Assembly (NCBI GenBank): GCA_903872505.1
Contig: CAIQKV010000013.1
Location: forward strand, 1-51,764
Reading direction: 5' to 3'
Length of the DNA stretch: 51,764 nt
Source: an uncultured Opitutia bacterium
Lineage (GTDB): Bacteria; Verrucomicrobiota; Verrucomicrobiia; Opitutales; Opitutaceae
Shown: piece after piece, positions 1-51,764 of the stretch
How the letters are laid out: each line of letters opens with the position of its first letter
How positions within the stretch are numbered: position 1 is the stretch's first letter
The notes under the pieces: generated by a model
Database searches by the model: none
What the model was told of the DNA's origin: nothing
Seen by the model: only the letters and a program-made list of their open reading frames with translations
Position numbers and translations under genes: made by a program

Positions 1-1
1 C

Positions 2-1573
<1,572 letters not shown>

Positions 1574-1641
1574 CACGCCCATCCCCCAGCCGTGCCGCGG
1601 GCGGACGGGACCGGCTTCCGGTTGGGGCCGCCACCCGGAGT

Positions 1642-2178
1642 TCAGGGCCGGCCGGGTTTCGCCATCCTGAACACCACCGGCAGTTCACTGGCCGGCACGA
1701 CGGCTATGACCCAGGGCTGCGTGAGGGCCTGTGTGACAAAGCGGTCGGGTGCCGGCGCGACCTCCGAGTATTCGACCACATAGCGGCCGTTCTCCGTGAA
1801 ACTCCGCAGGAGCCGGACCTGATATCCCCCAGTTGGACGCTCACCGAGTTGCACCATCACGCCCATTTCTGTCGCGATATCCAACGCCCGCGGTGGCGTG
1901 CCATTGATGCGTTGCCAGAGGCTCGCCCACTGTTGCTGGTTGCGCGCCACCGTCGTTTCGAGATCGGCGGAGCCGCCATCAGCACCATGCCACTGGGTCA
2001 GAGCCGCGGATCCAGCCGGCCGGGCGGGTTGGACTGACACGACTGGAACCGCCCGGATGGGTTCGGCGGATGGCTGCACCGTTGGGTTGTTCGGCGGTGG
2101 CAGCATCGGCGTCAGGCCCGGAGCCGTTTGCGCCAACACGGATCCAGTCAGGAGCAGGCCAAGCAGGGTGATTTTCAT
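1642..2178 (-). CDS. Secreted protein with PrcB-like C-terminal domain
   Basis: 178 residues beginning with a clear signal peptide (MKITLLGLLLTGSVLAQ), so exported. A proline-rich linker follows to about residue 60. The C-terminal 110 residues contain the GERPTGGYQVRL signature typical of the PrcB C-terminal domain, first described in a spirochaete protease complex subunit, with the usual flanking layout (WASLWQRING before it, VVEYSEVAP after it). The exact job is unknown; a small periplasmic or cell-surface accessory protein is the reasonable reading. It is transcribed on the minus strand after the membrane protein ending at 2255, with 76 bases between them, so the two could share a transcript. 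Confidence 0.75.
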   Translation of the reverse strand: MKITLLGLLLTGSVLAQTAPGLTPMLPPPNNPTVQPSAEPIRAVPVVSVQPARPAGSAALTQWHGADGGSADLETTVARNQQQWASLWQRINGTPPRALDIATEMGVMVQLGERPTGGYQVRLLRSFTENGRYVVEYSEVAPAPDRFVTQALTQPWVIAVVPASELPVVFRMAKPGRP

Positions 2179-2254
2179 ATGGGGAATGGATCAAATCCCG
2201 GGTGCTGTGCACCCGCCAGGTCCCCACTTTTCGGAAAATGACGGGGCCCGAGAC

Positions 2255-2665
2255 TCAGGGGGTCGGCGGAGCAGCCTCCTTGGACTTTCGCTCCGTCCAG
2301 CGGAGAAGACCGAAGCCAATCAGCAGGCCCGGAGCCATGCCGAGGAGATGGATGAGCCAACGCTCGGACCCCGCCCGATTGACCCCGCCGTAGCAAAGCT
2401 GGAAGGCCACGGCACTGCCAGCGCCGGCCAGTGCCCCCGACAGGAGCCCAATCAGGCGGTTGCCGGGGGTTTGACCGGTCAACCAAAGTCCCAGGGCGCA
2501 GCCCGCCGCCGCCACCGCCACGAGTGTCCAAACCGACACGGACCCAATGAAGGGCAGGTCGCCGTTATTGCGCCAGTATTGTTCGGTCAGGATCGGACCG
2601 AGAACGACGAACAGACCGACGCCGATTTTTTGCCGCAGGGTCAGCGGCGTTTTGTCATCGCTCAT
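2255..2665 (-). CDS. Small multi-pass membrane protein of unknown function
   Basis: 136 residues with about four hydrophobic segments (near residues 13-27, 43-63, 70-92 and 104-121), a short charged N-terminus (MSDDKTPLTLRQK) and a charged tail (RWTERKSKEAAPPTP). I do not recognise a family. The start ATG is the first in the frame, and codon usage is GC-biased at third positions, as expected for a real gene here. It lies upstream of the PrcB-like gene on the same strand and may be co-transcribed with it. Confidence 0.6.
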   Translation of the reverse strand: MSDDKTPLTLRQKIGVGLFVVLGPILTEQYWRNNGDLPFIGSVSVWTLVAVAAAGCALGLWLTGQTPGNRLIGLLSGALAGAGSAVAFQLCYGGVNRAGSERWLIHLLGMAPGLLIGFGLLRWTERKSKEAAPPTP

Positions 2666-2955
2666 GGGGGGTAGTGCGAAGGATTGATTGGGGTGAGTAC
2701 CGATGGTTTCTGAGGGCTTAACCGGTACTAATCAAACCTGAACGCCCCGGCGGGAAATCCATTCAACCGGACTGTCTAGCACCACGGCGGGATGGGTATT
2801 TCCCGCACTGGAACGCGCCCTGCCGGAGCCACAGCTTTCCCCGGCGTACAGCAGGTAAGCGAACTGGCAATCGAATCCCCTCCCTCTCCGACTGCCCCGA
2901 TATGAACCTCCGTCGGAAATGGACCGCAATACCGCGTCTTCGAACTTCGACCAAC
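2666..2955. other. Divergent intergenic region with inverted repeats and a 23S-like motif
   Basis: 290 bases between two divergent genes, with no credible coding frame. Two inverted repeats are visible: GTACCG/CGGTAC at 2698-2703 and 2723-2728, and GCGGGAAAT/ATTTCCCGC at 2750-2758 and 2798-2806. Bases 2714-2737 contain CTTAACCGGTACTAATCA, which resembles the conserved 3' end of bacterial 23S rRNA. It is too short to be a gene. I see no convincing promoter boxes. Confidence 0.5.
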
Positions 2956-4677
2956 ATGAAATCCTACCGCAACTTCGCCTTACTCGCCCTGGCACTCCTA
3001 GCACCCCCCTTGGGTAACACGTGTTCGGCCGCATTGCCCACCGCCGGGACATTCCAGCTCGATCCGACCGGCGCCGATACGGCCAAGCTAGGCTACTACC
3101 CGGTGAGGATCAAACTCCTGGATACCAGACCAGCAGGCGTGACCAAGGAACCCGCCTATGCCGCAACTCCGAAGTATGGTGTCTTTACCGTCGGCAATGG
3201 ACCAAGGTCGCTTCACTACCTTGCGGTCGACGAACCCGCCACCGGCACGTGGAGGATTTTCGTCGATGCGACAGGCGACGGCGACCTGAATTCGGCTGGT
3301 GACGGTGCTTGGACCAAGCGGAGGACAACGGCGAACGGCCGCGTGCTGTACGGCGTCAACCCCACTCTCATCCGGGCTTCGTACGGCACACCGCAGGAGG
3401 AGACGTCCGCCGCGGATTACGGGCTGGCGTTTTACCGTTTCGCGGAAATGGACTGCGTCCTGATGTACCGGCGTGCGGTCCGCACCGGGACCATCACTGT
3501 TGATGGCCGGTCCCACCAGGCATTACTCGCCGAAAACGATGGTGATGCCCTCTTTTCCAAACCACTGGATGATGACGAAAAACCGGTTTCCGGGACTCCG
3601 TCACATCCCGTCTGGCTGATAGTTGACCTCAACGACAGCGGCAAATGGGGCCCGCCGATCGACGTGCGCAGCCCGTTCAAACTGGGAGGGGAAGCCTACG
3701 TCGCTGAGCTCACGCCCGATGGCTCGGCCATCACTTTCACCGAGACGACCCGCAAGGTGCCGCTGCCGAAGGCGGCCCAAACCAAACCCCTGCTGCCGGC
3801 CGGCACACCCGCGCCTGATTTCGCCGCGGAAGCGTGGGGTGGCGGCACGCTTCGCCTCTCCGATTACCTGGGCAAGATCGTCATCCTCGATTTCTGGGCC
3901 ACATGGAGTGGCCCCTGTCAGAGTTCCATGCTACATATCGAGCAGATATACCAAGCGACCAAGGCCCAGGACGTGGTCGTGCTCGGCGTGTGCGTCTGGG
4001 ATGACCGGGAGTCCTACCTAAAATGGGTGCCGGAGAAAGAGACCACCTTTCATTGTAAATTTGCCTTCGATCCGGCAGGCAAGGATACGGTCAAAGGTAT
4101 CGCCTCGGCCAAGTACAACGTGAGCGGGATTCCGACCACGTATCTCATCGGCAAGGACGGGAAGGTCGCAGCCACGGTCGTTGGCTATCAGGAGGGCGAC
4201 CAGCGCATCGAAGCGGAGCTCGGCAAGCTCGGTGTCTCCACCCAGCTACCTGTCGTCGAAATGACCGGGAAATTGATGGAACGCCTGATCGAATACACCC
4301 GCGGGCTGAAGGACCACGGATCGGTCAGTTCGAAGATCGGCAAGATCCTGGAGCTGTGCGATGGCACGAATGACCTGTCGCTGAAGCTCGCCAAGAGTGA
4401 TTCGACCGATGGTGATCATTACTTCGGACTTCCTCTCGACGCGGAGTCTGGCGATATCCTCTTCATCGTGAAACACGGGGAGACTACCGAAGCCTACCTC
4501 ACCGACAAGAACGCCAAGCTGCGCGCCGCGGCCGTGCTCGAGAACGGCGCCGCCCGCCTGGTCATGAATGAAAAGGCCGAGGAAAAGTTCCGTGCCGAGC
4601 TTACGCTGTTTGCGGGTGAAGCCTTCCGGCAGCTGCCCGTTTCTTCCGGCGTCATGACTCCCCCGGCAAAGCCATAG
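2956..4677 (+). CDS. Exported thioredoxin-like (TlpA/AhpC-TSA type) protein with a single active-site cysteine
   Basis: 573 residues from the ATG at 2956, chosen because it opens a good signal peptide (MKSYRNFALLALALLAPPLG). An in-frame ATG at 2902 would put 18 charged residues ahead of the signal. The first 290 residues are a beta-rich region of unknown type. The thioredoxin fold follows, from PAPDF near residue 295 to about 430, with the cis-proline loop SGIPTTYLI. The usual WCxxC motif reads W-S-G-P-C: serine at 318 (codon AGT at 3907) and the resolving-position cysteine at 321. A normal two-cysteine disulfide exchange is therefore not possible. A further 140-residue C-terminal region has no family I know. 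The small membrane protein 8 bases downstream is probably in the same operon. Confidence 0.8.
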   Translation: MKSYRNFALLALALLAPPLGNTCSAALPTAGTFQLDPTGADTAKLGYYPVRIKLLDTRPAGVTKEPAYAATPKYGVFTVGNGPRSLHYLAVDEPATGTWRIFVDATGDGDLNSAGDGAWTKRRTTANGRVLYGVNPTLIRASYGTPQEETSAADYGLAFYRFAEMDCVLMYRRAVRTGTITVDGRSHQALLAENDGDALFSKPLDDDEKPVSGTPSHPVWLIVDLNDSGKWGPPIDVRSPFKLGGEAYVAELTPDGSAITFTETTRKVPLPKAAQTKPLLPAGTPAPDFAAEAWGGGTLRLSDYLGKIVILDFWATWSGPCQSSMLHIEQIYQATKAQDVVVLGVCVWDDRESYLKWVPEKETTFHCKFAFDPAGKDTVKGIASAKYNVSGIPTTYLIGKDGKVAATVVGYQEGDQRIEAELGKLGVSTQLPVVEMTGKLMERLIEYTRGLKDHGSVSSKIGKILELCDGTNDLSLKLAKSDSTDGDHYFGLPLDAESGDILFIVKHGETTEAYLTDKNAKLRAAAVLENGAARLVMNEKAEEKFRAELTLFAGEAFRQLPVSSGVMTPPAKP

Positions 4678-4685
4678 TTCTTCCC

Positions 4686-4991
4686 GTGAAAAACCGTTGG
4701 TTGGTGACGATGCTCTTTCTGCTCCCCGCCGCCGGCGCGGGCTACATGACCTGGCTGAGCTGGCGCGCGGGCGACGACGGCAAATGGCTGTTCGGCGTGT
4801 TCACGGCATTTTTCCTGATCCTGGGCGCGGCGCCCTTCCTGGCGAAAGCCAAGCGCTCGCCTCCACCGGACCAGGCTCCGGCCAACACCCGCTTCGTCCC
4901 GCACTGGTTCATGCTGATCGCGATGCTCGTGCTGCTCGTGCTCGCCGTGAGCATCGTGCTCGCGATCATCCGTTCGATCCTGCACCCCTGA
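4686..4991 (+). CDS. Small membrane protein, unknown function
   Basis: 101 residues with three hydrophobic segments (about residues 5-23, 33-52 and 74-97) and a short polar loop rich in proline between the second and third. It starts 8 bases after the thioredoxin-like gene stops, on the same strand, so the two very likely form an operon and this may be its membrane partner. No family recognised. The alternative frames across the region give arginine-rich translations and are rejected. Confidence 0.65.
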   Translation: MKNRWLVTMLFLLPAAGAGYMTWLSWRAGDDGKWLFGVFTAFFLILGAAPFLAKAKRSPPPDQAPANTRFVPHWFMLIAMLVLLVLAVSIVLAIIRSILHP

Positions 4992-5097
4992 TCACCGCCA
5001 GCCATGGCGGGCGCGGGTTCCCCGACCGCGACGGCGCCATTCTATTCCCCGCCTCCTTCCGATATCCCTCAAGCGTTACTCGCTCCTGCCGCTCGCC

Positions 5098-7278
5098 ATG
5101 TTGACTTTCATTTCGCCAGTCTCCGCCGCCACGGCCAGTGCGCCCGCCGCCGGGCCACATGTCGATTTTGGCTATGCGTTCGACTATCCCCATCGGGTGA
5201 CCGTCGCGCTGCCCGATAGCAGCAACAAGACCCTGGTCGACTGCGAACCCGGGGTGGTCACGCTGTCGTGGAGCTACGACAACCTGCTCAGTTTCCCGGT
5301 CGCCAATTTTTTTGGTCCCACCGTGCAATGGAAAGTCGCCCTGCATCCCGAGGTGGACGGCGTGCGGCTGACCCAGTCGTCGTGGAGCCGGCTGGAAGGC
5401 TGGATGCCGGCGCTCGTCGCGGAGTTTCCCGGCGGCGCCGTGCGCACCACCCTGGAGGTCGTAGGCGGCAACCGCGCCGCGCTGGTCCGCGTCACCTTCA
5501 CCAACACCGATGCCGCCCAGGCCCACACCGCCGGGGTGCATTGTGCCGTCGGCGACAACTGGCGCGGCGTGAATCCCGCCGGCGTCGACCCCGGCCTCCC
5601 GGCCAACGCCTGCGACGCCCTGATCGCCGGCTGGCGGGCCCGCGCCGACCGGGTGCTCATCGCCGGCCTCGGCGGCGACGACTACCAGGTTTCGCCCAAC
5701 GGGCTGAATCCCACCGTCCGCCTGAAGCCCGGCGAGACCCGGGTGCTCTGGCTGGTCCGTCCCTACGAGGTCTACGAGTCCATGCTGCCCGAGCTGCGGC
5801 GCCGGGACTGGGCCCAGGAATTCGCCGAGGCCCGGGCCGTCTGGACCCAGCTCATCGGCCGGACCACCCAGCTCGCGCTGCCTGACCCCGGCGTGCGCAA
5901 TGCCTACTACGCGGGGCTGGCCGACATCTTCATCATGCGCGAACCGGTCCCGGGCGGCTATCTCGGCACCCTGCCCGGCACCGACCTGTACCGTTGCGCC
6001 AATCCCTGCGAGTCCGCCATCGCCAGCATCGCGCTCGACCAAGCCGGCCTGCCGGTCGAGGCGGCCGACGGCTACCGCCTGTCGCTCGACCTGCAGAATT
6101 TCGACGGTTGCTGGTCCGAGTCGTCGGGCTGGGCCCGCACCGGCTGGCTCGCCGCGGGTTTCAAGTGCTGGTTCGTGATGGAGCACTATCGGATGACCCG
6201 GGACCGCGAATTCCTCGCCAACGTGTTCCCGCGCATGGTCGCGAGCAGCCGCTGGCAGGAACGCGCCCGCCAGCGCAGCCGCGTCCTGGAAAATGGCGCC
6301 AAGCCGCTCAACTACGGGCTGATGCCACGCGGCATGGGCGACTGCGGCCTGAAGAACGACGACAGCTTCTACGGTGTGTTCATCCCGCACAATGTCTGGT
6401 CGATCTACGCCGACGAGCAGACGATGCTGGCCGCCGCCGAGCTGGGCCTCGCCACCGAGTCCGCGGAAGTGCGGCGCAACTACGAGACGGCCCGCACCGA
6501 CCTGATCGACACGATCCGGCGCGGCGCGATCCCGGACGCCGGCTACCGCTGGATCCCGGGCGTGGCCGGCAAGACTTCCGGCTCCAGCTGGGGCGCGTTG
6601 AACGCGGCCTTCCCCTGCCGGCTTCTGCCCGCGGACGACGAGCTCATCACCGGGACCATCCGCCGGATGGAAGCGAAGATGAGTCCCGGCGGCATCCCCA
6701 TCCACACCGGCTGGATGGAGAACGGCATGTGGGTCGCCATCACCCTCGACAATCTGGCCGAGACGCTGCTCTACCGCGGCGACGGCGATGCCGCGGCCAA
6801 GTATCTCTACGCCACCCTGAACCACGGCACCCCGCTCTACTCCTGGTGCGAGGAGCGCGGCCCCGAGCCCGGCGCCACCCAGACCACGGGCGATCGCCAG
6901 CACCTCTGGACCCCCATCGCCGTCATCCGCCTCCTGCGCGACGCCCTGGTGTTCGAGGACGGCGATACCCTGCATCTGGCCCGCGGCACGGATCGCTCGT
7001 GGCTGGCCCGGGGTCCGGTCGGCGGCCGGGGCTTTCAAAGCCACTTCGGCCCGGTCTCGTACCAGTTGACGCTGGACCCCGCGGCCAACCAGGTCCGCGG
7101 CGAGGTCTCACTTCATCCCGGCCGCCAGCCCGCCGTGCTGCAGGTCCATGTGCGGCTCGCCGAGGGGAAAAAACTGACCTCCGTCGACGACCCGTCCGCC
7201 CGCCTGCTCCCCGACGGCGAGACGATCGAATGGCAGCGCCCGGCCGCGGCGATTCATTTTCAAGCGACTGTCCGCTGA
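5098..7278 (+). CDS. Six-hairpin (alpha/alpha-barrel) glycoside hydrolase-like protein
   Basis: 726 residues, probably exported. The first 200 residues form a beta-sandwich-like domain. From about residue 260 the pattern is that of six-hairpin glycosidases: LPDPGVRNAYYAGLADIF, then repeated helical pairs rich in W, Y and acidic residues (GCWSESSGWARTGWLAAG, GLKNDDSFYGVFIPHN, GGIPIHTGWMENGMW, YSWCEERGPEPG). The short beta domain at the end is typical of these enzymes. The substrate is unknown; a plant- or algal-type oligosaccharide would fit this lineage. The start is uncertain: the frame is open well upstream and SLKRYSLLPLAM lies just before the ATG, so a non-ATG start giving a fuller signal peptide is possible. 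The gene is convergent with hrpB, with 58 bases between the two stops. Confidence 0.75.
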   Translation: MLTFISPVSAATASAPAAGPHVDFGYAFDYPHRVTVALPDSSNKTLVDCEPGVVTLSWSYDNLLSFPVANFFGPTVQWKVALHPEVDGVRLTQSSWSRLEGWMPALVAEFPGGAVRTTLEVVGGNRAALVRVTFTNTDAAQAHTAGVHCAVGDNWRGVNPAGVDPGLPANACDALIAGWRARADRVLIAGLGGDDYQVSPNGLNPTVRLKPGETRVLWLVRPYEVYESMLPELRRRDWAQEFAEARAVWTQLIGRTTQLALPDPGVRNAYYAGLADIFIMREPVPGGYLGTLPGTDLYRCANPCESAIASIALDQAGLPVEAADGYRLSLDLQNFDGCWSESSGWARTGWLAAGFKCWFVMEHYRMTRDREFLANVFPRMVASSRWQERARQRSRVLENGAKPLNYGLMPRGMGDCGLKNDDSFYGVFIPHNVWSIYADEQTMLAAAELGLATESAEVRRNYETARTDLIDTIRRGAIPDAGYRWIPGVAGKTSGSSWGALNAAFPCRLLPADDELITGTIRRMEAKMSPGGIPIHTGWMENGMWVAITLDNLAETLLYRGDGDAAAKYLYATLNHGTPLYSWCEERGPEPGATQTTGDRQHLWTPIAVIRLLRDALVFEDGDTLHLARGTDRSWLARGPVGGRGFQSHFGPVSYQLTLDPAANQVRGEVSLHPGRQPAVLQVHVRLAEGKKLTSVDDPSARLLPDGETIEWQRPAAAIHFQATVR

Positions 7279-7336
7279 TCCACGTTCCTCCGCGGGAATC
7301 TGAACCAACCTCAAGAGTCCAAGCGGCCGGAATATC

Positions 7337-9946
7337 CTACCGCCACTCGTGGCGGGGATAGCGGCGGGAGAGCTCGGTTTTGATTTTGGGGTACTGCTCG
7401 CGCCAGAAATTGGTCAGGTCGTCGGTCACCTGGATCGGGCGTTGGTTGGGCGCAAGCACCTCGATTTTCACGGGCACGCGGCCGTGGCCGAGGGTGAACT
7501 TCCCCTCGACACCATAAAGCTCCTGGATGCGCGCGCTCAGCACCGGCGGGCCCTCCTTCGCGTACGAGATCCGCGACTTGCGGCCGTTGCCCATCGTCAG
7601 CTTTTCCGGCAGATAGTCATCGAGCACAGCCAGTTGCTCGGCCGTCAGCCAGTCCTTGAGCACCGGCATGACCGGCTTGTCCTTGATGTCACGGGCGCCG
7701 AGTTCACCGTAGCAAATCTGCTCGATCAGGGTCGCGCGGTCGGCGTCCGTGAGCGGATTCACCTCCAGTTCGGGGAACCACTCGGCCAGCCGGTTCACCC
7801 GAATGATCCACTGCTCCACCGTCTCGTCCCAGGCCTCCAGCTTCAACCGGCCGGCAAGCACTTCCTTCGTCAGCAATGCGGCGGCCTCGTTGAGCGGCGC
7901 CTCGTCGCTGCTGGTCTTCGCCTCGAGCACCAGGTCGCGAAAACGCCGCTCGCGCCGCGAGACCACGCGCTTCATCGCCTCGTCGTAGGTCACCGCCCGC
8001 ACCTCGCGATAGTCGTCCGGGAAAATCTCCTTCAACCAAGCCTCCTCGATCGCGGTCGCGAGCGACAGCAGCGTGTTTACCTCGCCACCGCGGCCGCCGA
8101 CTTCGCTGATCTCAGCCGCCACGAACAGCGGCGCCTTCTGGATGCCGCTCTCCCGCGCGAGCACGCCCTTGCGGTTGTGCACCAGCGCGCAGCGCAGCGT
8201 GCCGCCATCGAGCCGTTTCGCCAGCTGGTCGGAAAACCCAGCCAGCACGCATTTGCGGATCTCGGCGCCGTCCGTGCGGCGCTCACTCACGTCGAGGCCC
8301 TCCTTTTCGGCGATCGCGAGGAACTGCTCGAACAGCGGCCCGACCTGGCGCGCCCCCTGCGCGTGCAGCCCCAGCCGCCGGCATGCATCCAACGAGTAGT
8401 TCGCCTTGTCGGCAAAACGCCAGGCGCGCATCAGGAGGAAAAAGTCGCTCTCGTGCTCCTCACCCAGCGTGTCCTCGCGCGCCTGTTCGACCTCCTTCGA
8501 CCCACCGCGCAGCAGGAAATTCCGCCCCTGCGTGAGCGCCGCCATCAGCGCCACCGGCCGGACGCAGCCCCGTTCCTGTGCGGCGACAAACATCCGCGCA
8601 TACCGCGGGTGGACCGGGAAGCGGAGCATCGTCCGGCCGAGAGGGGTGATGGTGCCACGACTGTTCGTTGGAGATGCGGCGCCCTCGCCGCGTCCACCCT
8701 GCCGCGGCGGGGGCGCCGCGGCTCCATTTGCCAGCGCCCCGAGGTCGGCCAGCAGCGTCTCGGCGCGCTCGAGCGACCTCGGCTCGGGCTTCTCCAGCCA
8801 GGGGAAATTCGCCACGTCGTCGATGCCGCTCGCCTTAAGCGTGAGCACCACCTCGGAGAGGTCGAGGCGCTTCACCTCGGGCAGTTCCTGCGGAGCGCGC
8901 TGGCCGTGCTCGCGCTCGGTCCACAGCCGCACGCACACTCCGGGCGCGGTGCGTCCAGCCCGTCCCGCCCGCTGGTCGGCGCTGGCGGCGGAGATTTTTT
9001 CGATCAGGAGCGTGTTGATGCCGCGGTGCGGGTCGTAGCGGGCAATGCGCGCCAGGCCGCAATCGATCACGGTCGTGACACCGTCGATGGTCAGGGAGGT
9101 CTCGGCGACGTTCGTGGACACGATGATCTTCCGCGCCTCGTAACGCGCCACCGCCCGGTCCTGCTGCTCGGGCGGCAGTTCGCCGTGCAGCGGAAACGTC
9201 ACGAACTCCCGCAACGTCCGCGTGCCTTGGATGGCCTGCACCGTGCGGCTGATCTCGTACGCACCAGGCATGAAGACTAGCAGATCACCAGTCGTCTCGC
9301 CGGCCACGCGTTCACACTCGCGTGCGGCGACCTCCCACACCGGCTCGTTATCGAAATTTACGGACTTCGGCAGGTATTCGACCCGCACCGGGAAGCTGCG
9401 GCCCTGCGAGACCAGGACCTCGCACGGCGCCAGGTAGCCCTTCAGCAGGCCCGAATCGAGCGTGGCCGACATCACGATCAATTTCAGGTCGGGCCGCGTG
9501 GTCTGCTGGAGTTGCAGGGCGCGAGCCAGCGAGATGTCGCCGTAGAGATGACGCTCATGGAACTCGTCGAAAATCAGGACGCTGATGCCACGCAACGTGG
9601 GTTCGAACGACATCTGCCGGAGCAGGATGCCTTCGGTCACGAATCGGATGCGTGTCTGCTCGCTGACGCGGGACTCCAGCCGGATCTGGTAGCCGACCAC
9701 GCCGCCCAGCGGAGTGCCCTGTTCCTCCGCCACCCGCTTCGCCAGCATCCGGGTCGCTAGCCGCCGCGGCTGGAGCACCACCACCTCACCCCGCTCGCCC
9801 AAGAGGCCGTGCTCCAGCAACATCTGCGGGATCTGGGTGGATTTGCCGGACCCGGTGGGCGCCTGCACGATCAACCGCCCCGCGGCGCGCAGCGCCGCCA
9901 GGATGGCCGGCTCGAGCTCGTAGATGGGCAATTCGCGCGGGGACAT
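7337..9946 (-). CDS. hrpB: ATP-dependent RNA helicase HrpB
   Basis: 869-residue DExH-box helicase of the HrpB type. The Walker A motif GSGKS is at residues 32-36, DEFHER at 127-132 (the HrpB variant of DEAH), SAT at 160-162, and the motif VI region QRAGRAGR lies near residue 330. The HA2 and HrpB-specific C-terminal regions follow, ending in SRRYPRHEWR. Length is close to the family norm of about 820. Residues about 406-425 (NGAAAPPPRQGG and following) are a low-complexity insert encoded by a palindromic repeat at 8673-8730, which has a sister copy after typA. The biological substrate of HrpB is poorly known. Transcription is divergent from the putative large RNA that begins near 10121. Confidence 0.95.
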   Translation of the reverse strand: MSPRELPIYELEPAILAALRAAGRLIVQAPTGSGKSTQIPQMLLEHGLLGERGEVVVLQPRRLATRMLAKRVAEEQGTPLGGVVGYQIRLESRVSEQTRIRFVTEGILLRQMSFEPTLRGISVLIFDEFHERHLYGDISLARALQLQQTTRPDLKLIVMSATLDSGLLKGYLAPCEVLVSQGRSFPVRVEYLPKSVNFDNEPVWEVAARECERVAGETTGDLLVFMPGAYEISRTVQAIQGTRTLREFVTFPLHGELPPEQQDRAVARYEARKIIVSTNVAETSLTIDGVTTVIDCGLARIARYDPHRGINTLLIEKISAASADQRAGRAGRTAPGVCVRLWTEREHGQRAPQELPEVKRLDLSEVVLTLKASGIDDVANFPWLEKPEPRSLERAETLLADLGALANGAAAPPPRQGGRGEGAASPTNSRGTITPLGRTMLRFPVHPRYARMFVAAQERGCVRPVALMAALTQGRNFLLRGGSKEVEQAREDTLGEEHESDFFLLMRAWRFADKANYSLDACRRLGLHAQGARQVGPLFEQFLAIAEKEGLDVSERRTDGAEIRKCVLAGFSDQLAKRLDGGTLRCALVHNRKGVLARESGIQKAPLFVAAEISEVGGRGGEVNTLLSLATAIEEAWLKEIFPDDYREVRAVTYDEAMKRVVSRRERRFRDLVLEAKTSSDEAPLNEAAALLTKEVLAGRLKLEAWDETVEQWIIRVNRLAEWFPELEVNPLTDADRATLIEQICYGELGARDIKDKPVMPVLKDWLTAEQLAVLDDYLPEKLTMGNGRKSRISYAKEGPPVLSARIQELYGVEGKFTLGHGRVPVKIEVLAPNQRPIQVTDDLTNFWREQYPKIKTELSRRYPRHEWR
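8673..8730. repeat. REP-like palindromic element, copy 1, inside hrpB
   Basis: 58 bases built of two GC-rich hairpins (GCGGCGCCCTCGCCGC, then GCCGCGGCGGGGGCGCCGCGGC with trimmed ends) and ending GGCTCCAT. The copy at 13953-14010 has the same length and is nearly the same sequence on the opposite strand. Both keep the GCGGCGCCCTCG and GGCGCCGCGGCTCCAT blocks. The element sits in frame within hrpB and adds an Ala/Pro/Gly/Arg-rich stretch. Confidence 0.7.
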
Positions 9947-10120
9947 GGACGGCGGCCAAGCGTCGGGGTGCGCGGCCGCGAGGCAAGGCCGCAGGTGAAC
10001 AACCGGTGAGCCAGATTATCCCCAAGTTATTCACCGTTCCGCTTGGTGAAGAAGTTGTGAAGAACAAAGCCTTTCCTTCACCCGCCCAAGTTACAGCTTC
10101 GTGACGTTCCTTGATAGAAC
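9947..10120. promoter_or_regulatory. Divergent control region between hrpB and the putative large RNA
   Basis: The region holds two adjacent inverted repeats: TTCACC/GGTGAA at 10030-10035 and 10045-10050, and GTGAAG/CTTCAC at 10057-10062 and 10076-10081. A promoter-like site for the plus strand follows, with a weak -35 TTACAG (10091-10096), an 18-base spacer and an extended -10 TGATAGAAC (10112-10120). This would start transcription near 10126. The repeats lie where a regulator could act on both directions. Base matches were seen by eye; function is inferred. Confidence 0.45.
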
Positions 10121-10972
10121 AGTCGCAGCGCGGCGGCCTGAAAAACCCGCCGAGAGCACGACTGGGATAATCCCGGGCGACCGGGGAATGGTCGGTGGCA
10201 GCTGGTGCCGCCGTCCCCTTCAGTCCGCGTTAGCGGATTGATAGGCAGATATCACCAGCTCCTCTGGCCGGAGTCGTGTCCGGTCAGTTTTCCACGAATC
10301 AGGAGCTGAGCGGCCAGGCGCGATCAGAAACCGCGTTCAAGCCGAGTCAGGCCCACGGGCCGTTTCGACCCGTGCGCCGACACAGTTACCCCAGAGGGTT
10401 ATGGTTGCTACTGTGCAGACCAGAACGCAGTCGCGTTTCCCGGCGGGACAACCCCCGCCAAAAGGCCCGGTTCGCTCACACGAGCAGGGCGCGCAAGGGA
10501 GAGGCGGCGGCGGGGAGTGAGCGGGCCCGGCAAAGCCCGTCAACCTCCTCAATGGGGCAGCGTGAAAAAGCACGCCGCCACACTGCAAAAGCGAACGCAA
10601 CCTGAGAGTTAAGAGGTCAGACCCGTAACGCAGGGCCAACGGCCAGCCAAAAGCTGGCGCCGTCCCCGTGGTAACGGTGCCGACGCGAAGTAAGATTGCA
10701 GACGTGTCCGCACCACGTCCGGCGCGCCGCTCCCGGCAGGGGGCGACCGAACTGGGCGAAGAGGCCTCACTCAAAAGATCCCGACCGGCAACGGTCAGGA
10801 CGGTCCCGCCATGAGACCGAAACATCCGCATGCCGCGGAGAGTGGCGTCGGGAAGCACACCGCCCGCGAAAGCGAGCGCGCCCAAGCGTGTGCCACCGGG
10901 AAAGAGCGCGTGGCGAACGCCCACCCCCAAATTTGGCCCCGGGACCGCAAGGTTCCGGGGCCTTATTTTTTT
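10121..10972 (+). ncRNA. Putative large structured non-coding RNA (about 850 nt) with intrinsic terminator
   Basis: No credible protein is encoded here: the open frames on both strands give Arg/Gly/Ala-rich translations with no domain. Local hairpins run through the whole stretch, for example 10121-10125/10159-10163, 10164-10167/10171-10174, 10193-10200/10206-10213 inside 10183-10187/10214-10218, 10221-10228/10233-10240, 10257-10263/10301-10307 enclosing 10265-10272/10279-10286, 10354-10359/10369-10374, 10381-10386/10410-10415, 10424-10428/10433-10437, 10442-10447/10454-10459, 10556-10564/10571-10579, 10639-10647/10653-10663, 10701-10706/10714-10719, 10783-10787/10792-10796 (GCAA loop), 10825-10829/10835-10839, and 10855-10860/10888-10893 enclosing a GAAA-capped stem. 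Loops are A-rich, as in folded RNA. A promoter-like site precedes the stretch and a strong terminator ends it. I could not match it to RNase P RNA, tmRNA, SRP RNA, 6S or rRNA. The size is in the range of the ornate large RNAs (OLE, ROOL, GOLLD), but I cannot assign it to any of them. Confidence 0.6.
10935..10972 (+). terminator. Strong Rho-independent terminator
   Basis: A 12-bp stem, GGCCCCGGGACC with GGTTCCGGGGCC (one G-U pair), is closed by a GCAA loop and followed by TTATTTTTTT. No coding sequence precedes it on the plus strand, which argues that it ends the non-coding transcript. Confidence 0.9.
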
Positions 10973-11090
10973 CGCCGTCAGGCATTGCGATCCTTGCCGC
11001 GCCACCGTGGGCGACCAATTGCCTCTTCCGGCTCCGCGAACGCAAGTTTTGGCGTAGCGCAGGCGTCCCCACCGGTATCTTCCGGAGGTT

Positions 11091-11164
11091 GTAGGGGCGC
11101 AGTCTTGCTGCGCCCTCTTGTCGTTTACGAGCTTCAGACGGGCGCAGCAAAACTGCGCCCCTAC
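11091..11164. repeat. Twin-hairpin inverted repeat overlapping the RDD gene stop codon
   Basis: Two 25-base arms (11091-11115 and 11140-11164) are inverted copies with one mismatch, separated by 24 bases. Each arm is itself a hairpin: GGGCGCAG and CTGCGCCC around 5-base loops. The right arm covers the stop codon of the RDD-protein gene at 11161. Twin GTAGGGGCG-type hairpins look like REP-type mobile repeats. The element could also act as a transcription barrier between the convergent RNA and RDD gene. Confidence 0.75.
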
Positions 11165-11973
11165 GCTTTGATGACCACCGTGCCCGCGATGCGGTCCTCG
11201 ACCGCCTGGCGGTTGGGTTCCCAGAGCAGCTTGAGAAAGCCGATGAGGCCCATGGCCACGCCGGCCACGTAGCCGCCGTTGCGGATGAAGGCGTCGAAAT
11301 AGGTCAGCGGCGTGCCATTGATTTTCACCGCCCGCGTGCCCAGCAGGCGCTTGCCCAGCGTGCGGCCGTTCCAGGTGCCGGCGAGCAGCGTGAAGTAGAG
11401 TCCCGACCAGCCGAAGGTCACACCCAGCGCCCGCGTGAACGCCCGGGCCTGCGTGACCCAGGAAGCGCCCGTGGCCTGCCGCTCCCGGATCTCGTCCTTC
11501 AATTGGTCGACCTGCGCCTGTAGCCGGGCATTGGCCGAGTGCAGGTCGGACCAGTTGGGATTGGGCGGCACCGGGACTGTCTCCCTCATCGCCGCGCTTT
11601 CGCTGTCTCCGGTCAGCGCGGCAAGGTTGAGCTGGCTGGAACGGAGGAGCGATCCATGGCCCAAGGCCAACACGGCCAGCAGGACCACAAGGGCGCCCAG
11701 CGCACGGCAAATCCAGCGGAAAGTCTTCATTACCAACAGTACTGACGGCGAGTTGCCCAGCAGCACGATGAGCAGCACACCGGTGCCCAGCGCCAAAAAT
11801 GGCCGGGACAGAAACGAGAGCAACCCGACCACAACGAGGTCCACCAAGATCGCGGCGAACCGCCGCCAGGGCTCCGCCAACGGTTGCCCGAGCACGGTGG
11901 GAACCACCGTAAGTGTCTCCGCCGTAACCTTCCGCCCAGCGCTGGGCGCCGGCTGTACCGTCTCTGCTGCCAT
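11161..11973 (-). CDS. RDD family membrane protein
   Basis: 270 residues. The first hydrophobic pair follows WRRFAAILVDLVVVG, with the arginine and aspartate that name the RDD family. A coiled-coil-prone soluble stretch lies around residues 140-165 (LHSANARLQAQVDQLKDEI). The second half carries GRTLGKRLLGTRAV, the second RDD hallmark, then two more hydrophobic segments and a short tail RQAVEDRIAGT. RDD proteins are integral inner-membrane proteins, some linked to ion transport, but no substrate can be read here. The last codon and stop lie within a twin-hairpin repeat. The gene is convergent with the putative large RNA. Confidence 0.8.
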   Translation of the reverse strand: MAAETVQPAPSAGRKVTAETLTVVPTVLGQPLAEPWRRFAAILVDLVVVGLLSFLSRPFLALGTGVLLIVLLGNSPSVLLVMKTFRWICRALGALVVLLAVLALGHGSLLRSSQLNLAALTGDSESAAMRETVPVPPNPNWSDLHSANARLQAQVDQLKDEIRERQATGASWVTQARAFTRALGVTFGWSGLYFTLLAGTWNGRTLGKRLLGTRAVKINGTPLTYFDAFIRNGGYVAGVAMGLIGFLKLLWEPNRQAVEDRIAGTVVIKA

Positions 11974-12097
11974 GCAGCCAGAGAGCCTGCCGGAGCCCGC
12001 CGCGCAAGAACTGATTCATCGCTCCCTTCCGCCTTGCATTCACCCCCCCCGCTCAGCACTTTCTTCTTTTTTCCCAAGAAAGAACGTGTCCGCGCCC

Positions 12098-13918
<1,821 letters not shown>

Positions 13919-13926
13919 GGCTGGCG

Positions 13927-13944
13927 CGCGTTGCCCGCAACGCG
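13927..13944 (+). terminator. GC-rich hairpin after typA, without a T tract
   Basis: CGCGTTG and CAACGCG form a perfect 7-bp stem with loop CCCG, 8 bases after the typA stop. There is no run of T, so it may protect the 3' end rather than terminate alone. Confidence 0.4.
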
Positions 13945-13952
13945 TGGGTTTG

Positions 13953-14010
13953 AATGGAGCCGCGGCGCCCCGCCGCGGATGGATTCAGGACGCCGCGAGG
14001 GCGCCGCGTC
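13953..14010. repeat. REP-like palindromic element, copy 2, after typA
   Basis: 58 bases, inverted relative to the copy inside hrpB at 8673-8730. It starts AATGGAGCCGCGGCGCC and ends GAGGGCGCCGCGTC. The spacer between the two hairpins differs slightly from copy 1, as expected in dispersed repeats. Confidence 0.7.
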
Positions 14011-14045
14011 CCCAAGCAACAAGCGCGCTCCACCAGCCCGACCGC

Positions 14046-14564
14046 TCAGATCACGGGCGGCGTGGCGGCGTGCCGCAGCTTCCGCGCGGCCTGCAGGCCG
14101 CCCCAGATGCCGAAAAGCACGAAGGCGTGGAACCCGATCGGCAGCCACTCGGGCGTGTCCGGCAGCACCGCATAGATCACGGCGTCGAGGGCATAGAGCA
14201 CCAAACCGGCGATGAACGCCCAGATTTTCCCCTGCTGGGCGAAGTAGCCGAAAAGCACGAACAGGCTCAGGACGAACGCGTCGAAGATATAGGCCAGGAT
14301 GTGTCCCACCGGCCCGATCGAGTGCAGCACCGTGTCGCCGATCGCCGTGAACCCGAGCCCGACGACGAAGTTAAAATTTCCGCCGGTATGGATCACGACC
14401 GAATTGATCAGGGACAGACCGGCGATCCAGAAGAACCAGCGGCCACCACCCCGTTGCGCCCGCAGCAGGGCTTCATTGGCCGGAGCCCCGGACACGACCG
14501 GGGCGGCCACCGGTCGAACCACCGGCGGCGCGGGATCGGGCGGCACCGGCGGCGGGGTTTCCAT
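14046..14564 (-). CDS. Membrane protein of unknown function downstream of gcvH
   Basis: 172 residues from METPPPVPPD. A proline-rich cytoplasmic head of about 45 residues is followed by four hydrophobic segments (roughly residues 50-68, 76-96, 103-122 and 128-150) and a short basic tail. No family recognised. The start ATG lies 2 bases beyond the gcvH stop, so it is almost certainly the third gene of a gcvT-gcvH transcript, although a link to glycine metabolism is not evident. A longer open frame overlapping gcvH gives arginine/histidine-rich sequence and is rejected. Confidence 0.7.
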   Translation of the reverse strand: METPPPVPPDPAPPVVRPVAAPVVSGAPANEALLRAQRGGGRWFFWIAGLSLINSVVIHTGGNFNFVVGLGFTAIGDTVLHSIGPVGHILAYIFDAFVLSLFVLFGYFAQQGKIWAFIAGLVLYALDAVIYAVLPDTPEWLPIGFHAFVLFGIWGGLQAARKLRHAATPPVI

Positions 14565-14566
14565 GG

Positions 14567-14950
14567 TCAGCTCGCGTGTTTCTCGTAAGTGGCGGCGTCG
14601 AATAGCGCGGCGGCCTCGGCGGGATTCGCGAGCTTGAGCTTCAGCATCCAGCCGTCGTCGTAGGGTGACTTGTTGACGGTCTCCGGCGCGCTTTCGAGCG
14701 CGGGATTGGTCGCGAGCACCGTGCCGGACACCGGCGCGTAGAGGTCGCTGGCCGCCTTGACCGACTCGACCACGCCGAACACCTCGCCGGCCTTCAGGAC
14801 CGCGCCGACCTTGGGCATCTGCACATAGGTGATGTCGCCGAGCGAATTCTGTGCGTAGTCGCTGATGCCGATGGTGGCGGTGCCGTCGCCGGCCAGCTTC
14901 AGCCATTCATGGGATTTCGCGTAACGGAGGCCGGCGGGGACGTTGCTCAT
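14567..14950 (-). CDS. gcvH: Glycine cleavage system H protein
   Basis: 127-residue lipoyl carrier of the glycine cleavage complex. It shuttles the aminomethyl group from the P protein to the T protein and its dihydrolipoyl arm to the L protein. The lipoylation lysine is K65 in VVESVKAASDLYAP, and SHEW near the N-terminus and SPYDDGWMLKL near the C-terminus are typical. Its ATG overlaps the gcvT stop by 4 bases (ATGA), showing translational coupling. gcvP is not in this window. Confidence 0.97.
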   Translation of the reverse strand: MSNVPAGLRYAKSHEWLKLAGDGTATIGISDYAQNSLGDITYVQMPKVGAVLKAGEVFGVVESVKAASDLYAPVSGTVLATNPALESAPETVNKSPYDDGWMLKLKLANPAEAAALFDAATYEKHAS

Positions 14951-16050
14951 GGGGCTTTTTTTAGTTCGACGAAGGGAGGTTTGACCAGTTGCAAATTGAG
15001 TTTCGTCCCGCGGATGTCGACGGCGAGCGGCTGCGCGGCGGCGGCGCTGGCGACCAGGGCGGAGCCGATCGCCTCGTTGAGGATCGGCGAAAGCGTGCCC
15101 GAGACCACCCGGCCCACGACGGCGCCGTCCGCGCCGAGCACCGGGGTCTCGCCCCGCACGATCCGGCGGTCACCGGTCTTGAAATACACGATCTTCTGCT
15201 GGGATCCGGCCTGCTTTTCCGCCACCAGCGCGGCCCGGCCGATGAAGTCGGCGCCCTTGTCGAGCTTGACCGTCCAGCCGAGGCCCGCGGTCAGCGGCGA
15301 GATGTCCTGGGTGATTTCGTGGCCGTACAGCGGAAAGCCCGCCTCGAGCCGCAGGCTGTCCCGCGCGCCCAGCCCGGCCAGTTCCAGCCCGTGCGGCGCG
15401 CCGGCGGCCAGCAGCGCCTCGGCGAGCCGCAGCGTCTCGCCCGCCTTCACGTAGAGTTCAAAGCCGTCCTCGCCGGTGTAGCCCGTGCGGCTGATGAGGC
15501 AATGGATGCCCGCCACCGGCCCCTCGGTGAAATGGTAGTAGCTCACGGCGGCGAGCTTCACCGGCGTGAGGGATTGCACGATGGCCACGGCGCGCGGGCC
15601 CTGCACGGCGAGCTGCCCGAAATCGGCGGAGTGATCCGTGATGGTGACGGCGAACTTCGCCGCCTGCTCGCGGATCCACGCGAGGTCCTTGGCGATGTTG
15701 CCGGCGTTGATGCAGAGAAAATAGTTCTCCGGCCCCCACATGTAGACCAGCAGGTCGTCCACCACGCCGCCCTTCGGGTAGCACATCGGCGAGTAGAGCA
15801 CGCGGCCGGGGTGGAGTTTGCTGATGTCATTCGTGACGAGGTAATTCAGGAACTTCCCCGCCTCGGGCCCGCGCACGTCCACCTCGCCCATATGGCTGAC
15901 GTCAAAGAGGCCGGCGGCGCGGCGCACCGTCTTGTGCTCCTCCAGGATGCTCCGGTACTGGACGGGCATCTCCCAGCCGGCGAAATCCACCAGCCGGCCG
16001 CCATGCGCGGCGTGAAAGTCCCGCAGGGGGGTGCGCTGGAGTTCGCTCAT
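14947..16050 (-). CDS. gcvT: Aminomethyltransferase (glycine cleavage T protein)
   Basis: 367 residues. It transfers the methylene group from the aminomethyl-lipoyl H protein to tetrahydrofolate, releasing ammonia. Family motifs: TPLRDFHAAHGGRLVDFAGWEMP at the start (trimmed), LFDVSHMGEVDVRGP, SRTGYTGEDGFELY, and DSLRLEAGFPLYGHEI. Length is typical. It is the first gene of a tight gcvT-gcvH-membrane protein group. The upstream region to 16157 is shared with the divergent CNNM/CBS gene. Confidence 0.97.
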   Translation of the reverse strand: MSELQRTPLRDFHAAHGGRLVDFAGWEMPVQYRSILEEHKTVRRAAGLFDVSHMGEVDVRGPEAGKFLNYLVTNDISKLHPGRVLYSPMCYPKGGVVDDLLVYMWGPENYFLCINAGNIAKDLAWIREQAAKFAVTITDHSADFGQLAVQGPRAVAIVQSLTPVKLAAVSYYHFTEGPVAGIHCLISRTGYTGEDGFELYVKAGETLRLAEALLAAGAPHGLELAGLGARDSLRLEAGFPLYGHEITQDISPLTAGLGWTVKLDKGADFIGRAALVAEKQAGSQQKIVYFKTGDRRIVRGETPVLGADGAVVGRVVSGTLSPILNEAIGSALVASAAAAQPLAVDIRGTKLNLQLVKPPFVELKKAP

Positions 16051-16143
16051 CCCGGAAGACTACGCGGACGCGGCCAGACCGCGGCAAGGCTGTTTTCACC
16101 TCGCCGGCGGCCTGCAGTTTGTATTCGCAACGCACCCCCACTG

Positions 16144-16149
16144 CATAAA
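16144..16149 (+). promoter_or_regulatory. Possible extended -10 box close to the CNNM/CBS gene start
   Basis: TGCATAAA, an extended -10-like sequence, lies only 8 bases before the ATG at 16158, with TTGTAT 19 bases upstream of CATAAA. If used, the transcript would start at or next to the ATG and be leaderless. Spacing is long and the call is weak. Confidence 0.25.
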
Positions 16150-16157
16150 CTGGGGTC

Positions 16158-17231
16158 ATGTACTGGCTCGTCGTCGCGATCGTCGTCACCCTCCTGGTTT
16201 CGTTCGTTTGCTCGCTGTTCGAGGCCCTCGTGCTCAGCACCACGGTGGCGGAGATCGAGGCGCTCAAGAAGTCGCACCCCCGGCGCGGCCAGCGGCTCGA
16301 GACCATCAAGCACGACTTGGACCGGACCATCTCGGCCATTCTGACCCTCAACACCGTGGCCAACGGGGTCGGCTCGGTCGTGATCGGCGCGCTCGGCGCC
16401 CATCTTTTCGGGGACCGCATCCTGGCGTTCATCACCCTCGCGTTCGGCGCCACGCTGCTGGTCGGCGCCGAGGTCCTGCCCAAGAGCATCGGCGTGATCT
16501 ACCGGCGGCAGCTGCAGCCCTTCGTGGTCTATCCGATCTGGGGTCTGCGGCAGGGTCTCTTTCCGGTCACCTGGGTGTGCAACCGGCTCGTGCGGCTGGT
16601 CGTGCGCAAGGACGCCCATGTGCACCGGTCCGACGAGGAGATCATCCTCCTCGCCGAGCGCGGCGCGCAGCAGGGCACGCTCAGCAAGAGCGAATCGAGC
16701 ATCATCGCCAACGCCCTCGCGCTCGACGACATCCGCGTGAGCGAAATCATGACCCCGCGGACCGTCGTGACCGCGCTGCGCAAGGGCGCCACCATCGGCG
16801 AGGTGTTCCGCGAATTTCCCAACCTGCCGTTCGGGCGCATGCCGGTCTACGGCCGGAACCTCGACGACATCGTCGGCCTCGCCCGCCGCCGCGACCTGCT
16901 CAAGGCGAAGGCCAACGACCAGGACCTCGCGCTCGTCGAATCCCTCCTGCACGAAATTCACTTCATCCCGCAGACGGTCACCGTGGCCAACGCCCTGCAG
17001 GTCTTCCTGAAGACCCACCAGCAGCTGCTCGTGGTCGTGGACGAATTCGGCTCCACCGCCGGCGTCGTCACGATGGAGGACGTGATGGAGCAACTGCTCG
17101 GCCGCGAGATTTTCGAGAAGGACGATGTCGCCGTGGACATGCGGGAGCTCGCCCGCGCCAAGCAGCAGAAGGCCGCCCGCGGCCGCCGGCCCGACGGCTC
17201 GACCAATCCGCCCCTGCCCGGCAAGACCTGA
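16158..17231 (+). CDS. CNNM/DUF21 and CBS-domain membrane protein
   Basis: 357 residues. The N-terminal 150 form the CNNM (DUF21) transmembrane module, with its intramembrane pattern (FEALVLSTTVAEIEAL, TLNTVANGVGSVVIGAL). A pair of CBS domains follows, from about residue 195 (IRVSEIMTPRTVVTAL, then VVDEFGSTAGVVTMEDVMEQLLG). The C-terminal CorC/HlyC domain seen in many relatives is absent; only a basic tail remains. Relatives are Mg2+/Co2+ efflux or homeostasis proteins regulated by nucleotide binding to CBS. lgt follows 21 bases downstream. Confidence 0.85.
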   Translation: MYWLVVAIVVTLLVSFVCSLFEALVLSTTVAEIEALKKSHPRRGQRLETIKHDLDRTISAILTLNTVANGVGSVVIGALGAHLFGDRILAFITLAFGATLLVGAEVLPKSIGVIYRRQLQPFVVYPIWGLRQGLFPVTWVCNRLVRLVVRKDAHVHRSDEEIILLAERGAQQGTLSKSESSIIANALALDDIRVSEIMTPRTVVTALRKGATIGEVFREFPNLPFGRMPVYGRNLDDIVGLARRRDLLKAKANDQDLALVESLLHEIHFIPQTVTVANALQVFLKTHQQLLVVVDEFGSTAGVVTMEDVMEQLLGREIFEKDDVAVDMRELARAKQQKAARGRRPDGSTNPPLPGKT

Positions 17232-17252
17232 CGCACTCCGCCGCGACCCGCC

Positions 17253-18071
17253 ATGTTCCTCGCCTACTGGACCAACAACCTGCCGCATTTTCTCGGCCCG
17301 CACTGGGGCAATATCGGCATCCGCTACTATGGCCTCGCCTACGTGCTCGGCTTCCTTGCCGGCGCCTGGCTGCTCGCCCGCTACGCCCGGGCCGGCCGCT
17401 CCCAGCTGCCGGTCGAAAAAATCGCTGACCTCATCTTTGCGCTCGTGATCGGCGTGATGCTGGGCGGGCGGATCGGCTCCTTCCTGCTCTACCACCCCGA
17501 GCAGCTGCGCCATGACCCGCTCAGTTTTTTCCGCGTCTGGGAAGGCGGGATGGCCAGCCACGGGGGCATGGTCGGGGTGGTCCTGGCGCTGGCCTGGTTC
17601 GCCCGGTCCTCGAAGATCCGCTTTTTTCATCTCGCCGATCTCATCACGTCGGTCGGGTCCGCCGGCCTGTTCTTCGGGCGCATCGCCAATTTCATCAACG
17701 GCGAGCTCTGGGGCCGGCCGTCCCGGGTCGCCTGGGCGGTCATCTTTCCCGCCAGCCCGCCCCCGCTCATGCCGCGCCATCCCTCCCAGCTTTACGAGGC
17801 CGCCCTTGAGGGCGCGCTGCTGTTCGCGTTCATGCAGTGGCGGTTCTGGCGCAGCGACGTGGTGCGGCGACGCCCCGGGCGGCTGGCCGGGGAATACCTC
17901 GCCGTCTACGCCGTCGTGCGGGTCATCGGCGAATATTTCCGCGAGCCCGACGCCGATGTGTCGCTGATCCTCGGCCTCAGCCGCGGGACGTTCTATTCGC
18001 TGTTCCTCGTGGTGGCCGGCCTGTGGCTGATCCGGCGCCCTTCCCGGCCGCTGGAACCGGCGACGCGCTGA
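17253..18071 (+). CDS. lgt: Prolipoprotein diacylglyceryl transferase
   Basis: 272-residue inner-membrane enzyme that attaches diacylglycerol from phosphatidylglycerol to the lipobox cysteine, the first step of lipoprotein maturation. Diagnostic motifs: GIRYYGLAYVLGF, GGRIGSFLLYH, MASHGGMVG and the signature FFGRIANFINGELWGRP, then HPSQLYEA and REPD. About seven hydrophobic segments are visible. It probably shares a transcript with the CNNM/CBS gene, and is convergent with glgC with 4 bases between the stops. Confidence 0.96.
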   Translation: MFLAYWTNNLPHFLGPHWGNIGIRYYGLAYVLGFLAGAWLLARYARAGRSQLPVEKIADLIFALVIGVMLGGRIGSFLLYHPEQLRHDPLSFFRVWEGGMASHGGMVGVVLALAWFARSSKIRFFHLADLITSVGSAGLFFGRIANFINGELWGRPSRVAWAVIFPASPPPLMPRHPSQLYEAALEGALLFAFMQWRFWRSDVVRRRPGRLAGEYLAVYAVVRVIGEYFREPDADVSLILGLSRGTFYSLFLVVAGLWLIRRPSRPLEPATR

Positions 18072-18075
18072 AAAA

Positions 18076-19377
18076 TCACACGACCGTGCCCGGCGGGAGC
18101 ACCGCGCCCTTGGGCACGACCAGCACGCCGTCGCGGATGATGACGGCGCCGCCGGCATAGCTGCCGTCGACCTTGCCCGCCACATCCAGCACGCACCCGT
18201 CGCCGATGCGGGCGTTCTTGTCGATGATGGCCCCCTTGACGCGGCAATTCTTGCCGAGCCCCAGGTGCGGCCGGCCGCGGGCCAGGTTGGCGGCCAGCTG
18301 CTCGTCGGTCTCGTAGTAATCCGCGCCCATCAGCACCGTGTCCTCCAGCACCGAACCTTCGCCGACGTAGGAACGGATGCCGAGCACGCTGTGCTTCAGG
18401 GTCGAGTCGGTCAGGATGGAGCCGTCGCCGATGACCACGTGGTCGATGGCGCACTTGTTCAGTTTCGACGCCGGCAGGTACCGGTCCTGGGTGTAAATCG
18501 GGGCGGTGGGATCGAAGAAATTGAACGGCGGCAGCGGCTGGGCCAGCGCAAGATTGGCCTCGTAGAAGGCGCGCACCGTGCCGATGTCCTCCCAGTAGCC
18601 TTCGAAGATGTGGGCGAACAGTTTCTTTTTGCCCAGCATGCCGGGGATGATCTCCTTGCCGAAGTCGGTCATCGTGTTCTCCAGCGCATCGGCCAGCGCC
18701 GTGCGGTTGAACAGATAGATGCCCATCGAAGCGAGGCAGCGCTTTTCCTTCGAGGGAGTGACGAGTTGGGCCTCAAGTGCGGGACCCAGCGCCAGGCTGT
18801 CGATGACGGCGGCCTCCTTCGGTTTTTCCACGAAGCGCCCGATGGACAGGTCGTCTTTCACCTGCATCAGGCCCAGACCGGCGACTTTCGAGACGGGAAA
18901 TGGAATCGCCGCGATCGTCACGTCCGCCCCGGTCTCCAGGTGCTGGGCGATGATTTTCCGGTAATCCATCCGGTAGAGCTGGTCCCCCGAGAGGATGAGC
19001 ACGAGGTCGTGCGGGAACGCGCGGAAGTGGATCAGGTTGCGGCGGACCGCATCCGCGGTGCCCTGGTACCAGTGGGCGCCCTTCTCGGTCTGCTCGGCGG
19101 AAAGGATGTCCACGAAGCCGCCGCCAAACGGGTCGAAGTGGTACGTGCCCTGCACGTGGCGGTGCAGCGACGCGGTCTGGAACTGCGTGAGCAGAAAGAT
19201 GCGGTTGATGTCGGAGTTCAGGCAGTTGCTGATCGGGATGTCGACGAGCCGGTACTTCCCGGCGAGCGGCACCGCGGGCTTGCAGCGCTCCGCCGTGAGC
19301 GGGTGCAGGCGGGTGCCCCGGCCGCCACCCATGATGACGGCGAGCACTCGTTTTTGCGTGGGCTGGGCTAGGGTCAT
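18076..19377 (-). CDS. glgC: Glucose-1-phosphate adenylyltransferase
   Basis: 433 residues from MTLAQPTQKRVLAVIMGGG. The frame continues upstream but that sequence has no resemblance to the family. It makes ADP-glucose from ATP and glucose-1-phosphate for glycogen synthesis. Motifs: GGGRGTRLHPLT, ERCKPAVPLAGKYRLVDIP, SGDQLYRMDY, EGYWEDIGTVRAFYEANL, and a C-terminal left-handed beta-helix (ARIGDGCVLD, GKVDGSYAGG). The long N-terminal and FDPTAPIYTQDRYLP sections are like plant and cyanobacterial enzymes. It is transcribed divergently from trpE. Confidence 0.95.
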   Translation of the reverse strand: MTLAQPTQKRVLAVIMGGGRGTRLHPLTAERCKPAVPLAGKYRLVDIPISNCLNSDINRIFLLTQFQTASLHRHVQGTYHFDPFGGGFVDILSAEQTEKGAHWYQGTADAVRRNLIHFRAFPHDLVLILSGDQLYRMDYRKIIAQHLETGADVTIAAIPFPVSKVAGLGLMQVKDDLSIGRFVEKPKEAAVIDSLALGPALEAQLVTPSKEKRCLASMGIYLFNRTALADALENTMTDFGKEIIPGMLGKKKLFAHIFEGYWEDIGTVRAFYEANLALAQPLPPFNFFDPTAPIYTQDRYLPASKLNKCAIDHVVIGDGSILTDSTLKHSVLGIRSYVGEGSVLEDTVLMGADYYETDEQLAANLARGRPHLGLGKNCRVKGAIIDKNARIGDGCVLDVAGKVDGSYAGGAVIIRDGVLVVPKGAVLPPGTVV

Positions 19378-19416
19378 CGGGGGCAGGGCACTTGGAACGC
19401 ACCCCACGTTTGCGCG

Positions 19417-19433
19417 TGGCGAAATTTTCGCCA
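19417..19433. promoter_or_regulatory. 17-bp palindrome between glgC and trpE, candidate operator
   Basis: TGGCGAAATTTTCGCCA is a perfect palindrome (8-base arms around one base) in a GC-rich divergent intergenic region of 138 bases. It is a plausible regulator-binding site; no regulator can be named. Confidence 0.4.
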
Positions 19434-19515
19434 GTCCAAATCTTCGGCAAAAATCGCGGCCGCGCATTCGCCTTGCCGCGCCCCGCGCGGGCTCGCATAA
19501 GCCCAGCCTCCGCCG

Positions 19516-20997
19516 ATGAACATCCACCCCACCCGCGACGCCTTTCTCCGCCTCGCCGCGCAAGGCAATGTCATCCCGGTTTACACCGACCTGATGGCGG
19601 ACTTCGAGACGCCGGTCTCGGCCTATGCCAAGCTCAAGGCGGCCGGCCCGTCCTACCTGCTCGAGTCGATCGAGGGGGGCGAGCGGCTCTCGCGCTACAG
19701 CTTCATCGGCTGCCGGCCGCGCAAGGTCTTCATCTGCGGCCCGGTCACGACCGAGATCCGCCAGCCCGGCCGGCCCGCGCAGACCGTGCCCACCCCGCCC
19801 GACCCGCTCAAGCTGATCGAGGCCGAGATGAGCGGCTACCGGCCGGTCACTTTGCCCGGCCTGCCGCGCTTCACCGGCGGCGCCGTCGGGTTTGTCGGCT
19901 ACGAGTACATCACCCGGATCGAGCCGACCGTGCCCGCGGCCAAAGTCGACGACCTGAAGGTGCCCCTGCTTTACTTCATGCTGTCGGATTCGCTGCTGAT
20001 CTTCGACCGCGCGAAGCAGACGCTGCGCCTGTGCGTCAACGCCCATGTGAACGGCGAGGCGGGCGCCGCCTACGACGCCGCCGTCGCCGAGGTGCGCGCC
20101 CTCCATGACCTGCTCAAGCAGCCCCGCGACCTGGCCCCCGCCCCGCTGGTCGAGCCCGCGAAGATCGAGGTTCCCGCCGGCAACTTCACCCGCGCGCGCT
20201 TCGAGCAGTGCGTGGAGGACTCCAAGGAGTTCATCCGGGCCGGCGACATCATCCAGGTCGTGGGCGCCCAGCGCTTCGCCCAGCCGTTCACGAAGTCACC
20301 GCTCGACCTCTATCGCGCCCTGCGCACGGTCAATCCCTCGCCCTACATGTTCATCCTCGAGGCGGGCGACTTCTCCATTGTCGGAGCCTCGCCGGAGGTG
20401 CACGTGCGGCTCACTGACGGTCTGGTCGAGATCCGCCCGATCGCCGGCACCCGCAAGCGCGGCGCCACGGCGGCCGAGGATGCCGCCCTGGAAAAGGAGC
20501 TGCTCGCCGACGCCAAGGAAAAAGCCGAGCACCTGATGCTGGTGGACCTCGCCCGGAACGACATCGGGCGCGTCTGCCAGTTCGGCAGTGTCACCGTGCC
20601 GGATTTCATGACCGTGGAGCGTTACTCGCACGTGATGCACATCGTCTCGCAGGTCGAGGGCCGCATCGCGCCGGACAAGAATGCCTACGACCTGATGCGC
20701 GCCACGTTCCCCGCCGGCACCGTGAGCGGCGCGCCCAAGATCCGGGCGATGCAGATCATCGCGGGGATCGAGCAGCTGCAGCGGGGATTCTACGCAGGCG
20801 CCCTGGGATATTTCGGGTATGACGGGAACATGGACACCTGCATCATGCTGCGCACGGCCCTGCTGAAAAACGGGCAGGTTTACATTCAGGCCGGCGGCGG
20901 CTGGGTCGCGGATTCCCAGCCGGCCGACGAATATCAGGAGACCATCAACAAGGCCTCGGCGCTCTTCAAGGCCGTGGCCATGGCTGAGCAGTTCTGA
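19516..20997 (+). CDS. trpE: Anthranilate synthase component I
   Basis: 493 residues. Converts chorismate to anthranilate using ammonia from the glutamine amidotransferase subunit, the first step of tryptophan synthesis. The feedback-inhibition motif LLES is present (YLLESIEGGERLSRYSFIG), as are the catalytic core motifs IAGTRKRG, LVDLARNDIGRV, FPAGTVSGAPKIRAM and GGWVADSQPADEY. Length is usual. trpG does not follow; the next gene is a sigma factor 192 bases away. Confidence 0.96.
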   Translation: MNIHPTRDAFLRLAAQGNVIPVYTDLMADFETPVSAYAKLKAAGPSYLLESIEGGERLSRYSFIGCRPRKVFICGPVTTEIRQPGRPAQTVPTPPDPLKLIEAEMSGYRPVTLPGLPRFTGGAVGFVGYEYITRIEPTVPAAKVDDLKVPLLYFMLSDSLLIFDRAKQTLRLCVNAHVNGEAGAAYDAAVAEVRALHDLLKQPRDLAPAPLVEPAKIEVPAGNFTRARFEQCVEDSKEFIRAGDIIQVVGAQRFAQPFTKSPLDLYRALRTVNPSPYMFILEAGDFSIVGASPEVHVRLTDGLVEIRPIAGTRKRGATAAEDAALEKELLADAKEKAEHLMLVDLARNDIGRVCQFGSVTVPDFMTVERYSHVMHIVSQVEGRIAPDKNAYDLMRATFPAGTVSGAPKIRAMQIIAGIEQLQRGFYAGALGYFGYDGNMDTCIMLRTALLKNGQVYIQAGGGWVADSQPADEYQETINKASALFKAVAMAEQF

Positions 20998-21189
20998 GCA
21001 GAGGCGCACCCCAGGTGCGTCATCGTGTCACGCAGGAAACCCGACCTGCGCCAAAATCGCGCCTACTGAATGCGCTACTGGCTGGTATTTGCCCGGTAAT
21101 GGCTCGTCCCCGGGTTGGAACGCTATTAGCTACCAAGCGGGAACAAACCACTGAGCTAAGGCCTCTACAACCGTACGAGGAATTCATCC

Positions 21190-22257
21190 ATGCCCAACAA
21201 ATCCAAGTTCCCCGACAGCGCCACCGAGACCGAGGAGTCTCCCCGTTCGTTCCGCGTCGAGTTCCCCGACGCCCCCCCCTCCTTCCTCGAGAAGCCCGAT
21301 CGCCCCGCCCCCGAGGCACCAATCCCGCACGGCGAGCGCAGCAACCTCCAGCTTTACCTCCAGGAGATCGGCAAGACGCCCCTCCTGACCATCGCCGAGG
21401 AGATCACGCTGGCCCGGCGCATCCGCCGCGGCGACAAGGCCGCCCGCGACCACATGATCTCGGCCAACCTGCGCCTCGTCGTGAAAATCGCGATGGACTA
21501 CAAGGATTTCGGCCTGCCGCTCCTGGACCTCATCAGCGAGGGCAACATTGGCTTGATCAAGGCCGTCGAGCGCTTCGACCCGCGCAAGGGCGGCAAGCTA
21601 TCCACCTACGCCGCCTGGTGGATCAAGCAGTCCATCAAGCGCGCCCTCGCCAACCAGTCCAAGACCATACGGCTGCCGGTCCACCTCGTCGACAAGATCG
21701 CCAAGATGCGCCGCACCGCGATGAAGCTCACCGAGGAACTCGGCCGCGAGCCGACCGACGAGGAGCTGGCCATCGAGCTGCAGATCCCCACCAGCAAGGT
21801 CGCCCACCTCAAGTCCGTCAGCGTGCGCCCCGCCTCGCTCGACGCCCCCGTCGGCGAGGACGGCGACTCCGCCACGTTTGGCGAGATCGTCGGCGACGAC
21901 AACGCCATCAGCCCCTACGACGGTCTTCGCGACAAGAACCAGAACAGCGACCTGCACGCCATGGTGGCGTCGCTGGACGAGCGCGAGGCCGAGATCATCC
22001 GGCTGCGCTTCGGCCTCGACGGCAAGGACGAGCTCACGCTCGAGGAGGTCGGCAAGAAGTTCCACGTCACCCGCGAGCGCATCCGCCAGCTCGAATATCT
22101 CGCCCTCTCGAAGATGCGCCGCGCCCTCGCCAAGCACGAGGCCGTCCGCACCTCCGAGGAAATCGAGGAGGACGAGCGCATCCGCCAGCGCAACGCCGTC
22201 ATCCGCGACTTCATCGAGACCAAGTCCCGGAAGATGGCCAAGACCGGGCCGAACTGA
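21190..22257 (+). CDS. RNA polymerase sigma-70 family factor (group 1/2 type)
   Basis: 355 residues. A short acidic N-terminal tail replaces region 1.1. Region 1.2 (LQLYLQEIGKTPLLT), region 2 (SANLRLVVKIAMDYKDFG, DLISEGNIGLIKAVERFD, STYAAWWIKQSIKRAL), region 3 and region 4 (LRFGLDGKDELTLEEVG, then VTRERIRQLEYLALSKMR) are all present and well conserved. This could be the compact housekeeping factor or a group 2 factor like RpoS. The missing region 1.1 makes group 2 somewhat more likely, but I cannot decide from this window. AGGA 9 bases before the ATG is a good ribosome-binding site. Confidence 0.88.
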   Translation: MPNKSKFPDSATETEESPRSFRVEFPDAPPSFLEKPDRPAPEAPIPHGERSNLQLYLQEIGKTPLLTIAEEITLARRIRRGDKAARDHMISANLRLVVKIAMDYKDFGLPLLDLISEGNIGLIKAVERFDPRKGGKLSTYAAWWIKQSIKRALANQSKTIRLPVHLVDKIAKMRRTAMKLTEELGREPTDEELAIELQIPTSKVAHLKSVSVRPASLDAPVGEDGDSATFGEIVGDDNAISPYDGLRDKNQNSDLHAMVASLDEREAEIIRLRFGLDGKDELTLEEVGKKFHVTRERIRQLEYLALSKMRRALAKHEAVRTSEEIEEDERIRQRNAVIRDFIETKSRKMAKTGPN

Positions 22258-22290
22258 TCCCGGCTGCCCAACCCGCCGGCACCACTGGCA

Positions 22291-25029
22291 TCAGGCTTGG
22301 TTATCTTTGGCCGGCTCGAGGGCGAGCGCGTCGAGGTACTCTCCGTCCTGATCCGCAAACATGGCGTCCAGGACGAGCGGCGCCGTGCCCGCGGCGCCCA
22401 GCCACTCCCGGACGCGGGCTAGATCGGCCGCTGTCAGGGCATGCAAAGGCGCGTGCAGATCATAGGGCTGGCCGGCGATGTCCCGCCGCGGGGCGGCGCA
22501 AAGCCACAGCCCCAGCCGGCCCTGCAGCCACGGGGCGGCCTCGGCGGGCGTGCCCGCTTCGGCCAGCAGCAGGCTGAGGGCCGGTGCCAGACGCACATTG
22601 GGCCGTCCCACCCGGTCGATCATCCCCGCCAGGTTCGCCAGGCTCTGCGGCGCCTTGTCCCCGCTCATCCGCAGATGCAGCGTGATGCCCCGCGCCGCCG
22701 CCGTTTCGGCCAGTTTCCGGATGGTCTGCTCGAATGACGCGGCCGTCTGCTCGGCCGTGAAGCCATTCTCGGGCATGCGGTGCAGCGAGAGGATCAGGTC
22801 GCGCGCGCCGAGGATCGGCATCTTGGCCAGCACCTCGCCGACGACCGCCATGCTCGCCGCGTATTCCCCCGCGAGATTGTCGACCAGCCGCAGCGCCGGG
22901 TAGAAATTGATCCCGGAACTCAGGTCTACCACGATCCGCAGGCCTTGCCGGCGGATCCAGGCCGCCTCGCCCGCGAGGGCGGCCGGCGTCCGGTCGTGGC
23001 AATAGCGCCAGTCCACCACGACGCCGTCGAAGTGCGCGAAGAAGGTCGGCCGGGCGAGGATCTCCTCCTTGATGCCCCGCGCCTCGCGCAGAGTCAGGAA
23101 TCGCCCGGACGGTCGCGGCGCCGGCAGGATGTGCGGGATGTCCTCGACGCCCGTTTCCTTCAGCCGGACCGAGAAAATCCGGATATCCCCGCCGGCGATG
23201 GTGACCGGTCCGCTTTGGCCAATCGCGGCGCCGTCCACGCTTTCTGGCAGATAACCCACCGCGGTCTTCTCCGCCGAGTCGAGCGTCAGCTCGTCGATCG
23301 ACTCGATACTGCCGCCGCGGGGCTTGATCCGAAAGCGGGACTCGCGCCAGGTGTTGTTGGCGATGCCGAGGGTGTAGTGGCCGGCGCCTTTGCGGCAGGT
23401 CACGATGCTCAGCCCCTCGCCTTCCACCTCGAGGAGCACCTGTTGCCGGAAAATCTCGCCCAGCCCGCGGCGCACGTCGTCGGTGAGCGTGTACGGCTTG
23501 GCCAGCGGCCGGTCAGTTGTGTTCACCAGCGGCGGTTGCGGGTCGACGGTCTGCACCCCGAATTCCCCGGCAAACAGTGTGATTTTTCCCCGGCCAAACG
23601 GAATCGTCTTCGTCCCGCCCGCGGCGTCCAGCCCGGCCAGACCGCTCGGCAGCTTGGCGAGATTCCCGGCCGTGATCACGAGCTGCCCGCCGCCCCGCGC
23701 GTAGGCTTCGAGCTTGTCGCGAATCTCCCGCCCGCCCGCCAGTTCCCCAGCCACCACCACGACCGGATAACGGGCCAGCAGCCAGCCCGGCGCATCGCTC
23801 AGCAGGCAGTCGGCAATGTCCCCGTAGGGCGTCGGCGCGATGAAGCCGGACTCGTCGTGAAAATAGGAAGAGTCCTGATACCCTGGGTAGAGGAGATCGA
23901 GAATGGCATCCGTCAGGTAGTCCCCGGCGGCGTAAGGCAGGTTGCCCCACACGCGATAGACTTTCTCGGTGTAGAGATGCCGCGGGAACGTCCACCCCGC
24001 GTAAAAGTCGAGCAGCAGGGCGACGGGCGTGTGCATCACACCGGGCTGGCCGTGCTGTTCCACCCAGCGTTGCGCGGCCTGCTGGATCGCCCCGACCGGC
24101 GTGAGCCAGCCGTCCTCGATCCAGTTGTTCTCAAAGCCCGCGACCATGCCGTTGTAGAGCAGGTGCGTGTAAAGTAACCGCTTCAACAGGCTCAGGCTCG
24201 TCCCCTTGGTCGGGCCGAACTCGCTGGTGAAATCGAGGTCTCCGTCGCCACGGCCGGGCGCCGCGTAGCGCTTGAACCCCCACCGGTTGTAAATGGAGGC
24301 ATTGCCAAACCACGGCACGCCGTACTGCTTCCCCGCCCCGCGGATGAAGGCGTAGTAGACCTGGTTGTTCGGCAGCGCCTGCGCCGTCTCCGCGCCGATC
24401 AGCGTGTAGGTGCCCTCCTTGATCAGGTAATGGCCGAAATTGAGCGACACGAGCACCGCGTGCTTGTGGCCGAGATCGTCGCCCATCCGCTCGAAGTGCC
24501 GCTGGAAGTTCACGTATTGCTCGCGGCGGCCCGCCGCGGCCGGCGTCAGCTGGCTGGCATACAAGCTGAGGTAGCGCCCGTCCTGCTCGCCGATGTCCGT
24601 GCCCAGCCAGCGCGCGCCCAGCCGGTCTTCCAGCAGCGCCAGCGCCTCGGGCGGCGCCCGGAACTGCTGCCAGTAGCCGCCGGGCCCCGAGCCGGGGACG
24701 TAGCCCCAGACATCGAACAGATAGAGGCCGCGCCGTTTGATCTCGTCGGCGAGTTCCCCGAGGTTGGAGGCAAACAGGATCGGATAGGACGGCCAGACCA
24801 CCCGGCCAAGCGCATGCGTGCGGGTGTACTTCTCGATCTCCTCGGCCAAGTTGGTGATCCGGCCATCCTTGATCTCGAAGAAGCGCAGGCAGGTGAACTG
24901 GGTGCGGTCCCCGAAGTCGCGCCACGAGGGCGGCCGGACCGCCCGGCGCGCGTAGTCCGGATGCTCCGCCGGCTCCAGCAGCCGGGAGTAAACCCGGATC
25001 ACGGCAGACGTTGGAGGGCGGGCGGGCAC
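22291..25029 (-). CDS. Large protein: TIM-barrel/glutamine-amidotransferase-like part joined to a xylose-isomerase-like barrel
   Basis: About 912 residues. The N-terminal 330 resemble a glycosidase-type barrel with many aromatics (YLFDVWGYVPGSG, WLGTDIGEQDGRYLS). Residues about 390-510 look like the class I glutamine-amidotransferase-like domain that accompanies some beta-galactosidases (RYPVVVVAGELAGG, GGGQLVITAG). The last 250 have the pattern of the sugar-phosphate isomerase/AP endonuclease 2 barrel (GLRIVVDLSSGINFYPALRLVDNL with trimming, LHLRMSGDK, DRVGRPNVRLAPALS). Function is inferred as carbohydrate-related. No ATG exists near the 5' end: GTG at 25029 or 25002, or TTG at 25080 inside the rpsA terminator, are the only options, and none has a clear ribosome-binding site. 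The N-terminus may have been lost. Confidence 0.6.
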   Translation of the reverse strand: MPARPPTSAVIRVYSRLLEPAEHPDYARRAVRPPSWRDFGDRTQFTCLRFFEIKDGRITNLAEEIEKYTRTHALGRVVWPSYPILFASNLGELADEIKRRGLYLFDVWGYVPGSGPGGYWQQFRAPPEALALLEDRLGARWLGTDIGEQDGRYLSLYASQLTPAAAGRREQYVNFQRHFERMGDDLGHKHAVLVSLNFGHYLIKEGTYTLIGAETAQALPNNQVYYAFIRGAGKQYGVPWFGNASIYNRWGFKRYAAPGRGDGDLDFTSEFGPTKGTSLSLLKRLLYTHLLYNGMVAGFENNWIEDGWLTPVGAIQQAAQRWVEQHGQPGVMHTPVALLLDFYAGWTFPRHLYTEKVYRVWGNLPYAAGDYLTDAILDLLYPGYQDSSYFHDESGFIAPTPYGDIADCLLSDAPGWLLARYPVVVVAGELAGGREIRDKLEAYARGGGQLVITAGNLAKLPSGLAGLDAAGGTKTIPFGRGKITLFAGEFGVQTVDPQPPLVNTTDRPLAKPYTLTDDVRRGLGEIFRQQVLLEVEGEGLSIVTCRKGAGHYTLGIANNTWRESRFRIKPRGGSIESIDELTLDSAEKTAVGYLPESVDGAAIGQSGPVTIAGGDIRIFSVRLKETGVEDIPHILPAPRPSGRFLTLREARGIKEEILARPTFFAHFDGVVVDWRYCHDRTPAALAGEAAWIRRQGLRIVVDLSSGINFYPALRLVDNLAGEYAASMAVVGEVLAKMPILGARDLILSLHRMPENGFTAEQTAASFEQTIRKLAETAAARGITLHLRMSGDKAPQSLANLAGMIDRVGRPNVRLAPALSLLLAEAGTPAEAAPWLQGRLGLWLCAAPRRDIAGQPYDLHAPLHALTAADLARVREWLGAAGTAPLVLDAMFADQDGEYLDALALEPAKDNQA

Positions 25030-25078
25030 GGTCTGGGTTGTGTGGATTTTGCCGCGCTTGGCAATCTGTGCCGGGCAC

Positions 25079-25119
25079 AAAAAAAGCCGCCCGCCCCGCG
25101 TGAGCGGGACGGGCGGCTT
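25079..25119 (-). terminator. Rho-independent terminator of rpsA
   Basis: On the minus strand a 16-bp stem (AAGCCGCCCG with CGGGCGGCTT at its base, one mismatch inside) with loop TCAC runs directly into TTTTTTT. It begins 28 bases after the rpsA stop codon. Confidence 0.9.
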
Positions 25120-25147
25120 GAAGTGAGTCGGGAAAACCCGCGGGCGG

Positions 25148-26818
25148 TTATTCCTTCTTCGAGGCCTCGTCGATGATGTCGCCGAGGTTCATCATGTCGG
25201 TGCCGCTCTGGCGGTTGAGCGCCTCGTAGGCCGTCGTCTCGGCGGCGAGCTGCTCGGCGCTGTAGTTGGCGGCCTTGATGCTCAGGCCGAGGCGGCGCTC
25301 GTCGCGGTCAATCTTGATCACGCGCGCGCTGACCTGCTGGCCGGGCTTCAGGACGTCCTTCACCTTCTCGATGCGCTCCTCGCTGATCTGCGAGATGTGC
25401 ACGAGGCCGTCGATGCCGTCCTTCAGCTCCACGAAGGCGCCGAACGACGTGATCTTGGTGACGGTGCCCTGCACGACGTCGCCGATGCGGAAGAATGCGT
25501 CGATGTCCGACCACGGGTCGGTCGCGAGTTGCTTCATGCCGAGACTGATGCGCTGCTGCGAGGAATCCACGTCGAGCACGATCGCGTCGACCTCGTCGCC
25601 CTTCTTCAGGACCTCGGAGGGGTGGTTGACCTTGCGGGTCCACGACATGTCGGAGACGTGCACCATGCCGTCGATGCCCTCCTCGAGCTCGATGAAGGCG
25701 CCGTAGGTGGTCATGTTGCGGACCTTGCCGCGGACGCGGGCGCCGATCGGGTAGTTGTGGCGGACCATGTCCCACGGGTTCGGCTCGAGCTGGCGGAGGC
25801 CGAGCGAGATCTTCTGCTCGTCCTTCTGGATGCCGAGGACCACCGCATCGAGCTCCTGGCCGACCTTGAGCAGCTCGGAGGGCTTGGTGATGCGCTTCGT
25901 CCAGGACATCTCGGTGATGTGCACGAGGCCCTCGACGCCGGGTTCGATTTCGACGAACGCGCCGTAGGGCACGAGGTTGACGACCTTGCCATGGACCTTG
26001 GCGCCGACCGGGAACTTCCGGTCGATCTCGTCCCACGGGTTCTTGGTGGTCTGCTTGAGGCCGAGGGAGACGCGCTCTTTCTCGCGGTTCACCTCGATGA
26101 TCATGACCTGGACCTCTTCGCCCTGCTTGAGCATTTCGGAGGGGTGCGAGATGCGGCCCCAGCTCATGTCGGTGATGTGGAGGAGGCCGTCCATGCCGTC
26201 GAGGTCGATGAACGCGCCGAAGTCGGTGATGTTCTTGACCACGCCCTTGCGGATCTGGCCGGGCTGGATGCTCTCGAGCAGGTTGCGGCGCTTGCTGGTG
26301 CGCTGCTCCTCGATGAGCTCGCGGCGGGAGAGGACGATGTTCTTCCGGTCGAGGTTGATCTTGAGGACCTTGAAGTCGTAGGTCTGGCCGACGTACTGGT
26401 CGAGGTTCTTGGGCGGCTGCACGTCGATGTGCGAGGCCGGCATGAACGCGTCGACGCCGATGCTGATGATCAGGCCGCCCTTGACCTTGGCCTTGACGCG
26501 GCCGGCGACGACGGAGCCCTCGGGAAACTTGGTGAGGATGTTGTCCCAGTTCTTCTTCTGCTCGGCGAGGTCGAAGGACAGGATGGGCGCGCCATTCTTG
26601 TCTTCGAGCTTTTCAACGAGCACCTCGATGGTGGAGCCGATTTGCAGCTCGCCGATGTCGAGAAATTCGTGGGCGGGGACGAGGCCTTCGGATTTGCCGC
26701 CGATATCGACAACAACTTCGTTCTGGCGGATTTCGGTGATGGTGCCCGGGACAATCGCGCCTTCCTTCAACTTGTCGAAGGACGACTGGGCGAGCAGGTC
26801 TTGCATTACTGAACTCAT
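25148..26818 (-). CDS. rpsA: 30S ribosomal protein S1
   Basis: 556 residues with six S1 RNA-binding repeats: the first two are divergent (GTITEIRQNEVVVDIGGKSEG, trimmed; GRVKAKVKGGLIISIG), followed by four regular ones (GVVKNITDFGAFIDLDGMDG, GKVVNLVPYGAFVEIEPGVEG, GKVRNMTTYGAFIELEEGID, GTVTKITSFGAFVELKDGID). It holds mRNA on the small subunit during initiation. Length matches the six-domain form. The 202-base leader to 27020 has no coding frame and might hold an autoregulatory structure, as in other bacteria, but I see no specific element. A strong terminator follows. Confidence 0.97.
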   Translation of the reverse strand: MSSVMQDLLAQSSFDKLKEGAIVPGTITEIRQNEVVVDIGGKSEGLVPAHEFLDIGELQIGSTIEVLVEKLEDKNGAPILSFDLAEQKKNWDNILTKFPEGSVVAGRVKAKVKGGLIISIGVDAFMPASHIDVQPPKNLDQYVGQTYDFKVLKINLDRKNIVLSRRELIEEQRTSKRRNLLESIQPGQIRKGVVKNITDFGAFIDLDGMDGLLHITDMSWGRISHPSEMLKQGEEVQVMIIEVNREKERVSLGLKQTTKNPWDEIDRKFPVGAKVHGKVVNLVPYGAFVEIEPGVEGLVHITEMSWTKRITKPSELLKVGQELDAVVLGIQKDEQKISLGLRQLEPNPWDMVRHNYPIGARVRGKVRNMTTYGAFIELEEGIDGMVHVSDMSWTRKVNHPSEVLKKGDEVDAIVLDVDSSQQRISLGMKQLATDPWSDIDAFFRIGDVVQGTVTKITSFGAFVELKDGIDGLVHISQISEERIEKVKDVLKPGQQVSARVIKIDRDERRLGLSIKAANYSAEQLAAETTAYEALNRQSGTDMMNLGDIIDEASKKE

Positions 26819-27020
26819 GTGCGGAAAACCGGCGAACAGACGCCCTGCTCCAGAAGCGCCAGCCCACCGGTGATGACCCCGCCGTTAAGCGGAGCCGTGG
26901 GTTGACTGTTGAACTGAGGTGAAAAGCCGGCGGGAGCATCGCGGCGACGCCAGCTTGACCGATAGACTATGCCGCGAACGGTCAGGCTCCCCTGCCCCGC
27001 TGGCTGCGGCAAGCCGAAAC

Positions 27021-27482
27021 TTAGTCCTTTTTCGGGGCCGCCAGCGCCAGCCCGAGGTAGTTGAAAAACACCTCGTAGTAAGGCGTGTCGCGCAGGGTCG
27101 ACTCCGTCGCAAAGCCCTGACGATCATAGGAGTCCGCCTCGATCAGCTCCTTGAGGACAACGCTCACCTCGCAGCTGCCTTCGGCCACCTCGAGGATCCG
27201 GACCGAGATGGAAATCTGCCGCGTGCTCCGCAGCGTTCCGCCGGGCGACAGCTTGCTGACACCCTCGATCCTGCCCTGGGCCGGCCCGCCACCCGTCACC
27301 TTGAAATCCATCTGGCCGAGCGCCGCCCTGGCGGCATCGTAAACCGCCCGCGGATCTCCCGCGAAAGTGCGCACCCGGTCCGGGGCCGGTCCCGGCCTTC
27401 CCCCGGATCCGCCCGGCATCGATTCGCAGCCGGAAAAAGCGAGGGCCGCGAGCAGCAGGACGGGCGCAAGGAGGTGTTTCAT
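27021..27482 (-). CDS. Lipoprotein of unknown function
   Basis: 153 residues with a lipoprotein signal: MKHLLAPVLLLAALAFSGC, with the lipobox cysteine at residue 19. The mature part has a glycine/proline linker and then an alpha-beta domain of about 110 residues (DPRAVYDAARAALGQMDFKV, SISVRILEVAEGSCEVSVVL). That pattern resembles small periplasmic lipoproteins, but I cannot name the family. The start is 3 bases downstream of the aguA stop on the same strand, so it is probably the last gene of the aguB-aguA operon. Confidence 0.7.
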   Translation of the reverse strand: MKHLLAPVLLLAALAFSGCESMPGGSGGRPGPAPDRVRTFAGDPRAVYDAARAALGQMDFKVTGGGPAQGRIEGVSKLSPGGTLRSTRQISISVRILEVAEGSCEVSVVLKELIEADSYDRQGFATESTLRDTPYYEVFFNYLGLALAAPKKD

Positions 27483-27485
27483 GGG

Positions 27486-28535
27486 TCAGGCGGGTTGTTG
27501 CTGCGAGATGCAGTGCAGAGTGCCCAGACCCCAGACGAGTTCCAGGCAATCGATCGGGATGATCTCCCGGCCTGGAAAACAGTCCGCCAGGGTCGCAGCC
27601 GCTGCGGCGTCCCGTCGGGGCTGGCGAAACGTGGGCAGCAGCACGGCGCCGTTGATGACGAGAAAATTGGCGTAGCTCGCCGGCAGCCGCACTCCCTCGC
27701 AGAAGCACGCCTGCGGCATGGGCAACTCGACAATCCGGAACCGCTTCCCGGCCGGAGTGCGCAGGTCCCGCAGGCGGCGGAGGTTTTCCTGCAGCGCGGC
27801 ATGGTTGGGATCGCGGATGTTGCGCTCCACCGCCGTCACAATGCCATCGGCGGAAAAAAACCGGCTCAGGTCATCCACGTGCCCGTCGGTGTCGTCGCCG
27901 GCGATGCCGTCGCCGAGCCAGAGAACCTGCTGCCCGCCGAGATTATCGCGGAGCATCCGCTCGATTTGCGCCCGGGTTAGCGCCGGGTTGCGGTTCCGGT
28001 TAAGCAGGCAGGACTCCGTCGTGAGGAGCGAGCCGGCGCCGTTCACGTCAAGGGAGCCGCCCTCCAGCACGCGCGGGATCGCGAAGCGCCGCAGCCCGAG
28101 CGCCCGGGCGACCTTCGCGGGAATCGCGTCGTCCCGGTCAAATGGCGGATACTTGCCGCCCCAAGCGTTGTACTGCCAGTCCGTGACGGCGACCTCGCCG
28201 GTGTGGTCGTGCTTCACGAAGATCGGCCCGTGGTCGCGGCACCAGGCGTCGTTCGTCGGGTGGTCGAACAATGTCACCTGCGCCAGGTCGGCCTTCGCCC
28301 GGTTGAGGAGCGTCCGGACGCGCGCCTGCCGCGGCCGCGCGACATTGATGCGCACTGCCTCGAAGCGGCTGATCACCGCGGCAATCTCCGCAAATTTCCC
28401 GGGAATCGGCCGGAAATGGCCGGGCCAGGTCATCCGCCGGTGCGGCCAGGAGAGCCAGACCGCGGCCTGCGGCTCCCACTCCGCCGGCATTCGGAAGCCG
28501 AGCGCGGCGGGGATTCTCGACCTCGGCGCCGTCAT
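27486..28535 (-). CDS. aguA: Agmatine deiminase
   Basis: 349 residues. Hydrolyses agmatine to N-carbamoylputrescine and ammonia. Family motifs: MPAEWEPQAAVWLSWPH near the start, NDAWCRDHGPIFV, EGGSLDVNGAGSLLTT, GDDTDGHVDDLSRF and the catalytic cysteine C342 in GTLHCISQQ at the C-terminus. The ATG at 28535 is chosen because it gives the family N-terminus; the longer open frame reads into aguB. The gene starts 2 bases after the aguB stop, so the two are one operon, and together with SpeA they complete arginine to putrescine. Confidence 0.95.
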   Translation of the reverse strand: MTAPRSRIPAALGFRMPAEWEPQAAVWLSWPHRRMTWPGHFRPIPGKFAEIAAVISRFEAVRINVARPRQARVRTLLNRAKADLAQVTLFDHPTNDAWCRDHGPIFVKHDHTGEVAVTDWQYNAWGGKYPPFDRDDAIPAKVARALGLRRFAIPRVLEGGSLDVNGAGSLLTTESCLLNRNRNPALTRAQIERMLRDNLGGQQVLWLGDGIAGDDTDGHVDDLSRFFSADGIVTAVERNIRDPNHAALQENLRRLRDLRTPAGKRFRIVELPMPQACFCEGVRLPASYANFLVINGAVLLPTFRQPRRDAAAAATLADCFPGREIIPIDCLELVWGLGTLHCISQQQPA

Positions 28536-28537
28536 GC

Positions 28538-29414
<877 letters not shown>

Positions 29415-29416
<2 letters not shown>

Positions 29417-29529
29417 TTTCGATTTTGGAGTTTCGATTTTCGATTATGGCCGCTTGTCAGGAAAAGGCAAAGGCGCGCTGCCGGCCGCCGGTGCAATCGA
29501 AATTCGAAAATCCAAATTCGAAATTCAAT
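29415..29529. repeat. AT-rich inverted repeat between aguB and hisG
   Basis: The left arm 29415-29446 (TTCGATTTTGGAGTTTCG core) and the right arm 29494-29529 are inverted copies matching at 26 of 29 positions, around a GC-rich spacer of about 48 bases. The TTTCGATT/AATCGAAA units are very unlike the surrounding high-GC DNA. It could be a dispersed repeat, or a transcription end structure for hisG read on the minus strand. Confidence 0.65.
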
Positions 29530-30409
29530 ACACGACTTTGTTCAGCGGGTATTCGACGATGCCCTCGGCGCCGAGCGCCTTGAGCTGCGGGATGATCTCC
29601 CGGGCCACGCTCTCGTCGATGATCGTCTCCAGCGCGATCCACTCGGGGGAGCTCAGCTGGGAAATGGTCGGGTTGCGCAGGGCGGGCAGCGCCTTCACCA
29701 CGGCGGCGAGCGCGCCCTTGGGCAGGTTCATCTTCAGGCCGACCTTGCTTTCCGCCTCGAGCGCGCCGCGGAGGAGCAGCGCGATCGTCTCGATCTTTTT
29801 CCGCTTGGCCGGGTTGGCCCAGCTTTGCTTGTTGGCGATCAGCTTGGTGTTGGTCTCGAGCAGCGTGTCGATGATGCGAAGCTTGTTGGCGCGGATCGAA
29901 TTGCCGGTCTCGGTGATGTCCACGATCGCATCCACGAGGTCCGGCACCTTGACCTCGGTCGCGCCCCAGGAGAACTCCACCTCGGCCTTGATCCCTTTCT
30001 TCTCAAAGTAGCGGCGCACGGTGCCGACGAGCTCGGTCGCCACGCGCTTGCCGGCGAGCTGCTCGGGCTTGGTGATGGCGGAGGTCTCGGGCACGCACAG
30101 CACCCAGCGCGACTTCTGCACGGAGGCGCGGCTGTAAATCAGGTCGCAGACCTCGACGACGTCGGAGGCATTCTCCTGGATCCAGTCGTAGCCGGTGAGC
30201 CCGCAGTCAAAGAAGCCGTGCTCGACGTAGCGGCTGACCTCCTGCGCGCGGATAAAGCGCCCGTCGAGCTCGGCGTCGTCGATCGACGGCTTGTAGGAAC
30301 GGGAGCTGGTGGTGATTTTCCACCCCGCCTTGGCGAACAGGTTCTTGGTGGATTCCTCAAGGCTGCCCTTCGGCAGTCCCAGCATCAACAGTGGCTTCGT
30401 GGAGGGCAC
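29525..30409 (-). CDS. hisG: ATP phosphoribosyltransferase (long form)
   Basis: First enzyme of histidine synthesis, joining ATP and PRPP. From the GTG at 30409 it has 294 residues; the ATG at 30385 gives 286. GTG is preferred because GGAG lies upstream at workable spacing and PLLMLGLPKGSLEE matches the family start. Motifs: LGLPKGSLEES, FDCGLTGYDWIQE, ATELVGTVRRYFE, VDAIVDITETGNSIRANKLRI. The C-terminal 75 residues form the regulatory domain of long HisG, which binds histidine. It is transcribed divergently from the response regulator gene. Confidence 0.93.
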   Translation of the reverse strand: MPSTKPLLMLGLPKGSLEESTKNLFAKAGWKITTSSRSYKPSIDDAELDGRFIRAQEVSRYVEHGFFDCGLTGYDWIQENASDVVEVCDLIYSRASVQKSRWVLCVPETSAITKPEQLAGKRVATELVGTVRRYFEKKGIKAEVEFSWGATEVKVPDLVDAIVDITETGNSIRANKLRIIDTLLETNTKLIANKQSWANPAKRKKIETIALLLRGALEAESKVGLKMNLPKGALAAVVKALPALRNPTISQLSSPEWIALETIIDESVAREIIPQLKALGAEGIVEYPLNKVVY

Positions 30410-30480
30410 GTGGCCAAAGGACACTCCGCCGTTTGCGGCTTCAAGTAAATTCGGGGTCGCGCGCGTGCGGACCACTCCTA

Positions 30481-30508
30481 TTGACATCACCCGCACCAAT
30501 TGTAAAAG
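30481..30508 (+). promoter_or_regulatory. Sigma-70-type promoter for the response regulator
   Basis: A perfect -35 TTGACA (30481-30486), a 16-base spacer and -10 TAAAAG (30503-30508) preceded by TG. Predicted start is near 30515. This supports the ATG at 30537 as the translation start, because the ATG at 30510 would lie before it. Confidence 0.65.
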
Positions 30509-30536
30509 AATGCTCTTGTCCCGCAATCCATTGCCT

Positions 30537-31286
30537 ATGCGTGCTGAACCCAAACCTCTCGTTGTGGTGGTCGAAGATGAGTCCGAACTCGCCAAGCTGA
30601 TCGCGATCCACCTCGAACGGGCAGGCATGGAAACCCAGGTCTGCAATCGTGCCGACCATGGGTTTAAGTTTTTGCAAAAGAATTTCGCCAACCTGCTGTT
30701 GCTCGACATCTCCCTGCCCGACCAGTCCGGCTTCCAACTGCTTGAGGCGCTCAAGGGGGCCGACATCTCGGTGCCGACGATCTTCCTGACCGGCAACGTC
30801 GACGAGGCCAACAAGGTCAAGGGCCTCAACATGGGCGGCGATGACTACATCACGAAGCCGTTCAGCTACGCCGAGCTCGTGGCGCGCATCAACGCCGTGC
30901 TCCGCCGCACCGAGTCGAACCACGACCTCAACGTCACCAAGAACGTGCGGCTGAGCGATGAACCCTTCGACTTCTGCGGCGCGCAGATCAATCCCATCCG
31001 CCTGGAGATCACGTTCCCCGGTCAGCCGGTAAAAAAGCTCGGTCGCAAGGAGCTCGGCATCCTCTCCTACCTCAACGCCCACCAGGGCGCCGTCATCACC
31101 CGCCAGGCACTCATCCATTCGGTCTGGGGCATCCACGCCGACGTGAAGAGCCGCTCGCTGGACCAGTACATCGTCAAGGTGCGCGAACTCTACAATGCGC
31201 ACGGCCTGACCCTCGGCGACTTCCGCACCGTGCACGGCATCGGCTACATCTTCGACCCGCAGGGCGTGTCGCAGGAAGGCCGCTGA
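30537..31286 (+). CDS. OmpR/PhoB-type response regulator
   Basis: 249 residues. The receiver domain has the acidic pair ED at residues 13-14, phospho-acceptor D57 (LLLLDISLPDQSG), T85 and K107 (DYITKPFSYAEL). The winged-helix DNA-binding domain runs from about 150 (GRKELGILSYLNAHQG, then SLDQYIVKVRELY and TVHGIGYIF). It should act as a phosphorylation-controlled transcription factor. No histidine kinase is nearby, so it is an orphan within this window. A clear promoter lies 28 bases before the ATG. Confidence 0.88.
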   Translation: MRAEPKPLVVVVEDESELAKLIAIHLERAGMETQVCNRADHGFKFLQKNFANLLLLDISLPDQSGFQLLEALKGADISVPTIFLTGNVDEANKVKGLNMGGDDYITKPFSYAELVARINAVLRRTESNHDLNVTKNVRLSDEPFDFCGAQINPIRLEITFPGQPVKKLGRKELGILSYLNAHQGAVITRQALIHSVWGIHADVKSRSLDQYIVKVRELYNAHGLTLGDFRTVHGIGYIFDPQGVSQEGR

Positions 31287-31338
31287 GACGGCTGCACTTC
31301 CCCCGGTTGCAACCCGTGCGGGTGCCAGTCCGGCCGGC

Positions 31339-31548
31339 TTACGAGAGTAGCTTGCAGACTTCCATCACGCGCTCCAGCGCGTTGGCCATGTGATCGCGCC
31401 GCTGCGGCCCGCCCAGGGGTTTGTTGGCCTCGATGCGGGCGATCCACGTGGTGATCAGCTCGGTGTTGTAGGCCTGCATGACGATCTCGAGCGCCTTCTC
31501 CTGCCCGACCTTGTCGGCGATGGCCTTCATCATTGCTTTGTTATCCAT
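31339..31548 (-). CDS. Small protein, unknown function
   Basis: 69 residues, highly helical and charged, starting MDNKAMMKAIADKVGQEKAL and ending MEVCKLLS. Composition is normal for a soluble protein (not the Arg/Ala-rich look of shadow frames). It has its own ATG and lies alone between the response regulator and the exonuclease gene. No family recognised; it could be a small protein-binding factor. Confidence 0.55.
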   Translation of the reverse strand: MDNKAMMKAIADKVGQEKALEIVMQAYNTELITTWIARIEANKPLGGPQRRDHMANALERVMEVCKLLS

Positions 31549-31638
31549 GGCAAATTGGGTCCCTGTTTGTCGGGGGTTTCCGGCCGCTTTGCAAGATTGG
31601 GTTGAACCTAATTCACGACCGCGCCACCGGGGCGGCGC

Positions 31639-32520
31639 TCAGAACAGCTCCGGCTGGTCGTAGCGCTTCCGGGCCTCGGCCAGCGCGGACTTCATCTCCA
31701 TCTCCCCCAGCAACCGGTACAGCTCGGCGGCCCGGACGGCGGTGGGCGTGGCCGCGACCGTCGGCAGCGCCAGGTTGAGCGTGGTGAGTTTCCGGTTCAA
31801 CCGCAGCCGATCCGCGTCGGCCGCCACCGCGGCCTGGAACCGCTCGGGCTTCAATTCGCCGGCATGGGCGATGACCCCCTCGAGGTCGCCGAACTCGTTC
31901 AGCCACTTCGAGGCCGTCTTCGGGCCAACGCCGGTGATGCCGGGGATGTTGTCCGCCGTGTCGCCCACCAGTGCGAGAAAGTCGGCGATGCGCGTCGGGG
32001 GCACGCCGAACTTTTCCTGCACGCCTGCCGCGTCGAGCACGCGCCAGCCAAGCTGCGGGTTGGCCGTGGACGGCGGCAGCAGGATCTTGATATGGTCGTT
32101 GACGATCTGCGCAAAGTCCTTGTCCGCGCTCACGATCAGCACCTCGTGACCGGCGCCCGCCAGCGCCACCGCCTGCGACGCCAGCAAATCGTCGGACTCG
32201 ACCCCGTCCTGCTCGATCCCCACGAGCCCCATGGCGCGGGTGAACGCCTTGATGGGCTCGATTTGCTTCTGCAACGGCTCGGGCATGTCCGGACGGTGCG
32301 CCTTGTACTCGGCGTGGAGCGCCAACCGGTCCTGCGCGCCACCGAGGTCGAAGAACACCAGCGTGGCGGCGGGTTTCTCCTGGTCGGCGAGCCGCCAGAG
32401 CGACTTCACCCAGCCATGCAGCGCGCCGGTGGGAAACCCGTCCGTGCGCGTGAGCTCGGGCACCGCGTGAAAGCAGCGGTACGCGAGGTTGAACCCGTCA
32501 ATCAGCAGCCATTTCGCCAT
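31639..32520 (-). CDS. 5'-3' exonuclease (FEN/polymerase I N-terminal type)
   Basis: 293 residues, free-standing, without a polymerase domain. Structure-specific 5' nuclease motifs: LLIDGFNLAYRCFHA, the acidic metal-site stretches DGVESDDLLASQA and VSADKDFAQIV, and the helix-three-turn-helix DTADNIPGITGVGPKTASKW. It acts on flap or nicked DNA and RNA primers in replication and repair. Comparable stand-alone enzymes include ExoIX/Xni. Length and motif order are complete. Confidence 0.9.
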   Translation of the reverse strand: MAKWLLIDGFNLAYRCFHAVPELTRTDGFPTGALHGWVKSLWRLADQEKPAATLVFFDLGGAQDRLALHAEYKAHRPDMPEPLQKQIEPIKAFTRAMGLVGIEQDGVESDDLLASQAVALAGAGHEVLIVSADKDFAQIVNDHIKILLPPSTANPQLGWRVLDAAGVQEKFGVPPTRIADFLALVGDTADNIPGITGVGPKTASKWLNEFGDLEGVIAHAGELKPERFQAAVAADADRLRLNRKLTTLNLALPTVAATPTAVRAAELYRLLGEMEMKSALAEARKRYDQPELF

Positions 32521-32642
32521 GCGGGAGGAGAACTGCGGGGCGGGGGCGGGTCAAGGGGGGGTACGTCTCCAAGTGCTCACGGGCGATCCTCCCGGGCGTC
32601 CGGCGGCGTACCGGGTGTCGGGCTGGGAACAGGCTCAGTGAA

Positions 32643-33722
32643 TCAATACGTCTTCACATTCATCATCGAGATGATCGTATCGCCCATGAAACGTACCTGC
32701 GCATCGGTCGCATTGCCATGGGAGTCGGTGCCACGTCCGTAGTAGTACCAAATTGCACCGGGCCCCACGGCCGAGCTGATCGAGTTGGATTCGTTCGGCT
32801 GCCCCCATGCCCGCCGCGCCTGGTCCATCGTCATGCCGACCAGCAAATGATGCTTACCGGCCTCTTCCTCGAGCTTGTTGGCCTGTTGCTGCTGCGCTTG
32901 CTGCTGATTGTCAGCCACCTGCTGCTGCGCCTCTGCGGCCTCGCGCACTCTGTCCTGGGCGGCGGCCGCTACGGCTGCGCGGTATGCCTCCGCGCGCTGC
33001 TGCTTTATCCGTTCCATGAGCTGGCTCTCAAACAGCGTCCGTTGCGCCGGAATAATCCGGTCCAGCTTGATGGGGTCGACGCCGGCGACATGCCGCAGCG
33101 TGACGGTGTCCAACTGCCAGAAATCAACGGAGACCTCATGCAACCGGACACCATTGGTGAGCTCCACCTCGGTGGGGAGACCATTCGCCCCAAGGGGAAA
33201 TTCGGTGACCGGACGGGCCGCGGGGGTGACGCGCACGGCATTGGAAGTGAGCGGATGCGTGACCGTCGAAGTAATCACCAGGCCCTGTGCGCCCCGGCGC
33301 AAACCATAGCATATCTCGCTGGCGGGCGACCCGGTCGCCGCCCTGGACCGAAACACCATGCGCCGGATACGAAATTCGCCCGGCGCAGCGCCCGGCTGGT
33401 ATTGCAAACTGCTGAGCGCGACATCCGGCAGCGTCGAGCCCGTCTCAACCAGGCGTTTGATCTCGGATTTTCTCCGTTCCTGGATGTTGGGCACCGCAAT
33501 CCGGGAGCCACCCATTTGGACCTCTTCCGTGGCGTCCGGAGCGTAGTAACTCATCACCTGATGGATATCGTGCTGATTCATCGCCAGGTTAAGTGACTTG
33601 AACAATCCCCCCGTTTCCAGCGCCACGTCCGCCGGCAACGGGGACCAGTTTCCGGTCGGCGGCGCGGCGTTAACGATCCCGGCAAGAACCAGCAGAATAA
33701 AAAACAGAACGGGTGTTTTCAT
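32643..33722 (-). CDS. Exported protein with Q-rich coiled coil, unknown function
   Basis: 359 residues with a signal peptide (MKTPVLFFILLVLAGIVNA). Residues about 30-120 resemble a small SnoaL/NTF2-like fold (NLAMNQHDIHQVMSYYAPDA). A middle region is beta-rich. Residues about 255-300 are an Ala/Gln/Glu coiled coil with QQQVADNQQQAQQQQ. The last 55 residues (LLVGMTMDQARRAWGQPNES) look like the BamE/SmpA-type outer-membrane assembly fold, where GMT..QA..AWG is characteristic. Function is unknown. It lies downstream of the pilus operon but 98 bases from its last gene, so co-transcription is uncertain. Confidence 0.7.
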   Translation of the reverse strand: MKTPVLFFILLVLAGIVNAAPPTGNWSPLPADVALETGGLFKSLNLAMNQHDIHQVMSYYAPDATEEVQMGGSRIAVPNIQERRKSEIKRLVETGSTLPDVALSSLQYQPGAAPGEFRIRRMVFRSRAATGSPASEICYGLRRGAQGLVITSTVTHPLTSNAVRVTPAARPVTEFPLGANGLPTEVELTNGVRLHEVSVDFWQLDTVTLRHVAGVDPIKLDRIIPAQRTLFESQLMERIKQQRAEAYRAAVAAAAQDRVREAAEAQQQVADNQQQAQQQQANKLEEEAGKHHLLVGMTMDQARRAWGQPNESNSISSAVGPGAIWYYYGRGTDSHGNATDAQVRFMGDTIISMMNVKTY

Positions 33723-33820
33723 GGCAAATGGGCGGGGTGCTGACATCCGTTGACCTGTGCCAACTACGCCAAAAACCGTCCCCACTGGCAAGCCGTGAAC
33801 TGGCTTCCGCCGCACATTGA

Positions 33821-35944
<2,124 letters not shown>

Positions 35945-35952
35945 GGCGTAAA

Positions 35953-36825
35953 TCAGTCGGTCGGTGCCGCGGTCGGCGGGTCACCGGCCGTCCTCGCGCT
36001 GAGACTCAGGCGGACCACCTGGGTTGAGGCCGACGCCACCTGGCTGAACTCAACCGCCGGCGGATCCAGTTGGAGCCGCTCGACCTTGTAGGTGTGATCC
36101 GAGTTTTGAATTTCCTCCCCATTGCGCACCTCGCGCGTGGTTTCATCCCCATCCTCATCGGCCAGGATCGCGCAGAGTTCGTCCGTGTACGTGCGCTCAT
36201 CCGCGGTCAGGGTGGTGATCCGGCCGGTGCGGGTGTCGCGCACGACGGCCAGGGCGACCCGCTGGTTCAAGGTCGTGCCGTCCGCGCCTCGTGCGGGACG
36301 GCGCTGCACGGTGAACTCCGTGATCTCGAGGCCCAGGGCCGGCATCTGCCGCCCGGGACCCGCCAAAAACACTTCGCCCGTGGCCACGTTCTCAAACGTG
36401 CCCAGCGAGCCGCCGTCCCGTCCGACGTATCCGATCAGCTGCAGGCGGAAAAAATCGCGCTTCACGGCGAGGAGTTGCAGCCCCGGTGGCGCGGCCGGCG
36501 CCTCCACCTTTGCCGGATCGTTCGGCGGGATAACGTCGAACTTTCCCGTCTGTGCCTCGTAAAATATCTCCGGCGGCGTGAACAAGTCGTAGACCCACCG
36601 CGGTCCCCGGGACTGCGGCGCCGGCGGCAGCCAGTGCTCCGGCATCACCGCCACCCGATCGGGGTCCTCCGGCGTCTCCGTGGCCGCAGCAAACTTCGCA
36701 CCCGCCGTGACTGCACGGCGGCCCTTCCCGGGCCCCGACGCCGGCCAGCAAAACCAGGCGCACGACGCCACCGCCGCGATCAGGGCCGCGCCCAGCAATA
36801 TCCGATCAATGGTTTGCGTTCTCAT
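35953..36825 (-). CDS. Pilus-cluster membrane-anchored protein (Amuc_1099-like by position)
   Basis: 290 residues with one N-terminal transmembrane segment (about residues 8-28) and a periplasmic remainder. Two beta-rich blocks are visible: FDVIPPNDPAKVEAPAAPPG leading into LQLLAVKRDFFRLQLIGYVG, and a later stretch around FLAGPGRQMPALGLEITEF. The pattern could suit a PilP/GspC-like connector between inner membrane proteins and the secretin. It starts 3 bases after the PilO-like gene and ends 8 before the secretin gene. No direct family match; the role is inferred from context. Confidence 0.7.
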   Translation of the reverse strand: MRTQTIDRILLGAALIAAVASCAWFCWPASGPGKGRRAVTAGAKFAAATETPEDPDRVAVMPEHWLPPAPQSRGPRWVYDLFTPPEIFYEAQTGKFDVIPPNDPAKVEAPAAPPGLQLLAVKRDFFRLQLIGYVGRDGGSLGTFENVATGEVFLAGPGRQMPALGLEITEFTVQRRPARGADGTTLNQRVALAVVRDTRTGRITTLTADERTYTDELCAILADEDGDETTREVRNGEEIQNSDHTYKVERLQLDPPAVEFSQVASASTQVVRLSLSARTAGDPPTAAPTD

Positions 36826-36828
36826 CGG

Positions 36829-37716
36829 CTAGGAGGCACGCGCGAGCGTGATTAATTCCACCGTCACGGTGAAATGCGACCAGGGCCGCGCGATGAGCGA
36901 GGTTGCGCCCGGCCGGGCCGGAGTAGACGCGTCCGGCGGGCCGTCGGCGGGCGCGACCTCGACCGCCCGCACCACCACCGGCAGCTCGCATTCCGCCAGC
37001 TTGTTCAGCAACGTTCGCAACACCGCCGTTTGCGCCGTGAAGGCGAGGCGGATCGCCGCCGTCTCGACGAGGCCCGGCACCCGCGCGGACAGGTGCGGGT
37101 CGAGGTCAAAATAATCCCCCGCTCCGGCCGCAACCGCGCCCGCCGCGCTCCGCCCGCCCGCGCCCGCCGGGCGCTCGCGCTGCACGGACAACAGCTGCCG
37201 CGGGCGCGCGTCGAGCAGCGTTTCGAGGAGGTACTGCACCAGCAGCCGCTCCCGGAACACCGCGGCGAGGCGGCCGGCCTCCGGCGCCTCGTGGGCGTAA
37301 CTGGAAAACCCAAAGCGCTCGTCGGGCCGGAGGATGACGCCGGCCCGCTGCGCCCGGGCACGCATGGCCTCGACAAAGGCCGCGATGTCGAAAAACGCTT
37401 CCGGCCGGTGCTCGGGCGTCGCTGCGCGGCCAAGCCGATCCGCTCCCGGACCGGACGGCATCAACTCGGCCCGCACGGCCGCCAGCACCTGGTTGGTCCG
37501 GGTAAGCTCGGCCTCGATCCTCGCGGCGTTTTCGGCCGTCGGCTCCGGCTGTGCTGCCGCGAGCGGGCGCAGTTCGCGGTGCAATTTTTCGGCCCGCCGC
37601 CGCGCCGTCCTTGCCGCCGTCCAGCGCTCCCCGAGTCCACCCGCCTCGGCCAGCACGGCCAGGCCGAGAGCCACCAGCGCGGTGACAAACACGGGATATT
37701 TCCCCAACCAGGTCAT
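36829..37716 (-). CDS. PilO/Amuc_1100-like pilus-cluster protein
   Basis: 295 residues: one N-terminal transmembrane helix (residues 8-27), a coiled coil to about 85, then two ferredoxin-like units. FGFSSYAHEAPEAGRLA resembles the corresponding stretch I recall from Amuc_1100, and AIRLAFTAQTAVLRTLLNKL matches the second unit. This is the architecture of the PilN/PilO family and of Amuc_1100, an abundant outer-envelope protein of Akkermansia muciniphila. An alanine/glycine-rich loop lies between the units. The gene sits between the PilM-N fusion and the PilP-position gene, all within 12 bases of each other. Confidence 0.75.
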   Translation of the reverse strand: MTWLGKYPVFVTALVALGLAVLAEAGGLGERWTAARTARRRAEKLHRELRPLAAAQPEPTAENAARIEAELTRTNQVLAAVRAELMPSGPGADRLGRAATPEHRPEAFFDIAAFVEAMRARAQRAGVILRPDERFGFSSYAHEAPEAGRLAAVFRERLLVQYLLETLLDARPRQLLSVQRERPAGAGGRSAAGAVAAGAGDYFDLDPHLSARVPGLVETAAIRLAFTAQTAVLRTLLNKLAECELPVVVRAVEVAPADGPPDASTPARPGATSLIARPWSHFTVTVELITLARAS

Positions 37717-37727
37717 CGGGCGCCGCT

Positions 37728-39413
37728 TCAGAGCGGATGCTGCGGGTTGCCCACCAGCGTGACGTCGAAGCGCAGGAGGCCCGGCTGGGAATTGTCGAAG
37801 CGCTCGTTTCCGGTGGCGGCGACAAACCGCGAGGCGGCAAAGCTGGCCAGGAGCTGCTTCACCCGCTCGTAAGATTCGGGACTGACCTTCGCGGCCGGGT
37901 TGCGGACGTCGAGCAGGCGGCCGCTCAGCAGGAGATGCGTGGTGGGAGGTGGCGACGTCGGGCCGGAAGCCCCTGGGACCGCACCGTCCGCCGGCGGATG
38001 CACCACGGCAAACTGCTCCAGCCAGACGTCCTCGACCTTCGCGAGGCAGCCCTGGAGATCCGCCAAAAATCCGATCCAGCTGGACTTCGCCTCGACCAGG
38101 CCGCGGAGCGCAGTGACTTGCTTCTGTGCGACCGCAATTTTCCCGAGATTGGCGGCGTTGCGGTCAACCAGCGCCCGCACCCGCGGCACCTCCGCGGCGA
38201 GCGCGGCCGCCCGCTCCGACTCCGCCGTGGCCAGCCGGTGGAAATGCCCTAGCGGTGGCAGCAGCGCGAGGGCGATGAGCGCGAGCGCGCCGAGCAGCAT
38301 CGGCTGGCGGCGCCGAAACTCGTGCACCGCGCGTCGCGCTGGCGGCAGCAGGCGGGATGCCGCCCCGGACTCGGTCGCCGCCAGCCGGGCCATCCCGACG
38401 AGATTCGCCAGCACGTGGGTCGCCGCCGACGCCCCGGCGGCCTGGGCGCTGTCGGTCAGCTCGACGTTGCGCAACGGGTCGTAGCGTCCGACCGGCACCT
38501 TGAATTTCGCGGTCAGCGCCTCGCCGAGTCCGGCCATGAGCGATCCCCCGCCGCTGAGGTAAATCGCGCCCGGGGACCCTCCCCCGGTCCGCCAGCTGTA
38601 ATTTCCCACCGTGCGCGTGATCTCCATCTGCAGGCGGCTGGAAAAGTTCTCGACGGCGCGCCGCACGGCCGCGGCCGCGAGCGAATCACCCGGTAGACCG
38701 GCCTGGCCTGCCGACACCTGGAGCTTGAGCTCCTCTGTCCGGGCAAAATCGAGCTGCAGTTCCTCCGCCACCGCGGCGGTGATGGCGCTCCCGGCTAGCG
38801 CGAAGGTCCGGGCGAAAAAACGCCCCCCGGGCCCGACCAGCAGCAGGTTCGTGGAACGTGCCCCGATGTCCACCACCAGCGCTGGGGTGGAAACCTCCGG
38901 ATAGTTGAAGCGGAAGGCGTGGTACAGTGCGAGGCACGACGCCGCGGCGCGCCGGACGGGAAACCCCGCGGCGTCCGCCGCCGCGCAGAGATTCTCCATC
39001 ACCTCGAGCTTCACCGCGGTCAGCATGATCTCGAGGTCCAGGTCGTCGCCGGCCACCTGCAGGTGATCCCACGCGACCGCGTCGAGCGGGTATGGGATGG
39101 CCTGCGCCGCCTCGAACTGGATGACCTGGTCGCGCTGCGCCGGCAGGACGGCGGGGGCCTTGATGAACTTGGTCAGCGCGAGGTGACCCGGCACGGCCAG
39201 CGCCACCTTTCCCCGCAAGCCCCGCTGGGCTGCCACCGCGGCCAACGCCGACGCGGTCCGCTCCATCCAGCCGGGTTCCAGCGAGGGATCCGAGGAGCGC
39301 GACTCCAGCGCGAACTCCTCCAGCACGAGCTTTCCTCGCGCGCCCGCGGCAAAAACCCCGCCGGCGACATGGCCGGCACCGGCATCGAGGGCGAGTATGC
39401 GGGACGAACGCAT
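37728..39413 (-). CDS. PilM-PilN fusion protein of the pilus cluster
   Basis: 561 residues in two parts. Residues 1-345 form a PilM/FtsA-like actin-fold ATPase: phosphate-1-like LALDAGAGHVAGGV, phosphate-2-like LVVDIGARSTNLLLVG (179-194) and adenosine-like IYLSGGGSLMAGLGEAL (284-300). Residues 371-388 are a transmembrane helix preceded by basic residues, followed by a coiled coil and a PilN-like periplasmic domain with the closing FDVTLVGN. PilM and PilN are normally separate proteins joined by a short PilN tail docking into PilM; here they are covalently linked. It is the first gene of the four-gene operon. Confidence 0.85.
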   Translation of the reverse strand: MRSSRILALDAGAGHVAGGVFAAGARGKLVLEEFALESRSSDPSLEPGWMERTASALAAVAAQRGLRGKVALAVPGHLALTKFIKAPAVLPAQRDQVIQFEAAQAIPYPLDAVAWDHLQVAGDDLDLEIMLTAVKLEVMENLCAAADAAGFPVRRAAASCLALYHAFRFNYPEVSTPALVVDIGARSTNLLLVGPGGRFFARTFALAGSAITAAVAEELQLDFARTEELKLQVSAGQAGLPGDSLAAAAVRRAVENFSSRLQMEITRTVGNYSWRTGGGSPGAIYLSGGGSLMAGLGEALTAKFKVPVGRYDPLRNVELTDSAQAAGASAATHVLANLVGMARLAATESGAASRLLPPARRAVHEFRRRQPMLLGALALIALALLPPLGHFHRLATAESERAAALAAEVPRVRALVDRNAANLGKIAVAQKQVTALRGLVEAKSSWIGFLADLQGCLAKVEDVWLEQFAVVHPPADGAVPGASGPTSPPPTTHLLLSGRLLDVRNPAAKVSPESYERVKQLLASFAASRFVAATGNERFDNSQPGLLRFDVTLVGNPQHPL

Positions 39414-39614
39414 GGGATTGGTGAACAGGTCGGGTCACTCGACCCGGGGGCGCCGGCACCTTCCGCAGCCAACTGCTCTTTCCCAATCCCGCTGCCGTAA
39501 TTATTTCGTAAGCATGCGATCATTCGGCCGCGCCGGATGACGGTGCGCCCCCGGGCAATTAACGTTGTCCCGCGGGCGGTGCCGGGCACGCTCCCACCCC
39601 GCCGGACCCGCCGC

Positions 39615-40118
39615 ATGACCCCCGCCCTCGCCCACAAGCTCGCCGTCCTCGTCTTCGTCGAAAACGCCGCCGGCGAGCACCTGCTGCTGCTCCGCGCCAA
39701 GCCGCCCAACCTCGGCGTCTGGAGCCCCATCGGCGGCAAGCTCGAGACCGCACTCGGCGAGTCGCCCTTCGAATGCGCGGCCCGCGAGACCCACGAGGAA
39801 ACCGGCCTCGCCGTCTCCACCGCCGACCTGCACCTCTTCGCCATGATCGCGGAAAAGGCCTACGAGGGTGAAGCGCACTGGCTGATGTTCCTCTTCCGCT
39901 GCCGGAAGCCCATCGGCGCCCTGCCGCCCGCCATCGCCGAGGGCCGTTTCGGTTTCTTTTCGCGCGAGGCGGTCCGCTCGCTGGCGGTGCCGGAGACGGA
40001 CCGCAGCGCGCTGTGGCCTATCTACGACCAGTACCGCGACCGTTTCGTCGCGCTGCGGGCGGATTGCGCCCCCGGTAAACCCGTGCGGATCGAGCTCGAG
40101 GAGATCACCCCGGCCTGA
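39615..40118 (+). CDS. Nudix hydrolase
   Basis: 167 residues from the ATG at 39615; a longer in-frame start at 39537 adds an unlikely arginine-rich leader. The Nudix box is at residues 41-65 (GKLETALGE, then REThEETGL in the consensus order). It has two extra residues between the first glycine and the first glutamate compared with the usual GX5E spacing. The substrate is a nucleoside diphosphate derivative of unknown kind; 8-oxo-dGTP-type cleaners and NUDT-type relatives share the PNLGVWSPIGGK context. The gene stands alone between the pilus operon and the oxidoreductase. Confidence 0.85.
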   Translation: MTPALAHKLAVLVFVENAAGEHLLLLRAKPPNLGVWSPIGGKLETALGESPFECAARETHEETGLAVSTADLHLFAMIAEKAYEGEAHWLMFLFRCRKPIGALPPAIAEGRFGFFSREAVRSLAVPETDRSALWPIYDQYRDRFVALRADCAPGKPVRIELEEITPA

Positions 40119-40171
40119 ACTGGGGCTCAGACCTGGTGGGAAAACCGGCGTCTGCGGCAAAGGACCGGCGC

Positions 40172-41449
40172 CTACCCGCCGTGCCGGCGGCGGAACTCCG
40201 CGAGCTCCACCGCGCGGCCCGTTTGCCGCGCCTCCTCGGCGGCGAAGCCCATCACGTGGCTCTCGACCGATTTTTCGAGCGAGGATTCCATGTCGGCGGA
40301 CCGTGCCTTGCTCATCTCGGCGTGCAGCGCACGCATGAGCCCGCCGTCACCGCCGCCGTGCCCGCCCTCCGCCTCGTCGACCATGATGCGTTCCGGTTTC
40401 CCGGTCAGATGGCTCTCGACCACGATGTCGCAGCCGGCGCTCCGCTTGACGCGCTCGCCGGCGAACAGCCGGCCTTTCGTGCCGAAGAGCGCGAGGTCGC
40501 GCCCCTCGCTGAACGCCGTCATCGTGAACGAGCCCGTGACGCCGCTGGCGAAATTCAAATTCACCGTCTGGTGGTCCACCGCGGTGTTGTCGCAGCGATA
40601 AACGCAGCGGCCCCACGGGCTGGTACGCAGCCAGTCCGTGATCTCGGCATCCGTGGCGGTCTTGGCCCGGTCGTAGATCACGTCGAGCCAGCGCTTCTGG
40701 TCGGTGAGGTACCGGTGGGCGTTGTAGAGGCAGGTGTCGCCCACCGGGCAGCCGTCGGTGCAGCGCGCGGGCGCACCGGCCGGGGCGCACTCCGGCTTGA
40801 AATGCATGATGCCCCCGAAGCTCCCGAGCGCGGTGCAGGGCGAGTCCACCAGCCAGGACAGGATGTCCATGTCGTGGCAGGACTTGGAGATGATCATCGG
40901 CGTGGACTTCGCCATCACGCTCCAGTGTCCGCGCACGAACGAGTGGCCCTGGTGCCACGCCCCCACGCCCTCCGTGGCCTCGAACGAGACGATCGACCCG
41001 AGCGCGCCGCTCGCCACCACCTGCTTCACGCGCCGGTAGAACGGCGTGTAGCGCAGCACGTGGCACACGAGGACCTTGCGCCCGAGGTCGTGCGCCAGCT
41101 TTTCCAGCGCGAGCACGTCGCGCAGATTGGTCGAGATCGGCTTCTCCAGCAGCAGGTCGTAGCCCTTGCGCAGCGCCGCTGAGGCGTGGGCGAAGTGAAA
41201 CGCATCCTGCGTCGCGATGATCATGATATCCGCCAGCCGCGGCTCGGCGAGGATGGCGGCGTCGTCCTCGAATTCGCGGAACCGCGGGTTCTGCGAGAGC
41301 GCGCGGGCCTTCGCGCGCCGGGCGGCGTTGTGGTCGGCGGCGGCCGTGACCTCGTACAACTCGGGCTGCTTGGCGGCTAGCTCGAAGTAGATGAACGTGC
41401 GGCTGCCGCAACCGATGGCGGCAAGCTGGAGGCGGCGCGGGGTCTTCAT
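40172..41449 (-). CDS. Gfo/Idh/MocA family oxidoreductase
   Basis: 425 residues. The NAD(P)-binding Rossmann start is LQLAAIGCGSRTFIYFEL, with the family's ADIMIIATQDAFH and LLLEKPISTNL (EKP motif, substrate-side lysine). A cysteine-rich insertion with C-x-D-G-C-P and CLYNAH (about residues 225-255) is typical of one subgroup of these sugar dehydrogenases. Substrates in the family are sugars, inositols or glycosides; none can be chosen here. It follows the phosphohexomutase gene by 8 bases on the same strand, suggesting a shared sugar pathway. Confidence 0.88.
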   Translation of the reverse strand: MKTPRRLQLAAIGCGSRTFIYFELAAKQPELYEVTAAADHNAARRAKARALSQNPRFREFEDDAAILAEPRLADIMIIATQDAFHFAHASAALRKGYDLLLEKPISTNLRDVLALEKLAHDLGRKVLVCHVLRYTPFYRRVKQVVASGALGSIVSFEATEGVGAWHQGHSFVRGHWSVMAKSTPMIISKSCHDMDILSWLVDSPCTALGSFGGIMHFKPECAPAGAPARCTDGCPVGDTCLYNAHRYLTDQKRWLDVIYDRAKTATDAEITDWLRTSPWGRCVYRCDNTAVDHQTVNLNFASGVTGSFTMTAFSEGRDLALFGTKGRLFAGERVKRSAGCDIVVESHLTGKPERIMVDEAEGGHGGGDGGLMRALHAEMSKARSADMESSLEKSVESHVMGFAAEEARQTGRAVELAEFRRRHGG

Positions 41450-41457
41450 GGAAAAAA

Positions 41458-43407
41458 TCAGCTGTCCGCCCGGCGCCGCGCATCCGCCTCGATCAGCTTG
41501 ATCAGGCCGTCGAGCGTCGCCCGGGTCCGCGCCTTGACCGCAGGCAGTTCCGCCGCGCCGGCCACGGGTTCGCTGGCGAAGAGGTAGAATTTCATCTTCG
41601 GCTCCGTGCCGCTGCCGCGGGCGGCAAACTTGTAGCCGTTCGCCAGCGTCACGAAATACAGGTCCTGCGCCGGCAGCGCCTCCCCGTCGGCATCGATGAT
41701 CTTCTCGCGCCCGTAGTCCTGGAACCGCGTGACGCGCACGTCGCCGAACGCCGTGGGCGGACTGACGCGGTAGGTCGCGATGATGCGCGCGATCTTGGCC
41801 GCGCCCGTCGCGCCCTCGTAGTAGAGGTTGATCACACCCTCGAGGTGGAAGCCGCAGCGCAGGTAGATCTCGTCGAGGTACTCCGGCACGGTCAGGCCGC
41901 GGCCCTTCACCCACGCGCCGAGCTCGGCGAACATCAGGCAGGCGGAATTGCCGTCCTTGTCGCGCAGGTAGTCGTTCGGCAGGTAGCCGTAGCTCTCCTC
42001 CGTGCCGAAGACGTAGAACGTGCTGTGCCGCAGCAGCAGCTTCGCGCGCTCGGCGAACGGCGTGGCGTCGTAGTCGAACCCCGCCGGCAGCGCCGCGCGC
42101 AGCTGCTCCTCGTAGCGGCGCAGCTTGGCGGCGATCCACTTGAAGCCGGTGAGCATCTCGACGACCTTCACGCCGTGGCCGCGACCGATCGCGGCCTGCA
42201 GCGGCGTGGTGACGACGGTGTTAATGATGCACGCCGACCGCGAGCCCCCGGCCGGGATCCAGCCGAGCTCCTTGTACTTCATCAGCCGGTAGTCGGCGAG
42301 CAGCGCGCCGATCTGGTTGCCGGTGATCAGCTCCAGCTTGCCGGCCCGGTTGCGCACGGCGCACCCCATGCGGTCGGCATCCGGGTCTGTCGCGAGCACG
42401 ACATCGCTCCCCTGAGCCTCGGCGAGTTTGACCGCCAGCGCCAGCGCCTCGGGATTCTCCGGGTTCGGCGACTTCACCGTCGGGAACCGGGCGTCGAACT
42501 CCAGCTGCGCGGGCACCGGCGAGACCTCGCAGCCGGCGTGCAAGAGCAGCGGCAGCGAATGCACCGCGCCCGTGCCGTGGATGTTCGTGAACACGACCTT
42601 GAGCTTGGTTTTCCGCAGGACGCCGGGGTCGAGCAGGGCCGTCGCCGCCACCGCGAGATAGGCGTTGTCCGCGTCGCGCCCGAGCGTGGTCACGCGGGCT
42701 AGATCCTTCCCGAGAAACGCGCCCAGCCCGCCGAGGGGCACCGCGTTCACCTCCGCCACGATGCCGGTGTCGTGCGGCGGGACCACCTGTGCGCCGTCCT
42801 CGAAGTAGGCCTTGAAGCCGTTGTCGTGCGGCGGATTGTGGCTCGCCGTGATGACGATGCCCGCCTGGGCCTTGAGCCAGCGCACGCTGAAGCTGAGCTG
42901 CGGCGTCGGCCGGGGGCCGTCAAAGATGAACGCGTCGCCCCCGAGCTTGATCCACGTCGAGGCCGCGAGCTCGCAAAACGGCCGGGAGAAATGCCGGACG
43001 TCGTGCGCGATGACCAGTTTCGGGCGGGCGGCCTCCGGGCGGGCGCCGAGATAGCGCCGGGTATAGCGGAACAGCCCGACCACGGCGCGGATGAGCGTGA
43101 AGTCGTTCATCATGTTGCTCCCGATGGCCGCGTGCTCGGGCGTGCCGGCCGGGCTCAGCCGGCCGGTCTCGGCCGCCGCGGGCACCACGCCGATGGTGCG
43201 GCCGCGCATGCCGCCCGTGCCAAATTCCAAAAAGCGGTAGAACCGGTCGTTCAGCTCCGACCACGCCTCCCGCGTCACGAGCTCGTCGATGCTCGCCCCC
43301 GCCCACGCCGGCAGGTTCGCCCCGAGGAAGGCCCCGAGGTTTTCCGCGGTCGAGGGCAGGAGCCGGCCCGCCGCCGCGGCGGCCTGGATTTTTTCCCGGG
43401 TGGTCAT
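41458..43407 (-). CDS. Phosphoglucomutase/phosphomannomutase family enzyme
   Basis: 649 residues from MTTREKIQAAAAAG. The catalytic phosphoserine is S189 in GIVITASHNPPHDNG. The metal loop ATDPDADRMG, the sugar-binding FGTEESYGYLPND and the C-terminal phosphate-binding region GSGTEPKMKFYLF are all present. It interconverts hexose 1- and 6-phosphates. The length fits the long alpha-phosphohexomutases (PGM2-like). Its start overlaps the stop of the UDP-sugar pyrophosphorylase by 4 bases, so the two enzymes are translationally coupled and probably act in sequence to make a nucleotide sugar. Confidence 0.92.
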   Translation of the reverse strand: MTTREKIQAAAAAGRLLPSTAENLGAFLGANLPAWAGASIDELVTREAWSELNDRFYRFLEFGTGGMRGRTIGVVPAAAETGRLSPAGTPEHAAIGSNMMNDFTLIRAVVGLFRYTRRYLGARPEAARPKLVIAHDVRHFSRPFCELAASTWIKLGGDAFIFDGPRPTPQLSFSVRWLKAQAGIVITASHNPPHDNGFKAYFEDGAQVVPPHDTGIVAEVNAVPLGGLGAFLGKDLARVTTLGRDADNAYLAVAATALLDPGVLRKTKLKVVFTNIHGTGAVHSLPLLLHAGCEVSPVPAQLEFDARFPTVKSPNPENPEALALAVKLAEAQGSDVVLATDPDADRMGCAVRNRAGKLELITGNQIGALLADYRLMKYKELGWIPAGGSRSACIINTVVTTPLQAAIGRGHGVKVVEMLTGFKWIAAKLRRYEEQLRAALPAGFDYDATPFAERAKLLLRHSTFYVFGTEESYGYLPNDYLRDKDGNSACLMFAELGAWVKGRGLTVPEYLDEIYLRCGFHLEGVINLYYEGATGAAKIARIIATYRVSPPTAFGDVRVTRFQDYGREKIIDADGEALPAQDLYFVTLANGYKFAARGSGTEPKMKFYLFASEPVAGAAELPAVKARTRATLDGLIKLIEADARRRADS

Positions 43408-44825
43408 GGGGCGAGATAAAGACCGGCCGAGACCGGTGGCTGGGGCGAGAGTTTTTTCCACGCCTCGGCGAAAGACTCCTCGTCGTAACCGAACAGCGGC
43501 GAGATCTCGATCTCCGCCTTCGGCCGCCCGGTCGCATCCGTCGCGACCGCCGCCCCATGCGCCGCCAGCCAGCGCGCGAACTGCCGCAGCTGGTCGTCCC
43601 GGCAGGTCTGGGGGGAGTCCGCGCCCTCAGCGTTCTTCACGGGGGAGAAATCGTCCGCGCGGCGCGTCTCAATCACGAGCGGGTTTTTGGCGAAGGGCAG
43701 CGCGTCGAACACGAACAGCTCGAATTTCACGCCGTTGGCCGACGCGGGCTTCACCGGTCGCCCGGCCGCATCGATCGTCGGGACCTTCTTGTCCGCCCGG
43801 TGGAACGGCAGGGACGCCCCGCCGGAGGCCATCTGCCGGATGAAGTCCCGGTCGAGCAGGTGGATCGCGATGCTCCCGGCGGAGTAGCGCAGCCGGCCGT
43901 CGGACAGTGTCTCGTGCTGCATCGCCAGCGGGAGGTCGGAGTATTCGACGACCACCAGCCGCCCCGCCTGCAGGCAGAAGTGGCCGAGCTTTTCCTCCGC
44001 ATGGGCCTTCGGGATCATCTTGCTCGACATCTGCGAGGCACGCAGGACGTGCCAGCCGATGAACGCCGGGTCGATGCAGCGCACGAGCGGGTTGTCCACC
44101 TGGAAGTAGCTGAGCGTGTCGATCCCCTCGCGCTCCAGCAGGTCGAGTGCGCCGCTGCGCTCCAGCGCGCGGAGCGAGCCGCCGTGCCCGTCGGGCGACA
44201 GCGCCAGCGCGCCGGGCGACTCGAGCAGGATCCGCCCCGTGAAATCCACCGCCGGCATCCGGCCTTGGCGGAAAAAATGCACGTGCGCGCGGTCCAGGCC
44301 GAAGAACTTGTGCTCCGCAAAAAACGCCTCCGTCGCCGCGTGGTTCTGGTGGCTCGTCATGACGAACCAGTGCAGCGGGCGGCCGTAGCGGAGGCCCGCG
44401 GCGCGGATTTTCTCGGCAAAGACCTGGAAGAGCGGCTTGCCCCGAACCGGCGTGACCGGGAAGGCGCCCTTCGGCCCCTCGTAACCCAGCCGGGTACCCT
44501 GCCCGCCCGCCACGGTAAACGCCGCCACGCGCCCCGCGCGCAGCGCCGCCTCGCCCGCCGCCCGCGCCTTCGCCCACGCGGCCGCGTCGCCACCGTGGTC
44601 CGGCAGGGGCTCGTAGGGCGCCGGCACCAGCCCGCGCAGATCCACGCCCGCCGCGGCGCCCGGGGCGAGCAGCGTGCGCGTCAGCCGCGCGATCTCCGCC
44701 AGATCAACCTCCGCCGCCTCCGCGAGCAGGCGGCGCTGCGCGTCGGGCGCGAGCTGGTCGAAAAACGCAAAGACCTGGCCCTGGCCGGCACGGGTGAACT
44801 GCTCGATGAGGGGATGCGGGGCCAT
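43404..44825 (-). CDS. UDP-sugar pyrophosphorylase (UDPGP/UAP1 family)
   Basis: 473 residues from MAPHPLIEQFTRAGQG. The uridylyl-transfer signature is at residues 105-121 (VAGGQGTRLGYEGPKGA), with WFVMTSHQNH, QGRMPAVDF, YFQVDNPLVRC and KMIPKAHAEEKLGHF matching eukaryote-like UDP-N-acetylglucosamine pyrophosphorylases. It would make UDP-GlcNAc or UDP-glucose from UTP and the sugar 1-phosphate. Which sugar cannot be settled by eye. The downstream phosphohexomutase supplies the sugar phosphate. Confidence 0.9.
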   Translation of the reverse strand: MAPHPLIEQFTRAGQGQVFAFFDQLAPDAQRRLLAEAAEVDLAEIARLTRTLLAPGAAAGVDLRGLVPAPYEPLPDHGGDAAAWAKARAAGEAALRAGRVAAFTVAGGQGTRLGYEGPKGAFPVTPVRGKPLFQVFAEKIRAAGLRYGRPLHWFVMTSHQNHAATEAFFAEHKFFGLDRAHVHFFRQGRMPAVDFTGRILLESPGALALSPDGHGGSLRALERSGALDLLEREGIDTLSYFQVDNPLVRCIDPAFIGWHVLRASQMSSKMIPKAHAEEKLGHFCLQAGRLVVVEYSDLPLAMQHETLSDGRLRYSAGSIAIHLLDRDFIRQMASGGASLPFHRADKKVPTIDAAGRPVKPASANGVKFELFVFDALPFAKNPLVIETRRADDFSPVKNAEGADSPQTCRDDQLRQFARWLAAHGAAVATDATGRPKAEIEISPLFGYDEESFAEAWKKLSPQPPVSAGLYLAP

Positions 44826-44857
44826 GCGGGCGGTCAGGTCGGGTCGGAAAAAACGGC

Positions 44858-45139
44858 TCAGTCCTCGAAGCGGAAGATGTACTCGTCCGGCTTGGCGTAG
44901 TTGAGGCGGCGCCGGATCACCTTCTCGACGTAAACCGGATCGTTGCGCAGCCGGTCGATGATCTTTTCCTGCTCGCGCAGCTTCGCCTCGGTCTCCGCCA
45001 GCCGCCGGCGGCTGGTCTCCTCCTGCTGCTTGAGCAGGTTGTACTCCGCGCGCGCCTGCAGGAAAATCACCCCGGAGGTCAGGCCCACGCCGAGGAAGAT
45101 CACGAAGTAAATGCCGACGATGACGCGACGCAGATTCAC
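44858..45139 (-). CDS. FtsB/DivIC-like septum formation initiator protein
   Basis: 93 residues from a GTG at 45139 (VNLRRVIVGIYFV); the frame continues to a TTG at 45223. The shorter start is favoured because FtsB proteins have only a few cytoplasmic residues before the transmembrane helix (here about 6-25). A coiled coil of about 45 residues follows, and then the family-like ending DPVYVEKVIRRRLNYAKPDE, close to the E-x-A-R-E-x-L pattern of DivIC. It would bridge FtsQ and FtsL in the divisome. No ATG is available. It precedes the UDP-sugar pyrophosphorylase gene by 32 bases. Confidence 0.78.
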   Translation of the reverse strand: MNLRRVIVGIYFVIFLGVGLTSGVIFLQARAEYNLLKQQEETSRRRLAETEAKLREQEKIIDRLRNDPVYVEKVIRRRLNYAKPDEYIFRFED

Positions 45140-45294
45140 GATGGAGTTGGCCCAAATGAACGGCGCGTCCTCCGGCCCACGCAATGCATTTTTCGGCCCG
45201 GCGCCGGCCCGCCGTGTTTGCAATCCGTGAAACCCCCGGGCGCCCGCGATTTTGGCGTGCGTTTTCCCGCCCGCCCCCCTACCTCGGGGGCCGC

Positions 45295-46110
45295 ATGTAC
45301 CAGAGCTACTACGGGTTCAAGGAGATGCCGTTCAACATCACCCCCGACCCACGGTTTCTATACCTCAGTCCCACGCACCAGGAAGCCCTCCAGCACCTCA
45401 AGTACGGCGTGCGCGAAAAAAAGGGCTTCATCGTCCTCGTCGGCGAGGTCGGCTGCGGCAAGACCACGCTCTGCCGCGTCTTCCTCAACGAGCTCGATCC
45501 GACGCACTACGACACCGCCCTGATCCTCAACCCGCGGGTGACCGAGACGCAGATGCTCAAGGCCATCCTGACGGACCTCGGCGAGACTAAGCTCGCCCGG
45601 AGCCAGGTGGACCTCGTCGCCCAGATGAACCGCGTGCTGCTCGCCCGCATCGAGGCCGGCCGCGACATCGTCCTGATCATCGACGAGGCGCAGAACCTCT
45701 CCTTCCACGTCCTCGAGCAGATCCGCCTGCTCTCCAACCTCGAGACCGACAAGCAGAAGCTCCTCCAGATCGTCCTCATGGGCCAGCCCGAGCTGAAGAC
45801 CGTCCTCGCCCGCGAGGAGCTTCGCCAGCTGCGCCAGCGCATCCTCGTCCACTACGAGTTGCACCCGCTCTCGCTGAACGACGTCCAGCATTACATCCAG
45901 CACCGGCTGACGCTCGCCGGCAGCATGGGCCGGCCCAGCTTCACCAAGTGGGCCCTCCGCGCGATCCACCGCGGCAGCAAGGGGATTCCGCGCATCGTCA
46001 ACAACCTCTGCGACAAGTCCATCCTCTCCGCCTTCATCCGCGGCTCCGACGAGGTGAACTACTGGGACGTGCGCCGAGCTGTCCGGGACATGGCCAACCT
46101 CACCGACTGA
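45295..46110 (+). CDS. ExeA/GspA-like AAA ATPase
   Basis: 271 residues. The N-terminal YYGFKEMPFNITPDPRFLYL is the classic start of ExeA-type ATPases. Walker A is GEVGCGKTT (about residues 51-59) and Walker B is IVLIIDEAQNL. A winged C-terminal region follows (IHRGSKGIPRIVNNLCDK). In type II secretion, ExeA works with ExeB to place the secretin through peptidoglycan; relatives also occur with exopolysaccharide (XrtA/PEP-CTERM) clusters. The GspB-like gene starts 13 bases after its stop. No other type II secretion genes are beside it. Confidence 0.88.
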   Translation: MYQSYYGFKEMPFNITPDPRFLYLSPTHQEALQHLKYGVREKKGFIVLVGEVGCGKTTLCRVFLNELDPTHYDTALILNPRVTETQMLKAILTDLGETKLARSQVDLVAQMNRVLLARIEAGRDIVLIIDEAQNLSFHVLEQIRLLSNLETDKQKLLQIVLMGQPELKTVLAREELRQLRQRILVHYELHPLSLNDVQHYIQHRLTLAGSMGRPSFTKWALRAIHRGSKGIPRIVNNLCDKSILSAFIRGSDEVNYWDVRRAVRDMANLTD

Positions 46111-46123
46111 CCGTTCCGCCGCG

Positions 46124-46855
46124 ATGAGCCTGATCAACGACGCCCTGAAGAAGGCGCAACGCCAGCGCACCGGGCCGCTCGACGCGCCGCCGATGCCCGG
46201 CGGTTCCCACGGCAGCGCTCGCGGCGGCGCCGGCGCGCCGGCGCAGCTGCTCGTGCTAACCGTTGCCGGCGCCGTCGTCGTGGTCGTGCTCTCGGTTGTC
46301 GCCACGGTCTGGTTCCTCAACCGCGCGCCCGCCCCCAAGCCCACTGCCAAACCCGCCCCCCTCGTCGCGGTCGCCAAGCCCGCCGCCGGCACCCCCGAGG
46401 CCAGCCCCGTGATCATCGCGCCGGTCATCGTCCACGCCCCGCCGCCCGCGGTCGAGGCCGCCAAGCCGCCGGAAACCGCCGCCGCCTCGCCGGTCACTGC
46501 CGCGCCCGCATCCGCCCCCGCCTCTCCCGTCTCCGCCGCTCCCGTTACTCCCGCGCCCGGCGCATCTTCCCCCGTCGCCGCCGCGCCGGTCTCCACCCCG
46601 GCGCCAATCCCCTCGACCACCCCCGCTTCCACCGCCGAGCTGCCCATGGACGTCCGCATCGCCACGTTTGTGGACAATGTGCACGTCACCGGCATCCGCG
46701 CCTCCGGCACCGGCAGCAAGGTGCTGATGAATGACAAGGTCTACCGCCTCGGCGACGTCGTGGACCGCCTCCTCGGGCTGCGGCTGGTCAAGATCGAGCC
46801 CGACAGCCTGACCTTCGCCGACGTCAACGGCACGCTCTACACCAAGAATTTCTAG
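46124..46855 (+). CDS. GspB/ExeB-like protein
   Basis: 243 residues beginning MSLINDALKKAQRQR, the diagnostic start of GspB/ExeB proteins. One transmembrane helix (about residues 40-62) is followed by a long Pro/Ala/Val linker spanning the periplasm (about 65-170), then a compact C-terminal beta domain (IRASGTGSKVLMNDKVYRLG, ending TLYTKNF) matching the GspB C-terminal domain. It partners the ExeA-like ATPase just upstream, in the same operon. Confidence 0.85.
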   Translation: MSLINDALKKAQRQRTGPLDAPPMPGGSHGSARGGAGAPAQLLVLTVAGAVVVVVLSVVATVWFLNRAPAPKPTAKPAPLVAVAKPAAGTPEASPVIIAPVIVHAPPPAVEAAKPPETAAASPVTAAPASAPASPVSAAPVTPAPGASSPVAAAPVSTPAPIPSTTPASTAELPMDVRIATFVDNVHVTGIRASGTGSKVLMNDKVYRLGDVVDRLLGLRLVKIEPDSLTFADVNGTLYTKNF

Positions 46856-46878
46856 CCCGCCCCGGCGGACGGGTCGCC

Positions 46879-48264
46879 ATGCTCTCCCACCTCCAGCAGA
46901 CGCGCACGCGGATCTTTCAGCTGGCCGACGGCTGCCTGTTCGCGACGGCCCTGCTGGCCGCGTACCACCTGCGCAACGCGCTCTCGCACCGGCTGCATGT
47001 CGCTGAACTTGAGTCGATCGGGGGCTACCTCTGGCTGCTGCCCGCCGTCGTCGTGCTCGGGCCGATGGTGCTCGCGAGCCAGGGCTTTTACGAGCCGCCG
47101 CGGCCCACGCACCGGCTGCGGGCGCTGTTCATCATCCTGCGGAGCTGCGCCTTCACCGTCATCGGGCTGATCCTGTTCATCTTCATCCTGCGCGAGCAGT
47201 TCGCCCGCTCGGTCATTTTCCTGGTCGGCGCGATCGGCGGGCTCCTGGTCTACGCCCGCCATGAGCTCACCGCCTGGCTCCAGTCGCGCGACTTCGCCCG
47301 GGGGCAGCTCCGCCGCCGCGCGCTGTGGGTCGGCCTGCCGGCGGAAAACCGCCGGATGCGCGACACCCTGACCCGCGCCGAACACGCCTCGCTGGAGGAC
47401 GCCGGCGAATTCGACCCCTCCGCCCGGCCCATCGAGGACTTCATCCGCCGGCTGCACGGCCAGGCCATCAACGTCGTCATCCTCAACGTTGCCGGCATCG
47501 CGCATGACCAGGCCAGCCGCATCCTGCGCGCCTGCAGCCGCGAGGGCGTCGAGGTGCTGGTCCGGCAGGGTTTCTCCGCGCTGCCCTGGCCGCAGGTCAC
47601 CGTCGACCAGTTCGGCGGCGAGGCGGTTTTTTATTACCGCGCGCAGTCCGCCGCCTACAGCCACCTCCTGATCAAGCAGCTCTTCGACTACGCCGGGTCC
47701 GCGGTGTTGCTGGTCGTCCTCTCGCCGATCTTCGCGCTGGTCGCGCTGGCCATCCGGCTGACCTCCCCCGGCCCGGTGCTCTACCGCCAGACGCGCGCCG
47801 GGCTCAACGGCCGGTCCTTCTCGATGCTGAAGTTCCGCTCGATGCAGCTGGGCGCGGAGGAGCACCAGGCGGAACTCGCCGCGCAGAACGAGATGCGCGG
47901 CCCGGTGTTCAAGGTCACCAACGACCCGCGCGTCACCCCGCTCGGCCGGTTCCTCCGCCGGCACAGCCTCGACGAGCTGCCCCAGCTCTGGAACGTGCTG
48001 CGCGGGGAAATGAGCCTCGTCGGCCCGCGCCCGCTGCCGGTTGCGGAGGTCAAGCGCTTCGATGACGACACCCACCGCCGCCGGCTGAGCGTGCGGCCCG
48101 GCCTCACCTGCCTGTGGCAGATCAGCGGGCGCAACGACATCGCCGACTTCGAGGACTGGGTCCGGCTCGACCTCGCCTACATCGACCAGTGGTCGCTCTG
48201 GCTGGATTGCAAGATCCTCCTCGCCACCATCCCCGTCGCCCTCTTCGGCCGCGGCGCGCGGTGA
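46879..48264 (+). CDS. Exopolysaccharide polyprenyl glycosylphosphotransferase
   Basis: 461 residues. Four N-terminal membrane segments (to about residue 125) and a CoA-binding-like middle domain are followed by a fifth hydrophobic helix and the bacterial sugar transferase domain from about 260 (KQLFDYAGSAVLLVVLSP, SPGPVLYRQTRAGLNG, MLKFRSMQ, LRRHSLDELPQLWNVLRGE, SLVGPRPLPV, RPGLTCLWQISGRND). It moves a sugar phosphate from a nucleotide sugar to undecaprenyl phosphate, starting a repeat unit for exopolysaccharide. It follows the GspB-like gene by 23 bases. The nearby UDP-sugar and phosphohexomutase genes could supply its donor. Confidence 0.93.
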   Translation: MLSHLQQTRTRIFQLADGCLFATALLAAYHLRNALSHRLHVAELESIGGYLWLLPAVVVLGPMVLASQGFYEPPRPTHRLRALFIILRSCAFTVIGLILFIFILREQFARSVIFLVGAIGGLLVYARHELTAWLQSRDFARGQLRRRALWVGLPAENRRMRDTLTRAEHASLEDAGEFDPSARPIEDFIRRLHGQAINVVILNVAGIAHDQASRILRACSREGVEVLVRQGFSALPWPQVTVDQFGGEAVFYYRAQSAAYSHLLIKQLFDYAGSAVLLVVLSPIFALVALAIRLTSPGPVLYRQTRAGLNGRSFSMLKFRSMQLGAEEHQAELAAQNEMRGPVFKVTNDPRVTPLGRFLRRHSLDELPQLWNVLRGEMSLVGPRPLPVAEVKRFDDDTHRRRLSVRPGLTCLWQISGRNDIADFEDWVRLDLAYIDQWSLWLDCKILLATIPVALFGRGAR

Positions 48265-48359
48265 GCGGGGTTGCCGCCCAGGCTGCCCGACCCGAATTTT
48301 CAACCTCACCCCCACCCGACGCCCACCCGGCCGCCTTCAATCCTCGTCTCCTCATCCTC

Positions 48360-49706
48360 ATGCCAACTCGAATTCCCGCCGCCCTGCGCCGCACCTTGCT
48401 GCCGCTGTTGCTCCTGTTCGTGATCGGTGCCGGCGCGTTGCCGGTGCGGGCGGAGATCCTGCGTCTTCCGAAAACCGACAACCCGGCCCTCGCGATTGAG
48501 CCGCGCCCGGGCTGGACGCCCTTTTACGATGAATACGGCAATCTGCGTTTCACCGCCGCCGATCGCAGCTGCGCCCTGCTGTTGTCGATGATTCCCGACG
48601 ACAAGGCGGGCGGCACCCCCGACACCGAGGTGGCGGCGAACATCTACAAGGCGGCCGGGGCCCAGCCCTACTCGCGGGTCGAGCCCGGCACCATCGCCGG
48701 AATCTCCGGCCAGGCCTTCATTTCCACGATGACCAACGACAAGGGGGTCAAGCTCGAGATGCGGGTTGTGCTGGTGAAGCCCGATCCGACGCACTATGCC
48801 AGCGTCGCGGTCATGATGACCTCGACGATCACGCCGGAGCAGACCACCGAGCTTGAGGCCATGGCCGCCCTGGTCCGGATTCGGGGCGAGGACGAGGCGC
48901 AGGCCGTGGCCAAGGGCGATGCGGCCTATGCCAAGAAGGACTACGATCTGGCCATCGCCAATTACAACGAGGCCATCCGCCTCGACGCCAATTACGCCGA
49001 GGCCTTCTGTGACCGCGGCCTCGCGCAGGAGGTGAAGGGCGACACCGCCCTGGCCCTCGCCGACTACAACGCGGCCATCCAGCTCAACCCCGGCCTCGCC
49101 CGGGCCTACAAGTTCCGGGGTGTGATCCAGGCCGGCAAACGCAACTACGAGCGCGCCATCGCCGATTACAGCGAAGCCATCCGCCTCAGCCCCGATTACG
49201 CCAACGCCTACGCCAGCCGGGGCGACGCCTACTCGAACCAGCACGATTACGTCCGCGCCATCGCCGATTACAGCAATGCGATCCGGCTCAACCCGGACTA
49301 CGCCGCCGCCTTTGCCAACCGGGGCACCGCCTACTCGCACCAGGGCGACTACGAGCGCGCCATCGCCGACTACACCGAGGCCCTCCGCCTCTACCCCGAT
49401 TACGCCAGCGTGTGCAACCGCCTCGCTTGGCTGCGCGCGACGGCCCCCGGGGAGAATTTCCGGGACGGCCCGAAGGCGGTGGAGCTGGCGACCAAGGCCT
49501 GCGAACTGACCAAATGGAAGCAGCCCGCGTACGTGGACACGCTGGCCGCCGCCGCCGCGGAGGCCGGCAACTTCGACGACGCCGTGAAATGGGAGACGCA
49601 GTACCTCGCAGGCGATCTCACCAAGGAGGCCGCCGACACGGCCCGCGAACGGCTGGCGCTCTACCAACAGAAAGAACCGTATCACCAGCCGGAGAAAGCC
49701 CCCTGA
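48360..49706 (+). CDS. Exported TPR-repeat protein
   Basis: 448 residues from the ATG at 48360, which opens a signal peptide (MPTRIPAALRRTLLPLLLLF, ending VRAE). Residues about 30-175 form a separate domain without a family I know. From about 180 there are at least five TPR units of 34 residues (AIANYNEAIRLDANYAEAFC, AIADYSEAIRLSPDYANAYA and so on). Three of the units share nearly the same DNA at a strict 102-base period (CGCGCCATCGCCGA at 49152, 49254 and 49356), indicating recent unit duplication. It probably scaffolds protein contacts in the periplasm. Confidence 0.85.
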   Translation: MPTRIPAALRRTLLPLLLLFVIGAGALPVRAEILRLPKTDNPALAIEPRPGWTPFYDEYGNLRFTAADRSCALLLSMIPDDKAGGTPDTEVAANIYKAAGAQPYSRVEPGTIAGISGQAFISTMTNDKGVKLEMRVVLVKPDPTHYASVAVMMTSTITPEQTTELEAMAALVRIRGEDEAQAVAKGDAAYAKKDYDLAIANYNEAIRLDANYAEAFCDRGLAQEVKGDTALALADYNAAIQLNPGLARAYKFRGVIQAGKRNYERAIADYSEAIRLSPDYANAYASRGDAYSNQHDYVRAIADYSNAIRLNPDYAAAFANRGTAYSHQGDYERAIADYTEALRLYPDYASVCNRLAWLRATAPGENFRDGPKAVELATKACELTKWKQPAYVDTLAAAAAEAGNFDDAVKWETQYLAGDLTKEAADTARERLALYQQKEPYHQPEKAP

Positions 49707-49746
49707 GCCGCCCGCCCCGGCCGTGGGGCGGGGATTGGTTCGGCTC
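49705..49746 (-). repeat. attC-like imperfect palindrome, site D (after the lipoprotein gene)
   Basis: GAGCCG/CGGCTC ends enclose CCCGCCCC/GGGGCGGG (49711-49718 and 49725-49732). Read on the minus strand it starts GCCGAACCAATCCCCGCC, shared with sites B and C. It also lies between convergent stops and could serve as a terminator. Confidence 0.5.
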
Positions 49747-49751
49747 GAGCT

Positions 49752-50102
49752 TCATCTTCCGTCGGGGAGGACCACGAACGCGAGCAGCCTGCGGGCTTCC
49801 GCCCCATGGGGGTACGGGTTATCCATCGCCAGCACGCTGATCGTGTCTCCGACGTGATGATCTGTCATGGCCAGTGGATCGCTGACCACCACGTCCTGTT
49901 GATTCCAATTCACCACGTAAGCCCGAAAGATGGCCTCACCTTTCTTGGCGAAAAAGACCTTCAGCACTTTGGCCTGAAACCTCTCCGGGCCTACCTGTAT
50001 CGACGCTGACTCTCCAGCGACTCCCGCCGCCGACGTTTTCCTCGAGCAACCGGTGACCGACAATGCGATCGCCAGCATCAGTATGATAAGGGTGTTTTTC
50101 AT
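49752..50102 (-). CDS. Small lipoprotein, unknown function, in a cassette-like array
   Basis: 116 residues from the ATG at 50102. Lipoprotein signal MKNTLIILMLAIALSVTGC, cysteine at residue 19. The mature part is a short beta-rich domain (FQAKVLKVFFAKKGEAIFRA, HHVGDTISVLAMDNPYPHG). No family recognised. GC content is visibly lower than in the neighbouring TPR gene. It is followed 7 bases after its stop by the palindromic site D, the arrangement of an integron cassette (ORF plus recombination site). Confidence 0.7.
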   Translation of the reverse strand: MKNTLIILMLAIALSVTGCSRKTSAAGVAGESASIQVGPERFQAKVLKVFFAKKGEAIFRAYVVNWNQQDVVVSDPLAMTDHHVGDTISVLAMDNPYPHGAEARRLLAFVVLPDGR

Positions 50103-50110
50103 GAATTGAT

Positions 50111-50167
50111 TTCGAACGTTGATGTCAGCCACCCGTCGGACGGGTTGGCTGTGGGGACTGGTTCGGC
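50111..50167 (-). repeat. attC-like imperfect palindrome, site C
   Basis: TTCGAAC (50111-50117) faces GTTCGGC (50161-50167). Between them an 11-bp stem, CAGCCA+CCCGT (50126-50136) with ACGGG+TGGCTG (50140-50151), carries one unpaired T at 50145, like the extrahelical base of attC sites. Minus-strand reading starts GCCGAACCAGTCCCCAC. Confidence 0.55.
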
Positions 50168-50180
50168 TTTCTTTGCATAA

Positions 50181-50411
50181 TCATACGCCGGTTCCAGGAT
50201 CTTCAGTGAGTTGCCCCGGACTACGGCGAGGCTCACTTCCCTTCGTATGCCGCCGCCACACGGATCCCGAAGCAATGGCCAAACAACAAACCAGCAGTCC
50301 GAGCAGCGCAAATGCGCCTTGCAGCGGCCACTCGTGGATCGCGACAACGATCGAGGGGATGAGCCCGAGGATGCCACCACCGATCAAGAATGCCTGAACC
50401 AGCGCTTTCAT
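50181..50411 (-). CDS. Small membrane protein in a cassette-like array
   Basis: 76 residues from the ATG at 50411 (MKALVQAFLIGGGILGLIPS), with two hydrophobic segments (about residues 5-24 and 30-50) and a basic, polar tail (RRHTKGSEPRRSPGQL). No family recognised. It lies between two attC-like palindromes on the same strand as its neighbours. A longer open frame upstream runs through the palindrome and the SRPBCC gene and is rejected. Confidence 0.6.
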   Translation of the reverse strand: MKALVQAFLIGGGILGLIPSIVVAIHEWPLQGAFALLGLLVCCLAIASGSVWRRHTKGSEPRRSPGQLTEDPGTGV

Positions 50412-50414
50412 TTG

Positions 50415-50467
50415 GCCGAATGTTTTACTCTTCCGCGCGCAGCGGCGGCAGTGGAAAGTGGTTCGGC
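50415..50467 (-). repeat. attC-like imperfect palindrome, site B
   Basis: GCCGAAT (50415-50421) faces GTTCGGC (50461-50467). Inside, the minus-strand ACTTTCC pairs with GGAAGAGT leaving one base unpaired. Minus-strand reading begins GCCGAACCACTTTCCAC right after the stop of the SRPBCC gene, with the same opening as sites C and D. Confidence 0.55.
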
Positions 50468-50896
50468 TTATTTGGGTTGTGCACGGTTTCGTCCGCGCGA
50501 CTCGACGTGTCGTGCAAAGCGGTCGAGAATCGACTGCCAGCCTTGGCGCTGTTGCTCGACCGAGTGGGTTGCTTCCGCGTCGAACGTCTCTCGAACCACA
50601 ACCTTCTGGCCTTCGGAGAGGAATTCGACTTCGGCGATGCGGCCTCCGAACTCCGTCTCGATCAGAGAGTGAGGGACGACCTTCGTATATGTGCCAGCAA
50701 AGTCGAAGCCGAAACTTCCGTCCTTGGCTTCCATGCGCGACGAAAAAGCGCCGCCGACTCGCAAGTCTACCGTGGAAGCTGTGGTGTGCCAATCATCGGA
50801 CGCAGCGTTCCACTGCTTGATGTCATCGGGCGTCGTCCACGCACGCCATACTTCTTCGACAGGAGCTGCAACGATGGTCTCAATCGTTATCTTCAT
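50468..50896 (-). CDS. SRPBCC-family protein (AHSA1/polyketide cyclase type)
   Basis: 142 residues. START/SRPBCC features: MKITIETIVAAPVEEVWRAW, TTPDDIKQWNAASDDWH, DLRVGGAFSSRMEAKDGS, a beta sheet (VVPHSLIETEFGG), and the closing long helix HSVEQQRQGWQSILDRFARH. These helix-grip proteins bind small hydrophobic ligands; the closest-looking group is the AHSA1-like (Aha1 C-terminal) family. They are common passengers in environmental integron cassettes. It is flanked by attC-like sites A and B and has lower GC than the core genes. Confidence 0.85.
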   Translation of the reverse strand: MKITIETIVAAPVEEVWRAWTTPDDIKQWNAASDDWHTTASTVDLRVGGAFSSRMEAKDGSFGFDFAGTYTKVVPHSLIETEFGGRIAEVEFLSEGQKVVVRETFDAEATHSVEQQRQGWQSILDRFARHVESRGRNRAQPK

Positions 50897-50933
50897 TTTG
50901 GATAATCGTATGCGGATAGGTAAGTGGCTCGCT

Positions 50934-50992
50934 GCCGAACGTTGAATGAACCGACGGCCCGTCGGTTCAACCGAATTTGTAGGCGGTTAGCC
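50934..50992 (-). repeat. attC-like palindrome, site A (start of the array)
   Basis: GCCGAAC (50934-50940) and GTTAGCC (50986-50992) flank a perfect 23-base palindrome at 50947-50969 (TGAACCGACGG arms, 11 bases each). GTTAGCC read on the plus strand and GGCTAAC on the minus resemble attC core boxes. The site lies between the PolX-like stop and the SRPBCC gene. Confidence 0.5.
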
Positions 50993-51003
50993 TGGGTTGA
51001 GTG

Positions 51004-51764
51004 CTACTGTTTCAGCCGCTTCTGCACTGCGGCGAGGGTCCGGGTGTTGAGGATGTTTTCCTTTGTCAGCCAGCCTTTGCGGGCGGAGTTGATCCCGGCC
51101 CGCACGTACTGCAGTCCTGCCGTCTCGTGCGCATCCGGGTTGATCGCGCAAACCAGGCCGCGTTCCGCGGCCTTGCGCCAGTGCCGCCAGTCCATGTCCA
51201 GCCGCCAGGGGTTAGCGTTCAGCTCGATGATGACCCCATTCGCAATGGCGGCGTCGATCACCTTCGCCGCATCCACGCGGTAGCCTTCCCGGCGCAGCAG
51301 CAGCCGGCCCGTCAGGTGGCCGAGCATTGTCGTCCGCGGATGCTCGATCGCGCGGATGATCCGCGCCGTCATCGCGGCCTCGTCCTGCGTCATCGAAGCG
51401 TGCACTGACGCGACCACGTAATCGAGCTTCGCGAGAACCGCATCGGCGTAGTCCATTCGGCCGTCCGGCAGGATGTCGCACTCCACGCCGGTGAAAACAT
51501 GAGTCTTGAATTTCTTTGACGCATTCAGCGCCTGGATCTCCTCGATTTGCTTAAAAAGCCGCTCCTCGCTCAGCCCGTTCGCCTGGAAACTCGCCTTCGA
51601 GTGGTCCGCGATGCCCAGGTAGTCCCAACCCAGCGCCTCCGCCGCCGCCACCATCTCGGTGAGGGTGTTCCGGCCGTCCGATGCGTTGGTGTGGTTGTGG
51701 AACGCCCCGCGCAAATCCGTGAGCTCAACCAGCCGCGGCAGCTCGCCCTTTTCGGCCTCCTCGA
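51004..51764 (-). CDS. PHP-domain protein, C-terminal part of a PolX-type DNA polymerase/3'-5' exonuclease (runs off the window)
   Basis: The frame stays open to the window end, and the codons before the first apparent start read [18 protein letters not shown], the PolX linker into the PHP domain. Metal-binding motifs: [47 protein letters not shown] and NPDAHE. This is the PHP 3'-5' exonuclease/AP-endonuclease half of bacterial family X polymerases used in base excision repair. The polymerase half would lie beyond the window. Composition is that of the core genome, unlike the small genes that follow its stop. Confidence 0.88.

Follow-up and report, generated by a model that had tools for sequence, protein, structure and literature searches.

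A MISL RNA gene in Opitutaceae: a fuller fold and DnaA-box-like sites in the promoter region

The MISL locus and its occurrence

Between hrpB and a gene for an RDD-family membrane protein, the window (the whole 51,764-base stretch of DNA analysed) carries at 10106-10972 of its forward strand the gene of a large structured non-coding RNA, complete with a promoter region and a terminator of its own (Table 1). A single Rfam match at gathering score was returned for the entire window, and it is MISL (RF03079), recovered by cmscan at 525.6 bits, almost twice the cut-off, over model positions 1-751 of 751 and hence not truncated. The assignment to this family is firm. The initial annotation had proposed an undescribed ornate large RNA of Verrucomicrobiota; ornate, large and of Verrucomicrobiota it is, but this clear match to a known class means that the RNA is already catalogued and hence not undescribed. 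What looks new is the fuller fold and the promoter region with its DnaA-box-like sites. OLE, ROOL, GOLLD, HEARO, RNase P, tmRNA, SRP, 6S and group I/II introns gave no Rfam match at gathering score in the window; with MISL as the sole match, the earlier dismissal of RNase P, tmRNA, SRP and 6S RNA holds.

A protein-coding reading was rejected, the indels breaking the frame: of 906 indel runs counted against those aligned relatives with an identity of 70% or more (76 of 136), 836 (92%) have a length not divisible by three. The folding energy, -417 kcal/mol, is lower than that of every one of 20 dinucleotide shuffles (mean -365; z -5.9; 0/20 as low), and the cmscan structure places 175 pairs inside the window, 163 of them canonical. 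Together with the covariation described below and the Pfam-confirmed flanks, the indels and the folding score bear out the original reading of a large structured non-coding RNA between hrpB and the RDD gene.

Table 1. Features of the MISL locus and its immediate context (window coordinates; "cells" refers to the 137 aligned sequences, "new sequences" to the second set of 22)
Feature	Coordinates	Strand	Evidence
hrpB, divergent upstream gene (context)	7337..9946	-	Pfam HrpB_C 130.3 bits
Double DnaA-box-like site, forward	10016..10035	+	TTATCCCCA (10016-10024), TTATTCACC (10027-10035)
Double DnaA-box-like site, reverse	10045..10064	-	TTCTTCACC (10045-10053), TTCTTCACA (10056-10064)
Sigma-70-type promoter region, about -35 to -8	10070..10100	+	weak in window, clearer by eye in relatives
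5' hairpin P0a (GTTC/GAAC), probable RNA start, outside Rfam model	10106..10120	+	512/530 cells paired
5' hairpin P0b, outside Rfam model	10121..10163	+	outer stem 10121-10125/10159-10163 tested: 578/667 cells paired, 148 double-change cells; new sequences 87/100
MISL RNA core, RF03079	10165..10921	+	525.6 bits, cut-off 274.6
Pseudoknot PKA, 5' hairpin loop with core, weakest of the six	10112-10116/10250-10254	+	615/669 cells; one pair with double changes; pair 10115-10251 E 0.027; new sequences 88/110
Pseudoknot PKB	10274-10278/10293-10297	+	661/678 cells; pair 10277-10294 E 0.0013; new sequences 100/107
Long-range helix PKC	10202-10206/10419-10423	+	683/685 cells, 35 double-change; new sequences 106/110
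Long-range pseudoknot PKD (GGUUGC/GCAACC)	10403-10408/10597-10602	+	786/822 cells; pair 10405-10600 E 0.0002; new sequences 130/132
Pseudoknot PKE (CUGCAA/UUGCAG)	10583-10588/10696-10701	+	787/821 cells; pair 10587-10697 E 0.012; new sequences 123/132
Pseudoknot PKF	10807-10811/10843-10847	+	685/685 cells, 68 double-change; new sequences 110/110
Intrinsic terminator, GCAA loop, T-rich tail	10935..10972	+	12-bp stem 10935-10946/10951-10962; 1369/1481 cells paired, 256 double-change cells; two pairs E 0.0002-0.0003; new sequences 171/199
RDD-family membrane protein gene, convergent downstream (context)	11161..11973	-	Pfam RDD 66.7 bits
typA/bipA, approximate start (context)	12080..13918	+	Pfam GTP_EFTU 196.3 bits, BipA_C 149.7 bits

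Surveys found MISL in 44 of 95 relatives, in 31 of the 387 genomes sampled from the phylum and in 94 of 384 from the class, three sets that overlap, and each time in 0 of 14 named control genomes. A conserved 24-base motif retrieved at least 118 genome-contig stretches, each also matching the MISL profile; among the matches listed, the titles name Verrucomicrobiota groups except for one 'Proteobacteria' MAG (L194). On re-search with laxer filters MISL was still unfound in 37 of 37 relatives, a lack of match alone being no proof of absence. Of 14 Opitutaceae in which MISL was not found, five keep hrpB next to typA without MISL in between; for the remaining nine, a search of the 6 kb preceding typA did not find hrpB. 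One MISL-less chromosome is the 7,317,842-bp contig G016:C1. Three genomes have a second full-length match on another contig (G057:C30, G231:C33, G402:C5); these second copies, with clearly lower scores in two of the three, may be bin contamination.

The neighbours of MISL vary among lineages. In a protein search of 160 deduplicated loci, many of them too short to tell, hrpB preceded MISL in 64 and typA followed in 59. Where the locus is long enough (66 loci), 31 have both genes and 40 have either. Another lineage has before MISL a lipoprotein-like protein without Pfam match (24 loci) and an M23 peptidase (22), and after it a cysK-like PLP enzyme (19) and rho (19). According to a crude ORF caller, 105 of 132 loci have a divergent gene as their closest upstream neighbour, and in 45 of 136 the gene that follows MISL is encoded on the other strand. 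In the window itself, the terminator and the convergent RDD gene separate MISL from typA. Retention of promoter and terminator while the neighbours change is most simply understood as the mark of a free-standing, trans-acting RNA. As a separate observation, a REP-like inverted repeat (GTAGGGGCGCAG...CTGCGCCCCTAC) lies at 11091-11164, between MISL and the RDD gene, where Rfam returned microRNA matches only, far below cut-off.

MISL reportedly stems from the list of 224 candidate RNAs of Weinberg and colleagues in 2017, and the Salmonella 'MisL' that the literature search brought up is an unrelated protein. In the searchable literature the phrase 'MISL RNA' was found in the Ribonanza preprint only (PMC10925082), which, in the part available, uses it as a chemical-mapping example; the word MISL is absent from the main text of two papers on large RNAs (PMC12286853 and PMC11332333). 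No function for MISL was found in the literature searched.

Fold and ends of the RNA

The fold was examined in a MAFFT alignment of 137 sequences (mean identity 0.63) made without use of structure, from which 21 of 160 loci had been left out for truncation, length or N, and then 2 of 139 as redundant. A second set comprised 22 further sequences, 7 of 29 new loci being omitted as already used. Covariation was scored with our own R-scape-like script, which is not R-scape and takes its E-values from a fitted tail. Conservation and covariation were found in the 137 aligned relatives, and the pairing was again conserved in the 22 further sequences. The consensus MISL base pairs are kept and covary among relatives: 19,874 of 23,177 cells at Rfam pairs are paired (85.7%), compared to 37-40% when the pairing is slid (137 sequences), and two Rfam helices fit the alignment poorly (10222-10227/10234-10239 with 54.5%, 10717-10727/10747-10757 with 66%). 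At E < 0.05, 27 pairs are significant. Nineteen are exact Rfam pairs, one is off by one base, two lie in the terminator, four fall in new helices (PKA, PKB, PKD, PKE), and one, 10807-10842, is unexplained and matches no PKF pair. Eighteen of the 27, those of PKB, PKD and the terminator included, exceed the largest score (141) of 30 simulated null alignments; the PKA, PKE and 10807-10842 pairs score below it.

Counting of paired cells adds six helices to the fold, extra in the sense of being absent from the cmscan consensus line, whereby Rfam may hold pseudoknot annotation that cmscan omits. They are 92-100% paired in the 137 sequences, compared to 11-61% when slid, and in the 22 further sequences pairing amounts to 80 (PKA), 93.5 (PKB), 96.4 (PKC), 98.5 (PKD), 93.2 (PKE) and 100% (PKF), compared to 0-62% in the slid control. 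Neither PKC nor PKF has an individually significant pair, and base 10206 of PKC is also paired in the Rfam structure. A control for parallel helices gave 15, as against 39 antiparallel ones, from which it follows that several of the helix candidates not listed here are chance. The candidates 10831-10835/10911-10915 and 10362-10367/10812-10817, paired often and hardly varying, were left out. The fuller MISL fold is well supported.

Both ends of the gene reach past the Rfam model. On the 5' side it seems 59 nt longer: PKA pairs the core with the hairpin loop within 10106-10120, so that the RNA probably starts before the model, at this conserved hairpin (P0a), which shows no covariation because it is near-invariant. 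On the 3' side the gene extends through the terminator, which covaries, and whose 12-bp stem and T-rich tail had been described correctly from the outset. The same is true of the hairpins and of the GNRA loops, GCAA at 10788-10791, GAAA at 10868-10871 and GCAA in the terminator. With the six extra helices and the better ends, a better construct for probing or cryo-EM can be made.

Promoter region and DnaA-box-like sites

Upstream regions of 151 loci were anchored at the invariant GTTC (10106 in the window). Relative to it, these loci share a conserved TT at -35/-34, an A at -12 and a T at -8, and the window's own -10 is by eye a poor match. Of the promoter-like site placed initially at 10091-10120, the presence of a promoter stands, at about 10070-10100; the part at 10106-10120 is instead the near-invariant hairpin, and the proposed site therefore overlaps the RNA.

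Two double sites that face each other and resemble boxes for DnaA, the protein that starts DNA replication, lie in the window immediately before the promoter. The starts within each pair are 11 bp apart. The boxes of the forward pair have one mismatch each to TTWTNCACA; in the reverse pair TTCTTCACC has two and TTCTTCACA one. Five box-like sites with at most two mismatches lie within 9994-10064. Relatives repeat the reverse double-box arrangement at about -65 to -45, with 82 reverse double boxes starting within the single 5-bp bin from -65 to -61 of the RNA start. Over the 151 loci, boxes with at most one mismatch number 386, compared to 35 in shuffles, and occur in 143 loci; perfect boxes number 62 compared to 1.65. 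Double boxes (at most two mismatches per box) are found in 121 of 151 loci, compared to 4.9 in shuffles and 8.2 in Markov shuffles, 16/151 for the reversed motif and 78/7,285 for flank windows; the other 30 loci are without one. Thinning of similar regions leaves 113 of 138, and the double boxes occur in the hrpB/typA context (57/73) as well as in other or unknown contexts (64/78). Start-to-start spacing of same-strand boxes peaks at 11, then 12 bp, which is the spacing preferred by E. coli DnaA, described in the part of the source available as favouring double boxes with a 2-3 bp gap (PMC11317965). The MISL promoter region resembles the E. coli DnaA regulon of that account in its paired 9-mers with this gap, and differs from it in that the MISL boxes precede a large structured RNA in Verrucomicrobiota and often end in C. 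As judged from sequence, DnaA control of MISL transcription is likely.

Across the 3.55-Mb genome of the window, a loose double-box pattern has 10 matches, three of them, the forward pair included, in 9995-10064; the reversed control pattern has 11, and hence only the placement of those three is informative. One more of the ten matches precedes mraZ, with which the division and cell-wall cluster begins. A double box upstream of mraZ was found in 8 of 15 Opitutaceae genomes, with one elsewhere in those loci (sites at G000:C26:27756-27774, L290, and in loci L299-L313). In the stretch before dnaA, TTATTCACA or TTGTTCACA occurs in all seven genomes for which that stretch was fetched, and the boxes there mostly end in A. 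Two overlapping double-box-like matches were also noted within the mnmG (gidA) gene (G000:C92:5043-5072, L297).

The MISL locus was also considered as oriC, which is not supported by either a GC-skew switch or closeness to dnaA. Mean GC skew at 31 MISL loci is -0.064 before and -0.066 after, with a change of sign in 2 of 31 (6-kb arms), and dnaA is 0.15 to over 2 Mb from MISL in five one- or two-contig genomes.

Possible roles and alternative readings

We consider it probable that MISL is a free-standing, trans-acting structured-RNA gene with likely DnaA-controlled transcription, tied to replication or the cell cycle. Transcription would start near 10106 from the sigma-70-type promoter and yield a transcript of ~860 nt that stops at the intrinsic terminator, both ends being those suggested by conservation. 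The RNA would fold into about twenty hairpins that six or more long-range or pseudoknot helices hold together, among them PKA, which docks the 5' hairpin into the core. It would act in trans, most likely by forming the heart of a particle made of RNA or of RNA and protein. DnaA, binding at the two facing double sites just upstream of the promoter, may set the timing, and such timing would in turn link the job of MISL probably to chromosome replication or the cell cycle. A more far-reaching version is put forward tentatively, as a possibility: MISL would be a large RNA machine of Verrucomicrobiota under DnaA control, produced in step with replication and together with the mraZ cluster, and its target in trans would be replication, division or translation. 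Nothing in the analysis of the MISL locus and its relatives points to a biochemical activity.

The double boxes themselves could be read in other ways. The RNA gene might be the same and its paired boxes bind another regulator, one recognising TTRTTCACC. The commonest MISL boxes do have C, not A, at position 9, unlike most of the boxes before dnaA, and the two facing pairs are readable as one large palindrome. We nevertheless hold this reading to be rather unlikely in view of the gap of 2-3 bp, as in E. coli double DnaA boxes, of the excess of perfect TTWTNCACA boxes over shuffles, and of the second boxes TGTGCATA or TGTGGACA, which are TTATGCACA- or TTGTCCACA-like and were seen by eye in several of 12 class-level upstream regions (of 29). 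Less probable again is a box cluster that serves mainly as a DNA site for DnaA titration or replication control, of the type named datA or DARS, next to an RNA unrelated to it. The five box-like sites clustered in 9994-10064 would suit such a function, but the common start of the reverse double boxes at -65 to -61 is what promoter control predicts, and an origin proper is unsupported, GC skew being alike on both sides of the 31 loci and dnaA lying elsewhere.

Other readings concern the RNA. That MISL is a cis-acting leader or attenuator of typA could be argued from the 59 of 160 loci in which typA follows it in the same orientation; it is very improbable given the terminator and the convergent RDD gene that intervene in the window, the different downstream genes of other lineages and the 45 of 136 loci in which the following gene, by the crude ORF caller, has the other orientation. 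A mobile element, self-splicing intron or nuclease guide RNA of the HEARO/omega type would fit the patchy presence and the second copies in G057, G231 and G402. It is hardly credible beside a window in which Rfam matches neither an intron nor HEARO, neighbours (hrpB, RDD, typA) that include no nuclease or reverse transcriptase, flanking by both hrpB and typA in 31 of the 66 loci long enough, and phage and plasmid collections free of a match at blastn sensitivity.

GOLLD and ROOL are often found on phages or prophages, in contrast to MISL with its lack of a match in the phage collection. Like MISL, these two and OLE are large, ornate bacterial RNAs with a function that is poorly or partly understood in the parts of the sources available, which also describe OLE as mainly from Bacillota; at Rfam cut-offs the MISL locus has no match to any of the three. 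CcnA of Caulobacter, a non-coding RNA that the available part of its source links to the cell cycle (PMC8959179), is a likeness by description, not by sequence. Large structured RNAs of bacteria are few and, where understood, tend to have major jobs. Among the literature searched, the conserved double DnaA-box-like sites constitute the first testable functional lead for MISL, and if the more far-reaching reading of a DnaA-controlled RNA machine is true, MISL would be an ornate RNA of large size that sequence connects directly to the initiator of replication.

A plasmid- or phage-borne MISL was rejected, there being no match in the plasmid and phage collections at blastn sensitivity and the sole match in a viral collection (IMG/VR) being a contig in which MISL is fused to an RNA phage. 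This is L210 (IMGVR_UViG_3300034676_001488, 1-2347), in which an internal MISL fragment (about 1-480) is joined to an RNA-phage-like 5' region with a maturation-protein gene (PF03863, E 7e-28). We regard the fusion as a probable artefact, for which template switching or a chimeric assembly is the simplest explanation. Since RNA phages lack a DNA stage, the contig should derive from RNA data, with MISL probably present in them as RNA, which suggests that MISL is transcribed.
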